A stretch of 64,000 nt of DNA from Dactylosporangium siamense (lineage in GTDB: Bacteria; Actinomycetota; Actinomycetes; Mycobacteriales; Micromonosporaceae): contig NZ_BONQ01000033.1 in NCBI RefSeq assembly GCF_016862795.1, positions 1 through 64,000 of the forward strand, in the 5' to 3' direction. Positions 1 through 64,000 of the stretch are shown one piece after another. The notes beneath the pieces were generated by a model. It was given only the letters and a program-made list of their open reading frames with translations. It did not search any database and was not told the DNA's origin. Each line of letters opens with the position of its first letter. The first letter of the stretch is position 1. Made by a program: the position numbers and the translations under genes.

Positions 1-6
1 AGCTAG

Positions 7-1116
7 TTACAGCCGGGAAACAGTGCTGGCGCGTTCTACCAGGTGGGTTTCGACCATGACTGCGGTGGGGGCGGCGCCGGCGATTCTGGCCAGGAGGAGG
101 CGGACCATTTCGCGGCCCATTGCCTCGACCGGCTGGTGGACGGTCGTCAGGGGTGGGTCGGTCTGGCGGGCGATGGCCACGTCGTCGAAGCCGACCAGGG
201 AGACGTCGTCGGGGACGCGGCGGCCCAGCTCGCGCAGGGCCCGCAGGGCGCCGACGGCCATCAGGTCCGAGGCGGCGAAGACGGCGTCGACGTCAGGGGT
301 GCGGGCCAGCAGCTCGTGGACGGCGCGTTCGCCGGAGGCCTCGCTGAAGTCGCCGTAGGCGATGAGGCGCTCGTCGACGGGCCTGCCGGCGCGTTCGATC
401 GCCTCGCGGTAGCCGGTGAGGCGGGACACGCCGGCGGCCATGTCCTGCGGGCCGGCGATCGCGGCGATCCGGCGCCGGCCGCGGTCCAGGAGGTGGCCGA
501 CGGCGAGGCGGGCGCCGCCCTCGTTGTCCGCGTCGACGAAGGCGACGTCGGTGCCGGTGGCAGTGCCGGTGCCGGCGTCCGTGCCGGTGCTGGAGGTGGA
601 GGTGGAGGTGGAGGTCAGCATCCGGGCCGGGCGGCCGCCGAGGACGACGGGCAGGCCGCGCTGCTCCAGCAGGCCGGGCAGCGGGTCGGCATCGTGCAGG
701 GAGAGCAGCATGACGCCGTCGACGTGCTGGTTGGTGAGGTGGTGCTCGACGCGCTGGCGTTCGGCCGGGGACTGGGCCATGGCCAGCCACAGCTGGAGCT
801 GGGTGTCGGCGAGGGCGGAGCTGACACCGCGGACGATGCCGGCGAAGAACGGCTCGCCGAAGACCCGTTCCTCCGACTCGGACACGACCAGCGCGACGGA
901 GTCGGTGCGCTGGGTGACGAGGGCGCGGGCGGCGCGGTTGGGGACGTAGCCGAGCTCGTCGATCGCCTTCTGCACGGCCGCGCGCGCCTCCGGGCTCACC
1001 TGCGGTGAGCCGTTGACCACACGCGACACGGTGCCCCGCCCGACGCCGGCGCGCGAGGCGACCTCGTCGAGGGTGGGGCGGCCCGCTGAGCGGGGGCGGC
1101 TGTTCGTGGAAGGCAC
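7..1116 (-). CDS. LacI-family transcriptional regulator (CebR-like paralogue 1)
   Basis: DNA-binding repressor of about 369 residues. The N-terminal helix-turn-helix reads RPTLDEVASRAGVGRG and is followed by a periplasmic-binding-protein-like sensor domain. The GTG at 1116 puts the HTH about 10 residues in, as usual for the family; another in-frame GTG lies at 1134. It is the last gene of the minus-strand cello-oligosaccharide cluster, after the GH94 phosphorylase. Its HTH is almost identical to that of the second LacI protein at 3701-4720, so both probably read the same operator. Residues 168-190 are a Thr/Ser/Gly-rich tract encoded by short repeats and absent from the paralogue, at a surface loop of the sensor domain. 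The inducer is inferred to be a cello-oligosaccharide from context only. Confidence 0.88.
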   Translation of the reverse strand: MPSTNSRPRSAGRPTLDEVASRAGVGRGTVSRVVNGSPQVSPEARAAVQKAIDELGYVPNRAARALVTQRTDSVALVVSESEERVFGEPFFAGIVRGVSSALADTQLQLWLAMAQSPAERQRVEHHLTNQHVDGVMLLSLHDADPLPGLLEQRGLPVVLGGRPARMLTSTSTSTSSTGTDAGTGTATGTDVAFVDADNEGGARLAVGHLLDRGRRRIAAIAGPQDMAAGVSRLTGYREAIERAGRPVDERLIAYGDFSEASGERAVHELLARTPDVDAVFAASDLMAVGALRALRELGRRVPDDVSLVGFDDVAIARQTDPPLTTVHQPVEAMGREMVRLLLARIAGAAPTAVMVETHLVERASTVSRL

Positions 1117-1149
1117 GCCCCATTGTGCGCACACGCCAGCGATCTTGCA

Positions 1150-1181
1150 GCCGCGGTGCCCTGAAAACGCGGCACCGCGGC
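1150..1181. terminator. Hairpin between GH94 gene and LacI gene
   Basis: Perfect 11-bp inverted repeat (GCCGCGGTGCC / GGCACCGCGGC) with a 10-nt loop, in the 92-nt gap between the stop of the GH94 gene and the start of the LacI gene. There is no T-run after it on the minus strand, so it could be a factor-assisted terminator or attenuator, or a protein site rather than a classical terminator. Confidence 0.5.
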
Positions 1182-1208
1182 AGCAATACGACCGCAACCC
1201 GGAACGAT

Positions 1209-3650
1209 CTACGACAAAATCGCCTCCACCAGCACCTCGGCACCCACAGCGGCGACGGGGAGCACAGCGCCCTCCACCGGTACCCCATCCGCAATGAGAC
1301 GGCAGGTCGAACCGGCGGTCCCGGGCTCCCTGCGCACCGTGAGCCGGTAGGTGGCACCGCGGAAGCGCCGCACCGCGGAGAACCCGGACCATTCGGCGGG
1401 GATCACCGGCGCGATCCGCAGGCCGGCCAGCTCCGGCCGGATGCCCAGGATCCACTGGGTGACGGCGGCGTAGTTCCAGGCCGCGGTCCCGGTCAGCCAC
1501 GAGTTCTTCGCCTCGCCGTGCGTCGGCGCGTCCCGGCCGGCGATCATCTGGGCGTAGACGTACGGCTCGCAGCGGTGCAGGTCGCCGAGCTCCTCGCGGG
1601 CCGACGGGTTGATCCGCTTGTAGTAGTCGAAGGCGCCGTCGCCGTTGCCGACCATCGCCTCGGCGATCATGAGCCACGGGTTGGTGTGGCAGAAGATCCC
1701 GGCGTTCTCCTTGTACCCCGGCGGGTAGCTTGAGATCTCGCCGAGTTCGATGCGATACGACGAGAACGCCGGCTGCTGCAGCACGATCCCGTGCGGGGTG
1801 GCCAGCCGCTCCCGGACGCTGGCCAGGGCCCGGACCGCGGTCCCGTCCTCGAGGCCGACGCCGCCCATGATGCACATGCCCTGCGGTTCGATGAAGATCT
1901 GGCCCTCGTCGTTGGACGCGGAGCCGATGACGTTGCCGTGGAAGTCGTACGCGCGCCGGAACCAGGAGCCGTCCCAGCCGTGCTCGGCGATCGTGCCGGC
2001 CATCTTCTCCGCGGCGTTCTGATACCCCGTGGGGTCATCACCCCTCGACACGGCGAGCGCGGCCAGTTCCCGCGCGGCCAGGACGAACTGGCCGGCGATG
2101 AACACCGACTCCGCGACGCCGCCGGTGGCGTTCTCGGTGGTCTGGAACGGCTCGCCGGGCGTGTCGGAGAAGCAGTTCAGGTTGAGGCAGTCGTTCCAGT
2201 CGGCCCGGCCGATCAGCGGCAGGCCGTGCGGACCGAGGCGGTCCAGGGTGTACCGCAACGACAGGCGCAGGTGCTCGTACAGGGACTGTTCGCTGCCGGG
2301 CGCGTTGTCGAACGGCACCGGTTCGTCCAGGATGCTCCAGTCGCCGCTCTCCTTGATGTACGCGGAGACGCCGAGGATGAGCCACAGCGGGTCGTCGTTG
2401 AAGCCGGACCCGATGTCGTTGTTGCCGCGCTTCGTCAGCGGCTGGTACTGGTGGTAGGCCCCGCCGGTGGGCAGCTGGGTCGCGGCGATGTCGAGGATCC
2501 GCTCGCGGGCCCGCTCCGGGATCATGTGCACGAAGCCGAGCAGGTCCTGGTTGGAGTCGCGGAAGCCCATGCCGCGACCGATCCCGGACTCGTACAGCGA
2601 CGTGGACCGGCTCATGTTGAACGTGACCATGTTCTGGTACGCGTTCCAGATGTTCACCATCCGGTCGGTGTCCGCGTCGGGCGTCCGCACCTGCAGCCCG
2701 CCGAGCAGCTCCTCCCAGCGCGCGGCGAGCGCGGCGAACCCGGCGTCGACCGTGTCCTGCCGCAACCAGTCAGCGATCTTGGGCAGCACAAGAGCCTTGT
2801 TCACGGTCTGCGAGCCGGGCGGGTCGAACTTCGCGTCGCGGGGGTTCTCGGCGTACCCGAGCACGAAGCCGATCTCCCGCGTCTCGCCGGGCTGGAGGGT
2901 GAGCCGCACGTGGTGCGACCCGTGCGGCTGCCAGCCGTTGGCGATCGAGTCGCCGGACTCGCCGCGTTCGACCGCCAGGGGCCGGTCCCAGGAGCGGTAC
3001 GGGCCGAGGAACGCCTCACGGGAGGTGTCGAAGCCGGCCAGGGGCTCGCTGCAGGCGAAGTAGGCGAAGTGGTCGCGGCGTTCCCGGTATTCGGTCTTGT
3101 GGTAGATGACGCCGTCGACGACCTCGACCTGGCCGGTGTTGAAGTTGCGCTGGTAGTTGGTGGCGTCGTCCTGCGCGTCCCACAGGCAGAACTCGATCGA
3201 GGAGAACGCCGAGAGCTCCGCCGGTGTCTCACGGAGGTTGGTGACCTTCAGCCGCCACACCTCGAGGGTCTCCCCCAGCGGCACGAAGTAGAGCGTCTCG
3301 GCCTTGATCCCGTTGTACCGCGAGGCGATACGCGTGTAGGACAGGCCGTGCCGGCACTCGTAGTCGTCGAGCTCCGTCTGCGTCGGCTGCCAGGTGGGCG
3401 ACCAGAACGAACCCGAGGCGGCGTCCCGCAGGTAGAGGTACCGCCCGCCGAGGTCCATGGGGGCGTTGTTGTAGCGGTACCGGGTGAGCCGGCGCAGCCG
3501 CGCGTCGCGGTAGAACGAGTAGCCGCCGGCGGTGTTGGAGATGATGCCGAAGTACGCCTCGGTGCCGAGGTAGTTGATCCAGGGCAGCGGGGTGTCGGGT
3601 CGGTCGATGACGTACTCGCGGCGTTCGTCGTCGAAGTGGCCGAAGCGCAC
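1209..3650 (-). CDS. GH94 cellobiose/cellodextrin phosphorylase
   Basis: Protein of 813 residues that phosphorolyses beta-1,4-glucosides in the cytoplasm, giving alpha-glucose-1-phosphate and saving one ATP per bond. The N-terminus (GHFDDERREYVI, then TPLPWINYLG) is typical of cellobiose phosphorylase. The catalytic aspartate is expected to be D487 in the motif RADWNDCLN. The length matches the usual 810-820 residues. The GTG start at 3650 is fixed by a strong AGGAGG at 3657-3662, six bases upstream. It lies between the two LacI genes and downstream of the importer and beta-glucosidase, so the cell can split imported sugar by hydrolysis or phosphorolysis. Cellobiose versus longer cellodextrin as preferred substrate cannot be told from sequence alone. 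Confidence 0.93.
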   Translation of the reverse strand: MRFGHFDDERREYVIDRPDTPLPWINYLGTEAYFGIISNTAGGYSFYRDARLRRLTRYRYNNAPMDLGGRYLYLRDAASGSFWSPTWQPTQTELDDYECRHGLSYTRIASRYNGIKAETLYFVPLGETLEVWRLKVTNLRETPAELSAFSSIEFCLWDAQDDATNYQRNFNTGQVEVVDGVIYHKTEYRERRDHFAYFACSEPLAGFDTSREAFLGPYRSWDRPLAVERGESGDSIANGWQPHGSHHVRLTLQPGETREIGFVLGYAENPRDAKFDPPGSQTVNKALVLPKIADWLRQDTVDAGFAALAARWEELLGGLQVRTPDADTDRMVNIWNAYQNMVTFNMSRSTSLYESGIGRGMGFRDSNQDLLGFVHMIPERARERILDIAATQLPTGGAYHQYQPLTKRGNNDIGSGFNDDPLWLILGVSAYIKESGDWSILDEPVPFDNAPGSEQSLYEHLRLSLRYTLDRLGPHGLPLIGRADWNDCLNLNCFSDTPGEPFQTTENATGGVAESVFIAGQFVLAARELAALAVSRGDDPTGYQNAAEKMAGTIAEHGWDGSWFRRAYDFHGNVIGSASNDEGQIFIEPQGMCIMGGVGLEDGTAVRALASVRERLATPHGIVLQQPAFSSYRIELGEISSYPPGYKENAGIFCHTNPWLMIAEAMVGNGDGAFDYYKRINPSAREELGDLHRCEPYVYAQMIAGRDAPTHGEAKNSWLTGTAAWNYAAVTQWILGIRPELAGLRIAPVIPAEWSGFSAVRRFRGATYRLTVRREPGTAGSTCRLIADGVPVEGAVLPVAAVGAEVLVEAILS

Positions 3651-3700
3651 GGGGTGCCTCCTGCAGGGGAATGAGGACTGTGCTGCACACGGAAGCCGCG

Positions 3701-4720
3701 TCAGGCCGACTCGCGGACCACGAGGTGCGTGTCGAGCACAGTCGAGTGGGCCGGCCCGCCGGCGATGCGGGCCAGCAGGAGCCTGGCCATCTCCCGCCCC
3801 ATGCCCTCCACCGACTGGTGCACGGTGGTGAGCGGCGGCTGGGTCTGCCGGGCCACGGCGGAGTCCTCGAACCCGACCACCGCCACGTCGGCGGGCACCC
3901 GGCGGCCCAGCTCACGCAGGGCGCGGATGGCGCCGGCGGCCATCAGGTCGGAGGCGGCGAAGACGGCGTCGAGGCCCGGGTTGAGATGGATCAGGCGGTG
4001 CATCGCGTCGGCCCCGCTCGCCTCGCTGAAGTCGCCGTACGCGATGAGTCGCTGATCGTGCGGCAGGGACGCCAGGCGCAGCGCCTCCCGGTAGCCACGG
4101 AGGCGGGCGATGCCCACCGCCATGTCCTGCGGGCCGGCGATCACCGCGATGCAGCGGCGACCGAGGCCGATGAGATGTTCGACGGCGGTGCGGGCACCGC
4201 CCTCGTTGTCGTTGTCGACGAAGGCGACCTCGTTGTCACCCTCCACCTCGAGCATGTGCGCCGGCCGCCCGCCGAGCACGGTGGGCAGCCCCCGCTTGCC
4301 CAGCAGCGAGGGCAGCGGGTCGTCGTCGTGCAGGGAGAGCAGCAGCACCCCGTCGACGTGCTGGTCCGACAGGTGCCGCTCGACCATGAGCCGCTGCGAC
4401 GGTGACTGTGCCATCGCCAGCCACAGCTGCAGGGACGTGTCGGCGAGGACGTTGCTGACTCCGCGGACGATGCCGGCGAAGAACGGCTCGCCGAAGACCC
4501 GCTCCTCCGACTCGGAAACCACCAGGGCGACGGAGTCGGTACGGCGGGTGACGAGCGCTCTGGCCGCCCGGTTGGGCACGTATCCGAGCTCCTCGACGGC
4601 GCGGGCGACGGCGGCCCGGGCCTCCGGGCTGACCTGCGGCGAGCCGTTGATCACCCGGGAGACCGTGCCGCGCCCGACGCCGGCGAGCGCGGCCACCTCG
4701 TCCAGGGTCGGGCGGCGCAC
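3701..4720 (-). CDS. cebR: LacI-family transcriptional regulator (CebR-like paralogue 2)
   Basis: Repressor of 339 residues with the HTH at the extreme N-terminus (RRPTLDEVAALAGVGRG) and a full sugar-binding sensor domain. The GTG start at 4720 comes one base after the TAA of the beta-glucosidase gene, so it is translationally coupled to it. CebR of Streptomyces is a LacI-family repressor that recognises TGGGAGCGCTCCCA and is released by cellobiose; two sites of this type lie at 9589-9602 and 9642-9655 upstream of the operon. Placing the repressor gene inside the operon implies autoregulation. The symbol rests on the operators and context. The other LacI gene could equally be the functional CebR. 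Confidence 0.87.
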   Translation of the reverse strand: MRRPTLDEVAALAGVGRGTVSRVINGSPQVSPEARAAVARAVEELGYVPNRAARALVTRRTDSVALVVSESEERVFGEPFFAGIVRGVSNVLADTSLQLWLAMAQSPSQRLMVERHLSDQHVDGVLLLSLHDDDPLPSLLGKRGLPTVLGGRPAHMLEVEGDNEVAFVDNDNEGGARTAVEHLIGLGRRCIAVIAGPQDMAVGIARLRGYREALRLASLPHDQRLIAYGDFSEASGADAMHRLIHLNPGLDAVFAASDLMAAGAIRALRELGRRVPADVAVVGFEDSAVARQTQPPLTTVHQSVEGMGREMARLLLARIAGGPAHSTVLDTHLVVRESA

Positions 4721-4721
4721 G

Positions 4722-6125
4722 TTACTCGCCGAGGCCGTTGTGCTTGATGACCTCGCGGTACCGGTGGCCGCTGGCCTTGATCGTGCGCTCCTGCGTGTCG
4801 TAGTCGACCCGGATCATGCCGAACCGTTTAGTGTAACCCCAGGCCCACTCGAAGTTGTCCAGCAGCGACCAGGCGAAGTAGCCGTGCAGCGGTGCCCCGG
4901 CCGTGATCGCGTCGTGGCAGGCCCGGAAGTGCGCGTCGAAGTACGCCACGCGCTCGGCGTCCTCGACGCTGCCGTCCTCGCCGACGGTGTCGACGTACGC
5001 GGCGCCGTTCTCGGTGATGTACAGCGGGATCGCCGGGTAGTCGCGGGCGACGCGGGTCAGGGTCTCGGTGAGCCCCGGCGCGTCGACCTCCCAGCCCATG
5101 TCGGTGACCGGGACGCCGGGCCGCTTCAGGAACCGGACGGTCTCGCTGCCGGGCCACGACGTCGGCGCCCGCCAGTAGGGCTCGGCGGGGACGTCGGGGT
5201 CCTCGCCGGCGACCACGTGGCGGCTGTAGTAGTTGATGCCGAGCAGGTCCAGGGGCTGCGCGATCTGCTTGAGGTCGCCGTCGCGGACGAAGCCGAAGTC
5301 GCTGACCCCCTGCAGGTCGGCGACGACGTCCGCCGGATACGAGCCGAGCAGCACCGGGTCGAGGAAGATCCGGTTGGCGAGCCCGTCGATGCGGCGGGCC
5401 GCGTCGAGGTCCCCGGCCTTCGTCTCGTCGGCCGGGGAGATCGCGTACAGGTTGAGCGTGATGCCGAGCTGTGCCTCGGGATCCGCGGCCCGCATGGACT
5501 CGATCGCCTGGCCGTGGCCGAGCAGCAGGTGGTGCATCGCGGCCAGGGCGTCGGGTGCGTGCTGGCGGCCGGGCGCGTGGACGCCGGACGCGTAGCCGAG
5601 GAACGCCGAGCACCACGGCTCGTTGAACGTCGTCCAGTGCCGGACCCGGTCGCCGAGCGCGCCGTGCACGAGCATGGCGTAGTCGGCGAACCGGGCCGCG
5701 GTGTCGCGGGCGGGCCAGCCGCCCGCGTCCTCGAGCGCCTGGGGCAGGTCCCAGTGGTACAGCGTCACCCAGGGGGTGATGTCGTTCGCCAGCAGCTCGT
5801 CCACGAGCCGCCGGTAGAAGTCCAGGCCCTTGGCGTTGGCCGGCCCCGACCCGCCCGGCTGGACGCGGGGCCAAGCGACGGAGAACCGGTAGGCGTTGAC
5901 GCCCAGGTCCTTCATCAGCCCCACGTCCTCGCGGTAGCGGTGATAGTGCTCGCAGGCCGCGTCGCCGGTGTCCCCGCCCAGGGTCTTGCCCGGGGTGTGG
6001 CTGAACGTGTCCCAGATCGAGGGGGTGCGGCCGTCCTCCTGGGCGGCTCCCTCGATCTGGTACGACGCGGTCGCCGCACCCCACACGAAACCGGGTGGGA
6101 ACGTCAGCGGGTCGATGCTGGTCAC
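4722..6125 (-). CDS. bglC: GH1 beta-glucosidase
   Basis: Family 1 glycoside hydrolase of 467 residues, the usual size for the family. It has a TIM barrel with the acid/base glutamate E169 in TFNEP and the nucleophile E372 in YITENG. There is no signal peptide, so it acts in the cytoplasm on imported cello-oligosaccharides and releases glucose from the non-reducing end. The GTG start at 6125 overlaps the TGA of the upstream permease gene as GTGA, which shows it belongs to the transporter operon. In Streptomyces the same order cebE-cebF-cebG-bglC is known. The family also contains beta-galactosidases and beta-fucosidases, so substrate choice is inferred from the neighbours. Confidence 0.94.
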   Translation of the reverse strand: MTSIDPLTFPPGFVWGAATASYQIEGAAQEDGRTPSIWDTFSHTPGKTLGGDTGDAACEHYHRYREDVGLMKDLGVNAYRFSVAWPRVQPGGSGPANAKGLDFYRRLVDELLANDITPWVTLYHWDLPQALEDAGGWPARDTAARFADYAMLVHGALGDRVRHWTTFNEPWCSAFLGYASGVHAPGRQHAPDALAAMHHLLLGHGQAIESMRAADPEAQLGITLNLYAISPADETKAGDLDAARRIDGLANRIFLDPVLLGSYPADVVADLQGVSDFGFVRDGDLKQIAQPLDLLGINYYSRHVVAGEDPDVPAEPYWRAPTSWPGSETVRFLKRPGVPVTDMGWEVDAPGLTETLTRVARDYPAIPLYITENGAAYVDTVGEDGSVEDAERVAYFDAHFRACHDAITAGAPLHGYFAWSLLDNFEWAWGYTKRFGMIRVDYDTQERTIKASGHRYREVIKHNGLGE

Positions 6126-7033
6126 GCCTTGACCGAACCTTCCATGATGCCGCCGATGATCTGACGGCCGAATGCGATGAACACGAGGAGCAGCGGCACG
6201 ATCGCGAGCGCTGTCCCGGTAAAGACTTGCACGTAGTCGGTCTTGTAGTAACCGGTCGCGAGAATGTTCAGTGAAACTTGCACGGTCGGTGTGTCGCCGT
6301 TGAGCACGACGTACGGCCACAGGAAGTCGTTCCAGGTCTCCATGAACGTCAGCAGACCCAGGACCGCCGCCGCCGGACGCAACGCGGGCAGCACGACCGA
6401 CCAGTAGGTCCGCCAGGTGGACGCGCCGTCGACCCGGGCGGCCTCGATGAGCTCGTCGCTGATCGCCGACTCCGCGTACTGCCGGATCATGAACACTCCG
6501 AAGCCCTTGACCAGGAACGGCACGATGACCGCCTGGAGGGTGTTCGTCCAGTCGAACTTCACCATCAGCAGGTACAGCGGGATGATGTTGACCTGGGTCG
6601 GGATCATCATCGTGAGGATGATGATCAGCAGCAGGGCGTTCTTGCCCCGGAACTTGAGCTTCGCGAACGCGAACCCGGCGAGGGTGGAGAAGAACACCAC
6701 CGACAGGGTCACGCACGACGACACGACCGCCGAGTTGATCAGGCCGTAGACGAAGTTCGCGTCGGTGTTGGCCAGGACCCGCGAGGCGTTGTCGAAGAAG
6801 TTCGGGCCCGGGGTCAACGGCGGCGGGATGTCGGTGACGGCGCTGTTCTCCCGCGACGCCACGATGAACGACCACACGATCGGGAAGATCGACAGCACGA
6901 TCGTGATGATCAACGCGAGGTACGTCAGCGGGCTGGCGTCCCACAGCGCGGCCGAGGCACTGCGGACCCGGCCCCTGTTCTTCTTCGGCGGCTCGACGGG
7001 CAGGTTCCGCGGCCGGGTCATGGTCGTACTCAT
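6122..7033 (-). CDS. cebG: Sugar ABC transporter permease (MalG/CebG type)
   Basis: Inner-membrane permease of 303 residues with about six membrane segments, the first starting near residue 37 (LTYLALIITIVLSIFPIVW). The inner-membrane coupling motif EAARVDGAS, which docks on the ATPase subunit, is present. The ATG at 7033 overlaps the stop of the preceding permease gene (ATGA). It pairs with the other permease to form the channel of a CUT1-type carbohydrate importer. No ATPase gene is present in the locus. In Streptomyces the shared ATPase MsiK is encoded elsewhere, and the same is likely here. Confidence 0.92.
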   Translation of the reverse strand: MSTTMTRPRNLPVEPPKKNRGRVRSASAALWDASPLTYLALIITIVLSIFPIVWSFIVASRENSAVTDIPPPLTPGPNFFDNASRVLANTDANFVYGLINSAVVSSCVTLSVVFFSTLAGFAFAKLKFRGKNALLLIIILTMMIPTQVNIIPLYLLMVKFDWTNTLQAVIVPFLVKGFGVFMIRQYAESAISDELIEAARVDGASTWRTYWSVVLPALRPAAAVLGLLTFMETWNDFLWPYVVLNGDTPTVQVSLNILATGYYKTDYVQVFTGTALAIVPLLLVFIAFGRQIIGGIMEGSVKA

Positions 7034-8016
7034 GATGTCTGCCCCTTGACGGATCGGCGCACCAGGGCGAAGTTGATGAGCGCGAAGATCAGGATGATGA
7101 TGAACAGCAGCCAGGAGATCGCGGCGCCGCGGCCCACGTTGTAGTTGTTCGTGAACGTGGTCTCGTAGATGTACATCGCGACGGTCTGGAACTCGTTGAG
7201 CGAGCCACCCTGGATGCGGCCGTAGTTGAACAGCAGCGGCTCGGTGAACAGCTGCATGCCGCCGATCGTCGAGATGATCACCGTGAAGAGGATCGTCGGC
7301 TGGATGAGCGGCACGGTGATCCGCCAGAAGCGGCGGGCCGCGGACGCGCCGTCCAGCGACGCCGACTCGTACAGCTCCTTCGGGATCGCCTGCATCGCCG
7401 CCAGGTAGATGAGGGCGTTGTAGCCGGTCCAGCGCCAGTCGACCATGAACGCGATCGCGGTCCACGACGACCAGCGGTGGTTGCGCCACTCGACCGGGTC
7501 CAGGTGGACGCTCTGCAGCAGCCAGTTCGCCAGGCCGTACCGGTCGGCGAAGATCAGACCGAACACGATGCCGACGGCGGCGACCGAGGTGATGTTGGGG
7601 ATGAGCACGCCCATCCGGATCGCGGTGCGGGCCCGCATCTTCTTGTTCAGCCAGCTCGCGATGAGCAGCGCGAAGATCAGCTGCGGCACGGTCGCGACGA
7701 AGAACAGGCCGAACGTGTTGAAGATGACGATCCAGAAGTGCTCGTCCCAGAGGATCTTGCGGTAGTTCTCCAGGCCGACGAAGCCCGCGTCGCCGCCCGT
7801 CAGCGTGTTCTTGCGGGTCGACAGGATGGCGGTGTAGATCAGCGGGTACGCGCCGAACACCGCGAACAGCACGAAGAAGGGTGCGACGAACAGGTACGGC
7901 GACAGTCGCAGGTCGAGCCGCCCGACCCGCACGGAGCGCCGCGACGGCTGCTTCGACGGCCCGGCGGGTGCGCGCCCGTGGCGAGGCCCGGTGACCTCGC
8001 CGACGTTGGTTGCCAT
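7030..8016 (-). CDS. cebF: Sugar ABC transporter permease (MalF/CebF type)
   Basis: Inner-membrane permease of 328 residues. A basic cytoplasmic N-terminus (about 45 residues) precedes the first membrane segment LFVAPFFVLFAVFGAYPLIY. The coupling motif appears as ESASLDGAS. The ATG at 8016 is preferred over an in-frame ATG at 8040 because it is preceded by GGAAGG at a usable distance and gives a normal MalF-type N-terminus. It forms the importer channel with the downstream permease and receives sugar from the binding lipoprotein encoded upstream. The gene is separated from that lipoprotein gene by an 87-nt gap holding a strong hairpin. Confidence 0.92.
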   Translation of the reverse strand: MATNVGEVTGPRHGRAPAGPSKQPSRRSVRVGRLDLRLSPYLFVAPFFVLFAVFGAYPLIYTAILSTRKNTLTGGDAGFVGLENYRKILWDEHFWIVIFNTFGLFFVATVPQLIFALLIASWLNKKMRARTAIRMGVLIPNITSVAAVGIVFGLIFADRYGLANWLLQSVHLDPVEWRNHRWSSWTAIAFMVDWRWTGYNALIYLAAMQAIPKELYESASLDGASAARRFWRITVPLIQPTILFTVIISTIGGMQLFTEPLLFNYGRIQGGSLNEFQTVAMYIYETTFTNNYNVGRGAAISWLLFIIILIFALINFALVRRSVKGQTS

Positions 8017-8056
8017 GGGGGGTGGATCCCTTCCGATCAACGGGCTATGTGGAGGA

Positions 8057-8088
8057 CGGAGGCGGCGTCAGGTTCGACGCCGCCTCCG
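8057..8088 (-). promoter_or_regulatory. Intercistronic hairpin between binding-protein and permease genes
   Basis: Perfect 13-bp inverted repeat (CGGAGGCGGCGTC / GACGCCGCCTCCG) with a 6-nt loop, just after the stop of the binding-protein gene and before the permease gene. No T-run follows. In sugar importers, hairpins at this place are known to protect the upstream message or partly stop transcription, so that more binding protein than permease is made. That role here is inferred. Confidence 0.6.
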
Positions 8089-8103
8089 CCGTCAACGTTT
8101 GGA

Positions 8104-9417
8104 TCAGCCTTCGGCGAGTGCCTTGCTGTCCTTGATGGCCTTGTCCCAGCCCGCCTGGGCGCTCAGCTTGCCCTGCTCGGCAGCCTGCATGGCCGGCTCG
8201 AACGCGTTCTCCCACAGGGCCTGGTGCTTCGGCCCGAGGTAGATCGGCTTGAGCTCCTTCGCGGCACCGGCGTAGATCTTGCCGACCGGCGCGTTGTTGA
8301 AGTACTCGTTCTTCGCGTCCGTGATCTTCGGGTCGTCCAGCGCGGCGATCGACGAGGGCAGCGGACCGGCCTCGGCGAACGCGTCCAGGCCACCCTGCTT
8401 GCCGGTGATGAACTTGATCAGCTCGAACGCGGCCTTCTTGTTCTTGCTCTGCTCCGGGATCGCGAGGTAGGAGCCGCCCCAGTTGCCACCCTTACCGGGG
8501 ATGGTCGCGATGTCCCACTTGTTCTTGCCGGCGTCGCCGGCGCGCTCCTTGATGACACCCGTGTACCACGGCGGGCACGGCACGGTCGCGAACGCGGCGT
8601 TCTTGAACGCGGCGTCCCAGTCCGCCGACCAGCGGGCGAGCTTGGCGGTCAGGCCCTTGCCGGCCATGTCCAGGCCCAGGTCGTACGCCTTCTTGACGGC
8701 CGGGTTGGTGTCACCGATGTACTTGTCGCTCTTGTCGTAGAACCAGCTGTCGGCGTTCTGCATGATGTACGGCTGCATGACGCTGGTGGCCGAGTCGGTC
8801 CAGGCGGCGCCGGTGTTCTTCGACTTGAAGACCTCGCCCTGCTTGACGTACTCCTCCCAGGTCGGCCACAGCTTGCTGACCGCGTCGCGGTCAACGGGCA
8901 GGCCGGCCTTCTGGAAGAGGTCGGTGCGGTAGCACATCGCCAGGGGGCCGACGTCGGTGCCGAGGCCGACGAGCTTCTTGCCGTCCGCGGTGAAGGCGTT
9001 CTTCCACTTGAAGGACAGGTAGTCCTTCTCCACGGAGGACGCGCCCAGGTCGAGCAGGTTGGCGAAGCCCTTGTTGTCCTTCAGGTACTGCAGGAGCATG
9101 CCCTCTTCGAGCATGACCACGTCACTCGCGCCGCTGCCGGCGGAGATCCACTGGGCGAGCTTCGGCGCGAAGTCCTTGGTCTGGCCCTCGTTCTTGACGT
9201 CAACCTTGATGTTCGGGTTGGCGGCCTCGAAGTCCTTGACCGCCTGGTTGAAGCCGGGCGTGCCGAAGTAGGACAGCGAGATGGTGACCGGGCCGGTGCC
9301 GTTGGCGTTGGGCTCGGCGTCCTTCTTGGCGCTGCACGCAGTGGTCATACCGAGGGCAAGACCCACGGTGAGCGTGGCCGTGGCGATCGAACGCAGACGG
9401 CGTGAGGTGACGCTCAT
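8104..9417 (-). CDS. cebE: Sugar ABC transporter substrate-binding lipoprotein (CebE type)
   Basis: Extracellular solute-binding protein (family 1) of 437 residues, first gene of the cello-oligosaccharide operon. It has a lipoprotein signal: basic N-terminus (SRRLR), hydrophobic stretch, and the lipobox cysteine at residue 28 (TTAC). The ATG at 9417 is preceded by a good AGAGGGG site. The mature protein would be lipid-anchored outside the membrane and deliver sugar to the two permeases. Two CebR-type operators lie 170-230 bases upstream. It is assigned to cello-oligosaccharides because of those operators and the GH1/GH94 genes. The sequence of the binding cleft alone does not prove it. Confidence 0.92.
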   Translation of the reverse strand: MSVTSRRLRSIATATLTVGLALGMTTACSAKKDAEPNANGTGPVTISLSYFGTPGFNQAVKDFEAANPNIKVDVKNEGQTKDFAPKLAQWISAGSGASDVVMLEEGMLLQYLKDNKGFANLLDLGASSVEKDYLSFKWKNAFTADGKKLVGLGTDVGPLAMCYRTDLFQKAGLPVDRDAVSKLWPTWEEYVKQGEVFKSKNTGAAWTDSATSVMQPYIMQNADSWFYDKSDKYIGDTNPAVKKAYDLGLDMAGKGLTAKLARWSADWDAAFKNAAFATVPCPPWYTGVIKERAGDAGKNKWDIATIPGKGGNWGGSYLAIPEQSKNKKAAFELIKFITGKQGGLDAFAEAGPLPSSIAALDDPKITDAKNEYFNNAPVGKIYAGAAKELKPIYLGPKHQALWENAFEPAMQAAEQGKLSAQAGWDKAIKDSKALAEG

Positions 9418-9588
9418 CCTGACCCCTCTCTCAGGTCGTGATGGGAGTTTGACGGGTGTGCTGGGTGGGGGTGTGACGCATCGACGGCGGACCCGGGTGT
9501 GAAGTCCGTCGTTCGGGTGTCGCAGGTATGGCGGGTGTCGCATTTGAATGGCTCCCATGGCCGCGGGGTGTGTCACCGGCCACAGCCA

Positions 9589-9602
9589 CGGGAGCGCTCC
9601 CA
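9589..9602. promoter_or_regulatory. CebR-type operator 1
   Basis: The 14-mer cGGGAGCGCTCCCA matches the known Streptomyces CebR box TGGGAGCGCTCCCA at 13 of 14 positions. It lies 172 bases upstream of the binding-lipoprotein start. A LacI-family repressor encoded in the same cluster is the expected ligand. Confidence 0.8.
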
Positions 9603-9641
9603 TGAGACTGGCGCCTCGTCCGCCAGGTGTCAATGGGGCAA

Positions 9642-9655
9642 TGGGAGCGTTCCCA
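9642..9655. promoter_or_regulatory. CebR-type operator 2
   Basis: The 14-mer TGGGAGCGtTCCCA differs from the CebR consensus at one central base. It lies 53 bases from operator 1 (centre to centre), about five helical turns, which would let one tetramer or two dimers bind the same face of the DNA. Confidence 0.82.
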
Positions 9656-9657
9656 TT

Positions 9658-10087
9658 TCGTTACCGCGAGATTTCATGCCGCCTTTTTGTCGGCCTTTAC
9701 CGCGATATGCGCGCTTCCCGGTCGCCCATGCAGAGACCCAGCTCGATTTCCGCGAGGCATCGACCATCATCGACCGATGCAAGCGGGCGCCCTCGCGCTG
9801 CAACAGACCGGCGTCGATGGACAAACCGGACGCCAAGCGCCTGGGAGCGCCCCCGGCCCTCGCCGCCCAGCCCTTGGATCAAGCGACAGACACCGATCTC
9901 TTGGCCGCCGCCGCGACGCTTCGGTCCTGGTCGCTTTGCCCCGCTTTACCGCGACGGATTCCCAAGATCGATCACGGCGCCGACCAACCCCGGAACGGCA
10001 CCGTCAAGCAACGGAAACTTTCACCCGGCACAACCCCCCGCAGTCGCCGGACCCCGCACAGTAACCACACCCGCCGTGGCCGAGGGC
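9658..10087. other. Non-coding stretch with three TTACCGCGA repeats
   Basis: No credible gene is seen in these 430 bases between the operators and the pRiA4b-like gene. The sequence TTTACCGCGA occurs at 9696-9705 and 9945-9954, and the related TTACCGCGA at 9661-9669, all in the same direction. The promoter of the cello-oligosaccharide operon must lie in or just right of 9418-9660. Confidence 0.5.
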
Positions 10088-10633
10088 CTACGTCATGCGG
10101 CGCAGCAATGTCGTGGCTCTCGCCGGGTCGAAGGCACCCGGGTCGAAGGCGCGGCCCAGCCACTCGCCCATCGCCACATGGTCGGGGTGCGCGGGGTCGC
10201 CGACGGCGGCGACGAGGTCGCGGTAGCCGTCCGGGCCACCGACGTCGTCCGGTGGGCAGGCGCGTTCGCCGGCGGTGCACACGGGATAGGCGGTGTCCAG
10301 ATCGGCGGGGAACTCGTCCTCGACGGTCAGGTCGTGCTCCCACCAGTCGCCGAAGTCATACGTGTACCGCAGCCGCCCGCCCTTGCTGGCGACCGCGTCC
10401 AGGCGCACGTCGAGCTCGTCGTGGACGTCGAGGAGGCCGTCGGGGTCGGGGACGCCGTACTGGACGCCCTCCACGTCGAACACGTGCAGGTGGCGGTCGC
10501 CCCAGCCCATCGCGAACTGCACGACGCGGTGGACCCGGTCGAGGGTGAACCCGCCCGGGATGAGGACCCGCCGCCAGACGGTGGGCTCGACGCCGTCGAG
10601 CGAGATGCGGAGTTGGATGATCGTGCGCGCCAT
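10088..10633 (-). CDS. Plasmid pRiA4b ORF-3-like family protein
   Basis: Protein of 181 residues matching the pRiA4b ORF-3-like domain along its whole length. It begins with IIQLRISLDGVEPTVWRR and has the conserved YTYDFGDWWEHDLTVE block and the CTAGERACPPDDVGG block. The family is widespread in bacteria, is sometimes carried by mobile elements such as IS1096, and has no established biochemical function. The ATG at 10633 gives a normal start. It is divergent from the small cysteine-rich gene at 10682. Nothing else near it suggests a plasmid or transposon, so a chromosomal housekeeping or stress role is equally possible. Confidence 0.82.
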   Translation of the reverse strand: MARTIIQLRISLDGVEPTVWRRVLIPGGFTLDRVHRVVQFAMGWGDRHLHVFDVEGVQYGVPDPDGLLDVHDELDVRLDAVASKGGRLRYTYDFGDWWEHDLTVEDEFPADLDTAYPVCTAGERACPPDDVGGPDGYRDLVAAVGDPAHPDHVAMGEWLGRAFDPGAFDPARATTLLRRMT

Positions 10634-10681
10634 GGTGCAGTCATTGTTGACCGAGCAGGTGCGACGGCGCACCCTGAAGTC

Positions 10682-10801
10682 GTGATCTGTCCTGCGTGTC
10701 GGGAGAAACGGCATGCCGACTGCCCGGGCGGCAACCGGTGCGACTGCCAGCACCGCGAGCCGGTGCCGACCCCGCCGGTGACGGGCCCACCCGGCGAGTA
10801 G
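10682..10801 (+). CDS. Small cysteine-rich protein (39 aa), putative zinc binder
   Basis: A GTG-started frame of 39 codons encodes CPAC near the N-terminus, then a further cysteine at residue 14 and CDC at 20-22, with two histidines (H11, H24). The arrangement CxxC-x7-C-x5-CxC looks like a metal-binding knuckle. The C-terminal third is proline-rich. It sits in the gap between the pRiA4b-like gene and the reductase gene, 35 bases before the latter, and could be co-transcribed with it. No function can be named. Coding is supported by the dense, evenly spaced cysteines but not by length. Confidence 0.5.
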   Translation: MICPACREKRHADCPGGNRCDCQHREPVPTPPVTGPPGE

Positions 10802-10836
10802 GCCGGTCACCGGAGCGCGGCACGTAGGGTTGCCGG

Positions 10837-11553
10837 GTGCAGCAGCTGTACCCGGAGCCCGGACCAGTCGACCAGGCAGCGCTCATCGACCTGTACGCGC
10901 CGCCGCCCGAGCCGTCGATCAGGGTGAACTTCGTGGCGAGCCTCGACGGGGCGGGCACGCTCGGCGGGAAGTCCGCGGGGCTCTCGGGCCCGGAGGACAA
11001 GCGGGTCTTCGGGATCCTGCGGATGCGCTGCGACGCGCTGGTCGTCGGCGCCGGCACGGTCCGCGACGAGGGCTACCGGGCCCTGCGGCTGGACGCGGAG
11101 CGCAGGGCATGGCGGCTGGCGCACGGCCTGAGCGAGTTCCCGACCCTCGTGATCGTCTCGGGGCGTGGCGACCTGGACCCGGCGCAGCCCGCCCTCGCCG
11201 ACGCCCCGGTCCGGCCGATCATCGTGACCACCCGGCACACCGCGGTGCGGGACCTCGAGGAAACGGCCGACGTCATCCGGGCGGGTGACGGGCACGTGGA
11301 CCTGCGGGAGGCGGTCCGGCAGCTGCGGCAGCGCGGGTTCGCGCAGCTCCTCAGCGAGGGCGGCCCGATACTGTTCGGATCACTCACCGTGGCGGGGCTC
11401 GTCGACGAGCTGTGCCTCACGGTGTCGCCGTTGCTCGCCGGGCCCGGAGCGGGCAGGATCACGGCCGGACCGCACCTGCCGACACCCGAAGCGCTCACGC
11501 TGCGTCACGCCCTGCTGGCCGATGGTCAGCTGCTGCTGCGGTACGGGCGCTGA
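10837..11553 (+). CDS. RibD C-terminal-domain (pyrimidine reductase family) protein
   Basis: Protein of 238 residues with the dihydrofolate-reductase-like fold of the RibD C-terminal domain: VNFVASLDGAGTL near residue 28, LVVGAGTVRDEGY near 68, and LLSEGGPILFGSL near 170, which holds the NADPH-binding glycines. The RibD reductase domain reduces the ribosyl side chain of a riboflavin precursor. This stand-alone form lacks the deaminase half and is far from any rib genes, so it may act on another pyrimidine or dihydrofolate-like substrate. The GTG start at 10837 follows the small cysteine-rich gene closely. Confidence 0.85.
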   Translation: MQQLYPEPGPVDQAALIDLYAPPPEPSIRVNFVASLDGAGTLGGKSAGLSGPEDKRVFGILRMRCDALVVGAGTVRDEGYRALRLDAERRAWRLAHGLSEFPTLVIVSGRGDLDPAQPALADAPVRPIIVTTRHTAVRDLEETADVIRAGDGHVDLREAVRQLRQRGFAQLLSEGGPILFGSLTVAGLVDELCLTVSPLLAGPGAGRITAGPHLPTPEALTLRHALLADGQLLLRYGR

Positions 11554-11578
11554 GGACAGCCGGCCGGAATCCACACCG

Positions 11579-11621
11579 TTGTCCACACCCCTGTGGACAA
11601 GTGTCCCCAACCTGTGGACAG
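11579..11621. promoter_or_regulatory. DnaA-box-like cluster / hairpin upstream of the herA-like gene
   Basis: TTGTCCACA at 11579-11587 and its exact inverse TGTGGACAA at 11592-11600 both match the actinobacterial DnaA-box consensus. TGTGGACAG at 11613-11621 differs by one base. The first two also form a perfect 9-bp hairpin with a 4-nt loop 26 bases after the reductase stop codon, so a terminator is the alternative reading. The next gene starts at 11752. Confidence 0.5.
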
Positions 11622-11751
11622 CCGCCGCGTTTGTCCTGGTTTGCACGCGTGAACAGACGTGAACACGTCCACAGCGGGCGTGGTGACTTCGATCCACTGG
11701 CGGTCTTGGGGCACGATGCACAGGCGAACACATGTACTGGGGGTCGACCAG

Positions 11752-13506
11752 ATGGACGCCAACAAGGACGGGCCGATCGTCGGCCGGGTGCTCGGCACCG
11801 CCGACGCCACCCCGCTGACGTTCTGGGTCGCCGTGAACGAGGACGCCTACCTCCAGCTCGACGACGTCGTCGTCACCGAGCGTGAGCTCCCCGGCCAGCC
11901 GTCGGTGCGGATCGCCGGCGTGGTCACCGCGGTCCGGGCCCGGCACGAGGGGGTCGTGTTCGACTCCGACGTGTTCCTGGTCGCCGACGGCACCCTGCCG
12001 GCCACGGTGCAGGAGGCCGCCGAGATCACCACGACCCGGGTCGACCCCGAGGTCTACGTGCCGCCGACGCCGGGCGCGGTCGTCCACCGGGCCCAGGGCG
12101 ACGCCAGGGCCGGCGCGCTGTACTTCGACCGGATGGACCGCACGATCCCGATGGGGTTCGGGCGGGACGGCGCGGCGATGTTCCTCAACGCGGACTTCCT
12201 CGACGGCAGCCGCGGCGCGCACGTGTCCATCTCCGGCATCTCCGGGGTGGCGACGAAGACGAGCTTCGCGACGTTCCTGCTCTACTCGGTGTTCCGGTCC
12301 GGGGTCCTGGGCGGCGCCGGCGAGACCGCCAACACCCGCGCGCTGATCTTCAACGTCAAGGGCGAGGACCTGCTCTTCCTGGACTATCCGAACAGCCGCC
12401 TGGACGCCACGACGGAGGCGGCATACGCGCGGCTGGGCCTGGTCGCCGGGCCGTTCCCCGACGTGCGGGTCTACGCGCCGCCGCGGGCCGGGGACTCCTC
12501 CGGCACGCCCGATGTCAGCAGCCGGCTGACCGGCGTCGACAGCTTCTACTGGACGCTGCAGGAGTTCTGCGCCGACCGGCTGCTGCCATACGTGTTCGCC
12601 GACGCCGACGACGAGCGGCAGCAGTACACGATGGTGGTCCACTCGGTGACGGCGCACCTGGCGCGCATCGCCCAGCCGGCCGAGGGCGGCGTCGCCGTCG
12701 ACGGCACCCGGCTCAACTCCTACGCGGACCTCGTCGACTACCTGGTCGAGCAGATCACCGACGACTCGACCCGGGGCCAGTGGGCCGGCAGCGCGGTCGG
12801 GCTCGGCACCGTCAACGCGTTCGCGCGCCGGCTGATCGGCAGCAAGAAGGACCTGTCCCGGCTGATCCGCGGCGACCTCGCCACCCGCCGCCCGCACGCG
12901 ATCAACACGGCCGAGAGCGCCCAGGTGACGGTCGTCGACCTGCACAACCTGCCGGACCGGGCGCAGCGTTTCGTGGTCGGTGTGACGCTGCGCAGCGAGT
13001 TCGAGCGCAAGGAGAAGGCCGGCACCGCGAAACCGCTGCTGTTCGTGGTCCTCGACGAGCTCAACAAGTACGCGCCGCGCGAGGGCACCAGCCCGATCAA
13101 GGAGGTGCTGCTCGACATCGCCGAACGCGGACGGTCCCTGGGCGTCGTGCTGATCGGCGCGCAGCAGACCGCCAGCGAGGTCGAGCGGCGCATCGTGGCC
13201 AACTCCGCGATCCGGGTCGTCGGCCGGCTCGACCCGGCGGAGGCCTCCCGCCCCGAGTACGGGTTCCTGCCGCCCGCCCAGCGGCAGCGGGCGCTCCTCG
13301 CCAAGCCGGGCACGATGTTCGTGTCGCAGCCGGAGATCCCGGTGCCGCTGTGCATCGAGTTCCCGTTCCCGTCCTGGGCGACCCGGCCGGCCGAGGCGGG
13401 CCCGCCGCCCAGCTCGACGCTGCGCTCGATCGCGCAGGCCAACGACTCGTTCGCCGTCGTCGCGAGAGTGGGCGGCGGCATCGCGGACGACGAAATCCCG
13501 TTCTGA
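11752..13506 (+). CDS. herA: HerA-like ATPase (DUF87/FtsK-HerA superfamily)
   Basis: Protein of 584 residues, inferred to form a hexameric DNA-pumping motor. An N-terminal beta-barrel (HAS-barrel-like, residues about 8-80) precedes the ATPase core. The P-loop is at 161-171 (SGISGVATKTS), the Walker B at 434-440 (LDELNKY), and an arginine-rich RGRSLGVVLIGAQQ block follows, as in HerA. The P-loop has Ala-Thr where Gly-x-Gly is usual before the lysine. The ATG at 11752 is chosen because GGGGG lies eight bases upstream. It is the first gene of a run with SbcD, SbcC and a NurA-like nuclease. HerA and NurA work together in DNA end resection in archaea. Confidence 0.82.
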   Translation: MDANKDGPIVGRVLGTADATPLTFWVAVNEDAYLQLDDVVVTERELPGQPSVRIAGVVTAVRARHEGVVFDSDVFLVADGTLPATVQEAAEITTTRVDPEVYVPPTPGAVVHRAQGDARAGALYFDRMDRTIPMGFGRDGAAMFLNADFLDGSRGAHVSISGISGVATKTSFATFLLYSVFRSGVLGGAGETANTRALIFNVKGEDLLFLDYPNSRLDATTEAAYARLGLVAGPFPDVRVYAPPRAGDSSGTPDVSSRLTGVDSFYWTLQEFCADRLLPYVFADADDERQQYTMVVHSVTAHLARIAQPAEGGVAVDGTRLNSYADLVDYLVEQITDDSTRGQWAGSAVGLGTVNAFARRLIGSKKDLSRLIRGDLATRRPHAINTAESAQVTVVDLHNLPDRAQRFVVGVTLRSEFERKEKAGTAKPLLFVVLDELNKYAPREGTSPIKEVLLDIAERGRSLGVVLIGAQQTASEVERRIVANSAIRVVGRLDPAEASRPEYGFLPPAQRQRALLAKPGTMFVSQPEIPVPLCIEFPFPSWATRPAEAGPPPSSTLRSIAQANDSFAVVARVGGGIADDEIPF

Positions 13507-13522
13507 GAAAGGACAACCACCG

Positions 13523-14674
13523 GTGCGGATCCTGCACACCTCGGACTGGCACGTCGGCAAGGTCCTGAAAGGACAGTCGCGGGCCAACGACCACATCGCG
13601 GCCCTCAAGGCGCTCGTCGACGTGGCCGAGGCCGAGCAGCCCGACCTGGTGATCGTCGCCGGTGACCTGTACGACTCCGCCAGCCCGCCCGCCGACGCCA
13701 CGAAGATCGTCACGCGGGGGCTGTCGGCGCTGCGCAAGACCGGCGCCGACGTGGTCGTCATCGGCGGCAACCACGACAACGGCCAGGCCCTCGACGCGCT
13801 GCGGCCGTGGGCGGACGCCGCCGGGATCACCATCCGCGGCGCCCTGACCAGGCCCGAGGAGCTGCTGCTGGAAGGGCGGACGAAGGACGGCGAGGAGTGG
13901 CGGCTGGCCGCGCTGCCGTTCGTGTCCCAGCGCTACGCGGTCCGGGCGGCGGAGATGTTCGACCTCAGCGCCGCGGAGAGCGCCCAGTCCTACGCGCACC
14001 ACATCGGCGGGCTGCTGGCGACCCTGGCGCAGGGGTTCGGCCGGGACACCGTCAACCTGATCACCGGGCACCTGACGGTCATCGGCGCGACGATGGGCGG
14101 CGGCGAGCGCGAGGCGCACACCATCATGGGCTACGCGGTGCCGGCGTCGGTGTTCCCGTCCTCGGCGCACTACGTGGCGCTGGGACACCTGCACCGCGCG
14201 CAGGTCGTCAACGGGCCCTGCCCGATCCGGTACTGCGGCAGCCCCCTGCCGATCGACTTCGGCGAGGAGGAGAACTTCTCCGCCGTCGCGATCGTCGACG
14301 TCACCACGAGCACCGCCGCGCGGGTCCGCGAGGTGCCGCTGCCGGTCGCCACCCCCCTGCGGACCGTCCGGGGCACCCTCACCCAGCTGTCCACGTTGGA
14401 CACCGGCGAGGCGTGGCTGCGGGTGTACGTGTCGGAGCAGCCGCGGGCGGGCCTGCGCGAGGAGGTCCAGGAGCTGCTGCCGAAGGCCCTGGAGGTGCGC
14501 ATCGACCCGAAGCTGCTGCCCGACCCGAAGGCCGCCGAACGGGCCGCGGCCCGGGCCGGCCGGTCCGCGGGCGAGCTGTTCTCCGACTACCTCGGCCAGA
14601 AGGGCCACGCGGACGAGGCCACGGTCAAGCTGTTCCACCAGCTGCACGACGAAGTTCAGGAGGCGAGGAACTGA
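13523..14674 (+). CDS. sbcD: Exonuclease SbcCD subunit D (Mre11 family)
   Basis: Calcineurin-like nuclease of 383 residues. The metal-binding motifs are in order: HTSDWHVGK (D8, H10), VAGDLYD (D48), GGNHDN (N83, H84), TGHLTV and ALGHLH. With SbcC it cuts hairpins and processes broken DNA ends in an Mn-dependent way. The GTG start at 13523 follows the HerA-like gene by 16 bases, and the stop is one base before the sbcC ATG, so the genes form an operon. The C-terminal capping domain is present (EVRIDPKLLPD near residue 328). Confidence 0.94.
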   Translation: MRILHTSDWHVGKVLKGQSRANDHIAALKALVDVAEAEQPDLVIVAGDLYDSASPPADATKIVTRGLSALRKTGADVVVIGGNHDNGQALDALRPWADAAGITIRGALTRPEELLLEGRTKDGEEWRLAALPFVSQRYAVRAAEMFDLSAAESAQSYAHHIGGLLATLAQGFGRDTVNLITGHLTVIGATMGGGEREAHTIMGYAVPASVFPSSAHYVALGHLHRAQVVNGPCPIRYCGSPLPIDFGEEENFSAVAIVDVTTSTAARVREVPLPVATPLRTVRGTLTQLSTLDTGEAWLRVYVSEQPRAGLREEVQELLPKALEVRIDPKLLPDPKAAERAAARAGRSAGELFSDYLGQKGHADEATVKLFHQLHDEVQEARN

Positions 14675-14675
14675 C

Positions 14676-17153
14676 ATGCGACCCATTCGTTTGGACATGG
14701 ACGGGTTCACCGTGTTCCGGCAGCCGACCACTGTGGACTTCACCGACACGGACTTCTTCGCGCTGATCGGGCCGACCGGCTCCGGCAAGTCGACGATCCT
14801 CGACGCGATCACGTTCGCCCTCTACGGCACCGTCCCCCGCTGGGGTGACCGGCGGGCGATCGCCAACGCCCTCGCCCCGTCGGCGACCGAGGCCAGGGTC
14901 CGGTTCGTGTTCGAGTCGGCGGGCGTGCGCTACGTCCTGGCCCGGGTGGTCCGCCGGGACGGCAAGGGCGCGGTCACCACGAAACACGCCGGCCTGGAGG
15001 CGCTCCCCCACGGCTTCGACCTGGCCCGGTTCGACACCGGGATCAGCGCCGAGGACATGGGCACCGTGCTCGCCGGCACCCCCAACGAGGTGGACCTGGC
15101 GGTGCAGACCGTGATCGGGCTGCCCTACGAGCAGTTCACCAAGTGCGTGGTGCTGCCGCAGGGCGAGTTCGCGGCGTTCCTGCACGCGAAGCCGGCGGAG
15201 CGGCAGAAGATCCTCGTGAATCTGCTGGGGCTCGACGTGTACGGCCAGATCCGCGAACGCGCGAACACCCTCGGCGGCGCCGCGGACGCGAAGCTGAAGG
15301 TGCTCGGCGAGCAGCTCGCCGGGATGTCCGATGTGGACGACGCGGCCCTGGCCGCCGCGGCGGCGAAGGCGGCGGCGCTCAGGACGCTCACCGACGGCGT
15401 CGACCGGATCGGTCCCCAGCTGGACGACGCGGCGAAGCTCGCGGTCGCCGCCGCGGAGACCCTGACCGGCCTCGACACCGAGATCGACCGGCTGACCCGG
15501 CTGCGGGTCCCCGCGGACGCCGGCACCCTCGCGGCCGGTGCGGCCGCCGCCCGCAGCGCGGTCACCGCCGCCGTCGACGGGGCCCGGGCCGCCGAGGAAC
15601 GCGAGGAGAAGCTGCGCGGCGAGCTGCAGGCGGCCGGCGACCAGACGGCGCTGCGGCGGCTGCTGGACGCGCACGGCGAGCGCGACCGGCTCGCCGCCGA
15701 GGCGGCAACCGTGCACGGGACCGTCGCCACGGCCGAGCGCGAGCACGCGAAGGCGACCGGGGCGCTGGGCGTTGCCCGTACCAAGGCGAAAGACGCGATG
15801 GAAGCCCTGGAGGCGGCACGGGAGGCCTACCAGACCGCGGTCGCCGTGGACCGGGCCACCGCATTGCGCCCGCACCTGCGGGTCGGCGACGACTGCCCGG
15901 TGTGCACCCAGACGGTCCAGGTGTTGCCGGAGACCCCGCACGAGCCGGCGGTCGCCGCGGCGAAGGCGGCCGGCGACGCGGCCCGCAAGCGCAGCGACGC
16001 CGCCGAACGGGTCGTCGCCGAGCAGGACAAGGTCGTGCGCGACCTCGACCGGGGCCTCGCCGCCGCGAAGGCGCACGCCGAGCAGGTCGACGCCCGGCTG
16101 TCCACACTGGACACCGCGCTGGACGGGGCGCCGGCACCCGAGGCGCTGCGCCGCGACCTCGACGCGATCGCGAAACTCCACAGTGGGCTGGAGCGGGCCG
16201 GGGCCGAGGTCCGCAAGGCCCGCGAGGCGCACCGCAAGGCCGCCGGCGCCGCCGACAAGGCCGAGGACCAGCTGCGGGCCGCCTGGAAGGCGTTCGACGC
16301 GGCCCGCGACGCACTCGCCGCGTTCGGGCCGCCGCCGGCCGACCGCGACGACCTCGCCGACGCCTGGGCCACGCTGACCGGCTGGGCCGGCACCGCCGCC
16401 GGTGAACGGCAGGCCCGGCGGCCGGCCGCGGTCGGGGCGGTCCAGGACGCCGAGGCGCGGGTCACCACCGTCCGCGACGACCTTCGCGCCCTGTTCGCCG
16501 GCGCCGGACTGCCCGCGCCCGGCACCGACCCGGCCCGCGAGGCCGCGGTCGCCCTCGAACGGGCCGAGGCCGCCCACCGGCGGATCGAGGAACGCCGCGC
16601 GGAGGCGGACCGGCTCCGCGGCCACCGCGACGAGGTCGCCAAGGAGGCGCAGGTCGCCAAGGCCCTCGCCCAGCACCTGCGGGCCGACCGGTTCGAGCGG
16701 TGGCTGCTCGCCGAGGCCCTCGACACGCTCGTCGACGGCGCGTCGAGCACCCTGCGGGAGCTGTCCGGCGGGCAGTACGACCTCGGCCACGACAAGGGCG
16801 AGTTCTACGTCGTGGACCACCACGACGCCGGGCTGCGCCGCGCGGTGCGGACCCTGTCCGGCGGCGAGACGTTCCAGGCGTCCCTCGCCCTCGCGCTCGC
16901 CCTGTCGGAGCAGCTCGCCGGGATGTCGACGTCGGCGGCGAGCCTCGAGTCGATCGTCCTCGACGAGGGCTTCGGCACCCTCGACCAGTCCACCCTGGAC
17001 ACCGTCGCGGCGACCCTGGAGGCCCTCGCCGCCCGCGGCGACCGGATGGTCGGCGTCGTCACGCACGTCGGCGCCCTCGCCGAACGGATCCCGGTCAGGT
17101 TCGAGGTCCGCCGGGACGCCCGGACCGCCCGCGTGGAACGGATCGGGCTGTGA
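14676..17153 (+). CDS. sbcC: Exonuclease SbcCD subunit C (Rad50 family SMC-like ATPase)
   Basis: ATPase of 825 residues. The Walker A is at residues 31-38 (GPTGSGKS). Long alanine-rich coiled coils flank a zinc hook CPVC at 407-410, and the signature LSGGETFQASLALALALSEQL near 728 is followed by the Walker B (IVLDEGFGTLD). With SbcD it forms the Mre11-Rad50-type complex that tethers and processes DNA ends. It is shorter than E. coli SbcC (about 1,050 residues), meaning shorter coiled-coil arms, as in many actinobacteria. An AGGAGG lies just before the ATG. The stop codon overlaps the GTG of the NurA-like gene. Confidence 0.94.
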   Translation: MRPIRLDMDGFTVFRQPTTVDFTDTDFFALIGPTGSGKSTILDAITFALYGTVPRWGDRRAIANALAPSATEARVRFVFESAGVRYVLARVVRRDGKGAVTTKHAGLEALPHGFDLARFDTGISAEDMGTVLAGTPNEVDLAVQTVIGLPYEQFTKCVVLPQGEFAAFLHAKPAERQKILVNLLGLDVYGQIRERANTLGGAADAKLKVLGEQLAGMSDVDDAALAAAAAKAAALRTLTDGVDRIGPQLDDAAKLAVAAAETLTGLDTEIDRLTRLRVPADAGTLAAGAAAARSAVTAAVDGARAAEEREEKLRGELQAAGDQTALRRLLDAHGERDRLAAEAATVHGTVATAEREHAKATGALGVARTKAKDAMEALEAAREAYQTAVAVDRATALRPHLRVGDDCPVCTQTVQVLPETPHEPAVAAAKAAGDAARKRSDAAERVVAEQDKVVRDLDRGLAAAKAHAEQVDARLSTLDTALDGAPAPEALRRDLDAIAKLHSGLERAGAEVRKAREAHRKAAGAADKAEDQLRAAWKAFDAARDALAAFGPPPADRDDLADAWATLTGWAGTAAGERQARRPAAVGAVQDAEARVTTVRDDLRALFAGAGLPAPGTDPAREAAVALERAEAAHRRIEERRAEADRLRGHRDEVAKEAQVAKALAQHLRADRFERWLLAEALDTLVDGASSTLRELSGGQYDLGHDKGEFYVVDHHDAGLRRAVRTLSGGETFQASLALALALSEQLAGMSTSAASLESIVLDEGFGTLDQSTLDTVAATLEALAARGDRMVGVVTHVGALAERIPVRFEVRRDARTARVERIGL

Positions 17154-18103
17154 AGTTCCACGTCGACGCCTGGGACCCCTCCTACGGGGTCGCGTTCGAG
17201 GCCGGCGGCTCGGACGGCCCCCAGGCGCAGAGCAGCGCCCAGATCCAGCCCGACGTCGAGCTGCCCGCCCCGGCGTGGCGGGCCGTCGACGCTCCCTTGG
17301 GTCTGCGCCCACCCGCCACGGTCCTCGTCGTCGACGGGGTCCAGCGCATCGACGCGCGCGTCTGGGCGACCGACGACGACGGCGTCACCCACCCCGGCGT
17401 CGCCGCGTCCTACGCCGCCGGGGTCGTGCGGTGCGACCTGGACCGGGGCGCCGCCGCCATCGCCACCACCCGCATCGAACGCGGCCTGTTCACCCCGTTC
17501 GAGCTCGCCCCGCCGCTGGTCGCCGGCGCGATCCGCTACCCGGCCCGGCGAATCGCCCGCGGCGAACCCAAGGACCTGGCGCTGGGCGTGCAGCGGCACA
17601 TGCGGGCGCTCGAGGTCGGCGTGTCCAGCGAGGAACGCGACGACGGCGACCTGCTCATCGTCGACGGCCCGCTGCAGGAGCGCGCGCACCTGCCCCGGGC
17701 TCTCGGCTACATCAAGACCCACCGGGTCGAGTACCTGCCGCCGGAGCTGACGGCCGTCGTCACCCGGCTGCGCAGCGGGCAGCGCTCCCCCGTGTTCCTG
17801 CTCGGCACGTCATGGCACCGGTTCGCCTGGTACCTGCGGCTGCCCGGACCCGAGGGATCGCCGTGGGCGGGCATCGTGCGGGCCGAATGCTCCGCGGACC
17901 TGCTCCCCGCCGACGCGATCGCCCTCGCGCACCTGTCCGCCGTCACGCTGCCCCGGTTCGCGTCCAGCGCCTACAAGGACCCGCGGGCGCCGCAGAACCT
18001 CATCCCGATCGCCGGGCTGGAGCGTAAGCTGCGCGCCATGCTCGGCGACGCCCGCCTGCTGCACCGCGCCCTTGCCAGAACCGCGGCCAGGACCGTGGCG
18101 TGA
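17150..18103 (+). CDS. nurA: NurA-like 5'-3' nuclease
   Basis: Protein of 317 residues with the NurA-domain layout: an acidic motif at the end of the first strand (VLVVDGVQ, D62), a second DG motif (LLIVDGPL, D172), a conserved THRVEYL block, and a C-terminal DPRAPQNLIPI segment before a last helix. NurA degrades DNA strands, driven by the HerA pump. The GTG start overlaps the sbcC stop (GTGA), so the two are co-translated. Its presence with HerA-like, SbcD and SbcC genes is the strongest support, since the fold diverges quickly. Catalytic residues are inferred, not proven. Confidence 0.75.
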   Translation: MKFHVDAWDPSYGVAFEAGGSDGPQAQSSAQIQPDVELPAPAWRAVDAPLGLRPPATVLVVDGVQRIDARVWATDDDGVTHPGVAASYAAGVVRCDLDRGAAAIATTRIERGLFTPFELAPPLVAGAIRYPARRIARGEPKDLALGVQRHMRALEVGVSSEERDDGDLLIVDGPLQERAHLPRALGYIKTHRVEYLPPELTAVVTRLRSGQRSPVFLLGTSWHRFAWYLRLPGPEGSPWAGIVRAECSADLLPADAIALAHLSAVTLPRFASSAYKDPRAPQNLIPIAGLERKLRAMLGDARLLHRALARTAARTVA

Positions 18104-19002
18104 TGAGGACCTTCCCGACCCCGCCGCGGTTCGACCTGGCCGGCACCCTGCAGGGCCTGGCCCTGATCCACGGCGACCCGACGCTGTCGGTCGGGGCCCG
18201 GGAGGGGTGGTTCGCCACCCGTACCCCTTCCGGCGCGGGAACACTCCATCTGGCGTTGACGGGAGCTTCGCTGGTCGCGACCGCCTACGGGCCGGGCGCC
18301 GACTGGTTGCTGGACCGGGCCGACGCCGTCGCCGGCCTCCGCGACGACGTGACCGGCTTCGCCGAGCTCGCCCGGCAGCACCCGCTCGTCCACCGCCTCG
18401 CCCGCGAGCACTCCGGCCTGCGGATCGGCGCCACCGGCCGGGTCTTCCACCACCTGGTGCCGGCCGTCCTCGGGCAGAAGGTGACCGGCAAGGAGGCCCG
18501 CGACGGCTACGTGCGGCTGCTGCGGCACTTCAGCACCGACCCCGCCCCCGGCCCCAACCCACGGTTGAAGCTGCCCCCGGAGCCGGCCGCGATCGCCGCC
18601 GCGCCCTACTGGGTCTTCCACCCGTTCGGCATCGAACAGAAACGCGCCGACGCGCTGCGCCGGGTCGCCGCCGAGGCGTCCCGCCTGGAACGCTGCGCCA
18701 CGGCCGCGGAGGCCACCGCCCGCCTGGTGAGCATCCGCGGCATCGGCCCGTGGACCGCGGCCGAGGTCACCCGCGCCGCCTACGGCGACGCCGACGCCGT
18801 CTCGGTCGGCGACTACCACATCAAGAACGTCGTCACGTACGCCCTGACCGGCGCCCCACGCGGCACCGACGAGCACATGCTGGAGCTGCTCGCCCCGTAC
18901 GCCGGCCACCGCGGCCGCGTCTGCGGCCTCCTAGCCGCCGCCGGCATCACGGCCCCAAAGTTCGGCCCGAGAGTAGCTTTGCGGGCATTCGCCCGGTATT
19001 AG
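18103..19002 (+). CDS. AlkA-type DNA glycosylase (HhH-GPD family)
   Basis: Protein of 299 residues. The C-terminal half has the helix-hairpin-helix (LVSIRGIGPWTAAEVT, about 207-222) followed by the catalytic aspartate D237 in VSVGDYHIKN, as in 3-methyladenine DNA glycosylase II. The family removes alkylated bases and starts base-excision repair. The start is ATG at 18103, overlapping the NurA stop as TGATG; a GTG at 18100 is the alternative. Overlap with the nuclease gene makes it the fifth gene of the HerA-SbcD-SbcC-NurA run and suggests shared expression under DNA damage. Confidence 0.88.
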   Translation: MRTFPTPPRFDLAGTLQGLALIHGDPTLSVGAREGWFATRTPSGAGTLHLALTGASLVATAYGPGADWLLDRADAVAGLRDDVTGFAELARQHPLVHRLAREHSGLRIGATGRVFHHLVPAVLGQKVTGKEARDGYVRLLRHFSTDPAPGPNPRLKLPPEPAAIAAAPYWVFHPFGIEQKRADALRRVAAEASRLERCATAAEATARLVSIRGIGPWTAAEVTRAAYGDADAVSVGDYHIKNVVTYALTGAPRGTDEHMLELLAPYAGHRGRVCGLLAAAGITAPKFGPRVALRAFARY

Positions 19003-19050
19003 CTGTTTCTAGCTGCCCCACCGCTTCTGTTTCTAGCTGCCCCACCGCTG
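19003..19050. repeat. Two tandem 24-bp direct repeats
   Basis: The 24-base unit starting CTGTTTCTAGCTGCCCC occurs at 19003-19026 and again at 19027-19050, with one difference at the last base. It begins directly after the stop of the glycosylase gene and before copy A of the dispersed repeat. Confidence 0.75.
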
Positions 19051-19054
19051 GCGC

Positions 19055-19290
19055 GGCGGGTCCCGCCGGGGGATTCTCACCCCGGACCCCCAATGCTCGC
19101 GTTGCTCGCACGACCTGCGCCCCGAGGGCGCGGTCGACTCGGACGCTCGCGCGTGGCAGTTGAAGGACCGGGGGTTCAGGTTTGGAGGCGCTCAAGGTCC
19201 TTCGTCTGGCTCGCCCGCCATGCGCGCGAGACGACGGAGGCGGGCCCGTCCGATGGACGCGGGCGCTGCCCCACTACCGGACTGTGGGAA
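19055..19290 (+). repeat. Dispersed repeat, copy A
   Basis: Contains the shared blocks GGGGATTCTCACCCC, AATGCTCGCGTTGCTCGCAC, CTGCGCCCCGAGGGCGCGG and GCGCGAGACGACGGAGGCGG in this order. Copy B (19355-19574) is the inverse and copy C (50564-50795) has the same direction. The left edge (GGCGCGGCGGGTCCCGCC) differs from copies B and C. Short frames run through it but carry no recognisable protein. Edges are approximate. Confidence 0.78.
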
Positions 19291-19354
19291 GCGGCGACTC
19301 CCTGGCTGTCGCAACATCGCCGGGGGTGCCCACATTGGTGATCGACGGGGTTTT

Positions 19355-19574
19355 GTGGTGGACGGGCCCGCCCCGGTCGTCTCGCGCGCATGGCGGGCGA
19401 GGAGGACGACAGACCTTGACTGCCTGGGACCTGGACCCCCGGTCTTCAAATTGCCACGCGCATGCGTCCCAGTCGACCGCGCCCTCGGGGCGCAGGTCGT
19501 GCGAGCAACGCGAGCATTGGGGGTCCGGGGTGAGAATCCCCCACTGCTCTTCCGGCCGAAGGCCGCCGCGGAAG
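19355..19574 (-). repeat. Dispersed repeat, copy B (inverted)
   Basis: Reverse-complement copy of the element at 19055-19290 and 50564-50795. Its outer edge carries a GGCC-stem hairpin around 19553-19564 (CGGCCGAAGGCCG), shared with copy C. It ends 19 bases before the DNA ligase start, so it may hold that gene's promoter. Together with copy A it can form a long hairpin or be an inversion hot spot. Confidence 0.78.
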
Positions 19575-19592
19575 TAGCAGTACTGTGACAGG

Positions 19593-20711
19593 GTGGATCT
19601 GCCGGTGATGCCGCCTGTTGAGCCGATGCTGGCCAAGAGCATTCCCAACCTGCCCAGTGTGGAGGGGATGAGCTTTGAGCCCAAGTGGGACGGGTTCCGG
19701 TGCATTGTGTTCCGGGACGGGGACGAGGTTGAGCTCGCCAGTCGGGGCGGCAAGACGCTGACCCGGTACTTTCCCGAAGTGGTCGCGCAGGTGCTGGCGC
19801 AGTTGCCGGTGCGGTGTGTGGTCGACGGGGAGATCATCGTGATCCGGCGGGACTCGGGGCAGCCGAAGCTCGACTTCGAGCTGCTCGGGCAGCGGATCCA
19901 CCCGGCCGCCTCCCGCGTCAACATGCTCGCCGAGGCGACCCCGGCCTCGTTCGTGGCGTTCGACCTCCTCGCCATCGGTGACGAGTCGCTGATCGAGGTG
20001 GGGTACGCCACGCGCCGGGCCAGGCTCGTCGACGCCCTGAAGGGCGTCAGTGCGCCGGTGCACGTGACACCGGTGACGACGGACATCGAGGTGGCCCGTG
20101 ACTGGTTCGAGCGGTTCGAGGGCGCCGGGCTCGACGGGGTGATCGCGAAGCCCGCCGGCAGCGCCTACGAGCCCGGCAAGCGGACCATGTTCAAGATCAA
20201 GCATGCGCGGACCGCGGATGCCGTGGTGGCCGGGTTCCGGTGGCACAAGGACGGGCCGATCGTGGGGTCCTTGCTGCTCGGGCTGTATGACGAGGAGGGC
20301 CGGCTGCACCACGTCGGGGTGTCCGCGTCGTTCACCCGGGAGCGCCGGGCGGAGCTGGTCGAGGAGCTCGCGCCGTACCGGGAGGACATCGTCGACCACC
20401 CGTGGAACTGGGCGGGTCAGATCCCCGGTGCCGCGGCCGCGAGCCTCGACGCCGTGCCGGCCGGTGACGCCGCGACCCGGTTGCCGGGTGGGCTCAGCCG
20501 CTGGTCGGGCAAGAAGGACCTGTCGTTCGTGCCGCTGCGCCCCGAGCTCGTCGTCGAGGTCGGCTATGACGCGATGGAGGGCGACCGGTTCCGGCACACC
20601 GCTCAGTTCAAGCGCTGGCGGCCGGACCGGGAGCCGCACTCGTGCACGTATGACCAGCTCGACCGGCCGATCCGCTTCGACGTCGAGTCCGTGCTGGCGG
20701 GGCGGCCTTGA
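19593..20711 (+). CDS. ligC: ATP-dependent DNA ligase (LigC type)
   Basis: Ligase of 372 residues. The adenylation motif is KWDGFR with the nucleophile lysine K31, followed by the nucleotidyltransferase motifs VVDGEII, VAFDLLAI and GLDGVIAKP and the motif V lysines MFKIKH. A C-terminal OB-fold covers about 230-350. It seals nicks using ATP, and actinobacterial LigC is linked with end joining and base-excision repair. The GTG start at 19593 gives the normal N-terminus PPVEPMLAKS. A LigD-type polymerase lies 1.5 kb away on the other strand. No Ku gene is in the window. Confidence 0.92.
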   Translation: MDLPVMPPVEPMLAKSIPNLPSVEGMSFEPKWDGFRCIVFRDGDEVELASRGGKTLTRYFPEVVAQVLAQLPVRCVVDGEIIVIRRDSGQPKLDFELLGQRIHPAASRVNMLAEATPASFVAFDLLAIGDESLIEVGYATRRARLVDALKGVSAPVHVTPVTTDIEVARDWFERFEGAGLDGVIAKPAGSAYEPGKRTMFKIKHARTADAVVAGFRWHKDGPIVGSLLLGLYDEEGRLHHVGVSASFTRERRAELVEELAPYREDIVDHPWNWAGQIPGAAAASLDAVPAGDAATRLPGGLSRWSGKKDLSFVPLRPELVVEVGYDAMEGDRFRHTAQFKRWRPDREPHSCTYDQLDRPIRFDVESVLAGRP

Positions 20712-22240
20712 GACGACTCGTGCCCGGGTTGCTCGTCGCGGCGCTTCTCGCCGGCTGCAGCACCCCGGCCGCGCCCATCCAGGAGGGGCGCACGCTGAGC
20801 TCGCCGTCGGCGGAGCCCTCCACGTCGTCCGGTGTGCAGATCGAGCCGGCCGCGTGGAAAGCCTGCCCGGATGTGTACAAGGGGATCTTCTCCAGCCCGC
20901 CGCAGAACGTGAAGTACGACTGCGCGACGGTGAAGGTCCCGCAGGACTGGCAGAACCCGGACGGGTCCGGCACGTTCGACATCGCGCTGGTCCGCGGGCG
21001 GTCGACGACGCAGCGGGACCGGGTCGGGTCGCTGTTCATCAACCCGGGCGGGCCCGGCGCGTCCGGGTTCGAATACGGCGTCTACCGCTCCGTGTTGCTG
21101 CCGGCCGAGGTGGTGCGCCGCTTCGACGTGATCGGCTTCGACCCGCGCGGCGTCGGCCGGTCGTCGCCGGTGCGGTGCTTCTCCACCGCGGACCTCGACG
21201 CCAACTTCGGCATCGACCCGGACCCGCAGACCGACGCGGCGTTCGGCGAGTCCGTCGCGGTGACCAGGAGGCTCGCGCAGACCTGCGGCGACAAGTACGG
21301 CGACACCCTGCGCTACTTCTCCACCGAACAGACGGCCCGGGACATGGACGCCCTGCGGGCCGCGGTCGGTGAGAAGCAGCTGACGTACCTCGGGTACAGC
21401 TACGGCACGCTGCTCGGCGCCGTGTACGCCCAACTGTTCCCGAAGAACGTCCGCGCGCTCGTGCTCGACGGGGCGGTCGACCCGACGCTGTCGATGCAGG
21501 ACTCGGCGGAGAAGCAGGCGGCCGGGTTCGAGCACGCGTTCGACAACCTCACCACCTGGTGCAAGGCCAACGCGACCTCCTGCCCGATCGGGCCCGACCC
21601 GCGGGCCGTGGTGATGAAGGCGATCGCCGACGCGCGGACCGCCCCGGTGCAGGGCAAGGGCCGCAAGGCCACGGCCGGCTGGGTGTTCACCGCGGTCGTG
21701 TCGTCGCTGTACAACGAGTCGAGCTGGCGGGTGCTGGCCCAGGCGATGCAGGACCTGCGGGGCGGCAACCCGGACAAGATGTTCGAGCTCGCGGACTCCT
21801 ACGCCGAACGCGACCCGCAGGGCAAGTACACGAACATGTTCGACGCCAACGCGGCCGTCGGCTGCGCGGACAGCGACGACACCCCGACGGTGGAGCAGGC
21901 CAGGGCGCTGCAGCCGCAGTGGCGGTCGAAGTATCCGCTGTTCGGCGGCGCCCTCGCGCTGAACCTGGTCTGCGCGCAGTGGCCCGGCAAGCGCGACCCC
22001 TACCCGGCGGGCCCGGCGACCGGTTCGGCGCCGATCGTGGTCATCGGCACGCTCGGCGACCCGGCGACCCCGTACGAGCAGGCGCCGGCCCTGGCCAAGA
22101 TGCTCGGCGTCGGCACGCTGATCACGTGGAAGGGCGAGGGCCACACGGCCTACCCGAAGACCGGCTGCGTGAACGACGCCGTGAACCGCTACCTGATCGA
22201 CCTGCTGGTCCCGCCCGCGAACCTCACCTGCAACAAGTAG
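20708..22240 (+). CDS. Exported alpha/beta-hydrolase (tripeptidyl aminopeptidase-like) lipoprotein
   Basis: Protein of 510 residues starting with a lipoprotein signal (LLVAALLAGC, lipid cysteine C17). The alpha/beta-hydrolase core carries the nucleophile elbow GYSYGTLLG, and a C-terminal TAP-like domain holds GTLGDPATPY and the histidine in GEGHTAY. This matches the SlpD/SlpE and tripeptidyl-aminopeptidase group of Streptomyces-type secreted peptidases, which trim short peptides outside the cell. The TTG start at 20708 overlaps the ligase stop (TTGA), an unusual start codon that is supported by the perfect signal peptide beginning there. Confidence 0.88.
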   Translation: MRRLVPGLLVAALLAGCSTPAAPIQEGRTLSSPSAEPSTSSGVQIEPAAWKACPDVYKGIFSSPPQNVKYDCATVKVPQDWQNPDGSGTFDIALVRGRSTTQRDRVGSLFINPGGPGASGFEYGVYRSVLLPAEVVRRFDVIGFDPRGVGRSSPVRCFSTADLDANFGIDPDPQTDAAFGESVAVTRRLAQTCGDKYGDTLRYFSTEQTARDMDALRAAVGEKQLTYLGYSYGTLLGAVYAQLFPKNVRALVLDGAVDPTLSMQDSAEKQAAGFEHAFDNLTTWCKANATSCPIGPDPRAVVMKAIADARTAPVQGKGRKATAGWVFTAVVSSLYNESSWRVLAQAMQDLRGGNPDKMFELADSYAERDPQGKYTNMFDANAAVGCADSDDTPTVEQARALQPQWRSKYPLFGGALALNLVCAQWPGKRDPYPAGPATGSAPIVVIGTLGDPATPYEQAPALAKMLGVGTLITWKGEGHTAYPKTGCVNDAVNRYLIDLLVPPANLTCNK

Positions 22241-22244
22241 CGCC

Positions 22245-23255
22245 TCACTCGGGGGCACGGGCGCGGCTGGGCTGGACCCGCATCGGCTCGCCGGGCATCT
22301 TCGGGTACTCGGGCGGGTAGGGCATGTCGCCCTCACCGCGGAAAGCGTCCCGCTCCGCCCATTCCAGCAACGGCGTGATGTCGTGGGCGACGTCGTCGAT
22401 GCCGGCGTGCGCGTCGCCGAGCTTCGCGATCCGCTCCGGCACGGTCCGCAGGTCGAAGTCGTCGGGTTCGACGTCGGGCAGCTCCTCCCAGCGCAGCGGC
22501 GTCGACGCCGTGGCCCGGGCGTTGGCCCGCAGCGAGTACGCGCACGCGATCGTGCGGTCCCGCGCCATCTGGTTGAAGTCGACGAAGACCCGCTCGCCGC
22601 GCTCCTCCTTCCACCACTTGGTGGTGACGAGGTCCGGCCGGCGGCGCTCCACCTCCCGCGCCAGGGCGATCACGGCCCGCCGCGCCTCGACGAACGTCCA
22701 CTCCGGCTTGATCCGGATGTACACGTGCACGCCGCGCCCGCCGCTGGTCTTCGGCCAGCCCTTCCATCCCAGCTCGTCGAGGACGGCCTTGAGCTCGCCG
22801 GCGACGACGGCCGCGTCGGCGAAGTCCGTCCCCGGCTGCGGGTCCAGGTCGATCCGCAGCTCGTCGGGGTGGTCGACGTGCGCCTTGCGCACCGGCCACG
22901 GGTGGAACACGATCGTGCCCATCTGCGCCGCCCACGCCACGTGCGCGAGGTCAGCGGGGCACAGCTCGTCGGCCTTGCGCCCGCTGGGGAACGCGATCTG
23001 CGCCGTCTCCAGCCACGGCGGGACACCCTTGGTCGGCACCCGCTTCTGGAAGAACGTCTCCCCGCTCATCCCTTCCGGGAACCGCTGCAACGTCGTCGGC
23101 CGGTCGCCCAGCGCCCGCATGATGCCGTCGCCGACCGCGAGGTAGTACTCGAAGACGTCGCGCTTGGTGAAGCCACGCTCCGGAAACATCACCTTGTCGG
23201 GACTGGTCAACCGCACGGGACGCCCGGCAACCTCGATCTCCAGCGCACTGGCCAT
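22245..23255 (-). CDS. ligD: LigD-type polymerase/primase domain protein
   Basis: Stand-alone LigD polymerase domain of 336 residues. It has the family start LEIEVAGRPVRLTSPDKVMFPE, the catalytic pair D136/D138 in LRIDLDP, and the conserved SGGRGVHVYIRI and RTIACAYSLRA blocks. Such enzymes add ribonucleotides or fill gaps at broken ends during non-homologous end joining. The ligase and phosphoesterase parts of full LigD are missing here, a common split arrangement in actinomycetes. The ATG at 23255 is chosen over one at 23264 because it matches the family start. It converges on the hydrolase gene with only four bases between the stops. Confidence 0.92.
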   Translation of the reverse strand: MASALEIEVAGRPVRLTSPDKVMFPERGFTKRDVFEYYLAVGDGIMRALGDRPTTLQRFPEGMSGETFFQKRVPTKGVPPWLETAQIAFPSGRKADELCPADLAHVAWAAQMGTIVFHPWPVRKAHVDHPDELRIDLDPQPGTDFADAAVVAGELKAVLDELGWKGWPKTSGGRGVHVYIRIKPEWTFVEARRAVIALAREVERRRPDLVTTKWWKEERGERVFVDFNQMARDRTIACAYSLRANARATASTPLRWEELPDVEPDDFDLRTVPERIAKLGDAHAGIDDVAHDITPLLEWAERDAFRGEGDMPYPPEYPKMPGEPMRVQPSRARAPE

Positions 23256-23326
23256 GCCAAGCACCCTACGCGCCGGACCCGCCCGCGGCGCCCCGTGACA
23301 CCATCGAGCGGGCTTCCGGGACGAGA

Positions 23327-24490
23327 TCAGGAGCGCCGCGCCGCCTGCGGGCTCGGCCTGCGCCGCGGCCTCGGCGCCACCGGCCCCTTGCCCGCGGGGG
23401 TCCGGCCCGAGGTCCGGCCCGGGGTCCCGCCGGGGGTCCCGCCGGGGGTCCCGCCGGGGGTCCTAGCGTCGGGGGTCTGCTCCTCGCCGCGGTCGCCGAG
23501 GCGGGTCAGGTACAGGATGCCGGCCCCGCCGATGATGAACGCGAACCCGATCGTCGTCATCATCGACGACGTGCCGGTCACGGGCAGCATGCCGGTGGCC
23601 GTCGCGGCGCCGGTCGCCGCGGAACCCGTGGGGACGCTCGAAACACCGGGACCGCCGCTGCCGGTGCCGGTCCCACCCGGCGTGGTGCCGCCGGGCGTGC
23701 CGTTGCCGGTGCCGCCGGGCGTGCCAGTGCCGCCACCGGGCGTGCCGTTCCCGGCCCCGCCACCGGGCGTGCCGGCGCCGTTGCCGTTGCCGCCCGGCGT
23801 GCCGTTGCCGGTCCCGCCACCGGGCGTGCCGTTGCCGGTCCCACCGCCGGGCGTCCCGTTGCCGTTGCCGTTGCCGCCCGGCGTGCCGTTTCCGGTGCCG
23901 CCGCCGGGCGTGTCGCTGCCATTGCCGCCCGGCGTCCCGTTGCCGTGACCGCCGTTGCCGTAGCCACCGTTACCCGTGCCGGGATGCAGCGGTCCCCCGG
24001 TGCCGACACCACCGCCACCACCGTTGCCGTGACCGCCGTGGCCGTGACCGCCGTGGCCGTGACCACCGTGGCCGTGACCACCGTTGCCGTAGCCACCGCT
24101 GGCTGTGCCCGGGTGCAGCGGTCCCCCGGTGCTGACACCACCGCCACCACCGTTGCTGTGCCCGCCGTGGCCGTGGCCGTGACCGCCGTAGCCGGGGGCG
24201 TCATCGGCGCCGGTGGCGTGGCCGGCGTACAGCGGGCCGCCCGTGCCGACGCCGGTCGGGGCGTCGTACTGCCAGCCATTGGTGTCGGTCGGGCCGTAGC
24301 CGGCGGGGGCCGTGCCAGGGTGGGACGTCTCGCCGGCGGCGCACAGCTCGAGGGTGCCGTTCCACGTCTGGCCGCAGCGGTCCACGCGCAGTTCCTGCGA
24401 CGTGAGCGCGGCATGCGCCGCGGTGGCCAGTGGCGTGATGCCCGCGGCGCCTGCCGCTCCGACCGCAACCGCCTTGTAGAGCAGCCTCAT
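23327..24490 (-). CDS. Glycine-rich secreted protein with LPXTG sortase motif
   Basis: Protein of 387 residues. It has a signal peptide (MRLLYKAVAVGAAGAAG... AHAA) and a short N-terminal part with two cysteines (RCGQTWNGTLELC). Two copies of a GGPLHPGT module follow, each with GYGNGGHGHGG repeats, then a long GTPGGGTGN-type tract. LPVTG lies at residues 302-306 with a membrane segment behind it. This looks like a cell-wall protein attached by sortase. Unusually, about 57 residues rich in GTPGG repeats and arginine follow the membrane segment, where a short basic tail would be normal. The underlying DNA is highly repetitive, so length is likely to vary between strains. Function is unknown. Confidence 0.78.
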   Translation of the reverse strand: MRLLYKAVAVGAAGAAGITPLATAAHAALTSQELRVDRCGQTWNGTLELCAAGETSHPGTAPAGYGPTDTNGWQYDAPTGVGTGGPLYAGHATGADDAPGYGGHGHGHGGHSNGGGGGVSTGGPLHPGTASGGYGNGGHGHGGHGHGGHGHGGHGNGGGGGVGTGGPLHPGTGNGGYGNGGHGNGTPGGNGSDTPGGGTGNGTPGGNGNGNGTPGGGTGNGTPGGGTGNGTPGGNGNGAGTPGGGAGNGTPGGGTGTPGGTGNGTPGGTTPGGTGTGSGGPGVSSVPTGSAATGAATATGMLPVTGTSSMMTTIGFAFIIGGAGILYLTRLGDRGEEQTPDARTPGGTPGGTPGGTPGRTSGRTPAGKGPVAPRPRRRPSPQAARRS

Positions 24491-24650
24491 CGTTGTCGTA
24501 CCCCGTCCATTCGACCGGTGTGCCACATAAAGTCCGAATCGTGGCTTTCGTCGGTCCAACGAGGCTGCGGCGGAGACGTCGCGCGCATCGCGAAAATCGT
24601 GTTCGCGGGCCGTAATGGTCGCCCGGCGCGGCGCCGCCTACCGTTGAGGC

Positions 24651-25061
24651 ATGACCGAGCCACTTGTCGACCTGCCCACCACCGATGCCGAGTGGCGCGT
24701 GCGGCTGTCCCCGGACGAGTTCCGGGTCCTGCGCCGCGCGGGCACCGAGGCGCCGTGGAGCGGGGAGTACGTCAGCACCAAGACCGCCGGCGTCTACAAC
24801 TGCCGGGCGTGCGGCGCCCAGCTGTTCGAGAGCACCTCGAAGTTCGACTCGCACTGCGGCTGGCCGAGCTTCGACGACGCGATCCCCGGCACCGTGAAGG
24901 AGATCGAGGACCGCAGCATGGGCATGGCCCGCACCGAGATCCGCTGCGCCCGGTGCGACTCGCACCTGGGTCACGTGTTCCGGGGCGAGCGGATGACCGA
25001 CAAGAACACCCGCCACTGCGTCAACAGCCTGTCGATCAAGCTGGATCCCGCTGCTGGCTAG
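24651..25061 (+). CDS. msrB: Peptide-methionine (R)-S-oxide reductase MsrB
   Basis: Repair enzyme of 136 residues that reduces methionine-R-sulfoxide in proteins using thioredoxin. The zinc site is formed by C51, C54, C99 and C102. The catalytic cysteine is C123 in HCVNS and the likely resolving cysteine is C69 in SHCGWPSF. Length and motifs are all standard. It is divergent from the LPXTG-protein gene with 160 bases between the starts. Confidence 0.97.
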   Translation: MTEPLVDLPTTDAEWRVRLSPDEFRVLRRAGTEAPWSGEYVSTKTAGVYNCRACGAQLFESTSKFDSHCGWPSFDDAIPGTVKEIEDRSMGMARTEIRCARCDSHLGHVFRGERMTDKNTRHCVNSLSIKLDPAAG

Positions 25062-25078
25062 GCATTCATGGATCTGCC

Positions 25079-25519
25079 ATGATCACTTCCGTGCCTCGTC
25101 AATCGACCCGGACCCGAGTGGTCATGGCAGCCCTGTCCCTCCCGCTGCTGCTCGGCTGCGGCTGCTGTGACATCGACTGGCCGTTCAGCGGCTCGCCGGC
25201 GTTCACCGCCGACCAGGTCGTCGGCGTGTGGACCAGCGAGTGCGGCGGCAAGGTGAGCATCGCCGAGGGCGGGACGTTCCGCGCGGACGCCCTGGTCGTC
25301 CACGACGAGGACGCCGACGAGCGGCGCACCCCCGTGTCCGGCAGCGGCACCTGGACCCTCAAGCCGGCGGACAACAACCACAACCCATACGCCGAGCTGA
25401 CCCTCGAGGGCCGCCGGGGCACCATCGAGCTGGACGCCTGGCCGGGCGACGAGTTCAAGGACCTGCGCATCGAGGTCGGCGGCCTCGACGAGCCCGTCCG
25501 CTGCCGCCTCACCCGCTGA
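25079..25519 (+). CDS. Small putative lipoprotein
   Basis: Protein of about 146 residues. The N-terminus is basic, then hydrophobic (VVMAALSLPLLLGC), ending in a cluster of three cysteines (GCGCC) of which the first is a plausible lipid-anchor site. The remainder, FTADQVVGVWTSECGGKVSIAEGGTF and later GSGTWTL, resembles small lipocalin-like or META-type beta-barrel lipoproteins of actinomycetes, but no family can be named with certainty. The start could be the ATG at 25079 or a GTG at 25091. It ends one base before a bidirectional terminator. Confidence 0.7.
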   Translation: MITSVPRQSTRTRVVMAALSLPLLLGCGCCDIDWPFSGSPAFTADQVVGVWTSECGGKVSIAEGGTFRADALVVHDEDADERRTPVSGSGTWTLKPADNNHNPYAELTLEGRRGTIELDAWPGDEFKDLRIEVGGLDEPVRCRLTR

Positions 25520-25545
25520 CGGCCCGCCCGGCGAGGGGCGGGCCG
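25520..25545. terminator. Bidirectional terminator hairpin
   Basis: Perfect 10-bp inverted repeat (CGGCCCGCCC / GGGCGGGCCG) with a 6-nt loop between the convergent lipoprotein and ABC-permease genes. Confidence 0.7.
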
Positions 25546-25556
25546 GGCACGCGGGG

Positions 25557-26321
25557 TCAACCGCGGGTCTTGGACCGGAACAGCAGGGCCGTCGCGACGA
25601 TCGACACCGCCATGATCCCGAGGCACCACGCGGCCGCCTGCCAGGGCGCCGAGCCGACCGGCTGGTCGAGCAGCAGGCCGCGCAGGCTCTCCGTGATCGG
25701 CGTGATCGGCTGGTGCTCGGCGAAGCCGCGCAGCCAGGTGGGCATGGTGTCGACCGGGACGAAGGCGCTGCTGGCGTAGGGCAGGAACGTGATCCCGAAC
25801 GTGTAGCCGCTCGCCGCCTCGGGCGAGGAGGCGAGCAGCCCGAGGGCCGCCGCCAGCCAGGACACCGCGGTGATGGTCAGGACCAGGATCCCCGCCACGC
25901 CGAGCCACTGCGCCACCGAGGCGTGCGGCCGGAACCCGATGGCGAACGCCACCCCGAAGACCAGGGCGCTGGAGAACACGTTGCGCGCGACGCTGGCGGC
26001 GACGTGGCCGGCGAGGATGGCCGGGCCGCCGACGTCGAGGGAGCGCAGCCGGTCGATGATGCCGCCGGTCATGTCGTTGGCCACGGAGCCCGCGGTCATG
26101 CCCGAGCCGAACGTCACGCACAGCAGCATGACGCCCGGCACGACGTAGGTGACGTAGGCGGTGCCGGTGTCGATGGCGCCGCCGAAGAGGTAGACGAAGA
26201 CGACCATCAGCATCACGGGCAGGACCAGCGACATGATGATCGCCTCGACGTTGCGGCGGCCGAGGCGCAGCGACCGGCCGCCCATGGTCAGCCACTGCGT
26301 GGCAACGGTGGCGCTAGACAT
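25557..26321 (-). CDS. ABC-2 type exporter permease (DrrB-like)
   Basis: Membrane protein of 254 residues with six predicted segments, for example IIMSLVLPVMLMVVFVYLFGG near residue 29 and a long hydrophobic region around 140-165 (GVAGILVLTITAVSWLAAALGLLA). It has the layout of the daunorubicin-resistance DrrB group. With the ATPase encoded upstream it should pump a drug or lipid out of the cell. The ATG at 26321 overlaps the end of the ATPase gene by eight bases. The repressor for the pair is most likely the divergent TetR protein. Confidence 0.9.
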   Translation of the reverse strand: MSSATVATQWLTMGGRSLRLGRRNVEAIIMSLVLPVMLMVVFVYLFGGAIDTGTAYVTYVVPGVMLLCVTFGSGMTAGSVANDMTGGIIDRLRSLDVGGPAILAGHVAASVARNVFSSALVFGVAFAIGFRPHASVAQWLGVAGILVLTITAVSWLAAALGLLASSPEAASGYTFGITFLPYASSAFVPVDTMPTWLRGFAEHQPITPITESLRGLLLDQPVGSAPWQAAAWCLGIMAVSIVATALLFRSKTRG

Positions 26322-27255
26322 GTGCGGGCTCCTTGACAGTGGTGAGGGCGAGGAAGACGTCGTCGAGGGTGGCGCTGTGCAGTGAGAAGCGGCGCACGGC
26401 GGCGCGGCCGGGGTCGATCTCGTCGAGGACCGCGCGGACGTGGGCGGCACTGCCGTCGGTGGTGACGCCGAGCGTGAGCCGCTCCGGGTCGCGCTGCACG
26501 ACCCGGCCGCCGAGGTGGGCGGCGACCGCCTCCCAGCCGGTCCGGTCGGCGAGCTCCAGGTCGAGGCGCTGGTCGCCGAAGCGGCGCTTGAGGTCGGTGG
26601 GGGTGCCCTCGGCGACGACCCGGCCGTGGTCGACGACGGCGATCCGGTCGGCGAGCTGGTCGGCCTCCTCCAGGTACTGCGTGGTGAGGAAGACGGTCCC
26701 GCCGGCGCTGACCAGCCCGGCGATCACCTGCCACATCGCCTGCCGGCTGGTGAGGTCCAGGCCGGTGGTCGGCTCGTCGAGGAAGATCACCGACGGGCTG
26801 CCGACGAGCCCGGCGGCGAGGTCGAGGCGGCGGCGCATGCCGCCGGAGTAGGTGCCGGCGCGCCGGTTGCCGGCCGCGGTGAGGTCGAAGCGTTCGAGGA
26901 GCTCCGCGGCCCGCCGGGTGGCGGCGGCGGAGCTGAGGCCGCTGAGCCGGCCCATCATCCGGAGGTTCTCCGCGCCGGTCTGCAGCTCGTCGACCGCCGC
27001 GTACTGCCCCGTGAGGCTGACCGCGCCGCGGACCTGCCGGCGCTGGCGGATCACGTCGTAGCCGGCCACGCGGGCCTGGCCGCCGTCGGGTCGCAGCAGC
27101 GTGGCCAGGATGCGCACCGCGGTCGTCTTCCCTGCCCCGTTGGGCCCGAGCAGGGAGAACACGCTGCCGGCGGGGACGGCGAGGTCGACGCCGGTGAGGA
27201 CGTCGAGCTTGCCGTAGGACTTCGTGAGGCCGGTGGCCTCGACAGCCAGAGACAT
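26314..27255 (-). CDS. ABC exporter ATP-binding protein (DrrA-like)
   Basis: ATPase of 313 residues. The Walker A is GPNGAGKTT near residue 39, the signature YSGGMRRRLDLA near 142, and the Walker B VIFLDEPTTGLD near 162, followed by the switch histidine region (TTQYLEEADQLADRI). The extra C-terminal 80 residues (RFSLHSATLDDVFLALT) are typical of DrrA-type exporters. It powers the ABC-2 permease encoded next to it. The ATG at 27255 lies 79 bases from the TetR start on the other strand, with two palindromes between them. Confidence 0.93.
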   Translation of the reverse strand: MSLAVEATGLTKSYGKLDVLTGVDLAVPAGSVFSLLGPNGAGKTTAVRILATLLRPDGGQARVAGYDVIRQRRQVRGAVSLTGQYAAVDELQTGAENLRMMGRLSGLSSAAATRRAAELLERFDLTAAGNRRAGTYSGGMRRRLDLAAGLVGSPSVIFLDEPTTGLDLTSRQAMWQVIAGLVSAGGTVFLTTQYLEEADQLADRIAVVDHGRVVAEGTPTDLKRRFGDQRLDLELADRTGWEAVAAHLGGRVVQRDPERLTLGVTTDGSAAHVRAVLDEIDPGRAAVRRFSLHSATLDDVFLALTTVKEPAHV

Positions 27256-27279
27256 GTCAGCTCTCTCCCGTGATCTTCT

Positions 27280-27294
27280 GCGTATGACGTACGC
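27280..27294. promoter_or_regulatory. Palindromic operator 1 for the TetR/ABC divergent pair
   Basis: GCGTA-TGACG-TACGC, an inverted repeat with 5-bp arms in the intergenic region between the ABC-exporter and TetR genes. Its half-site GCGTA is shared with operator 2. Confidence 0.65.
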
Positions 27295-27299
27295 TCTAT

Positions 27300-27316
27300 T
27301 GCGTAAGTTATACGCA
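27300..27316. promoter_or_regulatory. Palindromic operator 2 for the TetR/ABC divergent pair
   Basis: TGCGTA-AGTTA-TACGCA, a perfect inverted repeat with 6-bp arms, about two helical turns from operator 1 and 18 bases before the TetR start. The shared half-site and the position make it the likely site for the divergent TetR protein. Confidence 0.75.
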
Positions 27317-27334
27317 GACGTAGGATCTGAGTCA

Positions 27335-28090
27335 ATGGACAACGAGCTGCCCGCCGTCCTCGCCGCCGCCTGGGGCCTGCGCGCCCGGCCCGGCAAGGGG
27401 CCGAAACCCGGGCTGACCCTGGATCGGATCGTCGCCGCGGGCGTGCACGTCGCCGGGACGGAGGGCCTCGGCGCGGTGTCGATGGGCCGCGTCGCGACCG
27501 AGCTGGGTGCCGCGACCATGTCGCTGTACCGCTACGTCGCGGCCAAGAACGAGCTGCTCGACCTGATGGTCGACGCCGCGATCGGCCCGCCGCCGGAGGC
27601 GCTACCGGGCGAGGACTGGCGCGCCGGGCTGCTGCGCTTCGGCCGCACGCTCCTGGCGATCCAGCGTCGGCACCCGTGGATCGTCCGGGTGCCGACCGCG
27701 TCGCCGCCGCTCACCCCGAACCAGGTCGGGTGGATGGACTACGGCCTCGCGGTGCTCGCCGGGACCTCGCTGGAGGAGCACGAGAAGCTCTCCACGATCA
27801 TGACCATCAGCGGCATCGCCCGGAACTGGGCGCTGCTGACGGCGGACATCACCGCGGCCGCGCAGGCGTCCGGGACGACCGCCGACGAGGCGATGCTCAG
27901 CTACGGCCAGCTGCTCGGCAAGCTCGTCGACCCCCGGCGGTTCCCCGCGATCGGACGGCTGCTGGCAACGGGCATCCTCGACACACCGGATGAAACACCC
28001 GATACCGATTTTGAGTTCGGCCTGGCGCGGGTACTCGACGGCATCGCAACCTTGATCAGCCGGAGAGCCAGCGACTCGTGCGCCTCGTGA
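27335..28090 (+). CDS. TetR-family transcriptional regulator
   Basis: Repressor of 251 residues. The N-terminal HTH covers roughly residues 28-75 (LDRIVAAGVHVAGTEGLGAVSMGRVATELG, then MSLYRYVAAKNEL), followed by a C-terminal ligand-binding domain of the TetR_C type seen in drug-responsive regulators. Divergent transcription from an ABC exporter with paired palindromes in the gap is the classical arrangement for a drug-sensing repressor. The ATG at 27335 is preferred because it clears the operators. The ligand is unknown. Confidence 0.9.
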   Translation: MDNELPAVLAAAWGLRARPGKGPKPGLTLDRIVAAGVHVAGTEGLGAVSMGRVATELGAATMSLYRYVAAKNELLDLMVDAAIGPPPEALPGEDWRAGLLRFGRTLLAIQRRHPWIVRVPTASPPLTPNQVGWMDYGLAVLAGTSLEEHEKLSTIMTISGIARNWALLTADITAAAQASGTTADEAMLSYGQLLGKLVDPRRFPAIGRLLATGILDTPDETPDTDFEFGLARVLDGIATLISRRASDSCAS

Positions 28091-28137
28091 CGCGTTGAGC
28101 AGGGTGCGACGACGCATCTCGAGAAACGGCGGATCCT

Positions 28138-30495
28138 GTGGCAGTCACCGTGGAACAGCCCGCGTCAGCAGCACCGACGCCGGCGACGGCCCGGCGAGGG
28201 CCGCCCGCTTGGACACCGCCGGCCGCGCTCGGCGTGCTGGTCGTCGCCGGCCTCGCCTTCTACGGCGTGCCGGTCCGGACCACCGCGATCTTCACGGGCT
28301 ACCTCGCGCTGGGGATCGTCCTGCCGGGCATGCTGCTCTGGCGGGCGGTCCGCGGCCGGCCCGGCTGGCTCGTCGAGGACGCGGCCGCCGGTCTCGCGGT
28401 GGGGTACTCGTGCGAGGTCGTGGCGTACATCGGCGCGAGGGCGGCCGGCCTGCCGCTGCTGGTCGCCGCCTGGCCGATCGCCACCGTCGCCACCTTCCTG
28501 CTGGTGCCGGGGCTGCGGCGGCACTGGCGCCGCACCGACCGGGACGAGGAGAAGACCCCGTTCTGGTTCTCGGCGATCCTGTCGGGCTCCGCGCTGGTGC
28601 TCTTCCTCTGGAGCGCCGTGCGGTTCTTCCGCACGCACGACGTGTCCGGTCCCGCCATGCTGAGCCCCGACGCCGACTCCCCGTTCCATCTGGCGCTGCT
28701 GGGTGAGGCCAAGCACCACCTGCCGCTGGCCTCCCCGTGGCTGCCCGAGCAGCCGGTGCTCTACCACTGGTTCGTCTACGCCGAGATGGCCTCCACCTCG
28801 TGGATCACCGGGATCGAGCCGCAGGTGCTGCTGGTGCGCCTGTCGCCGCTGCCGATGGTCTTCGGGTTCCTGCTGCTCATGGCGGTGCTCGGCAAGCGGC
28901 TCACCGGCAGGTGGTGGGCCGGCGCCGCGGCCGCGGTCACCACCTACTTCGTGCTCACCCCGACGCCGTACCGGTGGCAGCTCAACGGGTGGTTCTCGGT
29001 CTTCGCCACCAACGCCTACGAGGACGGCTCGTCGCTGCGGGCCCAGATGTGGACGAGCCCGACGCAGACGTTCGGCGCGCTGCTGTTCGCGGCGCTGGCG
29101 CTGGCCCTGCTCGACGTCCTCACCGGGTCCAACCGCCGACCCTGGTTCCTGGTGGTGCTGCTGACCGCGGCCGTCGCCGGCGGCAAGGCGACGTTCCTGC
29201 CGATGCTGCTGGCCGGCCTGCTGCTGGTCGTCGCGGTGCGCCTGCTGGCCCGCGGGCGGGTCCGCCCGGCCGCCCCGATCGCGGCCGGGATCGCCTTCGC
29301 CGGCCTGCTCTTCGCCCAGTTCGTCCTGTTCGGCGGGGCGTCGCAGGGGCTCGCGGTCGACCCGCTGCACTTCGCACGGATCTCCGGCGCGCCCTACACG
29401 GCCGGGTTCGCGCTGCCCGGCAGCGGCTCGACGGGGCGGCTGGTCCTGGTCACGCTGATCACGTTCGCGTGCTGGGCCTGCATCTGGCCGGGCCTGCTCG
29501 GGCTGGCCCGCCTCGCCAGGCGCCGCCGGCCCGACCTGACGATCTCCGCGGACCCGGTCGTCCTGATGTTCGGCATCGGCCTGTCCGGCATCGGCGCGCT
29601 GATGGTCTTCGGACACGAGGGCGGCGCCGAGGGCTGGTTCATGGTGTCCGGGCGGCCCTACCTGTCGCTCGCGGCGGTGGCCGGCCTGGCCCTGATCACG
29701 CCCGCCGGCGTGCCGGACCGGCGGATGCTCGCGTGGGTGGGCGGCGCGATCCTCACCGGCGCCGCGATCCTGATCCTGGTCCGCGAGCTCGACCCGAACT
29801 GGGCACCGGTGCCGGCCAGGACGGGCGGGGTCGCGCAGACCGCGTTCCACCTGGTCTGGCCGTACCTGGCGGTGTTCGCGCTGCTCGGGGTCGCCGCGTG
29901 GTTCGTGCGCCGCTCGTCGTTCCCGGCCAAGGGCACCGCCTACGCGAGCCTGCTGGCCGGCATCTGCCTGGTCACCACCCTGCTGCACCTGGAACAGACG
30001 ACCCGCGAGGCCCAGCACACCGGCTGGCGCGGCGTGCGGCAGTCCGCGCCGTTCATCCCCGACGGCACCCCGGAGGCGGGCCGGTGGCTGCGTGACCACT
30101 CCGACCCCGACGACCTGGTGGCCACGAACACGCACTGCCTTTCCACCCTCGGCGCCCCCGAGAGTGGGTGCGACAACCGGCACTTCGCGTTCTCCGCGTA
30201 CTCCGAGCGCCGCTTCCTGATCGAGGGCTGGGGCTTCACCAACCGCACCCATCAGGTCGCCGCCGAGACCCACGTCAACGCCGTCTACGTGCCCTACTGG
30301 GACGGCCGGGTGCTCGCGGACAACGATGCCGCCTTCGCCGCACCGTCGGCGCAGACCATCGGGAGGCTGCGCGACCGGTACGGTGTTCGGTGGCTGTTCG
30401 TGGACGAGGCCCGCGACACCCCCGCACCGACACTGGGTGACTTCGCGCGGCTCAGACACCGTTCTGGACAGATCGCCGTCTACGAGATCCGCTGA
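28138..30495 (+). CDS. Large polytopic membrane protein, glycosyltransferase-like layout
   Basis: Protein of 785 residues with some 13-16 hydrophobic segments from residue 23 to about 620. A soluble C-terminal domain of about 160 residues then begins near DGTPEAGRWLRDHSDPDDLVATN and contains several cysteines (NTHCL, SGCDNRHF). An early loop with SPDADSPFHLALLGEAKHHLPLASPW, rich in acidic and histidine residues, resembles the first extracellular loop of GT-C-fold enzymes such as mannosyltransferases. No named family is certain. The GTG at 28138 starts 48 bases after the TetR gene. A methyltransferase gene follows after three bases, so the two probably act on the same glycan or lipid. Confidence 0.75.
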   Translation: MAVTVEQPASAAPTPATARRGPPAWTPPAALGVLVVAGLAFYGVPVRTTAIFTGYLALGIVLPGMLLWRAVRGRPGWLVEDAAAGLAVGYSCEVVAYIGARAAGLPLLVAAWPIATVATFLLVPGLRRHWRRTDRDEEKTPFWFSAILSGSALVLFLWSAVRFFRTHDVSGPAMLSPDADSPFHLALLGEAKHHLPLASPWLPEQPVLYHWFVYAEMASTSWITGIEPQVLLVRLSPLPMVFGFLLLMAVLGKRLTGRWWAGAAAAVTTYFVLTPTPYRWQLNGWFSVFATNAYEDGSSLRAQMWTSPTQTFGALLFAALALALLDVLTGSNRRPWFLVVLLTAAVAGGKATFLPMLLAGLLLVVAVRLLARGRVRPAAPIAAGIAFAGLLFAQFVLFGGASQGLAVDPLHFARISGAPYTAGFALPGSGSTGRLVLVTLITFACWACIWPGLLGLARLARRRRPDLTISADPVVLMFGIGLSGIGALMVFGHEGGAEGWFMVSGRPYLSLAAVAGLALITPAGVPDRRMLAWVGGAILTGAAILILVRELDPNWAPVPARTGGVAQTAFHLVWPYLAVFALLGVAAWFVRRSSFPAKGTAYASLLAGICLVTTLLHLEQTTREAQHTGWRGVRQSAPFIPDGTPEAGRWLRDHSDPDDLVATNTHCLSTLGAPESGCDNRHFAFSAYSERRFLIEGWGFTNRTHQVAAETHVNAVYVPYWDGRVLADNDAAFAAPSAQTIGRLRDRYGVRWLFVDEARDTPAPTLGDFARLRHRSGQIAVYEIR

Positions 30496-30498
30496 GGG

Positions 30499-31413
30499 AT
30501 GATGAACGACACTGCGGTTGACGCCCCCGCGATCGAGCCGGCGGCGGGACGCCAGGCCCGCCTGGCCGAGGTGCTGGCCTGCCCGGCGTGCCACACGCCG
30601 CTGCGGCTGGACGGCGGCGACACGATCGTCTGCGCGGCCTGCGGCCACCACGGCCGGCGGCGCGGGACGGGCGGGGCAAGCCAGCTGAAGTTCGGCGGGT
30701 TCGAGTCCGAGGAGCTCACCGCCGACGCGCTGAACCGCATCAAGGAGTTCGTCAAGAAACGGTTCAACACGGTGTACCCGACGGCGATCAAGGTCCTTTC
30801 GCCGGTGATGGACCGCAACCTGATCATGCCGTTCCTGCGCAGCTTCGACCTCGACCGGGACCTCGTCGCCGACTTCGGCTGCGGCACCCACCGCCGCGAC
30901 CAGCGGGTCATCTGCCTGGACGGCGGCACGTATCCCAACGTCGACATCGTCACCGACCTGCGCACGGTGCCGCTCGCCGGGGGCAGCCTGGCCGGCGGGA
31001 TCAGCATCGCGGTGCTGGAGCACGTGCCGGACCCGGCGGAGCACGTCGCGGAAATGCATCGACTGCTGCGCCCCGGTGGGCGGATGCTGGTGTTCGTGCC
31101 GTTCATGCAGCCGTTCCACGCCTCGCCGTATGACTTCCAGCGCTACACGGAGGTGGGGCTGCGCGAGCAGTTCCCGCAGTTCGAGGTGCTCAGCGTCAAG
31201 GTCGGCGCCGGACCCACCTCGGGCATGCTGTGGACGTTGCAGGAGTGGTTGGCGATGCTGCTGTCGTTCGGCAGCATGCGGCTGTACCGGGCGATCCTGC
31301 CGCTCACCTGGATCCTCTCCCCGCTGAAGCTGCTGGATCTGCTGCTGGTGCACCACCCGGCGGCGGCGGTGACCGCGAGCGGTTTCGTCATCGAAGTGCG
31401 CAAGCCGGCATGA
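30499..31413 (+). CDS. Class I SAM-dependent methyltransferase with N-terminal zinc knuckle
   Basis: Protein of 304 residues. An N-terminal CPAC...CAAC motif (residues about 31-52) looks like a Trm112-type zinc knuckle. The methyltransferase domain follows, with motif I as VADFGCGTHRRDQ near 126, an acidic strand end NVDIVTDLR, and ISIAVLEHVPDPAEHVAEMHRLLRPGGRM. The substrate is unknown. It is coupled to the large membrane protein upstream and its stop overlaps the dGTPase start (ATGA). Such enzymes often modify sugars or lipid-linked intermediates, which would fit the upstream gene, but that is inference. Confidence 0.82.
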   Translation: MMNDTAVDAPAIEPAAGRQARLAEVLACPACHTPLRLDGGDTIVCAACGHHGRRRGTGGASQLKFGGFESEELTADALNRIKEFVKKRFNTVYPTAIKVLSPVMDRNLIMPFLRSFDLDRDLVADFGCGTHRRDQRVICLDGGTYPNVDIVTDLRTVPLAGGSLAGGISIAVLEHVPDPAEHVAEMHRLLRPGGRMLVFVPFMQPFHASPYDFQRYTEVGLREQFPQFEVLSVKVGAGPTSGMLWTLQEWLAMLLSFGSMRLYRAILPLTWILSPLKLLDLLLVHHPAAAVTASGFVIEVRKPA

Positions 31414-32957
31414 GGTCGGACTCGACACCTTCGGCGACGGGCCCCAGAGACGCGCGCCTGTTCGGCGGGTCCGAGGGTGACCTGTCCGGCAACCCGTTCC
31501 GGGCCGACCGCGACCGGATCGTCGCGTCGCCGTTCTTCGCCCGCCTCGGCGGCGTCACCCAGGTGATCAGCCCGGGCGGGTCCGGGCTGCTGGTCCACAA
31601 CCGGCTCACCCACAGCCTCAAGGTGGCCAGCGTCGCCCGCGGGATCGTGGAGCGCCTGTGCTCCCCCACCACCGGCTCGCAGTCGCTGCTGGACAAGCTC
31701 GGCGGCTGCGACGCCGACGTGGTGGAGGCGGCGGCGCTCGCGCACGACCTGGGCCACCCGCCGTTCGGGCACCTCGGCGAGCGGGTCCTGGACCGGCTCG
31801 CCCGGCAGCGGCTCGGCCTGCCCGACGGCTTCGAGGGCAACGCACAGTCGTACCGCATCGTGACGAGCACCGAGATCAGCGGCTCGACCGTCGGGCTGGA
31901 CCTGACCGCCGCGGTCCGTGCGGCCATGGCGAAGTACCCGTGGACCCGGCGAACCTACCCTTCGCCGCACGTACACCTGATGCAGCCGACACCACGCGGT
32001 GCCGGGGTGGATCCGGAGGACCCCGCCGCCGGGTCCGTGAAGTTCGGCGCCTACGTGACGGAGCTGGCCGACCTGCGCCAGGCCCGGGTGCCGTTCGACG
32101 GGCTGCTCGCGCAGTGGCAGCAGACCGCCGAGGCGTCGGTGATGGACACCGCCGACGACATCGCCTACGCCATCCACGACCTCGAGGACTTCCACCGGGT
32201 CGGGGTCCTGCAGCAGGGCACCGTCGCGACCGAGCTGATGGCGTGGCAGCGCGACGCGACCGAGCTGCGCGGCCTGGACCTCGCCGCGCTGCGGCACACG
32301 ACCCGCCGGCCGGGCCGGTCGGTGGAGCTGCTGCGCCGCGACATCTGCCGCAAGGACGGCTGGATCAGCGACGACGACGCGTTCTGGTCGGCCGTGGAGC
32401 ACGTCCGGCACGAGCTGGTCGACGGGCTGCTCGCGGCGCCGTTCGACGGCTCGGTCGAGGCGGAGCAGAGCGTCGCGCGGTTCTCGGCGCGGTGGACCCG
32501 CCGGCTGATCGACGCGATCCACGTGCGGGCGGACCCGCCGATGCGCTCCGGGCACGTCGCGCTCGGCGTCGCGCAGTGGCACGAGGTGCAGGTGCTGAAG
32601 TTCGTGCACCACCGGTTCGTGCTCGAACGCCCCGACCTGGCGCTGCACCAGCGGGGCCAGGCGCGGCTGCTGGGGGCGCTGGTCGAGGCGCTGCACGCGT
32701 GGCTGGTCGACCCGGCCGAGGCGGTGCGGCTGCCGCGACGGCTGCACGACCTGGTCGAGATGGCCCACGCCGAGGTGCGGGACCTGACCGCCGCCGACTA
32801 CGGCCTCGCCGACGGCGACTTCGACCCGACGGCGATGGCCCGCGGCCGGGCGATCGTCGACTTCGTGGCCGCGCTCACCGACGGGCAGGCGGTCGGCCTC
32901 CTCGACGCGCTGTCGGGGCGGTCCCGGCAGCTGTGGACGGACGCCTTCGTATTGTGA
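31410..32957 (+). CDS. dgt: Deoxyguanosinetriphosphate triphosphohydrolase-like protein
   Basis: HD-domain enzyme of 515 residues that hydrolyses dNTPs to nucleoside and triphosphate. The metal ligands are visible: HNRLTHSLKV (first H), AHDLGHPPFGH (HD pair near residue 113) and DTADDIAYAIHDLEDF (late D near 250). Length is at the upper end for bacterial dGTPases because of an insertion around residues 165-220. The ATG at 31410 overlaps the methyltransferase stop. In actinobacteria this gene usually lies near dnaG, which is not in the window. Confidence 0.9.
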   Translation: MRSDSTPSATGPRDARLFGGSEGDLSGNPFRADRDRIVASPFFARLGGVTQVISPGGSGLLVHNRLTHSLKVASVARGIVERLCSPTTGSQSLLDKLGGCDADVVEAAALAHDLGHPPFGHLGERVLDRLARQRLGLPDGFEGNAQSYRIVTSTEISGSTVGLDLTAAVRAAMAKYPWTRRTYPSPHVHLMQPTPRGAGVDPEDPAAGSVKFGAYVTELADLRQARVPFDGLLAQWQQTAEASVMDTADDIAYAIHDLEDFHRVGVLQQGTVATELMAWQRDATELRGLDLAALRHTTRRPGRSVELLRRDICRKDGWISDDDAFWSAVEHVRHELVDGLLAAPFDGSVEAEQSVARFSARWTRRLIDAIHVRADPPMRSGHVALGVAQWHEVQVLKFVHHRFVLERPDLALHQRGQARLLGALVEALHAWLVDPAEAVRLPRRLHDLVEMAHAEVRDLTAADYGLADGDFDPTAMARGRAIVDFVAALTDGQAVGLLDALSGRSRQLWTDAFVL

Positions 32958-32962
32958 GCCCC

Positions 32963-33427
32963 ATGCTCACGATTCGCCCGCTCACCCAGGCCGAGTACGA
33001 CGTCCGCGTCCCCGCGCTCAAGGCCGAGTACGCAGCCGACGAGGTGCGCGCCGGCCGTGCCACCCTCGAGGACGCCACCGAACGGGTCGAGCGGCAGTTC
33101 GCGACGCTGCTGCCCGACGGGCTGGCCACCGAGGGGCAGCTGCTGTTCGCCGGCGTGGTCGACGGCGAGGTCGTCGGGTTCCTGTGGATCGGGCTGCCGA
33201 TCGCCGACCGGCCGCAGGCGTGGATCTACGAGATCCAGGTCGACGAGGCGCACCGCCGCCGCGGCCACGGCCGGGCGCTGATGCTCGCCGCCGAGGACGA
33301 GCTGCGGGCCCGCGGCGTCGCCCGGCTCGGCCTGAACGTCTTCGGCCACAACCCGGGCGCCCGGCAGCTGTACGAATCGTTGGGGTTCGAGACGACTTCG
33401 CAGCAGATGTCGAAGGCGCTTGAATAA
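32963..33427 (+). CDS. GNAT-family N-acetyltransferase
   Basis: Protein of 154 residues with the GNAT fold. The acetyl-CoA-binding motif is QVDEAHRRRGHGRALM near residue 92, followed by LGLNVFGHNPGARQLYESLGF, a common signature of the acetyltransferase_1 group. The substrate cannot be told. The start is ATG at 32963; a GTG at 32954 overlapping the dGTPase stop is also possible. It most likely shares a transcript with dgt. Confidence 0.88.
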   Translation: MLTIRPLTQAEYDVRVPALKAEYAADEVRAGRATLEDATERVERQFATLLPDGLATEGQLLFAGVVDGEVVGFLWIGLPIADRPQAWIYEIQVDEAHRRRGHGRALMLAAEDELRARGVARLGLNVFGHNPGARQLYESLGFETTSQQMSKALE

Positions 33428-33480
33428 CCGTCTGCATCAATAGGTTGCGGGCGTCACTCCTGTACCACTAGAAAGGGTCA

Positions 33481-34551
33481 GTGACCACCGAGAGTGATCT
33501 TCCGGCGACTGGGCGCCGCATTCACTGGGGGCCGATCGGCGTTGCTATCGCCGGCGTCGCCACGGTGGCATTGACCGCGGTGCTCGTGTACCCATTGACC
33601 CAGCCGGCCCGGCGGACGTCGGCGGACGGCCTGACCCCGGAGCAGCGCCGGTCGGCGGAGATGGCGGGGCTGCCCGGCGTCGCGTCGTCCACCGCGTCCC
33701 GCTCACCGTCACCATCTCCGTCTTCTGCTTCGCCGTCGACGTCGGCGCCGCCCCGGGCCGCGTCCCGCAGCGGCGGGAAGCCGGCGGCGGGCAACACCGG
33801 GGTGGTCGCCGGAACCAACCTGACGGTGCTCACCGGGGACCAGACGCTGGCCACGGACAACGCCGTGGTGGCCAACGCCGATATTCGCGGATACGTCCGG
33901 ATAACCGGAAAAAATGTGACGATTCGCAACTCGATCGTGCGGGGCGGGGCGGCCCGCTGCTCGGCCGCGGTGATCCAGGTCGAGGGCAGCGCCGTCATCG
34001 AGGACGTCGAGATCGCGCCCGCCAGCCCCAACGCCTGCCTCGACGGCGTCTGGGCCACCGCGACCACCCTCACCCGGGTCAACATCCACGGCACCGTCGA
34101 CGGCGTGAAGGCCGGCAACGACGTCGTCGTGCAGGACTCCTGGATCCACGACCTGACGTTCTACGGCAGCGGCGCCCCCGGCGGCGGCGCGACCGTCAAC
34201 GACGCCGTCGACACCCGCGGCAAACGCCGGATCACTCTGCGGCACAACGTGCTGCACCCGGGCGCCGACGCCAACGCCGCCTACCAGGTGACCCAGGAGG
34301 GCGGCGCGAGCGGCGACATCCGGGTCGAGAACAACTGGCTCGACGGCGGCCACTGCGTGCTCAACTTCGCCCACCGCGGCGGTGGCCCCACCCCGCTGAC
34401 CGGCATCGCCGTGGTGAACAACCGCTTCGGCCGCAACAGCATGTTCGCCTGCCCGATCCTCATCAGCACCGCCACCAACCTGACCGCCAATTCGGGAAAC
34501 GTCTGGGACGACACCGGCGCCGCCATCCCGGCACCCGACAAACACGATTAA
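33481..34551 (+). CDS. Membrane-anchored right-handed beta-helix protein
   Basis: Protein of 356 residues. It has an N-terminal membrane anchor (IGVAIAGVATVALTAVLVYPL, about 18-38), then a Ser/Pro-rich linker (about 70-105), then repeats of the beta-helix type such as VTIRNSIVRGG, AVIEDVEIAP and DIRVENNWLDGG. Such folds occur in pectate-lyase-like and NosD-like proteins that bind or cut polysaccharide. No catalytic triad is obvious, so an enzymatic or a purely structural surface role is open. The GTG start at 33481 has AAAGGG upstream. Confidence 0.75.
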   Translation: MTTESDLPATGRRIHWGPIGVAIAGVATVALTAVLVYPLTQPARRTSADGLTPEQRRSAEMAGLPGVASSTASRSPSPSPSSASPSTSAPPRAASRSGGKPAAGNTGVVAGTNLTVLTGDQTLATDNAVVANADIRGYVRITGKNVTIRNSIVRGGAARCSAAVIQVEGSAVIEDVEIAPASPNACLDGVWATATTLTRVNIHGTVDGVKAGNDVVVQDSWIHDLTFYGSGAPGGGATVNDAVDTRGKRRITLRHNVLHPGADANAAYQVTQEGGASGDIRVENNWLDGGHCVLNFAHRGGGPTPLTGIAVVNNRFGRNSMFACPILISTATNLTANSGNVWDDTGAAIPAPDKHD

Positions 34552-34559
34552 ATGATCGG

Positions 34560-35942
34560 GTGAGTTCTACCTTCGCTGGTTCGGCTGAGCGCCTGGTGGT
34601 GATCGGCGGCGACGCCGCGGGGATGAGCGCCGCCTCGCAGGCCCGCCGCCGCCGCCCCGACGACCTGCGGATCGTGGCGTTCGAGAAGGGGCAGCACGTC
34701 TCGTATTCGGCGTGCGGCATCCCCTACCTCGTCGCCGGTGACGTCGGCACCTCCGACGACCTCGTCGCCCGCACCCCCGAGGCGTTCCGCAGGCTCGACA
34801 TCGACGTGCGCCTCGGCAGCGAGGTCGTCGCGATCTCCCTCGACGAGCGCACCGTGACGGTCCGCGCCCCGGACCGCACCTATGACGAGCCGTTCGACCA
34901 GCTCGTGATCGCCACCGGTGGCGTGCCGGCCCGCCCCGACGTGCCCGGCGCCGACGCCGCCGGCATCCACGGCGTGCAGACCCTCGAGGACGGGATCCGA
35001 ATCCTGTCGTTCCTGGAGCGCCACCACCCCCGCCGGGCCGTCGTCGTCGGCGCCGGCTACATCGGCCTGGAGATGGCCGAGGCGATGATCAGACGCGGCC
35101 TGGAGGTCGCCCTCATCGACGCCGCCGATCAGCCGATGCGCACCCTCGACCCGGACATGGCCTCGCTCGTCGCCGACGCGCTGCGGGGACTCGGCGTCGA
35201 CCTGCGCCTGTCCTGCCCCCTGGAAGGCTTCGACGTCAGCGGTGGCCGGGTCACCGGGGTCCGCACCGCCGAGGGCACCCTGCCCGCGGACATCGTCATC
35301 CTCGGCCTCGGCACCCGCCCCAACAGCGCCCTCGCCGCCGACGCGGGGATCACCGTCGGCGCGACCGGCGGCATCACCGTCGACCGCCGCCTGCGGACCT
35401 CCGCCGACGGCGTCTGGGCCGCCGGCGACTGCGTCGAGGTCTTCCACCTGATCTCGCAGCGCCCCGCCGCCGTCGCCCTCGGCACCCACGCCAACAAGCA
35501 GGGCCGCGCCGCCGGCATCAACATCGGCGGCGGCTACGCCACCTTCCCGGGCGTCCTCGGCACCGCCGTCTCGAAGATCTGCGCGTACGAGGTCGCCCGC
35601 ACCGGCCTGTCCACCACCGAGGCCGCCACCGCCGGCTTCGCCACCTTCGCCACGGTCACCGAGTCCACCACCCGCGCCGGCTACTACCCCGGCGCCGTCC
35701 CCATCACCACGAAGATCATCGCCGAGCGCACCACCGGCCGCCTGCTCGGCGCCCAGATCGTCGGCCAGGAAGGCGCGGCGAAACGCATCGACGCCCTCGC
35801 CGTCGCCCTCTGGCACGGCATGACCGTCGAAGAGATGACCGGCCTCGACCTCTCCTACGCTCCCCCGTTCGCCCCCGTCTGGGACCCGGTCCTCATCACC
35901 GCCCGCAAGGCCGCCGAGAAGCTGGCTACCCTCAAGCCGTGA
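34560..35942 (+). CDS. FAD-dependent pyridine nucleotide-disulfide oxidoreductase (CoA-disulfide reductase-like)
   Basis: Flavoprotein of 460 residues. The FAD-binding site is VVIGGDAAGMSAA near residue 14. A single redox cysteine follows in VSYSACGIPYL near 50, the pattern of CoA-disulfide reductases and peroxide or NADH oxidases. The NAD site is AVVVGAGYIGLEMAEAM near 158, with a second FAD contact at GVWAAGDCVE and a C-terminal dimerisation domain. It probably reduces a low-molecular-weight disulfide, polysulfide or oxygen with NAD(P)H. The GTG at 34560 lies eight bases after the beta-helix gene. Confidence 0.87.
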   Translation: MSSTFAGSAERLVVIGGDAAGMSAASQARRRRPDDLRIVAFEKGQHVSYSACGIPYLVAGDVGTSDDLVARTPEAFRRLDIDVRLGSEVVAISLDERTVTVRAPDRTYDEPFDQLVIATGGVPARPDVPGADAAGIHGVQTLEDGIRILSFLERHHPRRAVVVGAGYIGLEMAEAMIRRGLEVALIDAADQPMRTLDPDMASLVADALRGLGVDLRLSCPLEGFDVSGGRVTGVRTAEGTLPADIVILGLGTRPNSALAADAGITVGATGGITVDRRLRTSADGVWAAGDCVEVFHLISQRPAAVALGTHANKQGRAAGINIGGGYATFPGVLGTAVSKICAYEVARTGLSTTEAATAGFATFATVTESTTRAGYYPGAVPITTKIIAERTTGRLLGAQIVGQEGAAKRIDALAVALWHGMTVEEMTGLDLSYAPPFAPVWDPVLITARKAAEKLATLKP

Positions 35943-36376
35943 TCCTGCACAGCGCACCGTTCGCCGCCTTGGACGTCTTCACCCTGTACGCCCTGCTCCG
36001 CCTCCGCAACGACGTCTTCGTCGTCGAACAGGATTGCGTCTACCCCGACCTGGACGGCCGCGACACCGATCCGGACACCGTCCACGTCTGGCTCACCTCC
36101 CCGGCGGGCAACGTCACGGCGTATCTCCGCGTCCTGAGCGAACCGGACGGCACCGCCCGCATCGGCCGCGTCGTGACCGAGCCCGCACATCGCGGCCAGG
36201 GCCTGGCCGGCCGCCTGCTCGCCGAGGCCGTCTCGGTCGTCGGGCCGCGCGCGGCGGTGCTGGACGCGCAGACGACCGCGATCCGCGTCTACGAGCGGTT
36301 CGGGTTCACCGTGTCGGGGCCGGCGTTCCTCGACGACGGTATCGAGCATGTCCCGATGTGGCGGCCCGCCCCCTGA
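35939..36376 (+). CDS. elaA: ElaA-type GNAT acetyltransferase
   Basis: Protein of 145 residues matching the ElaA family: LYALLRLRNDVFVVEQDCVYPDLDGRD near the start, then the acyl-CoA-binding motif RIGRVVTEPAHRGQGLAGRLL and a C-terminal YERFGFTVSGPAFLDDGIEHVPM. The role of ElaA is not established. The GTG start overlaps the stop of the flavoprotein gene (GTGA), so the two are co-translated. It converges on hemQ with a long inverted repeat between the two stops. Confidence 0.9.
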   Translation: MILHSAPFAALDVFTLYALLRLRNDVFVVEQDCVYPDLDGRDTDPDTVHVWLTSPAGNVTAYLRVLSEPDGTARIGRVVTEPAHRGQGLAGRLLAEAVSVVGPRAAVLDAQTTAIRVYERFGFTVSGPAFLDDGIEHVPMWRPAP

Positions 36377-36384
36377 GGGCTTCT

Positions 36385-36437
36385 CATGATCCGGTCGACG
36401 TTGTTCACCCAGGGGTACACAAGTCGACCGGATCATG
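36385..36437. terminator. Bidirectional terminator-like inverted repeat
   Basis: Perfect 15-bp arms CATGATCCGGTCGAC (36385-36399) and GTCGACCGGATCATG (36423-36437) with a 23-nt loop, lying exactly between the convergent elaA and hemQ genes. The stem is less GC-rich than its surroundings. Confidence 0.7.
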
Positions 36438-36450
36438 GAGCAACGACCCG

Positions 36451-37149
36451 CTACGGCAGGTTGGCGATCAGGTCCGCGATGTCCCGCCGCCGCCCGGTGT
36501 AGAACGGCACCTCCTCGCGAACATGCCGCCGAGCCGTCGACGCCCGCAGCTCCCGCATCAGGTCCACGATCCGGTGCAGCTCGTCCGCCTCGAAGGCCAG
36601 CATCCACTCGTAGTCGCCCAGGGCGAAGCTCGCCACCGTGTTGGCCCGGACGTCGGCATAGCCGCGGGCCATCTTGCCGTGCTCGGCGAGCATGGCGCGG
36701 CGCTCCTCGTCGGGCAGGAGATACCACTCGTAGGAGCGGACGAACGGGTAGACGCAGACCCAGGCACGGGCCTCCTCCTCGGCCAGGAACGCCGGGATGT
36801 GGCTCTTGTTGAACTCGGCGGGCCGGTGCAGCGCCAGCTGCGACCAGACGGGCTGGAGGTGGGCGCCGAGGGCGGTGCGGCGCAGCGCCGCATACGCCTC
36901 CTGGAGCGCCTCGGCGCTCGGTGCGTGCCACCAGATCAGGAGGTCGGCGTCGGCGCGGAGGCCGGCGACGTCATAGGTGCCGCGGACCACGACGTCCTTC
37001 GCGGCCAGGTCGGCGAGGAACGCGGTCGCCTCGGCGGCGGTCTCGTCGCGGGTCGCCGGGTCGAGGGGGGTCGACGCCTGGAACACCGACCACATCGTGT
37101 AGCGGATCGAGTCGTTCAGCTCGCGGATGCGCGCGGCGTTGCTGGTCAT
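36451..37149 (-). CDS. hemQ: Coproheme decarboxylase HemQ (chlorite dismutase family)
   Basis: Protein of 232 residues that makes heme b by peroxide-driven decarboxylation of two propionates of coproheme, the last step of the coproporphyrin-dependent pathway of actinobacteria. The conserved heme-site region [19 protein letters not shown] and the C-terminal [14 protein letters not shown] are typical; the histidine in the first block is the expected proximal ligand. It lies four bases after the hemY stop, so the two heme genes form an operon. Confidence 0.95.
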
Positions 37150-37153
37150 CTCG

Positions 37154-38539
37154 CTATCCTTCCAGGGCTTCGAGCAGCGTGTCGGCGGCGGTCCACCCCG
37201 ATGTGACGCAGGCGGGGATCCCGACGCCGTCATAGGCGGCGCCGGCGACCGCGATGGCCGGGTGGGCGGTGAGAGCGGCGCGCAGCGCGGCGACGCGGTC
37301 GCGGTGGTGCGGCTCGTATTGCGGGAGGCCGCCGCCCCAGCGGAAGACGGCCGCGTCGACCGGGTCGGGCAGGCGGTCGACGCCGAGCAGGCGGGCCACC
37401 TCGTCGCGGACCACGTCGAGCAGGTCCGGGTCGGTGCGCTGCAACTGGTGCTCGTCGCCGGCGCGGCCGACGGAGGCGCGCACGAGGGTGAGCCCGGGAC
37501 GGCGCAGGTGGGACCACTTCTGGTCGAAGAACGTGACCGCCTTGACCGCGAACCCCTCCGTCGCCGGGACCAGGAACCCCGACAGCTCGGGCAGCTTCGT
37601 GGCCGGCAGCGCGAGCGCGACGAGCGCGACGCTGGCATAGCCGAGGGGCACGCCGGCCACGCCATCCACTGTGGACAGCAGGCGGGCAGCGGGGGTGGCG
37701 GGCACGGCGAGGACCACGCCGTCGGCGTCCACTGTGGATGCGTCGCGGGTCGAGCCGACGGTGAGGCGCCAGCCGGTGCCGTGCCGGCGCAGCTCCCGCA
37801 CGGGCAGGCCGAGCCGGACGTCGGGCAGGGACGCGGCGAGCGCGTCGACGAGCCGGCTCAGGCCGCCCTGGACGGTGCTGAACACGGGCGCGCCCGGCGT
37901 GCTGCGCCGTGCCGCGAGGGCCGACCGGACGGCGCCGGTCAGGGTGTCGGACCGCTCGGCCGCGTCGGCGAGCGCGGGCAACGCCATGCGCAGCGACAGC
38001 CGGTCGGCGCGGCCGGCATAGACGCCGCCGAGGAGCGGCTCCACGAACCGGTCGACGACGAGGTCGCCGCGCCGCGGCCGGACCAGCCCGCCGACGGTCA
38101 CGTCCTCGCCGGGGCGCAGCAGCGGGCCGCTGCCGGGACGGTCAGCCGGGCGCTCGGCCGGGTCGGTGTCGACGGGGATGCCCATGAGGGTGCCGGGTGG
38201 CAGGTCGTGCAGGCCGCCGTCGACCGCGACCGCGGCCTTCGACGTGGTGGGGTGCACGATCGCGTCGCCGAGCCCGACCTGCTCGGCCAGGCGCACGGCG
38301 GCGCTCGGCCCGCCGGCCGGGTCGCCGGACAGGAACGACTCGGCGCCCCGCTCGACCGGGCCGCCGGCCAGCTCGACGGTGCGCAGCTTGCCGCCGGGCC
38401 GGTCGCCCTGGTCGAACAGCACCACGTCGAGGTGCGGGGCGCGCTCACGCAGGCGGTGCGCCGCGGCGAGACCGGCGATGCCACCGCCGATCACCACGAC
38501 CCGTCGCCGCACGCCTCCAGCCAGACCCCGAGCAGCCAT
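37154..38539 (-). CDS. hemY: Coproporphyrinogen/protoporphyrinogen oxidase HemY
   Basis: FAD-dependent oxidase of 461 residues. The dinucleotide-binding motif is [17 protein letters not shown] at the N-terminus, followed by [10 protein letters not shown], an [10 protein letters not shown] block and the C-terminal [23 protein letters not shown], which closes the FAD site. In organisms with HemQ this enzyme oxidises coproporphyrinogen III to coproporphyrin III. It is first in the hemY-hemQ operon and divergent from the SDR gene with only 22 bases between the starts. Confidence 0.94.
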
Positions 38540-38561
38540 GCCCCGAGTCTATGGTCGGCAT

Positions 38562-39317
38562 ATGACAGAAACGCGAGTGGCCGTCGTCACCGGCGCGGCG
38601 CAGGGCATCGGCCGGAAGACCGCGGAGCTGCTGGTCGAGGAGGGGTACCGGCTGGCGGTCATCGACACGAAACCGGTCGACCTCGACGGGCTGATGTTCG
38701 TGGGTGACGTCTCCGACGAGACGTCGGTAGCGCGGTTCGTCGCCGAGGTCGAGGAGGTGTACGGCGGCTGCGACGTGCTCGTGAACAACGCCGGCATCGC
38801 CTCGATCGCGCCGGCCGAGGACACCGACGCGGCGCAGTGGCGGCGGGTCCTCGACGTGAACCTCACCGGGCCGTTCCTGCTGTCGCGGGCGTTCGGGCGG
38901 CGGATGCTGGTCCGCGGCACCGGCTCGATCGTCAACATCGCCTCGGTGGCCGGGTTGCTGGGGGTCGCGGACCGGGTGGCGTACAACGCGAGCAAGCACG
39001 GCCTGATCGGCATGACCCGCACCCTGGCCGTCGAGTGGGGCGGCCGCGGCGTGCGGGTCAACGCGGTCTGCCCCGGCTGGGTGAAGACCGAGATGGACGA
39101 CGAGTCGCAGGCGTCCGGCGCGTACGCGGACACCGACATCACCGATCACGTGCCGATGGCGCGGTTCGCGCAGCCGGAGGACGTGGCCCGCGCGGTGGCG
39201 TTCCTCGCCGACCCGGACCGGTCGGGGTTCATCAACGGGGCATCGCTCTCCGTCGACGGCGGCTGGGCGGCCGATGGGTCGTGGCAGTCGCTGCGGCTGG
39301 ACAGCCGCGGGCGCTGA
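38562..39317 (+). CDS. Short-chain dehydrogenase/reductase (SDR)
   Basis: NAD(P)-dependent oxidoreductase of 251 residues with the classical SDR motifs: TGAAQGIG for the coenzyme at residue 10, NNAG near 73, catalytic serine in NIASVAG and the YxxxK pair in YNASK, then PGWVKTEM. A C-terminal DGGWAADG closes the fold. The shape resembles 3-oxoacyl-ACP reductase or diol dehydrogenase members, but the substrate is not clear. The ATG at 38562 is set by the SDR N-terminus. It is divergent from hemY. Confidence 0.92.
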   Translation: MTETRVAVVTGAAQGIGRKTAELLVEEGYRLAVIDTKPVDLDGLMFVGDVSDETSVARFVAEVEEVYGGCDVLVNNAGIASIAPAEDTDAAQWRRVLDVNLTGPFLLSRAFGRRMLVRGTGSIVNIASVAGLLGVADRVAYNASKHGLIGMTRTLAVEWGGRGVRVNAVCPGWVKTEMDDESQASGAYADTDITDHVPMARFAQPEDVARAVAFLADPDRSGFINGASLSVDGGWAADGSWQSLRLDSRGR

Positions 39318-39443
39318 GGCGGTGGTCGTACATCCGAAGTGCGTCGATATGTCGTCGGGTCGGGCGAATCTGACCAGGGGGATGTCCATCTGTGGGGCGA
39401 ACCCCTCTGGAACATATCGCCGGAGACGAGCACACTCTCTCGG

Positions 39444-40673
39444 ATGAGCGACCTTGCGTCCTCCCGACCGTCACCGGACGAGCCGAGCGACCGTGCGCTG
39501 GATCCCGGCACCGGCGGCGGTCACGCGCCGTGGACCGCCGAGTCACGCAGCGCTGACCCCCGCGGCGCGGAAGCCCGCAACACGGAGGCACGCAACACCG
39601 AGGCACGCAACACCGAGGCGTGGAGCGCCGAGCCGTGGACGACCGACCCGTGGCAGATCGGCACCGGCACCGCGCAGCCGGGTGCCGGTCAGGTCGGCGC
39701 CGGGCCGGACGGGGACGCCTACGCGACGGACCCGCTCGCCGACGTCATCGCGGACCTGGCCGACCTCGCCGACCCGGCGGCCGCCGCCGCGGCGGCCGAG
39801 GCGGCGGCCGCGGCCCGTGCGGCGCCGGTCGACGACGTCGAGCCGACCGCGAGGACGATCTCGGCGCTGCTCGCCGACGCGACGACGTCGCCCGCCGAGC
39901 TGGCCGACGCGGTCGCCTGGTGTTACGACGACGAGGCGCTGCCGCTGCTGCTGCCGCTGATCCACCACTTCGACGCGCGGGTCCGGCGGGCGGTCGCGCA
40001 GGCGCTGCCGAGCGTGCTGGGCGAGGCCGCACCCGACGACACGGTGCGGGCGCTGCTGGTCCTGAGCAACGACCCGGACGACGACGTGCGGGACTGGGCG
40101 TGTTTCGCGCTCGGCACCCAACTGTCCGAGGTGGACGCCCCGGTGCTGCGCGACGCGCTGGTCGTGCGGCTCGACGACGCGCACGACGACACCCGGTGCG
40201 AGGCGCTGCTCGGGCTGGCCCGGCGGCGCGACGAGCGGATCCTGCCGGTGCTGCAGGAGCGGCTGGCCCGCGACAACGTGTTCTCGCTGGAGATCGACGC
40301 GGCCGGCGCCCTCGGGCACCCGTCGCTGCACACCCTGGTGCGCGGGCACCTGTCGGGCTGGGACGACGACGTGGTCGCGCGGGTCTGCGCGGCGCTGCGG
40401 CTGACCGACCCGGACGGCGTGGGTGACGACCTGCTCGACGGGCTCGCCGAGTGGTTCACCGGTGGTGCCCCGCACGCCAGCGACGAGGACCGGTACTGGT
40501 GGTCGGTGACGCTGCAGCTGCTGGAGCACGCGGAGTACCGGGCGCCGGAGATCGCCGAGCAGGTGCACACCCGGCTGGCCGGCGAGGCCCGGGCCACGTC
40601 GCTCATGCTCGGCTCGCGACTGGCGCAGCTCGCCGGCGACCACGGCTGGTGGCGCTGGAGCCCGACCTACTGA
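39444..40673 (+). CDS. HEAT-repeat protein with disordered N-terminal region
   Basis: Protein of 409 residues. The first 125 or so are low-complexity, acidic and alanine-rich. They include three tandem EARNT pentapeptides at residues 43-57 from a 15-bp DNA repeat at 39570-39614. From about residue 130 the protein is built of HEAT-like helical pairs (ALPLLLPLIHHFDARVRRAVAQALPSVLG, then DPDDDVRDWACFALG and DDTRCEALLGLARRRDERILPVLQERL). These repeats make a scaffold for protein binding. The partner is unknown. It converges on hemE with 19 bases between. Confidence 0.82.
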   Translation: MSDLASSRPSPDEPSDRALDPGTGGGHAPWTAESRSADPRGAEARNTEARNTEARNTEAWSAEPWTTDPWQIGTGTAQPGAGQVGAGPDGDAYATDPLADVIADLADLADPAAAAAAAEAAAAARAAPVDDVEPTARTISALLADATTSPAELADAVAWCYDDEALPLLLPLIHHFDARVRRAVAQALPSVLGEAAPDDTVRALLVLSNDPDDDVRDWACFALGTQLSEVDAPVLRDALVVRLDDAHDDTRCEALLGLARRRDERILPVLQERLARDNVFSLEIDAAGALGHPSLHTLVRGHLSGWDDDVVARVCAALRLTDPDGVGDDLLDGLAEWFTGGAPHASDEDRYWWSVTLQLLEHAEYRAPEIAEQVHTRLAGEARATSLMLGSRLAQLAGDHGWWRWSPTY

Positions 40674-40692
40674 GACGCCGCCACAAGCAACG

Positions 40693-41700
40693 TCACGACG
40701 AGTGGATGAGCGAGACGACCCGGGTCAGCACGTCGGGGTCGGTCTCCGGCATGACGCCGTGCCCGAGGTTGAAGATGTGCCCGGGCGCCTTGCGCCCCTC
40801 GGCGATCACCCGGCGCGTCTCCTGCTCGACGACCTCCCACGGCGCGAACAGCACGCACGGGTCGAGGTTGCCCTGCAGGACCTTGCCGGGCACGCGCCCC
40901 GCGGCCACGTCCAGCGGCGTGCGCCAGTCCACGCCGACCACGTCGGCACCGGCCTCGGACATGGCGGGCAGGAGCTCACCGGTGCCGACGCCGAAATGAA
41001 TCCGGGGCAGACCCTGGATGCCCTCCAGGACGCGCCGCGAGTGCGGCAGGACGTATCGCCGGTAGTCGGCCTCGGACAGGGCGCCGGCCCACGAGTCGAA
41101 CAGCTGCACCGCGTGGACACCGGCGTCGGCCTGGACGCGCAGGAACGTCAGGGTGATGTCGGCGAGGCGGGCGCACAGGGCGTGCCAGACGTCGGGTGCG
41201 CCGTACATGAGCGCCTTCGTCTTCACGTGGTGCCGTGACGGGCCGCCCTCGACGAGGTAGCTGGCGAGCGTGAACGGCGCGCCGGCGAAGCCGATGAGCG
41301 CCGTCGGCCCGAGCTCGGCGAGCAGGAGCCGGATCGCCTCGGCGACGAACCCGACGGCGTCGGGGTCCAGCGCGGGCAACGAGGACACGTCGGCCATGGT
41401 GGCGATCGGCGAGGCGACGACGGGGCCGGTGCCGGCGACGATGTCCAGGTCGACGCCGGCGGCCTGCAGCGGCACGACGATGTCGCTGAAGAGGATCGCC
41501 GCGTCGACGTGGTGGCGGCGGACCGGCTGGAGGGTGATCTCGCAGACCAGGTCGGGGCGGCGGCACGACTCCAGCATGCCGATGCCTTTGCGGAGCTCGC
41601 GATACTCGGGCAGCGAACGGCCGGCCTGGCGCATGAACCAGACGGGAGGGTGCGGCACCGCCTGACCGCGGGCGGCACGCAGAAGCAAATTGTCAGTCAT
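40693..41700 (-). CDS. hemE: Uroporphyrinogen decarboxylase HemE
   Basis: Enzyme of 335 residues that removes four carboxyl groups from uroporphyrinogen III to give coproporphyrinogen III. The N-terminal signature [19 protein letters not shown] holds the two active-site arginines, and [14 protein letters not shown] carries the catalytic aspartate. [17 protein letters not shown] and FDSWAGAL are also conserved. It supplies the substrate for HemY, encoded 2 kb away. It is divergent from the DUF3000 gene with 80 bases between. Confidence 0.97.
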
Positions 41701-41780
41701 AGCGAAGTCATCGTTTCACTGCGTGCGCGACGGCGGCGCGGCGGCACCCCCTGCGTGGGTTTGCGCCTTACTCTTCCGGT

Positions 41781-42329
41781 ATGGCGCCATCGACCGCGAC
41801 CCCCTCCACGTTCACCCGGGCGGTGGAGGAGCTGCGCGCGGTCACGGCGCGCCCCGAGATCGAGCTCGAGGAGATGCCGGCGCCGCAGCGGCTCGCGCCG
41901 TTCGCGCACGCGATGAGCGGCACGGTGCTGCGCGACGGCGACGAGGTCGCGACGGGACGGCTGATCCTGCTGCACGACCCGGCCGGGCATGAGGCGTGGG
42001 ACGGCACGATGCGCCTGGTCACCTACGTGACGGCGGAGCTGGAGGCCGAGCTCGCCGCGGATCCGCTGCTCCCCGTGGTCGGCTGGAGCTGGCTGACCGA
42101 CGCCCTCGAGGGGCACGGCGCGTCCTACACGGCGATCGGCGGGACGGTCACGCAGACCCTGTCGACGCGCTTCGGTGACCTGGCCGGCCCGCCGACGGCG
42201 GCGGACCTGGAGATCCGGGCGTCGTGGACGCCGACGGACGACGACCTGCAGGCCCACGTGCACGCCTGGTGCGCGCTGCTGGCCTCGACGGCGGGCCTGC
42301 CCCCGCCGGGCGTGACGGCGCTGCACTGA
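41781..42329 (+). CDS. DUF3000 family protein
   Basis: Protein of 182 residues found next to hemE or ribonuclease D in many actinomycetes. Conserved features include an early FTRAVEELRAV helix, PAPQRLAPFAHAMSGTV, GRLILLHDPAGHEAWDGTMRLVTYV and VVGWSWLTDALEGHGA. The function is unknown, and no membrane or signal segment is present. Gene order here supports the assignment as much as the sequence. Confidence 0.85.
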   Translation: MAPSTATPSTFTRAVEELRAVTARPEIELEEMPAPQRLAPFAHAMSGTVLRDGDEVATGRLILLHDPAGHEAWDGTMRLVTYVTAELEAELAADPLLPVVGWSWLTDALEGHGASYTAIGGTVTQTLSTRFGDLAGPPTAADLEIRASWTPTDDDLQAHVHAWCALLASTAGLPPPGVTALH

Positions 42330-42334
42330 CGCGA

Positions 42335-42362
42335 AAAGGGGCGGGCACCCGCCCGCCCCTTT
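42335..42362. terminator. Bidirectional terminator
   Basis: Perfect 12-bp inverted repeat AAAGGGGCGGGC / GCCCGCCCCTTT with a 4-nt loop and T/A-rich ends on both strands, between the convergent DUF3000 and coiled-coil-protein genes. Confidence 0.88.
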
Positions 42363-42373
42363 CGACGAAGAAC

Positions 42374-43192
42374 TCAAATTCCGAGCAGGACCTCAGCCTC
42401 GTCGCACGGCTTGTTCATCTCGTTGAGCTTGTTCTGCAGGGTGGTCTTGTCGCCCTTGCTGGACGCGTCGAGGGCCTCGAGCAGCAGCTTCAGGCAGGTG
42501 CCGATGACGTCGCGCTGGCGCTTCGCCTCGGTGCTGTCGGCGGTGACGCCCCGCAGCTCCTGCTGGGCCTTGGTGAGCTCGTCGGCCTTGGCCTTGAGGT
42601 CGGTCTTGGTCTTGTCGAGCTCGCCCTGGGTCGAGGTCAGGCTGTCCTGGCGCTGCGCCGCGAGCTTCTCCGACTTGTCGAGCTTGCCGCTCTTGTCGAC
42701 GTACAGGCCGACGAACACGCCGGCGGCGATGATCGCGAGCGCGAGCAGGCTGGCGAGGATCGGCACCGCGATGCTCTTCTTCGGCGGCGGGCCGGGGGTC
42801 TGGTAGCCGGCCTGGGCGTATCCGGGCGGGGCGGAGACCGGGCCGTAGGCGACGGGCGGGCCGGACATCGGCGGCCCCGACATCGGCGGGTTCGCCATCA
42901 TCGGCGAGGTCGGCGGCGCGGAGACCGACGGCTCCAGGTTGTAGGCGGCGGGCGCCTGCTCGCCGTACTGCGGCTGACCGTAGGCCGGCAGCTGCGCCGT
43001 GCCCTGGTCATACGGGTTGGGCTGCGGCTGGGCGTAGGTCTGGTCGTGCGCGGGCGTGGGCTGCTGCGGCACCGGGGCGCCGTACGGCGACTGCGGCGCG
43101 GGCGGCGTGGGGTAGGCCCCCTGCGGCGCGTTCGGGTCGGGGTAGGCGTAGCCCTCGTTCGGGTTGCCCTGGGGGTTATTGGGGTACGTCAT
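42374..43192 (-). CDS. Single-pass membrane protein with proline-rich N-terminus and coiled coil
   Basis: Protein of 272 residues. About 135 cytoplasmic residues rich in Pro, Gln, Tyr and Ala, with PMSGPP repeated, precede one membrane segment (AVPILASLLALAIIAAGVFVGLYV). An outside domain follows with a predicted coiled coil (KLDKSEKLAAQRQDSLTST, then helices rich in Lys, Asp and Glu) and two cysteines near the C-terminus. No catalytic motif is seen. A strong AGGAGG precedes the ATG. The layout, a Pro-rich inner part with one anchor and a coiled-coil outer part, matches the protease-like protein encoded just upstream. Confidence 0.8.
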   Translation of the reverse strand: MTYPNNPQGNPNEGYAYPDPNAPQGAYPTPPAPQSPYGAPVPQQPTPAHDQTYAQPQPNPYDQGTAQLPAYGQPQYGEQAPAAYNLEPSVSAPPTSPMMANPPMSGPPMSGPPVAYGPVSAPPGYAQAGYQTPGPPPKKSIAVPILASLLALAIIAAGVFVGLYVDKSGKLDKSEKLAAQRQDSLTSTQGELDKTKTDLKAKADELTKAQQELRGVTADSTEAKRQRDVIGTCLKLLLEALDASSKGDKTTLQNKLNEMNKPCDEAEVLLGI

Positions 43193-43307
43193 CTCTTTCT
43201 TCCTCCTGGTGATCCCTCCGGGCAGCGCCCAGGGCGGGGGTCGAGCGGCCGCCGCGACCGGGACGCGTCGGCGTGGTGCACGTCAGTCCTGCGGACCGGT
43301 GCCGCGG

Positions 43308-44378
43308 TCAGCAGATCGTGATCGTTTCGCAGACCACCGAGATCGGGATGGCCAGTCCGATGCCTTCGGCCTCCCGTGCCTTGAGCGTCGCGACGCCGAC
43401 CACCTCCTTCTTGGCGTTGAACACGGGCCCGCCGGAGTTACCGGGGTTGATCGCCGCGTCGAACTGCATCAGGTTCTCGCCGCTGAGCGTGCGGAACGCG
43501 CTGACGACGCCGGTGGTGACGGTGTCCTCGAGGCCGAGCGGGGCGCCGACGACGAGCACGGGCTCGCCGACCTTGGGCACCGCCGGCGCCGCGACGAGCC
43601 GCGCGAACTCCTCGTCGGTGTGCAGCACGGCCAGGTCCTTGTCGGGGTGCACCTCGATGATCTTCGCCGGGAAGCGCTGGCTGGTGCGCTCGAGGCTGAC
43701 GTCCTTCTCGCCCTTCTCGTACGCGTCCTCCACCACGTGGTAGTTCGTGATGAGGTTCGTGCCGCCGCCCGAGGGCGCCTTGCCGAGCGCGAAGCCGGTG
43801 CCGGTCGCGTACTTGGTGGCGACCCGGAACACGCTCGGGCGCACGCTCTCGGCGACCGCGGCGGCGTCGAGGTTGCCGCCGGTCTTGGTCTCGAGCTTGT
43901 CGGTGCGGTCCTCGACGGCCTTGAGCCGGGACTCGTCGGTCTGCTTCGCGAGGGCGGCGGCCTTCTCGGCCTTGTCCAGGCGGGACTCGAGCCGGACGAT
44001 GAACGCGGCCTGCACACCGACGACGATCAGCAGGACCAGCGCCAGGACCAGGGCGAGCACGCCGCTGCGGCCGCGAGGTGCGGCGGGATACCCCGGGTGC
44101 GGTGGCGCGCTGTGCGGCGGCGGACCGGCCGGCGCGGAGACCGGCCAGGCGCTCGTCGGCTGCGCGGGCAGCGAACCCGTGGCGGGGAACGAGCCGGTGG
44201 CCGGGGCCCCGGCCGGGGACACGCCGGCGGCCGGGAACGAACCGGTCTGCGTCATGCGTGGAGGAAGTGGACCGAGCCGCTCCGAGTCGTCGCCGGACCG
44301 GTCCGCGTGTCGCGGGCGATCGTACGAATCCGAGGTTCCGGAAGCCACCGGGTTGGAGGGGTCATACCCGGCCGTCAT
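43308..44378 (-). CDS. Membrane-anchored HtrA-like serine protease without PDZ domain
   Basis: Protein of 356 residues. A Pro/Ala-rich cytoplasmic N-terminus (about 105 residues) precedes one membrane segment (VLALVLALVLLIVVGVQAAFIV). A short coiled coil and a trypsin-like domain follow, with the triad visible as TNYHVVED (His), DKDLAVL (Asp) and INPGNSGGPV (Ser). HtrA proteins degrade or chaperone misfolded proteins outside the membrane. The C-terminal PDZ domain of typical HtrA is missing; the chain ends at VVCETITIC. The ATG at 44378 gives the full N-terminus. Confidence 0.88.
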   Translation of the reverse strand: MTAGYDPSNPVASGTSDSYDRPRHADRSGDDSERLGPLPPRMTQTGSFPAAGVSPAGAPATGSFPATGSLPAQPTSAWPVSAPAGPPPHSAPPHPGYPAAPRGRSGVLALVLALVLLIVVGVQAAFIVRLESRLDKAEKAAALAKQTDESRLKAVEDRTDKLETKTGGNLDAAAVAESVRPSVFRVATKYATGTGFALGKAPSGGGTNLITNYHVVEDAYEKGEKDVSLERTSQRFPAKIIEVHPDKDLAVLHTDEEFARLVAAPAVPKVGEPVLVVGAPLGLEDTVTTGVVSAFRTLSGENLMQFDAAINPGNSGGPVFNAKKEVVGVATLKAREAEGIGLAIPISVVCETITIC

Positions 44379-44704
44379 GCTTCTCGTTTCCTTCCTGTCA
44401 CAATTCCACCCGTTTGTCCTGCGGCGCGGTCGATGTGCGGCATCGCAGTCGGCCTCACCCTAAACCGCCCGCACAAGCCCCGCGACCTCCGTGGCAACCA
44501 ACGGACACAACCGGAAGTACCAGTTCGGCCCGCACGCGAGACCGTACCGGCACAGCCTCCAAATGTCCGTCCCGAATTCACGTGTCCCGGGCCACCCGAA
44601 CCGCCATCCGGACACCCGCCGCGACACCGGCGCGATACCCCAGAAACCGACGCGCCGGACCCGGCTGCATCGGCGTGCCGGTGCCGCAACGTACCGTGGT
44701 CCGG
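44379..44704. other. Intergenic region with divergent promoters
   Basis: The 326 bases between the divergent protease and ribonuclease D genes hold no credible gene. The sequence is less coding-like and slightly lower in GC near 44385-44420 (CACAATTCCACCCGTTTGT). Promoters for both genes are expected here; none could be fixed. Confidence 0.5.
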
Positions 44705-45979
44705 GTGACCGACGAACCCCCCGCGCGGCGTCGGGACGAGGAGCCAGACAGTCCGGACAAACCGGACGACAAGACCGAGCCCGTCCTGCTGACCGCCCCC
44801 CGAGACGGGACGCCCGAGCCGATCACCGACCGGGCGGAGCTCGCGCGCGCCGTTGAGCGCTTCGCCCAGGGCAGCGGTCCGGTCGCCGTCGACGCCGAGC
44901 GCGCCTCCGGCTACCGGTACACGCATCGGGCCTATCTCGTGCAACTGCGCCGTGCCGGTGCCGGCACCGTCCTGATCGACCCCCTCCCCTTCGGACAGCT
45001 GCCAGAGCTCGACGAGGTGATTTCGCCCACAGAATGGATCCTGCACGCCGCCAGTCAGGATCTGCCGTGCCTCACGGAGCTGGGGCTGCGCCCGACGCGG
45101 CTCTTCGACACCGAGCTCGCGGCACGGCTGTGCGGCTTCGAACGGGTCGGCCTGGCCGCCCTGACGGAGTCACTGCTGGGCTACACCCTCGAGAAGCACC
45201 ACTCGGCCGCGGACTGGTCGACGCGGCCGCTGCCGACCTCCTGGCTCACCTACGCGGCCCTCGACGTCGAGCTGCTGCTCCAGCTGCGCGACCGGCTCGT
45301 CGAGGAGCTGCACGAGCAGGACAAGACGGAATGGGCGGCACAGGAGTTCGCCGCGCTGGTCGCCTCCGCCGGTGACCCGCCACGCGTCCGCGCCGACCCC
45401 TGGCGCCGCACGTCCGGCATCCACCGGGTCCGGGGCGCCCGCGCCCTCGCCCGGGTCCGCGCGCTGTGGCACGCCCGGGACGAGATCGCCGCGCGCCGGG
45501 ACGCGAGCCCCGGCCGGGTCCTCGCCGACGCCGCGATCATCGCCGCCGCCGAGGCCGACCCGAAGGACGAGCGGACCCTGCTCGCCCTCGCCGGGTTCGG
45601 TGGCAGGTCGGTGCGCCGGCTCGCGCCGACGTGGCTGACCGCGCTGTCGGACGCCAGGGCGCTGTCGGACAAGGAACTGCCGACCACCCCGCCGTCGGAC
45701 GGGCCGCCCCCGCCGCACCGGTGGGCCGAGCGGGATCCCGTCGCGGCCGGGCGCCTGGCGCGCAGCCGGGAGCTGGTGACCGGCCTGGCCACCGCCAACC
45801 GGGTGCCGCCGGAGAACCTCATCACCCCGGATTCGGTGCGACGGCTCGCCTGGTCCCCGCCCGAGGAGCTCACCGAGGAAGCGGTGGGTGCGGTGCTGTC
45901 CGGCTACGGCGCACGCCCGTGGCAGGTCGCACTGGTGACCCCCGGGCTGACGGTGGCGCTGGAGGTGCCGGCGGAATAA
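44705..45979 (+). CDS. rnd: Ribonuclease D (HRDC domain)
   Basis: 3'-5' exoribonuclease of 424 residues. The DEDD motifs are visible: VAVDAERASGYRY (first D and E), ILHAASQDLPCL (second D), and TYAALDVELLLQLRDRL with the Tyr-x3-Asp of motif III. An HRDC domain follows near residues 225-305 (ALARVRALWHARDEIAARRD). It trims tRNA and other small RNA ends. The GTG at 44705 gives a short acidic N-terminal extension (about 50 residues). Its place before the fatty-acid genes is typical of the Micromonosporaceae. Confidence 0.92.
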   Translation: MTDEPPARRRDEEPDSPDKPDDKTEPVLLTAPRDGTPEPITDRAELARAVERFAQGSGPVAVDAERASGYRYTHRAYLVQLRRAGAGTVLIDPLPFGQLPELDEVISPTEWILHAASQDLPCLTELGLRPTRLFDTELAARLCGFERVGLAALTESLLGYTLEKHHSAADWSTRPLPTSWLTYAALDVELLLQLRDRLVEELHEQDKTEWAAQEFAALVASAGDPPRVRADPWRRTSGIHRVRGARALARVRALWHARDEIAARRDASPGRVLADAAIIAAAEADPKDERTLLALAGFGGRSVRRLAPTWLTALSDARALSDKELPTTPPSDGPPPPHRWAERDPVAAGRLARSRELVTGLATANRVPPENLITPDSVRRLAWSPPEELTEEAVGAVLSGYGARPWQVALVTPGLTVALEVPAE

Positions 45980-46024
45980 AACGACGACGACGGGGTGTGG
46001 GCGGATCCACAGGCGCACGAGACC

Positions 46025-46040
46025 TACTGGCGAGTAACAT
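46025..46040 (+). promoter_or_regulatory. Possible operator/promoter of the fadA-fadB operon
   Basis: TACTGGCGAGTA, with inverted TACT/AGTA arms, is followed by TAACAT, which resembles a -10 element. It ends 30 bases before the thiolase start, and a strong AGGAGG lies at 46059-46064. The binding protein is unknown; a TetR-type fatty-acid regulator would be the first guess. Confidence 0.4.
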
Positions 46041-46070
46041 TGCCGGTAATTCGTCGCTAGGAGGACACCC

Positions 46071-47264
46071 GTGCCCCGTCCCGTCCGCGACGTCGTCTTC
46101 GTCGACGGCGTGCGCACCCCGTTCGGCAAGGCCGGTGGGATGTATGCCAACACCCGCGCCGACGACCTCGTCATCCGCTGTATCCGCGAACTGCTGCGCC
46201 GCAACCCGCAGCTGCCGCCGGAGCGGGTCGACGAGGTCGCGATCGCGGCCACCACGCAGATCGGCGACCAGGGCCTGACCATCGGCCGCACCGCCGCCCT
46301 GCTGTCGGGTCTGCCCAAGACCGTCCCGGGCTACTCGATCGACCGGATGTGCGCCGGCGCCCTGACCGCGGTGACCAGCGTCGCCGGCGGGATCGCCTTC
46401 GGCGCCTACGACGTCGCGATCGCCGGCGGCGTCGAGCACATGGGCCGCCACCCGATGGGCGAGGGCGTCGACCCCAACCCGCGGATCCTGGCCGAGAAGC
46501 TGGTCGACCCGTCGGCGCTCGTCATGGGCTCCACCGCGGAGAACCTGCACGATCGGCTGCCCGCCATCACCAAGGAACGGGCCGACAAGTTCGGCTACGC
46601 GTCGCAGGTGAAGACCGCCGCCGCCTACCAGGCCGGCAAGCTGCAGCCCGACCTGGTCAGCGTCGCCACCCGCGACCCGGAGGCGGGCTGGGGCCTGGCC
46701 ACGGTCGACGAGGCGCCGCGCGAGACCAGCCTGGAGAAGCTCGGCACCCTCAAGACCCCGTTCCGCCCGCACGGCAAGGTCACCGCCGGCAACGCCGCGG
46801 GCCTCAACGACGGCGCCACCGCGGCGATCCTGGCCGCCGAGGACGTCGCGCTGGAGCTGGGCCTGCCCATCGGCATGCGCCTGGTGTCCTACGGCTTCGT
46901 CGGGGTCGAGCCCGAGGTCATGGGCTACGGCCCGGTGCCGGCCACCGAGAAGGCGCTGCGCCAGGCCGGCCTGACCATCGCCGACATCGGCCTGTTCGAG
47001 CTCAACGAGGCGTTCGCCGTGCAGGTCCTCGCCTTCCTCGACCACTTCGGCATCGCCGACGACGACCCGCGGGTCAACCCGTGGGGCGGCGCGATCGCCG
47101 TCGGGCACCCCCTGGCGTCCTCCGGCGTGCGGCTGATGACGCAGCTGTCCCGGCAGTTCGCCGAGCACCCCGAGGTCCGCTACGGCCTCACCGCCATGTG
47201 CGTCGGCATCGGCATGGGCGCGTCCGTGATCTGGGAGAACCCGAACTGGAAGGGCGACAAGTGA
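46071..47264 (+). CDS. fadA: Acetyl-CoA acyltransferase (thiolase)
   Basis: Thiolase of 397 residues that cleaves 3-ketoacyl-CoA in the last step of beta-oxidation. The acyl-accepting cysteine is in IDRMCAGALTAV, the first catalytic histidine region is NEAFAVQ with GGAIAVGHPLASSG, and the second cysteine is in CVGIGMGAS. A TaggAGGacac ribosome-binding site precedes the GTG start. The stop overlaps the GTG of the multifunctional enzyme gene (GTGA), so the two subunits are produced together. Confidence 0.95.
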   Translation: MPRPVRDVVFVDGVRTPFGKAGGMYANTRADDLVIRCIRELLRRNPQLPPERVDEVAIAATTQIGDQGLTIGRTAALLSGLPKTVPGYSIDRMCAGALTAVTSVAGGIAFGAYDVAIAGGVEHMGRHPMGEGVDPNPRILAEKLVDPSALVMGSTAENLHDRLPAITKERADKFGYASQVKTAAAYQAGKLQPDLVSVATRDPEAGWGLATVDEAPRETSLEKLGTLKTPFRPHGKVTAGNAAGLNDGATAAILAAEDVALELGLPIGMRLVSYGFVGVEPEVMGYGPVPATEKALRQAGLTIADIGLFELNEAFAVQVLAFLDHFGIADDDPRVNPWGGAIAVGHPLASSGVRLMTQLSRQFAEHPEVRYGLTAMCVGIGMGASVIWENPNWKGDK

Positions 47265-49330
47265 GCGCGGCCATCAGCAACCCGAACGAGGTCGTGACCA
47301 GGGCGCTGCTGCGCTTCGTCACCCTGCCTTCGCGCGAGCGCGCCGCGCTCATCACGCTCGACAACGGCTTCGACCACACCAAGCCCAACTCGTTCGGCCC
47401 CGCCGGCCTGGCGAGCCTGGAGGCGGCGATCGACGAGGCCGTCGCGGCGGCGCCGAAGTTCATCGCGCTGACCGGCAAGCCGTACATCTTCTGCGTCGGC
47501 GCCGACATCACCGGCATGCCGCTGCTCACCGAGCGCGAGCAGGCCCTCGAACTGGGCCGCTACGGCCACCGGGTGTTCAAGAAATTCAAGGATTCCACGG
47601 TACCGACATTCGCGTTCATCAACGGTGCCGCGATGGGCGGCGGCCTCGAGGTGGCGCTGCACTGCCACTACCGGACCGTGTCCTCGGGCGCCGCGGCGCT
47701 CGCGCTGCCCGAGGTCGCCATCGGACTCGTGCCCGGCTGGGGCGGCACCCAGCTGCTGCCGAACCTCATCGGCATCGCCCCCGCCGCGCAGGTGATCCTG
47801 CAGAACCCGCTGACCCAGAAGACGCTCAAGCCGGCGCAGGCCCGCGAGCTCGGCATCGCCGACGAGATCTTCGAACCGGCTGACTACCTGGAGCGGTCCC
47901 TGGCGTGGGCCGAGGGCGTCGTGGACGGCACCGTCACCGTCATCCGCCCGGAGATCGACCGGGACATGTGGGACGGCGTGCTGTTCTTCGCCCGGCACCA
48001 GCTCGACGAGCGGCTGCACGGCGCGGTCAACTCGGCGAACAAAGCACTCGACCTGCTGGCCCTGGCGAAGTCCTCGACGTTCGAGAACGGCACCGCGGCC
48101 GAGGACGAGGCCCTCGCCGACCTCATCATGGGCGACCAGGCCCGGGCCAGCCTCTACGCGTTCGACCTGGTCCAGCGCCGGGCCAAGCGCCCGGCCGGCG
48201 CGCCCGACAAGGGGCTCGCCCGCGACGTCACCAAGGTCGGCATCGTCGGCGCCGGCCTCATGGCCTCCCAGCTGGCGCTGCTGTTCGTGCGCCGGCTCGA
48301 GGTCCCGGTCGTGCTCACCGACCTCGACCAGGCCCGCGTCGACAAGGGCGTCGGCTACGTCCACGCCGAGATCGACAAGCTGGTGTCGAAGAAGCGCCTC
48401 GACCCCGGCAAGGCGGCGAAGCTTCGCGGTTTGGTGAGCGGATCGGCCGACAAGGCCGCGTTCGCCGACGCCGACCTCGTCCTCGAGGCCGTGTTCGAGG
48501 ACCTGGGCGTCAAGAAGCAGGTCTGGGCCGAGGTCGAGAAGATCGTCCGTGACGACTGCGTCCTGGCGACCAACACGTCGTCGCTGTCGGTCAGCGAGCA
48601 GGCGGCCGGGCTCGCCCACCCCGAGCGGGTCGTCGGGCTGCACTTCTTCAACCCGGTCGCGATGATGCCGCTGCTGGAGATCGTCCGCGCCGACCGCACC
48701 GACGACGCGACCCTCGCGACCGCGTTCGCCGTCGGCAAGGCGCTGAAGAAGTCCTCGGTGCTGGTGGCGGACCGGCCGGCGTTCGTGGTCAACCGGCTCC
48801 TGACCCGCTTCCTCGGCGTGGTCACCGCCGCCGTCGACAACGGCACCCCGATCGCCGTCGCCGACTCGGCCCTGGACACCCTCGGCCTGCCGATGCGGCC
48901 GATGGCGCTGCTCACCATGGTCGGCCCGGCGGTCGCGCACCACGTCGCGGAGACGCTGCACACCGCGTTCCCGGACCGGTTCGGCGTCTCGGCCAACCTC
49001 GGCCGGGTCGTCGAGGCCGGCAAGCGCGGCTTCACCGACGCCGAGGGCAGTCCCGACCCGGAGGTCCTCGCGCTGCTGCAGGTCGGCGACTCCCCGTCGA
49101 CCGCCGACGAGCTGCGCGACGAGGCGACCGCCGCCCTGGCCCGCGAGATCCGGCTCATGCTGGACGAGGGCGTCGTCGCCGACGCGCGCGACATCGACCT
49201 GTGCATGATCCTCGGCGCGGGCTGGCCGATGCACCTCGGCGGCGTCACGCCGTACCTGGACCGCGAGGGCATCTCGGAGAAGGTGACCGGCGCACGGTTC
49301 CTCCCGCCGGGCGTGGCCAACGCGCCGTAG
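47261..49330 (+). CDS. fadB: Multifunctional enoyl-CoA hydratase / 3-hydroxyacyl-CoA dehydrogenase
   Basis: Trifunctional-type enzyme of 689 residues. The N-terminal crotonase domain has oxyanion-hole motifs (FIALTGKPYIFCVGADI, INGAAMGGGLEVAL). The NAD-binding domain begins near residue 325 (VGIVGAGLMASQLALLF), with TNTSSLSVSE and the catalytic histidine in VVGLHFFNP, and two dehydrogenase C-terminal domains follow. It hydrates enoyl-CoA and oxidises the product for the thiolase encoded upstream. Length is slightly below E. coli FadB (729). The GTG at 47261 overlaps the thiolase stop. Confidence 0.95.
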   Translation: MSAAISNPNEVVTRALLRFVTLPSRERAALITLDNGFDHTKPNSFGPAGLASLEAAIDEAVAAAPKFIALTGKPYIFCVGADITGMPLLTEREQALELGRYGHRVFKKFKDSTVPTFAFINGAAMGGGLEVALHCHYRTVSSGAAALALPEVAIGLVPGWGGTQLLPNLIGIAPAAQVILQNPLTQKTLKPAQARELGIADEIFEPADYLERSLAWAEGVVDGTVTVIRPEIDRDMWDGVLFFARHQLDERLHGAVNSANKALDLLALAKSSTFENGTAAEDEALADLIMGDQARASLYAFDLVQRRAKRPAGAPDKGLARDVTKVGIVGAGLMASQLALLFVRRLEVPVVLTDLDQARVDKGVGYVHAEIDKLVSKKRLDPGKAAKLRGLVSGSADKAAFADADLVLEAVFEDLGVKKQVWAEVEKIVRDDCVLATNTSSLSVSEQAAGLAHPERVVGLHFFNPVAMMPLLEIVRADRTDDATLATAFAVGKALKKSSVLVADRPAFVVNRLLTRFLGVVTAAVDNGTPIAVADSALDTLGLPMRPMALLTMVGPAVAHHVAETLHTAFPDRFGVSANLGRVVEAGKRGFTDAEGSPDPEVLALLQVGDSPSTADELRDEATAALAREIRLMLDEGVVADARDIDLCMILGAGWPMHLGGVTPYLDREGISEKVTGARFLPPGVANAP

Positions 49331-49372
49331 GTTCACCCGTTCGAGGGCACATTTCGTAAATATCGGTAGCGG

Positions 49373-49401
49373 ACCCCGCCGGCGCCTAGCGTTGGCGGGG
49401 T
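49373..49401. terminator. Hairpin in the gap between fadB and the peptidase gene
   Basis: ACCCCGCC / GGCGGGGT, perfect 8-bp arms with a 13-nt loop, 43 bases after the fadB stop and 53 bases before the peptidase ATG. It may end the fad transcript or be part of the leader of the peptidase mRNA. Confidence 0.5.
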
Positions 49402-49453
49402 TCGCTCGCAGTCCCCCCGGCTGCACGGCTCACTTCGTCCCCGGGGGTGCACC

Positions 49454-50560
49454 ATGCGCAAAATCATGCTTGTCGCTGCGGTTTTTCTGGCCTCGTTCGC
49501 GCCGGCCGTCGACGCCCACGCCGCTCAGGCCGCCACGGTGGTCTCCCCCAAGCGCCCACTGAACGTCCGGGCCGGCAGCGCCGTGTGGACCGCCCAGGTG
49601 CGGACCCTGCCGCACGGCGCCGCGGTCTCCATCGACTGCCAGGTCAAGGGCCAGCTGATCAACCAGGGCTCGGTCCGCGTCACGGACCAGTGGGACCGGC
49701 TCACCGACGGCTCCTACGTCTCCGACGCGTGGATCCGCCGCCCCGCCGCCGCCATCCCCGCCTGCGGCCCGGCGGCCCCGGTCGCGCCGGCCGCCGTCGC
49801 CGCCGCGGCCGCGGTCACGACGACCACGGGCACCGTCGCCTCGGGCGGCACCCCGCTGAAGGCCCGCACCGCCCCCGTGCACACCGCACCACTCATCGCC
49901 GCCCTGCCCAACGGCACCCAGCTCACCCTGGTCTGCCAGCAGCGTGGTGAGAACATCGCCGGCTCCCAGCGCGTCACGCCGATGTGGGACCGCCTGCCGG
50001 AGGGCACGTACGTGTCCGACGCCTACGTGCGCCGCACCGCCACCCCACCGCCGTGCACCGCGGCGAACCAGCCGGTCGCCGCGGCCGCCGCGCCCTCCAC
50101 CGGCGGCGACTGGACCAGCCCGCTGCCCGGCTTCCGGGCCCGCCCCGGCTTCCGCACCGCCAACAACCCCAACCACATCGGCGTCGACATCATGTCGTTC
50201 ACCGGCACCCCGATCCACGCCGCCTCGGCCGGCACCGTCCTCGAGGTCGTCTGCAACATCGAGGCCGGCCACAGCTGCGACCAGGCCGGCAGCGCGTCGA
50301 TCGGCGGCTGCGGCTGGTACGTGAAGCTGCAGCACGAGGGCGGCATCTCGACCCTGTACTGCCACATGGTCCGCAAGGCCCTCGTCCAGCCCGGCCAGAA
50401 GGTCAAGGCGGGGCAGGTCATCGGCTACGTCGGCAGCTCCGGCAACTCGTCCGCCCCGCACCTGCACTACGAGGTCCACATCAACGCCCCGCCGACCGGC
50501 CCGCAGAACGCCATCGACCCGCTGCCGTTCATGCGCACCCACGGCGCGGAGATCGGCTGA
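49454..50560 (+). CDS. Secreted M23-family peptidase with two SH3-like domains
   Basis: Cell-wall endopeptidase of 368 residues. It has a signal peptide (MLVAAVFLASFAPAVDAHAAQA) and two SH3b-like repeats of similar sequence, about residues 30-97 and 128-200, each ending in YVSDAWIRR or YVSDAYVRR. An M23/LytM domain follows with the zinc ligands in NHIGVDI and HLHYEVH. It should cut peptidoglycan cross-links. The ATG at 49454 begins the signal peptide; GGGGGTG lies about six bases upstream. The SH3b parts probably bind the wall. Confidence 0.9.
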   Translation: MRKIMLVAAVFLASFAPAVDAHAAQAATVVSPKRPLNVRAGSAVWTAQVRTLPHGAAVSIDCQVKGQLINQGSVRVTDQWDRLTDGSYVSDAWIRRPAAAIPACGPAAPVAPAAVAAAAAVTTTTGTVASGGTPLKARTAPVHTAPLIAALPNGTQLTLVCQQRGENIAGSQRVTPMWDRLPEGTYVSDAYVRRTATPPPCTAANQPVAAAAAPSTGGDWTSPLPGFRARPGFRTANNPNHIGVDIMSFTGTPIHAASAGTVLEVVCNIEAGHSCDQAGSASIGGCGWYVKLQHEGGISTLYCHMVRKALVQPGQKVKAGQVIGYVGSSGNSSAPHLHYEVHINAPPTGPQNAIDPLPFMRTHGAEIG

Positions 50561-50563
50561 TTC

Positions 50564-50795
50564 TTCCGCGGCGGCCTTCGGCCGGAAGAGCAGTGGGGGA
50601 TTCTCACCCCACACCCCCAATGCTCGCGTTGCTCGCACGACCTGCGCCCCGAGGGCGCGGTCGACTCGGACGCGTGCGCGTGGCCTATGAAGACCGGGGG
50701 TCCAGGTTCGAGGCGCTCAAGGTCTGTCGTCCGGCTCGCCCGCCCTGCGCGCGAGACGACGGAGGCGGGTCCGACCACCGGACCGGGCGCTGCCC
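50564..50795 (+). repeat. Dispersed repeat, copy C
   Basis: Begins four bases after the peptidase stop with TTCCGCGGCGGCCTTCGGCC and carries the same ordered blocks as copies A (19055-19290) and B (19355-19574), 31 kb away. Similarity to copy B extends over the whole length. It appears non-coding, and no terminal inverted repeats or target duplications were seen. Confidence 0.78.
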
Positions 50796-50822
50796 CCGCT
50801 TCCTGCGGATGGGCCTGCCCTG

Positions 50823-50874
50823 TTGACCTTGGAGACTTTGTCCTGCCTGGGCGAGACAAAGTCTCCAAGGTCAA
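50823..50874. repeat. Long palindrome, left copy (terminator-like)
   Basis: Perfect 20-bp arms TTGACCTTGGAGACTTTGTC / GACAAAGTCTCCAAGGTCAA with a 12-nt loop, immediately after the stop of the DUF2867 gene. The outer 18 bases are identical to those of the palindrome at 52130-52181. It is likely a terminator, and it is also a repeated element. Confidence 0.85.
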
Positions 50875-50876
50875 AC

Positions 50877-51485
50877 TTAGGCAGGGGTGGATTGCCAGCG
50901 GTGGGCGATGGATTTCAGCAGGGCCGGGTAGACGCCGAGGTAGCGGAACGGTTTGATGGCGGCCATGTAGGCGGTGCCGAACTTGCCGTTGGGCTTCACG
51001 AGGACGGTCATCTGGCCGTGGTGGCCGCCGGCACCGTCGGGGACCCAGCCGATGTGCATGACGGTGTGCACGGTCTTGTTGGCCATCTCGGCGGCCCACT
51101 CGTCGTGGGTCTGGAACACGAAGGTGAACGGGACGGCGCGCAGGTCGGGGCCGCGTGGGGCGTCGCGCAGGTCGGCCGGGAGCCGGTCGCGCAGTGAGCC
51201 CACCCGGGTGCCGAGGCCGGCGTCGGGCTTGTCCCAGCCGAACCAGGCGCCGAGCTTCCAGCGGGTCGCGAACAGTGCCCGCGGCAGCAGCCCGGGGACC
51301 GGTGTCGGGCCGGCTCTACCCGGGGCGGCAGCGTCGCCGCCGGGTGAGAGCTGGCGGATCAGGCGGGGCAGGTCGTCCGGGCCGCCCGGGGTCGGTAGCG
51401 CCCAGACGTCCTCGACCTGGAAGTCGGGGGCGATCTCGTGGATGCGCCAGGGGCGGGACGTGTGGGCCGTCTTGGGAAGTCGCAT
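50877..51485 (-). CDS. DUF2867 family protein
   Basis: Protein of 202 residues. Conserved parts of the family are visible: SRPWRIHEIAPDFQVEDVWALPTPGG, a middle RWKLGAWFGWDKP, and a C-terminal MHIGWVPDGAGGHHGQMTVLVKPNGKFG. Function is unknown; members are cytoplasmic and often paired with TetR regulators. The ATG at 51485 lies 76 bases from a divergent TetR gene, with a strong palindromic operator between, so its expression is probably controlled by that repressor. Confidence 0.85.
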   Translation of the reverse strand: MRLPKTAHTSRPWRIHEIAPDFQVEDVWALPTPGGPDDLPRLIRQLSPGGDAAAPGRAGPTPVPGLLPRALFATRWKLGAWFGWDKPDAGLGTRVGSLRDRLPADLRDAPRGPDLRAVPFTFVFQTHDEWAAEMANKTVHTVMHIGWVPDGAGGHHGQMTVLVKPNGKFGTAYMAAIKPFRYLGVYPALLKSIAHRWQSTPA

Positions 51486-51502
51486 GAGCAGGATCCCCCA
51501 TC

Positions 51503-51543
51503 TGTACGGTGCCGTATAGATCTAGACTATACGGCACCGTACA
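51503..51543. promoter_or_regulatory. Large palindromic operator of the DUF2867/TetR pair
   Basis: Perfect 17-bp arms TGTACGGTGCCGTATAG / CTATACGGCACCGTACA around a 7-nt spacer. Each arm contains an inner near-palindrome (TACGGTGCCGTA), so two repressor dimers may bind. It lies in the 76-bp divergent gap next to the TetR gene. Confidence 0.88.
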
Positions 51544-51560
51544 CATGAAGGAGCGACAGG

Positions 51561-52121
51561 ATGGCCGTGGCCCGGACCGCACGTGGCAGATGGGTCGAGG
51601 AGGGGCTGCGCGCGCTGGCCACCGGAGGGCCGGAGGCAGTGCGGGTCGAGGTGCTCGCCCAGGCGCTCGGCGTCAGCAAGGGCGGGTTCTACGGGTACTT
51701 CACCAACCGCGACGCGCTGCTCGACGAGGTGCTCGACCTGTGGGAGCGGGAGGTCACCGACACCGTGATCGAGCAGGTCGAAGACGGCGGCGGGGACGGC
51801 CGGGCCCGCCTGGAGCGATTGTTCGCGATCGTCGCCACGGCCGGCGGCGCGTCGGCCCGGGGCGTCGCGGCCGACCTCGCGATCCGCGACTGGGCCCGCC
51901 GCGACGAGGCGGTCGCCGCCCGCCTGCGGCGGGTCGACAACCGCCGGATGGCCTACCTGCGGTCGCTGTTCTCCCAGTTCTGCGAGGACCCCGACGACGT
52001 GGAGGTCCGCTGCATGCTCGCCTTCTCCCTGCGCGTCGGCGTCCACCTGATCGCCGCCGACCACAACGGTCGCAGCCGCGCCGAGATCATGGCCCTGACC
52101 AGACGGTGGCTGCTGCGGTAG
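51561..52121 (+). CDS. TetR-family transcriptional regulator
   Basis: Regulator of 186 residues. The HTH covers residues about 10-50 (GLRALATGGPEAVRVEVLAQALGVSKGGFYGYFTNRDALLDEV) and a helical ligand domain follows. The ATG at 51561 has GGAG about 10 bases upstream. It is divergent from the DUF2867 gene and separated from it by a 41-bp palindrome, so it most likely represses both genes until a ligand binds. The ligand is not predictable. Confidence 0.92.
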   Translation: MAVARTARGRWVEEGLRALATGGPEAVRVEVLAQALGVSKGGFYGYFTNRDALLDEVLDLWEREVTDTVIEQVEDGGGDGRARLERLFAIVATAGGASARGVAADLAIRDWARRDEAVAARLRRVDNRRMAYLRSLFSQFCEDPDDVEVRCMLAFSLRVGVHLIAADHNGRSRAEIMALTRRWLLR

Positions 52122-52129
52122 CGGCCCTG

Positions 52130-52181
52130 TTGACCTTGGAGACTTTGACACGCCAGGACGTGTCAAAGTCTCCAAGGTCAA
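52130..52181. repeat. Long palindrome, right copy (terminator-like)
   Basis: Perfect 22-bp arms TTGACCTTGGAGACTTTGACAC / GTGTCAAAGTCTCCAAGGTCAA with an 8-nt loop, between the convergent TetR and diguanylate cyclase genes. It shares its outer 18 bases with the palindrome at 50823-50874, while the inner bases differ in a paired way. Confidence 0.85.
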
Positions 52182-52183
52182 AC

Positions 52184-53941
52184 TCAGCCGGCGCGGTGGC
52201 GGCCGGGGCGGTCGGGGCCGCGCTTGGCCGCGTACATGGCCTGGTCGGCGGTGCGCAGCACCTCGTCCGGGTCCTCGCCGGGATCGGCGAGGTGCAGGCC
52301 GACGCTCGCGCCGATGCGGACCTCGTGCCCGGCGACGTCGAACGGCGCCGCGATCGTCGCGCGCAGGCGGGTCGCCAGGGCGTCGACGTCCTCACCACCC
52401 ACGACGCCGGGGAGCAGCAGGACGAACTCGTCGCCGCCGACCCGGGCGAGGACGTCGGTGGGGCGCAGGCAGGCCGACAGCCGGTCCCCGACCTGGCGCA
52501 GCAGCTCGTCGCCGGCCTCGTGGCCGAGCTCGTCGTTGACGGGCTTGAAGTCGTCCAGGTCGACGAAGAGCACGCCGACCGGCGTGTCCTGCAGCGACGC
52601 GGTCAGTCGTTCCTGCAGGCGACGGCGGTTGGGCAGGCCGGTGAGCGGGTCGTGGTGCGCGTCGTGGGCCAGCCGGTCCTGCATCTCGCGGCTGTCGGTG
52701 ATGTCGCGGGCGTTGATGACGACGCCGTTGAGGGCGGCGTTGTGCAGCTGGTTGGAGGCGGTGAAGTCGAACCAGCGGTGCCTGCCGTCGGCCTGCAGGA
52801 CGCGGACCTGCATGCGCTCCAGGCCGCCCTTCTCCGTCAGCAGCGCGGCGAACCGGTCCCGGACGTGCTGGCGGTCGTCCGGGTGCAGCAGGTCGAACAC
52901 CGACGAGCCGACGGCGACGAAGCCGAGGATGCGTTTGCCGCTCGGGCTGGAGTACTCGACGCAGCCGTCGCCGTCCAGGACGGTGACCACGTCCGGGGCG
53001 TGCTCGACCAGCGCGGCGAAGCGTTCCTCGGCGCGGCGGCGCACCAGCTGCGAGCGGTACCCGAGGACGGCCAGCCCGACCACGCCGACGAGCAGCATGG
53101 TCAGCAGGGCCAGGTTGATGGTGAGGCTGCGGTTGCGGACCGGGCCGTCGAAGGTGGCGGTGGACTGGGTCCGCACGTACGCCCAGCCGCCCGGCAGCCC
53201 ACCGTGCACGGCGGCGATCATGGAGCGGCCGTTGGCGCGGTACGTGACGAACACCGACTGGTCGGAGCCGATCTTCTTGATGATCTCGGAGTCGACGAGG
53301 GTGCCGAGCGCGGCCGGGTCGCTGGACGCGCCGACGGTGCCGCCGGCGTCGACGACGAGCGACAGGTGCGACGGGTCGCTGAGCTTCTCCAGGTACACCT
53401 GGAGCTGCCCCTTGCGGACCGGGATGAAGCCGTAGATCAGCGCGACCGGGTCACTGCCGACGACGATCGGCACGGCGACCGCCTGGACCAGGGTGTCCTT
53501 GACCGTCATCAGCGAGGAGAAGCCGGGCCTGCCCAGCGCCAGGCCGGAGATCAGTGGCTTCCAACCGATCGCCGCCCGGTCCGGGAACATGTTCGAGGGC
53601 TTGGTGGCGTTGATCGGGTTGCCGGTCAGGTCGGTGAGGACCACGCCGTACGTGAAGAACGTCGACTTGTTCGCGTATTCGAGGAGGGCGGCCCGGTCGC
53701 CGGCGTCGCCGGGGGTCAGCGACAGCGGCCGGCTGGTGACGAAGTCGTTGAGCTCCTTCGCCGACACGAGCAGCAGCTGCTCGACCAGGCCACCGTTGTT
53801 GGTGGCGAGGGCGAGGGTGTCGGCGCGGTGCACAGTCTCCGCGGCGCGTAGCGCGGAACGGTTGACCGAGATGCCGACCGCGCCGATGGCGAGCAACAGG
53901 GCGGCGCTGATGCTCACGACGAGCCAACTCCGCAGCCGCAT
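52184..53941 (-). CDS. Membrane diguanylate cyclase (sensor-PAS-GGDEF)
   Basis: Protein of 585 residues. A first membrane segment (SWLVVSISAALLLAIGAVGISV) and a second (LALLTMLLVGVVGLAVLGYRS, near 290) enclose an outside sensor domain of about 250 residues, likely dCache. A PAS domain follows (about 315-435) and then a GGDEF domain. The active motif GGDEF is intact and an RxxD inhibitory site (RPTD) lies five residues before it, so it should make cyclic di-GMP with product feedback. A strong GGAGG precedes the ATG. No EAL domain is present. Confidence 0.93.
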   Translation of the reverse strand: MRLRSWLVVSISAALLLAIGAVGISVNRSALRAAETVHRADTLALATNNGGLVEQLLLVSAKELNDFVTSRPLSLTPGDAGDRAALLEYANKSTFFTYGVVLTDLTGNPINATKPSNMFPDRAAIGWKPLISGLALGRPGFSSLMTVKDTLVQAVAVPIVVGSDPVALIYGFIPVRKGQLQVYLEKLSDPSHLSLVVDAGGTVGASSDPAALGTLVDSEIIKKIGSDQSVFVTYRANGRSMIAAVHGGLPGGWAYVRTQSTATFDGPVRNRSLTINLALLTMLLVGVVGLAVLGYRSQLVRRRAEERFAALVEHAPDVVTVLDGDGCVEYSSPSGKRILGFVAVGSSVFDLLHPDDRQHVRDRFAALLTEKGGLERMQVRVLQADGRHRWFDFTASNQLHNAALNGVVINARDITDSREMQDRLAHDAHHDPLTGLPNRRRLQERLTASLQDTPVGVLFVDLDDFKPVNDELGHEAGDELLRQVGDRLSACLRPTDVLARVGGDEFVLLLPGVVGGEDVDALATRLRATIAAPFDVAGHEVRIGASVGLHLADPGEDPDEVLRTADQAMYAAKRGPDRPGRHRAG

Positions 53942-54025
53942 CCGGTTTCCTCCGACTCGTCCTGTGGAGGTCTCATCGGCCGCGCCCGGGTCAGAACTGA
54001 GAAACTGTGCCCGCGATCACAACGA

Positions 54026-55231
54026 TCACGTGGTGGGTTTCACCGGCGCGGTGCCGGTCAGCACCGGGGTGACCGCGGCGGCCGGGAGGCTGACGGTGAC
54101 CTCGAGGCCGCCGCCGTCCAGGGCGACGGCGCTGGCCCCGCCACCGTGTGCCTCGCACACCGCCCGGACGATCGACAGGCCCAGCCCGGAGCCGCGGGCG
54201 CCGGTGCGTTCCCGCCCGCCCCGACGGAACGGCTCGAACAGGACCGGCACGTCGGCCGGGTCGACCTCGAAGCCGGTGTTGCCGACGACGAGCCAGGCGA
54301 GGGTCTCGTCGGTGCCGGTGCGCACCCAGATCCGCCCGCCGAGGTGGTTGTACCGCACGGCGTTCTCGACCAGGTTCCCGGCGAGCCGTTCGAGCAGGCC
54401 GGGGTCGCCGACGACCCGCGCGGGGGCGAGATCGGTCGTCACGTCCAGGGTGAGCCGCTTGATCTCCTTGCCCATCGCCGACATGGCGACGGTGACGCCG
54501 GTGGCGAGGTCGGTGGGGACCTTCCGGCCGAGTCTGCGGCCCGCCTGCGCCTCGGTGCGGGCGAGCAGCAGCAGCGACTCGACGAGGGCGTTGGCCCGCA
54601 TGGAGGCGTCCCGCACGACGTTGGACATGCGGCGGAACTCCTCGACGTCGGCCTCGGGGTCGTCGAGGGTCACGTCGACCTCGGTCCGCATCACCGCGAG
54701 GGGCGTCCGCAGCTCGTGCGAGGCGTTGGCGACGAACCGTTTCTGGGTCTCGAACGCCTCACCGATCCGGTCGAGCATCGCGTCGAACGTCTTCGCCAGC
54801 TCCGACACCTCGTCGTCGGCGCCGTCGTAGTTGATCCGGGCGTCGAGGGTCTCCCCGGTGAGCCGCTGCGCGGTGGTGGTCACCTTCTGCAGGGGCCGCA
54901 GCGCCCGGCCGGCGACGACGTAGGCGCCGGCGACCCCGACCGCGCCGATGAGCAGCAGCGCGAGGCTGCCCCGGGTCACCAGCTCCCACTCGGCGGCCTC
55001 GGCGAGCTCGGTCTGCCACTGCCGGGCGTCGACCTCGGTGCCGTCCTGCAGCACGATCCGGGTGCCGGGCTGCAGCTCGTCGGCGGGCCGGATCGCGCTG
55101 TCGACGAGGATGTACGCGAGCACGACGAGCACGAGCCCCGCCCCGACCAGCAGGATCCCGTTGAGCAGGGTGAGCCGCAGCCGCAACGTCGGGCGGAAGA
55201 GGGCGGCGCGGCGGGCGTCATACACCGTCAC
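54026..55231 (-). CDS. Two-component sensor histidine kinase
   Basis: Kinase of 401 residues. Two membrane segments (LTLLNGILLVGAGLVLVVLAYILV and GSLALLLIGAVGVAGAYVVAG) enclose a short outside loop of about 50 residues. A HAMP domain follows, then the phosphorylated histidine in FVANASHELRTPLAVMRTE, the N box (NLVENAVRYN) and the G box (GSGLGLSIVRAV). The GTG start at 55231 overlaps the stop of the response-regulator gene as GTGA, so the two form a co-translated pair. The signal is unknown; such a small outside loop fits envelope or membrane sensing. Confidence 0.93.
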   Translation of the reverse strand: MTVYDARRAALFRPTLRLRLTLLNGILLVGAGLVLVVLAYILVDSAIRPADELQPGTRIVLQDGTEVDARQWQTELAEAAEWELVTRGSLALLLIGAVGVAGAYVVAGRALRPLQKVTTTAQRLTGETLDARINYDGADDEVSELAKTFDAMLDRIGEAFETQKRFVANASHELRTPLAVMRTEVDVTLDDPEADVEEFRRMSNVVRDASMRANALVESLLLLARTEAQAGRRLGRKVPTDLATGVTVAMSAMGKEIKRLTLDVTTDLAPARVVGDPGLLERLAGNLVENAVRYNHLGGRIWVRTGTDETLAWLVVGNTGFEVDPADVPVLFEPFRRGGRERTGARGSGLGLSIVRAVCEAHGGGASAVALDGGGLEVTVSLPAAAVTPVLTGTAPVKPTT

Positions 55232-55893
55232 TGTGGTGTCCGCGTCCGGTAGCCGGCGCCGACGACGGTCTCGATGAGCGCCGGGTCGCCGAGCTTCTTG
55301 CGCAGGGTCATCATCGTGACCCGCACGGTGGTGGTGAACGGGTCGGCGTTGGCGTCCCAGACCCGTTCGAGGAGCTCCTCGCTGGACACGACCGCGCCGC
55401 GGGCCTTCAGCAGCTCCTCCAGCAGGCCGAACTCCTTGCGGGTCAGGTCCAGCGGCTGCCCGCCGCGGGTCGCGACCCGTTTGGCCTGGTCGAGCACGAG
55501 GTCGCCGATGGTCAGCACGGGCGGCGCGGCCGGGGTGGCCCGGCGGCCCAGCGCCTGCACGCGGGCGACGAGCTCGTCGAAGGCGAACGGCTTCGGCAGG
55601 TAGTCGTCGGCGCCGATCTGCAGCCCCTCGACCCGGTCGGCGACGCTGCCGCTCGCGGTCAGCATCAGGACCCGGGTCAGCGCCCCGGACGCGACGAGGT
55701 CGGCGCAGATGTCGTCGCCGTGGACGCCGGGGAGGTCCCGGTCCAGCACGACCACGTCGTAACGGGTCACCATGGCCATCTCGTGGCCCTGGGTGCCGTC
55801 GTAGGAGACGTCGACCGCCATGCCCTGGCGGCGCAGGCCCCGCACGATCGCGTCGGCGAGGTTCTGCTCGTCCTCGACCACCAGCACGCGCAC
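55228..55893 (-). CDS. OmpR-family response regulator
   Basis: Response regulator of 221 residues. The receiver domain has the acidic pair VVEDEQN, the phosphorylated aspartate in VVVLDRDLPG (D51), LMLTASG and the lysine in YLPKPFAF. A winged-helix DNA-binding domain follows (RKEFGLLEELLKARGAVVSSEELLERVWD, then VVGAGYRTR). It is first in the operon with the histidine kinase. Targets are not evident. The PQQ-like protein gene starts divergently 135 bases away. Confidence 0.94.
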   Translation of the reverse strand: MRVLVVEDEQNLADAIVRGLRRQGMAVDVSYDGTQGHEMAMVTRYDVVVLDRDLPGVHGDDICADLVASGALTRVLMLTASGSVADRVEGLQIGADDYLPKPFAFDELVARVQALGRRATPAAPPVLTIGDLVLDQAKRVATRGGQPLDLTRKEFGLLEELLKARGAVVSSEELLERVWDANADPFTTTVRVTMMTLRKKLGDPALIETVVGAGYRTRTPQ

Positions 55894-56027
55894 GCCACAT
55901 CACCCCCACCCGGTCGGGCCAGTGTCAGGCACCGGCTGTGAAGTCCGCGTGAGCCGCCCAGCGGAGCGGCCCGGGCCGCCGCCGGAGGTGGCGGCCCGAG
56001 CCAACGTATACCGCACCGTTGGCGACC

Positions 56028-57422
56028 ATGGTCCGCACCAGGCACCCTGATGATGTGGAAGAGCGGCTGATCGATCTCGGAGTGGTCACCGACAACGCCG
56101 ACCAGATCGACATCGGGCCGCCACCCGTGTTTCCCGGCCGGCGGCAGTGGCCGTTCGTGATGATCCTCGCGCTGCTCGCGACGTTCACCGGCGGCTCGGG
56201 CGCCCGCACCTCCGTGGAGTCGCTCGGCGTCCTCGCGGAACACACCGTCGGGTTCGTCGCCGACCGCGGCGCGCTGTACGCGTTGCGGGAGGACCCCGCG
56301 GTCACCGCGTACGACTGGGGCACCGGCGAGCAGCGCTGGAGCCGCACGATCCCGCCGAACGCCGGCCAGGTCTACCTCGCCGCGGACCGCGCCTACATCC
56401 GGCACCGGCCGTGCACCGACGCCACCGGCTGGAGCCTGGAGCGCCTCGACCCGGCCGACGGCCACCAGCAGTGGATCGCCGCCGGGGCTCCGGTCGCGGT
56501 GCTGCGGATCGAGCAGCGACCCGGTCTGCTGCTGGTCGACGAGCGCGCCAGCACGTGCCCACCGGCGGTGCCGCTGCGCAACAGCCCGCAGACGCCGGTG
56601 CATCTCGCGGCGATCGACGCGGAGAGCGGCGTCGTGCGGTGGCAGTTCCAGATGCCGGTCGGCGGCCGGCTGGTCTCCCCCGACGTGCCCGGCAACGACT
56701 GGTTCGCCATCTGGTACCCGGACGGCCACACCGAGATCCGGGCCGCCGCGACCGGCGCGGTGATCAGCGCCGCGGAGGTGCCCGAGCTCGCCGACGGGCC
56801 GCCGCAGAGCGTCCGCATCGTCGGCGACCTGCTCGTGATCGTCTCGGTCCGCCTCGACGGCGCGTTGATCACCAGCTACGGGCACGCGCCCCTGGCGTAC
56901 CGGTGGCAGAAGCTCTTCCAGTCCGCCGAGCCGGTGCCGATCGCCGAGATCGCCTACGGTCCCGTCGTCGTCGCGTGCGGGCCGATGGTGTGCGTGCCGA
57001 ACTGGCGGGACATCGCCGTGCTCGACCCGCGCACCGGCGAGCAGCGCTGGCGTCGCACGATCCAGCTGGACGCGGTCGGCCCCGGCGTGCTCGTGGCCCG
57101 CGACCGCGAGGACTTCATGCGGATCCGGATCGTCGACTGGCAGACCGGCGTCGACCGCGCCGAGCTCGAAGGCTGGGGCCTGGTGCCGATGGCGACCGAC
57201 GGCAATGACGACGCGGCCGGCACCGCCGCCGCGGCCGGCACCACCTATGCCCTGGTCCAGAAGCCCGACGGCGAAGGCTCCCGGATCGCCCGGGTCAACC
57301 TGCACACCGGCGAGGTCGAGGTCATCGGCCAGATCCACCCGATCCCGTCGCGGTGCGCGATGCGCGGGCACCGCCTGTCCTGCCTGGCCGGCGGCGACAG
57401 CGTCCACCTGTGGAAGCTGTAG
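56028..57422 (+). CDS. Membrane-anchored PQQ-like beta-propeller protein (member 1)
   Basis: Protein of about 464 residues. A short cytoplasmic part with the motif ERLIDLGVV precedes one membrane segment (WPFVMILALLATFTG). A large outside domain follows with PQQ-like repeat cores such as AVTAYDWGTGEQRW, AIDAESGVVRWQ and AVLDPRTGEQRW. These fold as a beta-propeller. It is the only plus-strand member of a five-gene family here. The start could be ATG 56028, TTG 56019 or GTG 56055. No catalytic role is evident, so a binding or scaffold role is likely. Confidence 0.78.
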   Translation: MVRTRHPDDVEERLIDLGVVTDNADQIDIGPPPVFPGRRQWPFVMILALLATFTGGSGARTSVESLGVLAEHTVGFVADRGALYALREDPAVTAYDWGTGEQRWSRTIPPNAGQVYLAADRAYIRHRPCTDATGWSLERLDPADGHQQWIAAGAPVAVLRIEQRPGLLLVDERASTCPPAVPLRNSPQTPVHLAAIDAESGVVRWQFQMPVGGRLVSPDVPGNDWFAIWYPDGHTEIRAAATGAVISAAEVPELADGPPQSVRIVGDLLVIVSVRLDGALITSYGHAPLAYRWQKLFQSAEPVPIAEIAYGPVVVACGPMVCVPNWRDIAVLDPRTGEQRWRRTIQLDAVGPGVLVARDREDFMRIRIVDWQTGVDRAELEGWGLVPMATDGNDDAAGTAAAAGTTYALVQKPDGEGSRIARVNLHTGEVEVIGQIHPIPSRCAMRGHRLSCLAGGDSVHLWKL

Positions 57423-57432
57423 CCGCCGGGCG

Positions 57433-57834
57433 TCAGTCGCCGTGCAGGACCAGGGTCGTGCCGGCCTGCTCCGCCGCCTGCAGGGCGCGCAGCCGCAGCA
57501 GCGACGGGTGGTCCTCCAGCAGCTTCGCCGTGTTCGCGAGGGAACGCAGCGCCGCGGCCTCGGCGCGGGCGCGTTCGAGGTCGGCCCGGCCGCGCTCCTT
57601 GGCCAGGGCGGTGTCGGCGTACGCGCGGCGCAGGTCGCCGGGCAGCATGACGTCCCGCACGGTCACCTCCAGCACGTCGACGCCGACCTCGGCGGCGGTC
57701 GGCGCGAGCGCGGCGGTCAGCCGGGCGGGCAGCTGCGGGCGGGCGGCGAGGAGCGACTCCAGGTCGGACTCGGCGACGGCGGCCCGCAGCTCGACCTGGG
57801 TGCGCAGGTACTCCATCACGGTGACCTTGGCCAT
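57433..57834 (-). pseudogene. SPFH/stomatin-like protein with internal deletion
   Basis: Frame of 133 residues. The C-terminal part, LRTQVELRAAVAESDLESLLAARPQLPARL, then VRDVMLPGDLRRAYA and LEDHPSLLRLRALQ, matches the second half of slipin/stomatin-type Band 7 proteins. The first residues, MAKVTVMEY, match a typical N-terminus of such proteins, but the membrane segment and the first half of the SPFH domain are missing. The two parts are joined in frame. The natural reading is a deletion of roughly 90-110 residues. It may still be translated, as the frame is open, but it would lack the anchor. It converges on PQQ member 1 with ten bases between. Confidence 0.65.
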
Positions 57835-58067
57835 GACCTGACTCCAGACAGGGGGTTGGTGCGCGACGACCGCGGGCGGGGGCCACGAAAGCCCGCAGGG
57901 CCCGCGGTCGCCGGGCCCGGTTTCCGGGTGGTGCTGGTGGAGTTGTCAGCCCCTTGGGTGGCAAACGCACGGCGCGGAACACCGACCGGCGATGCCGGGG
58001 CGCCGCAGTCGCCGTGCCTTCCGCAGGCGAGACTACGGCCCGCTCCGGGGCGCACGCAGCTCGATAT

Positions 58068-59330
58068 TCACGGCAGCCGCAGCAGCACGACCTCGTCGGT
58101 CTCGGTGCCGCAGGCGACGAGGCCGGCCTCGATCTCGCAGCCGAGGATGCCGCCGGGCACGGACGCGGACGGCGTCGGTGCCGGCCCGCCGTCGGACCAG
58201 GCGAGCAGGGTCTCGTGGTCGGTCCGCAGGCCGAGCAGCGTCCGGGGTCCGTCGGCGGCGAGGAAGTGCCAGCCCGGCGGGACGGTGCGCCCGGTGTCCG
58301 CCGGCAGGATCAGCGCCCCGCCGGGCGCGACGGCAAGGGGGGTCCTCGGCACGATCCACAGCAGGGCGCCGCTGGCCGGGTCGACGGCGGCGGTGCGCTC
58401 GCCGCTGACGCACAGCGCCGCGTCGCACGGCAGGACCGTGATCGGCCCGTTCGGGCCGGTCGGCACCTGCGCCTTCCACAGTTGCACGAGCTCGCGGGTG
58501 TACGCGGTGAGCCAGGTGCTGCCGTTCGCCACGTCCCACCGGGCGACGAGCAGCAGGTCACCGACGGCGGCGACGACGTCGTCGGCCGGCCCGGCGATGC
58601 CGGCGACGGGGGCGGTGCGCGCGCCGGTGGTCAGGTCGACCGTGCTGAGCCCGCCGGCGCCGTCCAGCAATGCCGCCCAGGTGGCGCCGGTCGCGGCGGC
58701 GTCGACGGCGACGCGCGTGCCGGCCTCGACCGGGGTGTCCCAGCCGACGAGGCCGGCCGCGTCGACGAACTGCCAGCGCAGCACCCCGGTGGTCGGGGTG
58801 TTGTCGGCGAGGGCGCGGCAACCGTCGGACCAGAGGCTGCGCATGACGACGGTGCCGGTGCCGCCGGGCGGGGTGCGGACCGGCACACCGACCGCGCGCC
58901 ACTGTTCCCGGCCGGTCGCCCTGGTCACCGCGACGGTGGTGCCGGTGACCCCGGAGCGGCACAGGTCCGGGGAGAGCACCGCCAGGTCGCCGCGGATCAC
59001 GACGGAGGAGAAGGTGGCCAGGCCCTCGGGGGTGAACGTCCAGCGCGGCGAGCCGTCGGTGGCGTCGAACACCTCGACGGGGGTCGGCGTGCGGTCGCTC
59101 TCGAGGACGTACAGCGCACCGCCGGCGACGTGGAACTCGCCGTTGCGCAGCGGCTGGCGGGTCACCTCGTGCGGGCGGCCGGGTGGGGGCGCCGCGGACA
59201 CCAGGCTGAGCAGCAACGCCAGGACCGCGGTGAGGCCCCATCCCCGGGGCAGGCCGACGAGGTCGTCGTCGACGTGGTCCCAGCCGTCGTCGATGACGCC
59301 CAGATCGATGGTGACCGTGCTCACCGGCAC
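58068..59330 (-). CDS. Membrane-anchored PQQ-like beta-propeller protein (member 2)
   Basis: Protein of about 420 residues. The cytoplasmic N-terminus holds TVTIDLGVIDDGWDHVDDD, then one membrane segment (LTAVLALLLSLVSA), then propeller repeats (VEVFDATDGSPRWTF, AVDPASGALLWIV) ending in CGTETDEVVLLRLP. It has six to eight cysteines in the outside part. Sequence is closer in layout to member 1 than to the three tandem members downstream on the same strand. The GTG at 59330 or 59324 is the start. It lies 19 bases after the stop of the next member. Confidence 0.78.
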   Translation of the reverse strand: MPVSTVTIDLGVIDDGWDHVDDDLVGLPRGWGLTAVLALLLSLVSAAPPPGRPHEVTRQPLRNGEFHVAGGALYVLESDRTPTPVEVFDATDGSPRWTFTPEGLATFSSVVIRGDLAVLSPDLCRSGVTGTTVAVTRATGREQWRAVGVPVRTPPGGTGTVVMRSLWSDGCRALADNTPTTGVLRWQFVDAAGLVGWDTPVEAGTRVAVDAAATGATWAALLDGAGGLSTVDLTTGARTAPVAGIAGPADDVVAAVGDLLLVARWDVANGSTWLTAYTRELVQLWKAQVPTGPNGPITVLPCDAALCVSGERTAAVDPASGALLWIVPRTPLAVAPGGALILPADTGRTVPPGWHFLAADGPRTLLGLRTDHETLLAWSDGGPAPTPSASVPGGILGCEIEAGLVACGTETDEVVLLRLP

Positions 59331-59349
59331 GGCTCCATTGTGCGCGGGT

Positions 59350-60792
59350 TCAGCGCCGGTTGGGCAGTCGCCACACGGACAGCTCACCGCCGACGAGGCA
59401 GGCCAGGAACCGGCCGTCGACGGAGCACGCGGGGTCGCCGAACCAGTTCCCGGCCGTGGCGAAGACGGCGACCGTGCCGGTGGCCGGGTCGAGCTCGCCG
59501 AGGATCGCGGTGCGCTCGTCCACCGGCCGCCACACCAGCGGCCGGCTGCCGCCGGTGCCCAGGACCCGCCAGTCCGCGAGTTTCCGGACGACGGTGCCGG
59601 TGCGGCTGTCGACGATCCCGGTCAGTGTCGGCTGGATCGCGTTCATCTGGGCGAAGGTCCCGACCAGGAGGCGTTCACCGGCGAAGCCGGCGACCATACC
59701 CGGCCCGTCGAGGTGCCAACGGGGTTTCCCGGTGGTGATGTCGACGGCGGTCAGGCCGGTGCCGTCGTTGGCGCAGAAGATCCGTTCCGTGCACCGGAAC
59801 AGGCTGGTGCCGCCGCCGTCACCGGCCCAGCGGAACAGCTTGCCCCCCGTCGCCAGGTCGTACACGTCGGCGCCGCGTTCCCCGGCCGGGTAGACGACCA
59901 GCCGGTCGCGGACGCGTCCGGAGCCGTCCAGCCAGCCGGAGCCCAGCATCGCCGAGCGGCCCGACCAGTCCAGCTGACGGGTCTCGGTCACCGCGCCGGT
60001 CCGGGCGTCCCGCCGGGTCAGCTGCCCCGTCGGGCTCAGCTCGTCGAAGCTGACGAGCCGGGACTGGTACGGGCTGGCCCAGCCCAGGTCGACGTCGCGG
60101 CCCTCGGGGATGGTGACGTCCCAGACGACGGTGCCGGTCCGCGCCGCCAGCCCGAGGAACCGCCGCTCCGGCGTGGTGCGGGCGTAGTTGACACCCGGAT
60201 CCTGATCGGGGAGGCCGGTGATGATGGTCGGCGTCGTGCTCCGCACCTCCTCGACGACCACGACCGCGGCGTTGGTGCCCTGGAACCCGATCCGCGGCCG
60301 GGACCACAGCTCCTTGCCGGTCGCCGCGTCGAGGACGACGAGGCCGTTGGAGACGCCGTCGCCCGTGCTGGACTCTGTCAGCAGGAGCACCACGTCGGGG
60401 CCGGCCACCGCCGTCTGCTGGAGGTCGGTGGAGTGTTCCCAGAGCAGCGCGCCGTCCGACGCCCGCCGCGCCTCGATCATCGGGCCGGGGGCGGTCGGCT
60501 GGTATCGGGCGATGATGAGCCGCCCGCCGGCCAGCTGCGCCTCCAGGACCTGGACCTGGACCGTGTACAGCCGGCCGCCGTCCGGGAGCGGCCCGCCGGC
60601 GACGAGCACCCCGAGGGTCACGGCCAGGACCGCGGCAGCGGCCACCCAGCGGGCCTGGAGCCGGCGCCGGGGTGCGGGCGGCTCCGGCGGCTCCCACGGG
60701 ACGCTGAGGTCGAGTTCGATCACGGAGTCCGTCACGTGGATGAGACTGTCATGGATGGCCACCGGGTTGCCTGCCCCGACCGGCGAATTCAT
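59350..60792 (-). CDS. Membrane-anchored PQQ-like beta-propeller protein (member 3)
   Basis: Protein of 480 residues. It has the cytoplasmic motif VIELDLSVPWEPPEPP, a basic stretch and one membrane segment (VAAAAVLAVTLGVLVAGG). Propeller repeats follow, such as LVVLDAATGKELWSRPR, LAARTGTVVWDV and TAVDITTGKPRWHL, and the shared block VDERTAILGELDPATG near the end. The ATG at 60792 overlaps the stop of member 4 (ATGA), so they are co-translated. It has about 20 more N-terminal residues than members 4 and 5. The role is unknown. Confidence 0.83.
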   Translation of the reverse strand: MNSPVGAGNPVAIHDSLIHVTDSVIELDLSVPWEPPEPPAPRRRLQARWVAAAAVLAVTLGVLVAGGPLPDGGRLYTVQVQVLEAQLAGGRLIIARYQPTAPGPMIEARRASDGALLWEHSTDLQQTAVAGPDVVLLLTESSTGDGVSNGLVVLDAATGKELWSRPRIGFQGTNAAVVVVEEVRSTTPTIITGLPDQDPGVNYARTTPERRFLGLAARTGTVVWDVTIPEGRDVDLGWASPYQSRLVSFDELSPTGQLTRRDARTGAVTETRQLDWSGRSAMLGSGWLDGSGRVRDRLVVYPAGERGADVYDLATGGKLFRWAGDGGGTSLFRCTERIFCANDGTGLTAVDITTGKPRWHLDGPGMVAGFAGERLLVGTFAQMNAIQPTLTGIVDSRTGTVVRKLADWRVLGTGGSRPLVWRPVDERTAILGELDPATGTVAVFATAGNWFGDPACSVDGRFLACLVGGELSVWRLPNRR

Positions 60793-62204
60793 CGGCCCGG
60801 GTGCCGCGGCGGCAGGTGCCACACGGTCGCCTCGCCGACCATGACGCACGCGAGGATGTCGCCGCGGGTGCTGCACTCGGGCGGGCCGTACCAGTCGCCG
60901 GCCTTGCCGAACACGGCGATCCGCCCGGTCGCCGGGTCGAGCTCGCCGAGGATCGCGGTGCGTTCGTCGACGGCGCGCCACAGCAGGATCCGATCGGCCG
61001 GCGCCCGGTCGATCAGCCGCCAGCCGGTGAGCTCCACGGTGACGGCGCCGGTCCGGGCGTCGGCGATGCCCAGCCGGCCCGGCATCGAGTCGGGCTGCTC
61101 GTAGGTCCCCACGACGAGCCGGTCGCCCCTGGTGGCCATGACCTGCGTGTAGCCGTCGAGCCGCCACGCGGACCGGCCGGTGCTGCTGTCGTAGGCGGCG
61201 ATGCCGTGCTCGGTCGTGGCGCAGAACAGGTCCTTGGCGCACTGGTAGAACCCGTCGTAGAGCGTGACGTCGGTGCGGAACAGCCGCCGCCCGCCGGGCA
61301 GGGCGAACACGAGCCCGCCGCGCTCCCCGTCCGGGTAGACCAGTGCCCGGGTCGTGGCCGCACCGGGGGCGACGAACCAGGCGTAGCCGGTGCTGAACAT
61401 GGCGGGGGTGCCGGACCAGTCCAGCTGGTGCGTCGCGACCACCGCACCGGACCGGATGTCCCGGTGTGTCACCAGGCCGGTCGGGTCGAGCTGTTCGACG
61501 CCGGTCACGGAGCCGGCGGGGTACTGGGCGTCGCGGGTGAAGTCGAGCAGCGTGCCGGGCGGTGTGGTGAGCTCCCAGACCGGTTCCCCGGTGCGCTCGT
61601 CGAGCACGAGGACGTGCCGGGGTTGCGGGTCTCCGGCGTGGTTGATGGTCGGGTCGGGCAGTTCCCCGCCCTCGACGATCTCGATGATCTTCCCGGGATC
61701 GGGCATGTCCTCGACGACGAGCAGCCCGCCGGCGGTGCCGGTGAGCCCCGTCCGCGGCCGGGTCCACAGCTGCCGGCCAGTCGCCAGGTCGAGGCCGGTC
61801 AGGGTGCTGGTGTAGCCGCGGTCCGACTCGGAGTGCCGGATCATGATGAGCACGCGGTCGCCGGCCGTCAGGTACATCTGCTGCAGGTCGGCCGGGACGT
61901 TCCAGAGCACCTTGCCGTCCGACAGCCGCCGCCCCTCGATCCGCGTGCCGGAGAGCGCCTGCTGATATCGGCCGACGATCAGCATGTCGCCGGTGACCAT
62001 GACCGTGCGCACCTGGTCGTCGATCTGATACAGCGGCCCGGTCCGCGGTTTCGCGCCGGCCGCGGTGAGCCCGGCGGCCACGACGGCGAGCACGGTGAGC
62101 GCCGCCAGCCAGCGCGTCCGGAGGCGGAACCGCAGCGGCGCCCGGGGAGGCTCGGGCGGCTCCCACGGGCTGCTGAGGTCGAGCTCGATCACGGTCTCTG
62201 CCAC
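60789..62204 (-). CDS. Membrane-anchored PQQ-like beta-propeller protein (member 4)
   Basis: Protein of 471 residues with the family layout: VIELDLSSPWEPPEPP, one membrane segment (LAALTVLAVVAAGLTAAG), then the propeller (GLDLATGRQLWTRPR, LVLDERTGEPVWEL, AYDSSTGRSAWRL) and the block VDERTAILGELDPATG. It is very close to member 5 and clearly a tandem duplicate. The GTG start at 62204 is set by alignment with member 5. Several cysteine pairs (FYQCAKDLFCA) suggest disulfides outside the cell. Confidence 0.84.
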   Translation of the reverse strand: MAETVIELDLSSPWEPPEPPRAPLRFRLRTRWLAALTVLAVVAAGLTAAGAKPRTGPLYQIDDQVRTVMVTGDMLIVGRYQQALSGTRIEGRRLSDGKVLWNVPADLQQMYLTAGDRVLIMIRHSESDRGYTSTLTGLDLATGRQLWTRPRTGLTGTAGGLLVVEDMPDPGKIIEIVEGGELPDPTINHAGDPQPRHVLVLDERTGEPVWELTTPPGTLLDFTRDAQYPAGSVTGVEQLDPTGLVTHRDIRSGAVVATHQLDWSGTPAMFSTGYAWFVAPGAATTRALVYPDGERGGLVFALPGGRRLFRTDVTLYDGFYQCAKDLFCATTEHGIAAYDSSTGRSAWRLDGYTQVMATRGDRLVVGTYEQPDSMPGRLGIADARTGAVTVELTGWRLIDRAPADRILLWRAVDERTAILGELDPATGRIAVFGKAGDWYGPPECSTRGDILACVMVGEATVWHLPPRHPGR

Positions 62205-62256
62205 GTTAGCCAGAGTCCCATGTCCGTCCCCGGGTTGCGTGCGGCGAGCCGCCGGC

Positions 62257-63669
62257 TCAGGGCGTCCCGCGGTGCCGCGCCGGCAGCCGCCAGACGGACA
62301 GCGCGCCGAGCTGGACACACGCGAGTGTGTCGCCGGCGGCGCCGCACTGGGGCGGGCCGTACCAGTTCCCGGCGCGGCCGAACACGGTGACCCCGCCGGT
62401 CGCGACGTCGAGCTCGCCGAGCACGGCGGTGCTCGGGCCGATCGGCTGCCACAGCAGGATGCGTTCCGCGGACGCGTCGACGATCATCCGCCAGCCGCCG
62501 AGCGCCGCCGTGACGGCGCCGGTCCGCGCGTCGACGACGGCGAGCTGTCCGTACGTTGCCCCTTCCGGCTCGAACGTGCCGACGACGAACCGGTCGCCGA
62601 CGATGGCGGCGATCTCCGTGTAACGGTCGAGGTGCCATCGCGGCCGGCCGGTGGTGGCGTCGTAGGTGGTGATGCCGTTGCCGCTGGTGGCGCAGAACAA
62701 CGCGGCGGCGCACTGGTAGATCCCGGCGAACATCGAGGCGTCGGTGCTGAACAGGGCCCGCCCGCCGGCAAGGTCGAACACGATCCCGCCGCGCTGCCCG
62801 TCCGGGTGGACGACGGCCCTGGCCGCGCCCCGCCGGGGGGCGGCGTACCAGCCCGCGCCGATGTGGAAGGCGGCCGGGGTGCCGGACCAGTCCAGCTGGT
62901 GGGTCGCGCCGACCGCGCCGGAGCGGATGTCCCTGCTGGACACGAGCCCGGACGGGTCGAGCTGGTCGACACCGGTCACCTGACCGGCGGGATACCGGCC
63001 GTCCCAGGTGAAGTCGAGCACCACGCCGGGCGGTGCGGTGAGCTCCCAGACCGGTTCCCCGGTGCGCTCGTCGAGCACCAGGATGTGCCGGGCCGGCCTG
63101 CTCAAGGCCTGGTTGACGGTCAGGTCCGGGGTCTCGCTCGTGGCGACCGTGATGACCCTCCCCGGATCGGTCATCTCCTCGGCGACGACCAGGCCGCCAT
63201 GGGTGCCGAGGACCGACGTCCGCGGCCGGGTCCACAGCTGCCGGCCGGTGGCCTGGTCGACGGCAGTGAGCGTGGTGGTGTAGCCGCGGTTCACGTTGAA
63301 CTGGCGGACCAGGATCAGCGCGGTGGCGCCGAGCATCGCGAACTGCTGCTCCTGGTCGGTGGTGATGCTCCAGAGCACCTTGCCGTCCGACCGCCGGCGG
63401 CCCTCGATCGTCGGGTCGCCTCCCGGCTGCCGTTGCCGGTTGACGACCAGCAGGTCCTTGGCGACGGTGACGCCGGCGACCGGCTGATCGACGCGGTAGA
63501 GCGGGCCGGTGCGGGGCTTCGCGCCCGACGCGGCGAGCACACCGGCCGCGACGGCGAGCACCGCGCAGGCCACCACCCATCGCGACCGGAGCCGGAACCT
63601 CAGCACCGGGGGTGGCTCGGGCGGCTCCCACGCACTGCTGAGGTCGAGTTCGATCACCGGCTCAGCCAC
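62257..63669 (-). CDS. Membrane-anchored PQQ-like beta-propeller protein (member 5)
   Basis: Protein of 470 residues, first of three tandem members. VIELDLSSAWEPPEPP lies at residues 5-20, the membrane segment is WVVACAVLAVAAGVLAASG, and the outside propeller has AVDQATGRQLWTRPR, LVLDERTGEPVWEL and TYDATTGRPRWHL. Cysteines IYQCAAALFCA are conserved with member 4. A 52-bp gap separates it from member 4, and it starts 68 bases before the dxs terminator. It may be the first gene of an operon of members 5-4-3-2. Confidence 0.84.
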   Translation of the reverse strand: MAEPVIELDLSSAWEPPEPPPVLRFRLRSRWVVACAVLAVAAGVLAASGAKPRTGPLYRVDQPVAGVTVAKDLLVVNRQRQPGGDPTIEGRRRSDGKVLWSITTDQEQQFAMLGATALILVRQFNVNRGYTTTLTAVDQATGRQLWTRPRTSVLGTHGGLVVAEEMTDPGRVITVATSETPDLTVNQALSRPARHILVLDERTGEPVWELTAPPGVVLDFTWDGRYPAGQVTGVDQLDPSGLVSSRDIRSGAVGATHQLDWSGTPAAFHIGAGWYAAPRRGAARAVVHPDGQRGGIVFDLAGGRALFSTDASMFAGIYQCAAALFCATSGNGITTYDATTGRPRWHLDRYTEIAAIVGDRFVVGTFEPEGATYGQLAVVDARTGAVTAALGGWRMIVDASAERILLWQPIGPSTAVLGELDVATGGVTVFGRAGNWYGPPQCGAAGDTLACVQLGALSVWRLPARHRGTP

Positions 63670-63736
63670 ATCGACCAGCCTCCCATGTCCGGCCTGGGGC
63701 TGCTGCCCGGCCGTGCGCTGGGGGTACCCACGCGAA

Positions 63737-63763
63737 ACGGCGGATCCAGGAAGGATCCGCCGT
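63737..63763. terminator. Terminator downstream of dxs
   Basis: Perfect 11-bp inverted repeat ACGGCGGATCC / GGATCCGCCGT with a 5-nt loop, followed by TTTCG in the direction of dxs. It lies 16 bases after the dxs stop. Confidence 0.85.
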
Positions 63764-63778
63764 CGGTCGCGGTGTCGA

Positions 63779-64000
63779 TCAGCGCCGGGCGCGGGCCGGG
63801 ATGGTCGGCTGCTCGGTCTCGTCGAGGCGGCTGACCCACTCGGTGACCTGGCGGGACACGTCCTGCGCGGTCAGGCCGATCTCGGCCAGGATCTCGGCGC
63901 GCGTGCCGTGCGGGTGCCAGGCCTGCGGGACGCCGAGGTCCTTCAGCGGCACCCAGACGTCGGCGTCGCGCAGCGACTTGGCGATCGCGTCGCCGACGCC
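63779..64000 (-). CDS. dxs: 1-deoxy-D-xylulose-5-phosphate synthase (C-terminal fragment at window edge)
   Basis: The last 73 residues of Dxs are encoded, running out of the window. They include GTRAEILAEIGLTAQDVSRQVTEWVSRL, the typical end of the actinobacterial enzyme. Dxs joins pyruvate and glyceraldehyde-3-phosphate to start the MEP isoprenoid pathway. The catalytic and TPP-binding parts lie outside the window, so the assignment rests on the C-terminal sequence and on the conserved neighbourhood with ribonuclease D and the fad genes. Confidence 0.88.
   Translation of the reverse strand, partial: GVGDAIAKSLRDADVWVPLKDLGVPQAWHPHGTRAEILAEIGLTAQDVSRQVTEWVSRLDETEQPTIPARARR

Follow-up and report, generated by a model that had tools for sequence, protein, structure and literature searches.

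It has been shown that in archaea herA, mre11, rad50 and nurA are encoded in one cluster (Constantinesco 2002/2004, as cited in PMC2288612 and PMC8708640). In Sulfolobus acidocaldarius, Rad50, Mre11 and HerA co-precipitate and NurA was not recovered with them, according to the excerpt of PMC2288612, and a 2026 study judged the complex of Thermococcus unsuited to end resection (PMC12977600). PMC4663267, PMC9960219 (section 3) and PMC12977600 treat the bacterial role of HerA-NurA, and any cooperation of the pair with SbcCD, as an open or disputed matter. Deinococcus radiodurans is devoid of Mre11-Rad50 according to PMC12977600, and deletion of its nurA and herA genes increased the resistance to far-UV and mitomycin C about 10-fold (PMC9960219 section 14). 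DNA-end machines of this kind have hardly been studied in bacteria.

We analysed a stretch of 64,000 nucleotides from Dactylosporangium siamense (the window; contig NZ_BONQ01000033.1, positions 1 to 64,000). A sequence-only reading had found there, at 11752-19002, five consecutive plus-strand genes spaced by 16 bases or less, and had taken them for an archaeal-style end-resection module extended by a glycosylase. When the coordinates were re-read, they agreed with that description (Table 1). The herA/sbcD junction is a 16-base gap and sbcD/sbcC a 1-base gap, while sbcC/nurA and nurA/alkA overlap by 4 bases each; the latter overlap shrinks to 1 base if AlkA starts at ATG 18103 instead of GTG 18100. 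With a probability of about 0.7, we consider the locus to be a conserved bacterial DNA-end-processing operon. Of the earlier interpretation, NurA and a true four-gene module stood, whereas archaeal descent, the membership of AlkA and a complex for alkylation damage did not.

Table 1. Features of the herA-nurA locus and its surroundings in the window.
Feature	Position	Strand	Length	Basis or remark
RibD_C-type pyrimidine reductase	10837..11553	+		PF01872, E 4.5e-31
DnaA-box-like cluster, presumed operon promoter	11579..11621	.		three TTGTCCACA 9-mers or complements
HerA-type DNA translocase	11752..13506	+	584 aa	phmmer to Deinococcus HerA 7f6d_B
SbcD, Mre11-type nuclease	13523..14674	+	383 aa	TIGR00619, 4lty
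SbcC, Rad50-type ATPase	14676..17153	+	825 aa	TIGR00618, 6s6v
NurA-type nuclease	17150..18103	+	317 aa	7f6d_H, 1zup, AlphaFold model
AlkA-fold DNA glycosylase	18100..19002	+	300 aa	model against 1mpg; neighbour, not conserved module member
Stretch with repetitive, largely palindromic element	19003..19592	.		between AlkA and ligase genes
ATP-dependent DNA ligase (PRK08224 family)	19593..20711	+		NF006078, E 3.6e-163, above cut-off

SbcD matched TIGR00619 above its cut-off (E 1.9e-53; 181.9 bits, cut-off 77.65) and structure 4lty at E 1.2e-41. For SbcC, the best family model was TIGR00618 (E 7.7e-79), with 265.8 bits below the cut-off of 478.5; structure 6s6v was matched at E 2.7e-45, and a CPVC zinc-hook motif was read by eye. 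We take 6s6v and 4lty to be the E. coli SbcC and SbcD proteins. For both genes the SbcCD models score far above the archaeal Mre11 and Rad50 models.

HerA matched the Deinococcus chain 7f6d_B at E 6.1e-151 in phmmer, and the remaining HerA chains of the Protein Data Bank, presumably those of anti-phage HerA, at E 0.0035 and above. Its Walker A K169/T170 and Walker B D435/E436 align with K175/T176 and D487/E488 of Deinococcus HerA, and D206, R443, R461 and R500 with D220, R495, R513 and R552 (key residues as listed in the excerpt of PMC9960219), so that the Walker motifs, the trans-acting arginines and the pore arginines of HerA translocases are all present. These positions are conserved in 44 to 47 of 47 aligned HerA sequences (K169, D435, E436 and R461 in all 47, R443 in 46, R500 in 44). 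NurA was likewise matched to Deinococcus by sequence (7f6d_H, E 3.9e-21) and to Thermotoga (1zup, E 1.7e-7). That the product of 17150-18103 is a NurA was borne out by structure prediction: the AlphaFold model (pLDDT 82.5) has the RNase H-like NurA fold, with matches to 7f6d_G (E 4.1e-17, TM 0.70) and 1zup_A (E 8.2e-15, TM 0.68). D62, K189 and R279, unchanged in 45 of 45 aligned NurA sequences, align with D53, K201 and R309, the catalytic Asp, Lys and Arg of Deinococcus NurA in PMC9960219 section 12; in the sequence alignment, the 7f6d NurA chain numbering equals the Deinococcus residue numbers plus 20. W8, present in 43 of the 45, corresponds to Deinococcus W8 by position only, beyond the aligned region.

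HerA and NurA were missed or remained below threshold in Pfam and NCBIfam; NurA obtained 16 bits with PF09376 (cut-off 21), and the whole-genome search with the NurA family model gave no match. We read this as a limit of the model and not as absence of NurA, because the Deinococcus match and the predicted fold are unambiguous. The archaeal entries 4d2i, 2ygk and 3tai (codes taken from PMC9960219) were absent among the HerA and NurA matches up to E 10, so the label "archaeal-style" is not supported in the sense of descent. Judged by sequence, the HerA-NurA pair is bacterial-type rather than archaeal, because HerA is so closely related to that of Deinococcus.

The four genes HerA, SbcD, SbcC and NurA are also neighbours in related genomes. 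Among 197 genomes of the phylum, HerA was found in 38, and in 30 of these, the window counted, the quartet lies in one same-strand stretch, in two gene orders, with a largest gap of 4.3 kb and with 73 of 87 measured gaps below 100 bp. In two of the other eight, HerA sits 11-14 kb from the rest but keeps the strand; five are cut by contig ends, and one (G113) has NurA on a separate contig, where the preceding 10.9 kb contain no SbcC. With a threshold of E <= 1e-27, NurA was detected in 35 of these 38 genomes, the HerA contig ending inside the module in the other three. For SbcD, with a threshold of E <= 1e-10, the count was 37 of 38, versus 42 of 159 genomes without HerA; the HerA genome without SbcD at this threshold was G149. 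In named relatives the quartet is adjacent and co-directional at 73 of 80 loci, and the remaining seven loci start inside the module at a contig end. NurA itself is present in 199 of 200 Micromonosporaceae genomes. The linkage of the four genes is beyond chance, since it recurs across the phylum and in these 73 loci. In a tree of SbcD, 17 of 20 solo proteins form a clade separate from the module SbcDs, while L200, L217 and L218 fall on the module side, with HerA and NurA not found nearby; most module SbcDs thus lie on a branch other than that of the usual SbcD of actinobacteria. Of the 73 named loci, 64 have a RibD_C gene upstream of HerA in the same orientation, at 73-4341 bp (less than 300 bp in 38 loci).

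Another family carries a divergent version of NurA-HerA; in L099, genes resembling Mre11 and Rad50 come after it. The entire quartet is also carried by a Streptomyces plasmid, where HerA is annotated as "ATP-binding protein" and NurA as "hypothetical protein", so that the module can hide in annotation. Genes for an ImmA/IrrE-family protease and a restriction endonuclease lie near this plasmid quartet.

The phylum-wide recurrence of the cluster and the family-wide presence of NurA are strong genomic evidence that SbcCD and HerA-NurA belong together in bacteria. By analogy with homologues, the genes would be co-transcribed and their products would form a complex. SbcC/SbcD, the bacterial Rad50/Mre11 complex, would recognise and open blocked or hairpinned ends and hand them over to the HerA hexamer, which would pump the duplex into the NurA dimer; this might then cut the strands, degrading mainly the 5' strand. 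The physiological outcome could be a 3' tail for RecA or the degradation of an unwanted end. The module might resect DNA ends, but it might also degrade or restrain them: the Deinococcus mutants gain resistance to UV and mitomycin C, where a simple repair factor would predict sensitivity, and the 2026 archaeal study doubts resection. The co-precipitation of Rad50, Mre11 and HerA in Sulfolobus counts for the operon reading; the missing NurA in that experiment counts against it, as do the Deinococcus and Thermococcus results, the separate NurA of G113, G149 with its undetected SbcD and the three module-side solo SbcDs. A search upstream of herA for SOS or PafBC damage boxes, which likewise bears against it, gave nothing convincing. 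The genome of the window encodes both subunits of AdnAB, a helicase-nuclease that processes DNA ends; therefore, the module would be an extra route. The genomes surveyed indicate hosts for genetic testing, including this one with both the module and AdnAB.

An unexpected observation was made upstream of herA, where the 9-mer TTGTCCACA or its complement occurs exactly at 11579-11587 and 11592-11600 and with one mismatch at 11613-11621. The 12.7 Mb genome contains a single exact inverted pair of the 9-mer with 30 bases or less between the copies. Table 1 of PMC4285127 lists TTGTCCACA for both Streptomyces coelicolor and Mycobacterium tuberculosis as a DnaA box of high affinity. Such a cluster lies ahead of herA in this genome as well as in the Actinoplanes group and was seen upstream in some related genera. 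This suggests, as a separate and weaker point than the operon itself, that in Dactylosporangium and the Actinoplanes group expression may be coupled to the initiation of replication. That the core SbcCD-HerA-NurA machine is under direct DnaA control and serves collapsed forks by a second route, independent of AdnAB, is a tentative idea that we rather doubt. If true, DnaA boxes at the herA promoter would adjust the production of end-processing enzymes to the replication state in these groups, a regulatory idea that is directly testable.

The sequence-only reading had also considered action against foreign DNA. If the module were primarily an immune nuclease, destroying surplus linear or invading duplex DNA with repair as a secondary task, the better survival of the damaged Deinococcus mutants (PMC9960219), the patchy distribution of HerA in the phylum (38/197) and the genes near the Streptomyces plasmid quartet would fit, as would the anti-phage function of other HerA-nuclease pairs (PMC11291478, PMC12977600). 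Some matches point the same way: TdpAB is a distant fold match of NurA (E 6.3e-5), and among the defence models of PADLOC, SbcC is matched by mad3 (E 1.1e-27, part) and LmuB (E 7.8e-19, over 16-532 of 611 profile positions), HerA by mad8 (E 4.4e-10, part). However, the SbcC matches can be read as a shared Rad50-like ATPase, HerA is closest by far to Deinococcus HerA, and NurA matched no PADLOC model (nor did AlkA). Since NurA belongs to the core genes of this family and RibD_C stands upstream of HerA in 64 of the 73 named loci, we regard a primarily immune role as improbable.

Still less probable is that operon inheritance merely keeps the genes together while SbcCD and HerA-NurA act in separate pathways. 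It agrees with the separate NurA of G113, with the listing of nurA/hepA and sbcCD as separate helicase-nuclease pairs in Thermus (PMC13140390, in excerpt) and with the statement in PMC4663267 that a link between SbcCD and HerA-NurA in Deinococcus is still unknown. However, two gene orders unite the same functions, the displaced HerA of two genomes remains within 15 kb, and the divergent pair of the other family again occurs with Mre11- and Rad50-like genes in L099. This union despite rearrangement counts against mere neighbourhood, since inheritance of a single operon would not require it.

The fifth gene encodes an AlkA-type glycosylase, with both the AlkA fold (pLDDT 86.8; E 8.8e-12 and TM 0.74 against E. 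coli AlkA 1mpg) and the catalytic Asp; 58 of 62 rows of the alignment show the helix-hairpin-helix and D238, with a gap there in the remaining four, and the score with Pfam HhH-GPD is below the cut-off (15.9 versus 26.2 bits). AlkA adjoins NurA in a minority of genera: at 5/5 testable Dactylosporangium and 3/3 Planosporangium loci, in one named metagenome-assembled genome and in the family genomes G008 and G011. Elsewhere it lies 1-9 kb away (982-5764 bp in Micromonospora, with AlkA located in 28 of 40 loci, and 4956-7639 bp in 10/10 Actinoplanes loci), is on the opposite strand (2/4 Asanoa and the single Pseudosporangium locus) or was not found within the locus. The spacer in the one Micromonospora locus examined, L112, includes sigma factor and lipoprotein genes, and AlkA had no match in 47 stretches outside the family (L053-L099; 46 with NurA or HerA). 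The ligase gene follows AlkA after 36-67 bp in the five Dactylosporangium loci reaching that far, versus the element-bearing interval 19003..19592 here; the palindromic element has inverted arms at 19068-19181 and 19429-19542 and, with 40 of 139 candidates scored, at least 36 matching pieces genome-wide, of which the query is one. We regard AlkA and the ligase as neighbouring repair genes that point the same way; if they are co-transcribed at all, this would hold for some genera only. A five-gene pathway for alkylation-induced breaks with AlkA as working partner of NurA, for which the start/stop overlap in the window, the adjacency in some genera and the retained fold and catalytic Asp speak, is therefore very improbable given this scattered placement, and nothing in the analysis favours a single complex of that kind.

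Among the systems nearest to this locus is NurA-HerA of D. radiodurans (7f6d, 7wrw, 7wrx; PMC9960219), which belongs to the same families, shares the catalytic and translocation residues checked and is likewise encoded as a pair; in the window SbcD and SbcC accompany the pair, while in Deinococcus nurA and herA were deleted jointly "as an operon" according to that paper. The archaeal herA-mre11-rad50-nurA cluster co-encodes the same four functions, but the sequences here are bacterial-type and the host also has AdnAB. E. coli SbcCD (6s6v, 4lty) is clearly homologous to SbcC and SbcD of the window, whose SbcC is shorter (825 versus 1048 aa) and whose pair travels with HerA-NurA. The HerA anti-phage systems (HerA-Sir2 and HerA-DUF4297, PMC12977600 in excerpt; TdpAB, 8wfd) likewise combine a HerA-type ATPase with a nuclease, but the nucleases are other ones and the HerA similarity is much weaker. 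Finally, AdnAB, the mycobacterial-type helicase-nuclease, would share with the module the general job of DNA-end processing, but it does so with unrelated UvrD-type motors and PD-(D/E)XK nucleases.

The five genes set out in the sequence-only reading, a plus-strand run with tight spacing, are present as claimed when the window is read. In family-model searches SbcD scored above the cut-off of its curated model, SbcC matched the SbcC model best with a score under that model's cut-off, and HerA and NurA were either missed or fell below the cut-offs. Sequence comparison with the Protein Data Bank was unambiguous for the latter two: HerA matched Deinococcus HerA with an E value of 6.1e-151, and NurA matched the Deinococcus and Thermotoga NurA proteins with E values of 3.9e-21 and 1.7e-7, respectively. 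An archaeal origin of the module is unsupported by these comparisons.

Positions of the features discussed (window coordinates)
Feature	Position	Strand	Remarks
RibD_C gene	10837-11553	+	Upstream of herA
DnaA-box-like cluster	11579-11621		Between RibD_C and herA; two exact and one 1-mismatch copies of TTGTCCACA
herA	11752-13506	+	
SbcD gene	13523-14674	+	
SbcC gene	14676-17153	+	
NurA gene	17150-18103	+	
AlkA-fold glycosylase gene	18100-19002	+	
Repetitive, largely palindromic intergenic element	19003-19592		Between alkA and ligase gene
Repetitive, largely palindromic intergenic element	50557-50796		
Ligase gene	19593-20711	+	

The fold proposed for the fourth protein was borne out by structure prediction. 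An AlphaFold model built from 43 sequences of the window and its named relatives (mean pLDDT 82.5) found Deinococcus NurA (E 4.1e-17, TM 0.70) and Thermotoga NurA (E 8.2e-15, TM 0.68) as its best solved matches, with endonuclease V and the TdpAB complex next, far behind. Residues D62, K189 and R279 are invariant in 45 aligned proteins and fall, in the sequence alignment, on Deinococcus D53, K201 and R309 (chain numbers 20 higher), mutants of which lost nuclease activity according to PMC9960219. W8 is kept in 43 of the 45, its correspondence to Deinococcus W8 being by position only. The checked residues among those which that paper reports for Deinococcus HerA are likewise kept.

As had been supposed, HerA, SbcD, SbcC and NurA also lie side by side in related genomes. 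Of the 80 named relatives, all Micromonosporaceae in the NCBI taxonomy with six Dactylosporangium as the nearest, 73 have the order HerA-SbcD-SbcC-NurA on one strand, and the remaining 7 loci start within the module; NurA was detected in 199 of 200 genomes of the family. When 197 genomes were sampled evenly across the phylum, 38 proved to have a full-type HerA (at least 180 bits in the best segment), and 35 of these also had NurA at E <= 1e-27; at E <= 0.001, HerA was found in 64 genomes and NurA in 37. All four genes lie on one strand in 30 of the 38 HerA genomes, ordered HerA-SbcD-SbcC-NurA in 10, including the window, and NurA-HerA-SbcD-SbcC in 20. In two genomes (G069 and G091), HerA keeps the same strand and sits upstream at a distance of 11-14 kb, and the module is truncated at contig ends in five (G086, G149, G192, G198 and G208). 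In genome G113, HerA-SbcD-SbcC on one contig run off its end and NurA is found on another contig, where the preceding 10.9 kb hold no SbcC; this genome (loci L060 and L061) is the sole HerA genome of the sample whose NurA looks unlinked. One change of gene order is needed on each of the HerA, NurA and SbcD trees, which are quick trees of 38 rows that omit loci L059, L082 and L096 (one full-length protein missing in each) and show the HerA of G069 and G091, taken from a second fetched stretch, under the label of their NurA stretch. The branch separating the two orders has low support on the HerA tree (42).

Genome G159 has two copies of the module (L078 and L096), the second highly divergent. 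In a one-contig genome, NurA is read in two overlapping frames (L047:8045-9009), by sequencing error or a real change, and the SbcD match is likewise in two pieces.

Beyond the full-type proteins, the 64 HerA matches include a distant HerA in a further 17 genomes, all of one actinobacterial family, and 9 weak matches. A divergent NurA adjoins HerA in all four of those 17 that were fetched, scoring 47-59 bits with a profile built here. This divergent NurA-HerA group of another actinobacterial family is represented by loci L093, L097, L098 and L099. In L099, whose divergent NurA gave no Pfam match, a Mre11-like phosphoesterase and then a Rad50-like ATPase follow downstream.

At E <= 1e-10, SbcD was found in 37 of the 38 genomes with HerA (G149 being the exception) versus 42 of the 159 others. 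On a quick tree of 61 SbcDs, 17 of the 20 solo SbcDs, L098 not being counted as solo since HerA is adjacent, form a clade (starred) separate from the module SbcDs. Because solo SbcDs mostly form their own clade, the tree indicates that the SbcD accompanying HerA-NurA is a largely separate lineage. Both kinds occur together in at least one genome (G192), and the second, divergent copy of G159 (L096) has a long branch and is placed with a distant group. The solo SbcDs L200, L217 and L218 lie on the module side of the tree; no HerA or NurA was found near these SbcDs (L200/L219, L217/L220 and L218), which are possible cases of partner-gene loss. One of the genomes with such an SbcD also has a second, ordinary SbcD.

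The fifth gene encodes a glycosylase of the AlkA fold that retains its helix-hairpin-helix motif and catalytic Asp. Its proposed membership in the conserved module was not borne out and is ruled out by synteny, since it adjoins NurA in a minority of genera. The two matches are 2-23 bp apart in 5 of the 6 Dactylosporangium loci (the other one is truncated), 26-41 bp apart in 3 of 3 Planosporangium, 74 bp in one metagenome-assembled genome, and 38 bp and 14 bp in two family genomes (G008 and G011, respectively). Across 40 Micromonospora loci, AlkA lies 982-5764 bp from NurA in 28 and was not found in 12; the distance is 4956-7639 bp in 10 of 10 Actinoplanes, and 2 of the 4 Asanoa loci have AlkA on the other strand. 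In congeners (5 loci), 36-67 bp separate AlkA from the ligase gene downstream; in the window this distance is 590 bp and includes the palindromic element. Its inverted arms measure 114 and 81 nt, and it has at least 36 matching pieces in the genome, on contigs C22, C69, C123, C137, C145 and others.

Upstream of herA lies, unexpectedly, a cluster of boxes identical or nearly so to the DnaA box that Table 1 of PMC4285127 lists as high-affinity for Streptomyces coelicolor and Mycobacterium tuberculosis. The 12.7 Mb genome holds 37 exact copies versus 21 of the reversed control, and exact copies less than 100 bp apart occur at three sites: the herA promoter, the sequence immediately before dnaA (more boxes lie between dnaA and dnaN), and contig C65 (2013-2067). 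The last (L223:2013-2075) is a second small cluster away from oriC, between genes for a DUF5679 protein and an ABC1-type kinase. Allowing one mismatch, at least one box was found upstream of herA in 25 of 73 named loci and at least two in 19, versus 526 and 88 of 20,000 random 300-base stretches. Upstream of the neighbouring genes of the same loci, at least one box was present for RibD_C in 2/68, SbcD 0/73, SbcC 4/79, NurA 2/79, AlkA 0/61 and ligase 0/32. By genus, herA boxes were seen in Dactylosporangium (5/6), Actinoplanes (9/10) and Paractinoplanes (6/6), and in none of the Micromonospora (0/34), Asanoa (0/4) or Planosporangium (0/3) loci. Clusters upstream of herA were noted at loci L104, L105, L107-L109, L117, L149, L151, L154, L162 and L176. 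Because the loci are related, these cases represent few independent events, and the cluster is missing from most family loci examined. Another regulator sharing its site with DnaA may act at the herA promoter.

Regulation of herA by DNA damage was unconvincing for both systems considered. SOS-box sites (up to 4 mismatches) were found in 65 of 73 herA-upstream stretches versus 455 of 600 random ones; for PafBC-box sites, with up to 3 mismatches allowed, the counts were 12 of 73 and 87 of 600. Locus L163 has, at the start codon, an SOS-box site with 1 mismatch. No sigma-70 promoter emerged from a scan.

Mobility of the module was considered and rejected. Among 72,556 plasmid records NurA occurred in 4, including one of 11.85 Mb that carries the label plasmid, and HerA was found in 3 of 50,697 phage records, each below 27% identity and one a terminase. 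A complete quartet (L196) is carried by the 452 kb plasmid NZ_CP134205.1 of Streptomyces sp. BB1-1-1 (420631-428200), near genes for an ImmA/IrrE-family protease and a restriction endonuclease; its HerA, 65% identical to that of the window, and its NurA are annotated only as 'ATP-binding protein' and 'hypothetical protein'.

We consider that the module probably processes DNA ends in a single pathway together with SbcCD (probability about 0.7). In the most likely working order, its steps transferred from homologues onto the anatomy shown here, SbcCD would process blocked ends, and a HerA hexamer would then drive duplex DNA into a NurA dimer, which would cut mainly the 5' strand and leave a 3' tail, or degrade the end. 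That HerA-NurA replaces AdnAB is ruled out in the window's genome, where both AdnA and AdnB are encoded; therefore, the module is an additional route. AdnA at E <= 1e-60 was found in at least 40 of the 197 genomes (19/38 with HerA and 21/159 others), in a strict search scoring 3 candidates per genome, so that absences carry little weight.

Published phenotypes are mixed: PMC9960219 describes Deinococcus double mutants whose resistance to far-UV and mitomycin C is raised about 10-fold, and PMC12977600 suggests antiviral DNA destruction, not resection, for the Thermococcus complex. Hence, the outcome of end processing is left among resection, degradation and restraint of recombination. The review PMC8708640 mentions homologues of NurA and HerA in Actinobacteria. 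A literature search, mostly not full-text and with a 2004 comparative paper outside its scope, turned up no account of such a quartet in bacteria. Both the four-gene cluster of archaea and the NurA-HerA complex of Deinococcus are already known; the points of interest here are the repeated linkage with SbcCD and the presence of DnaA boxes.
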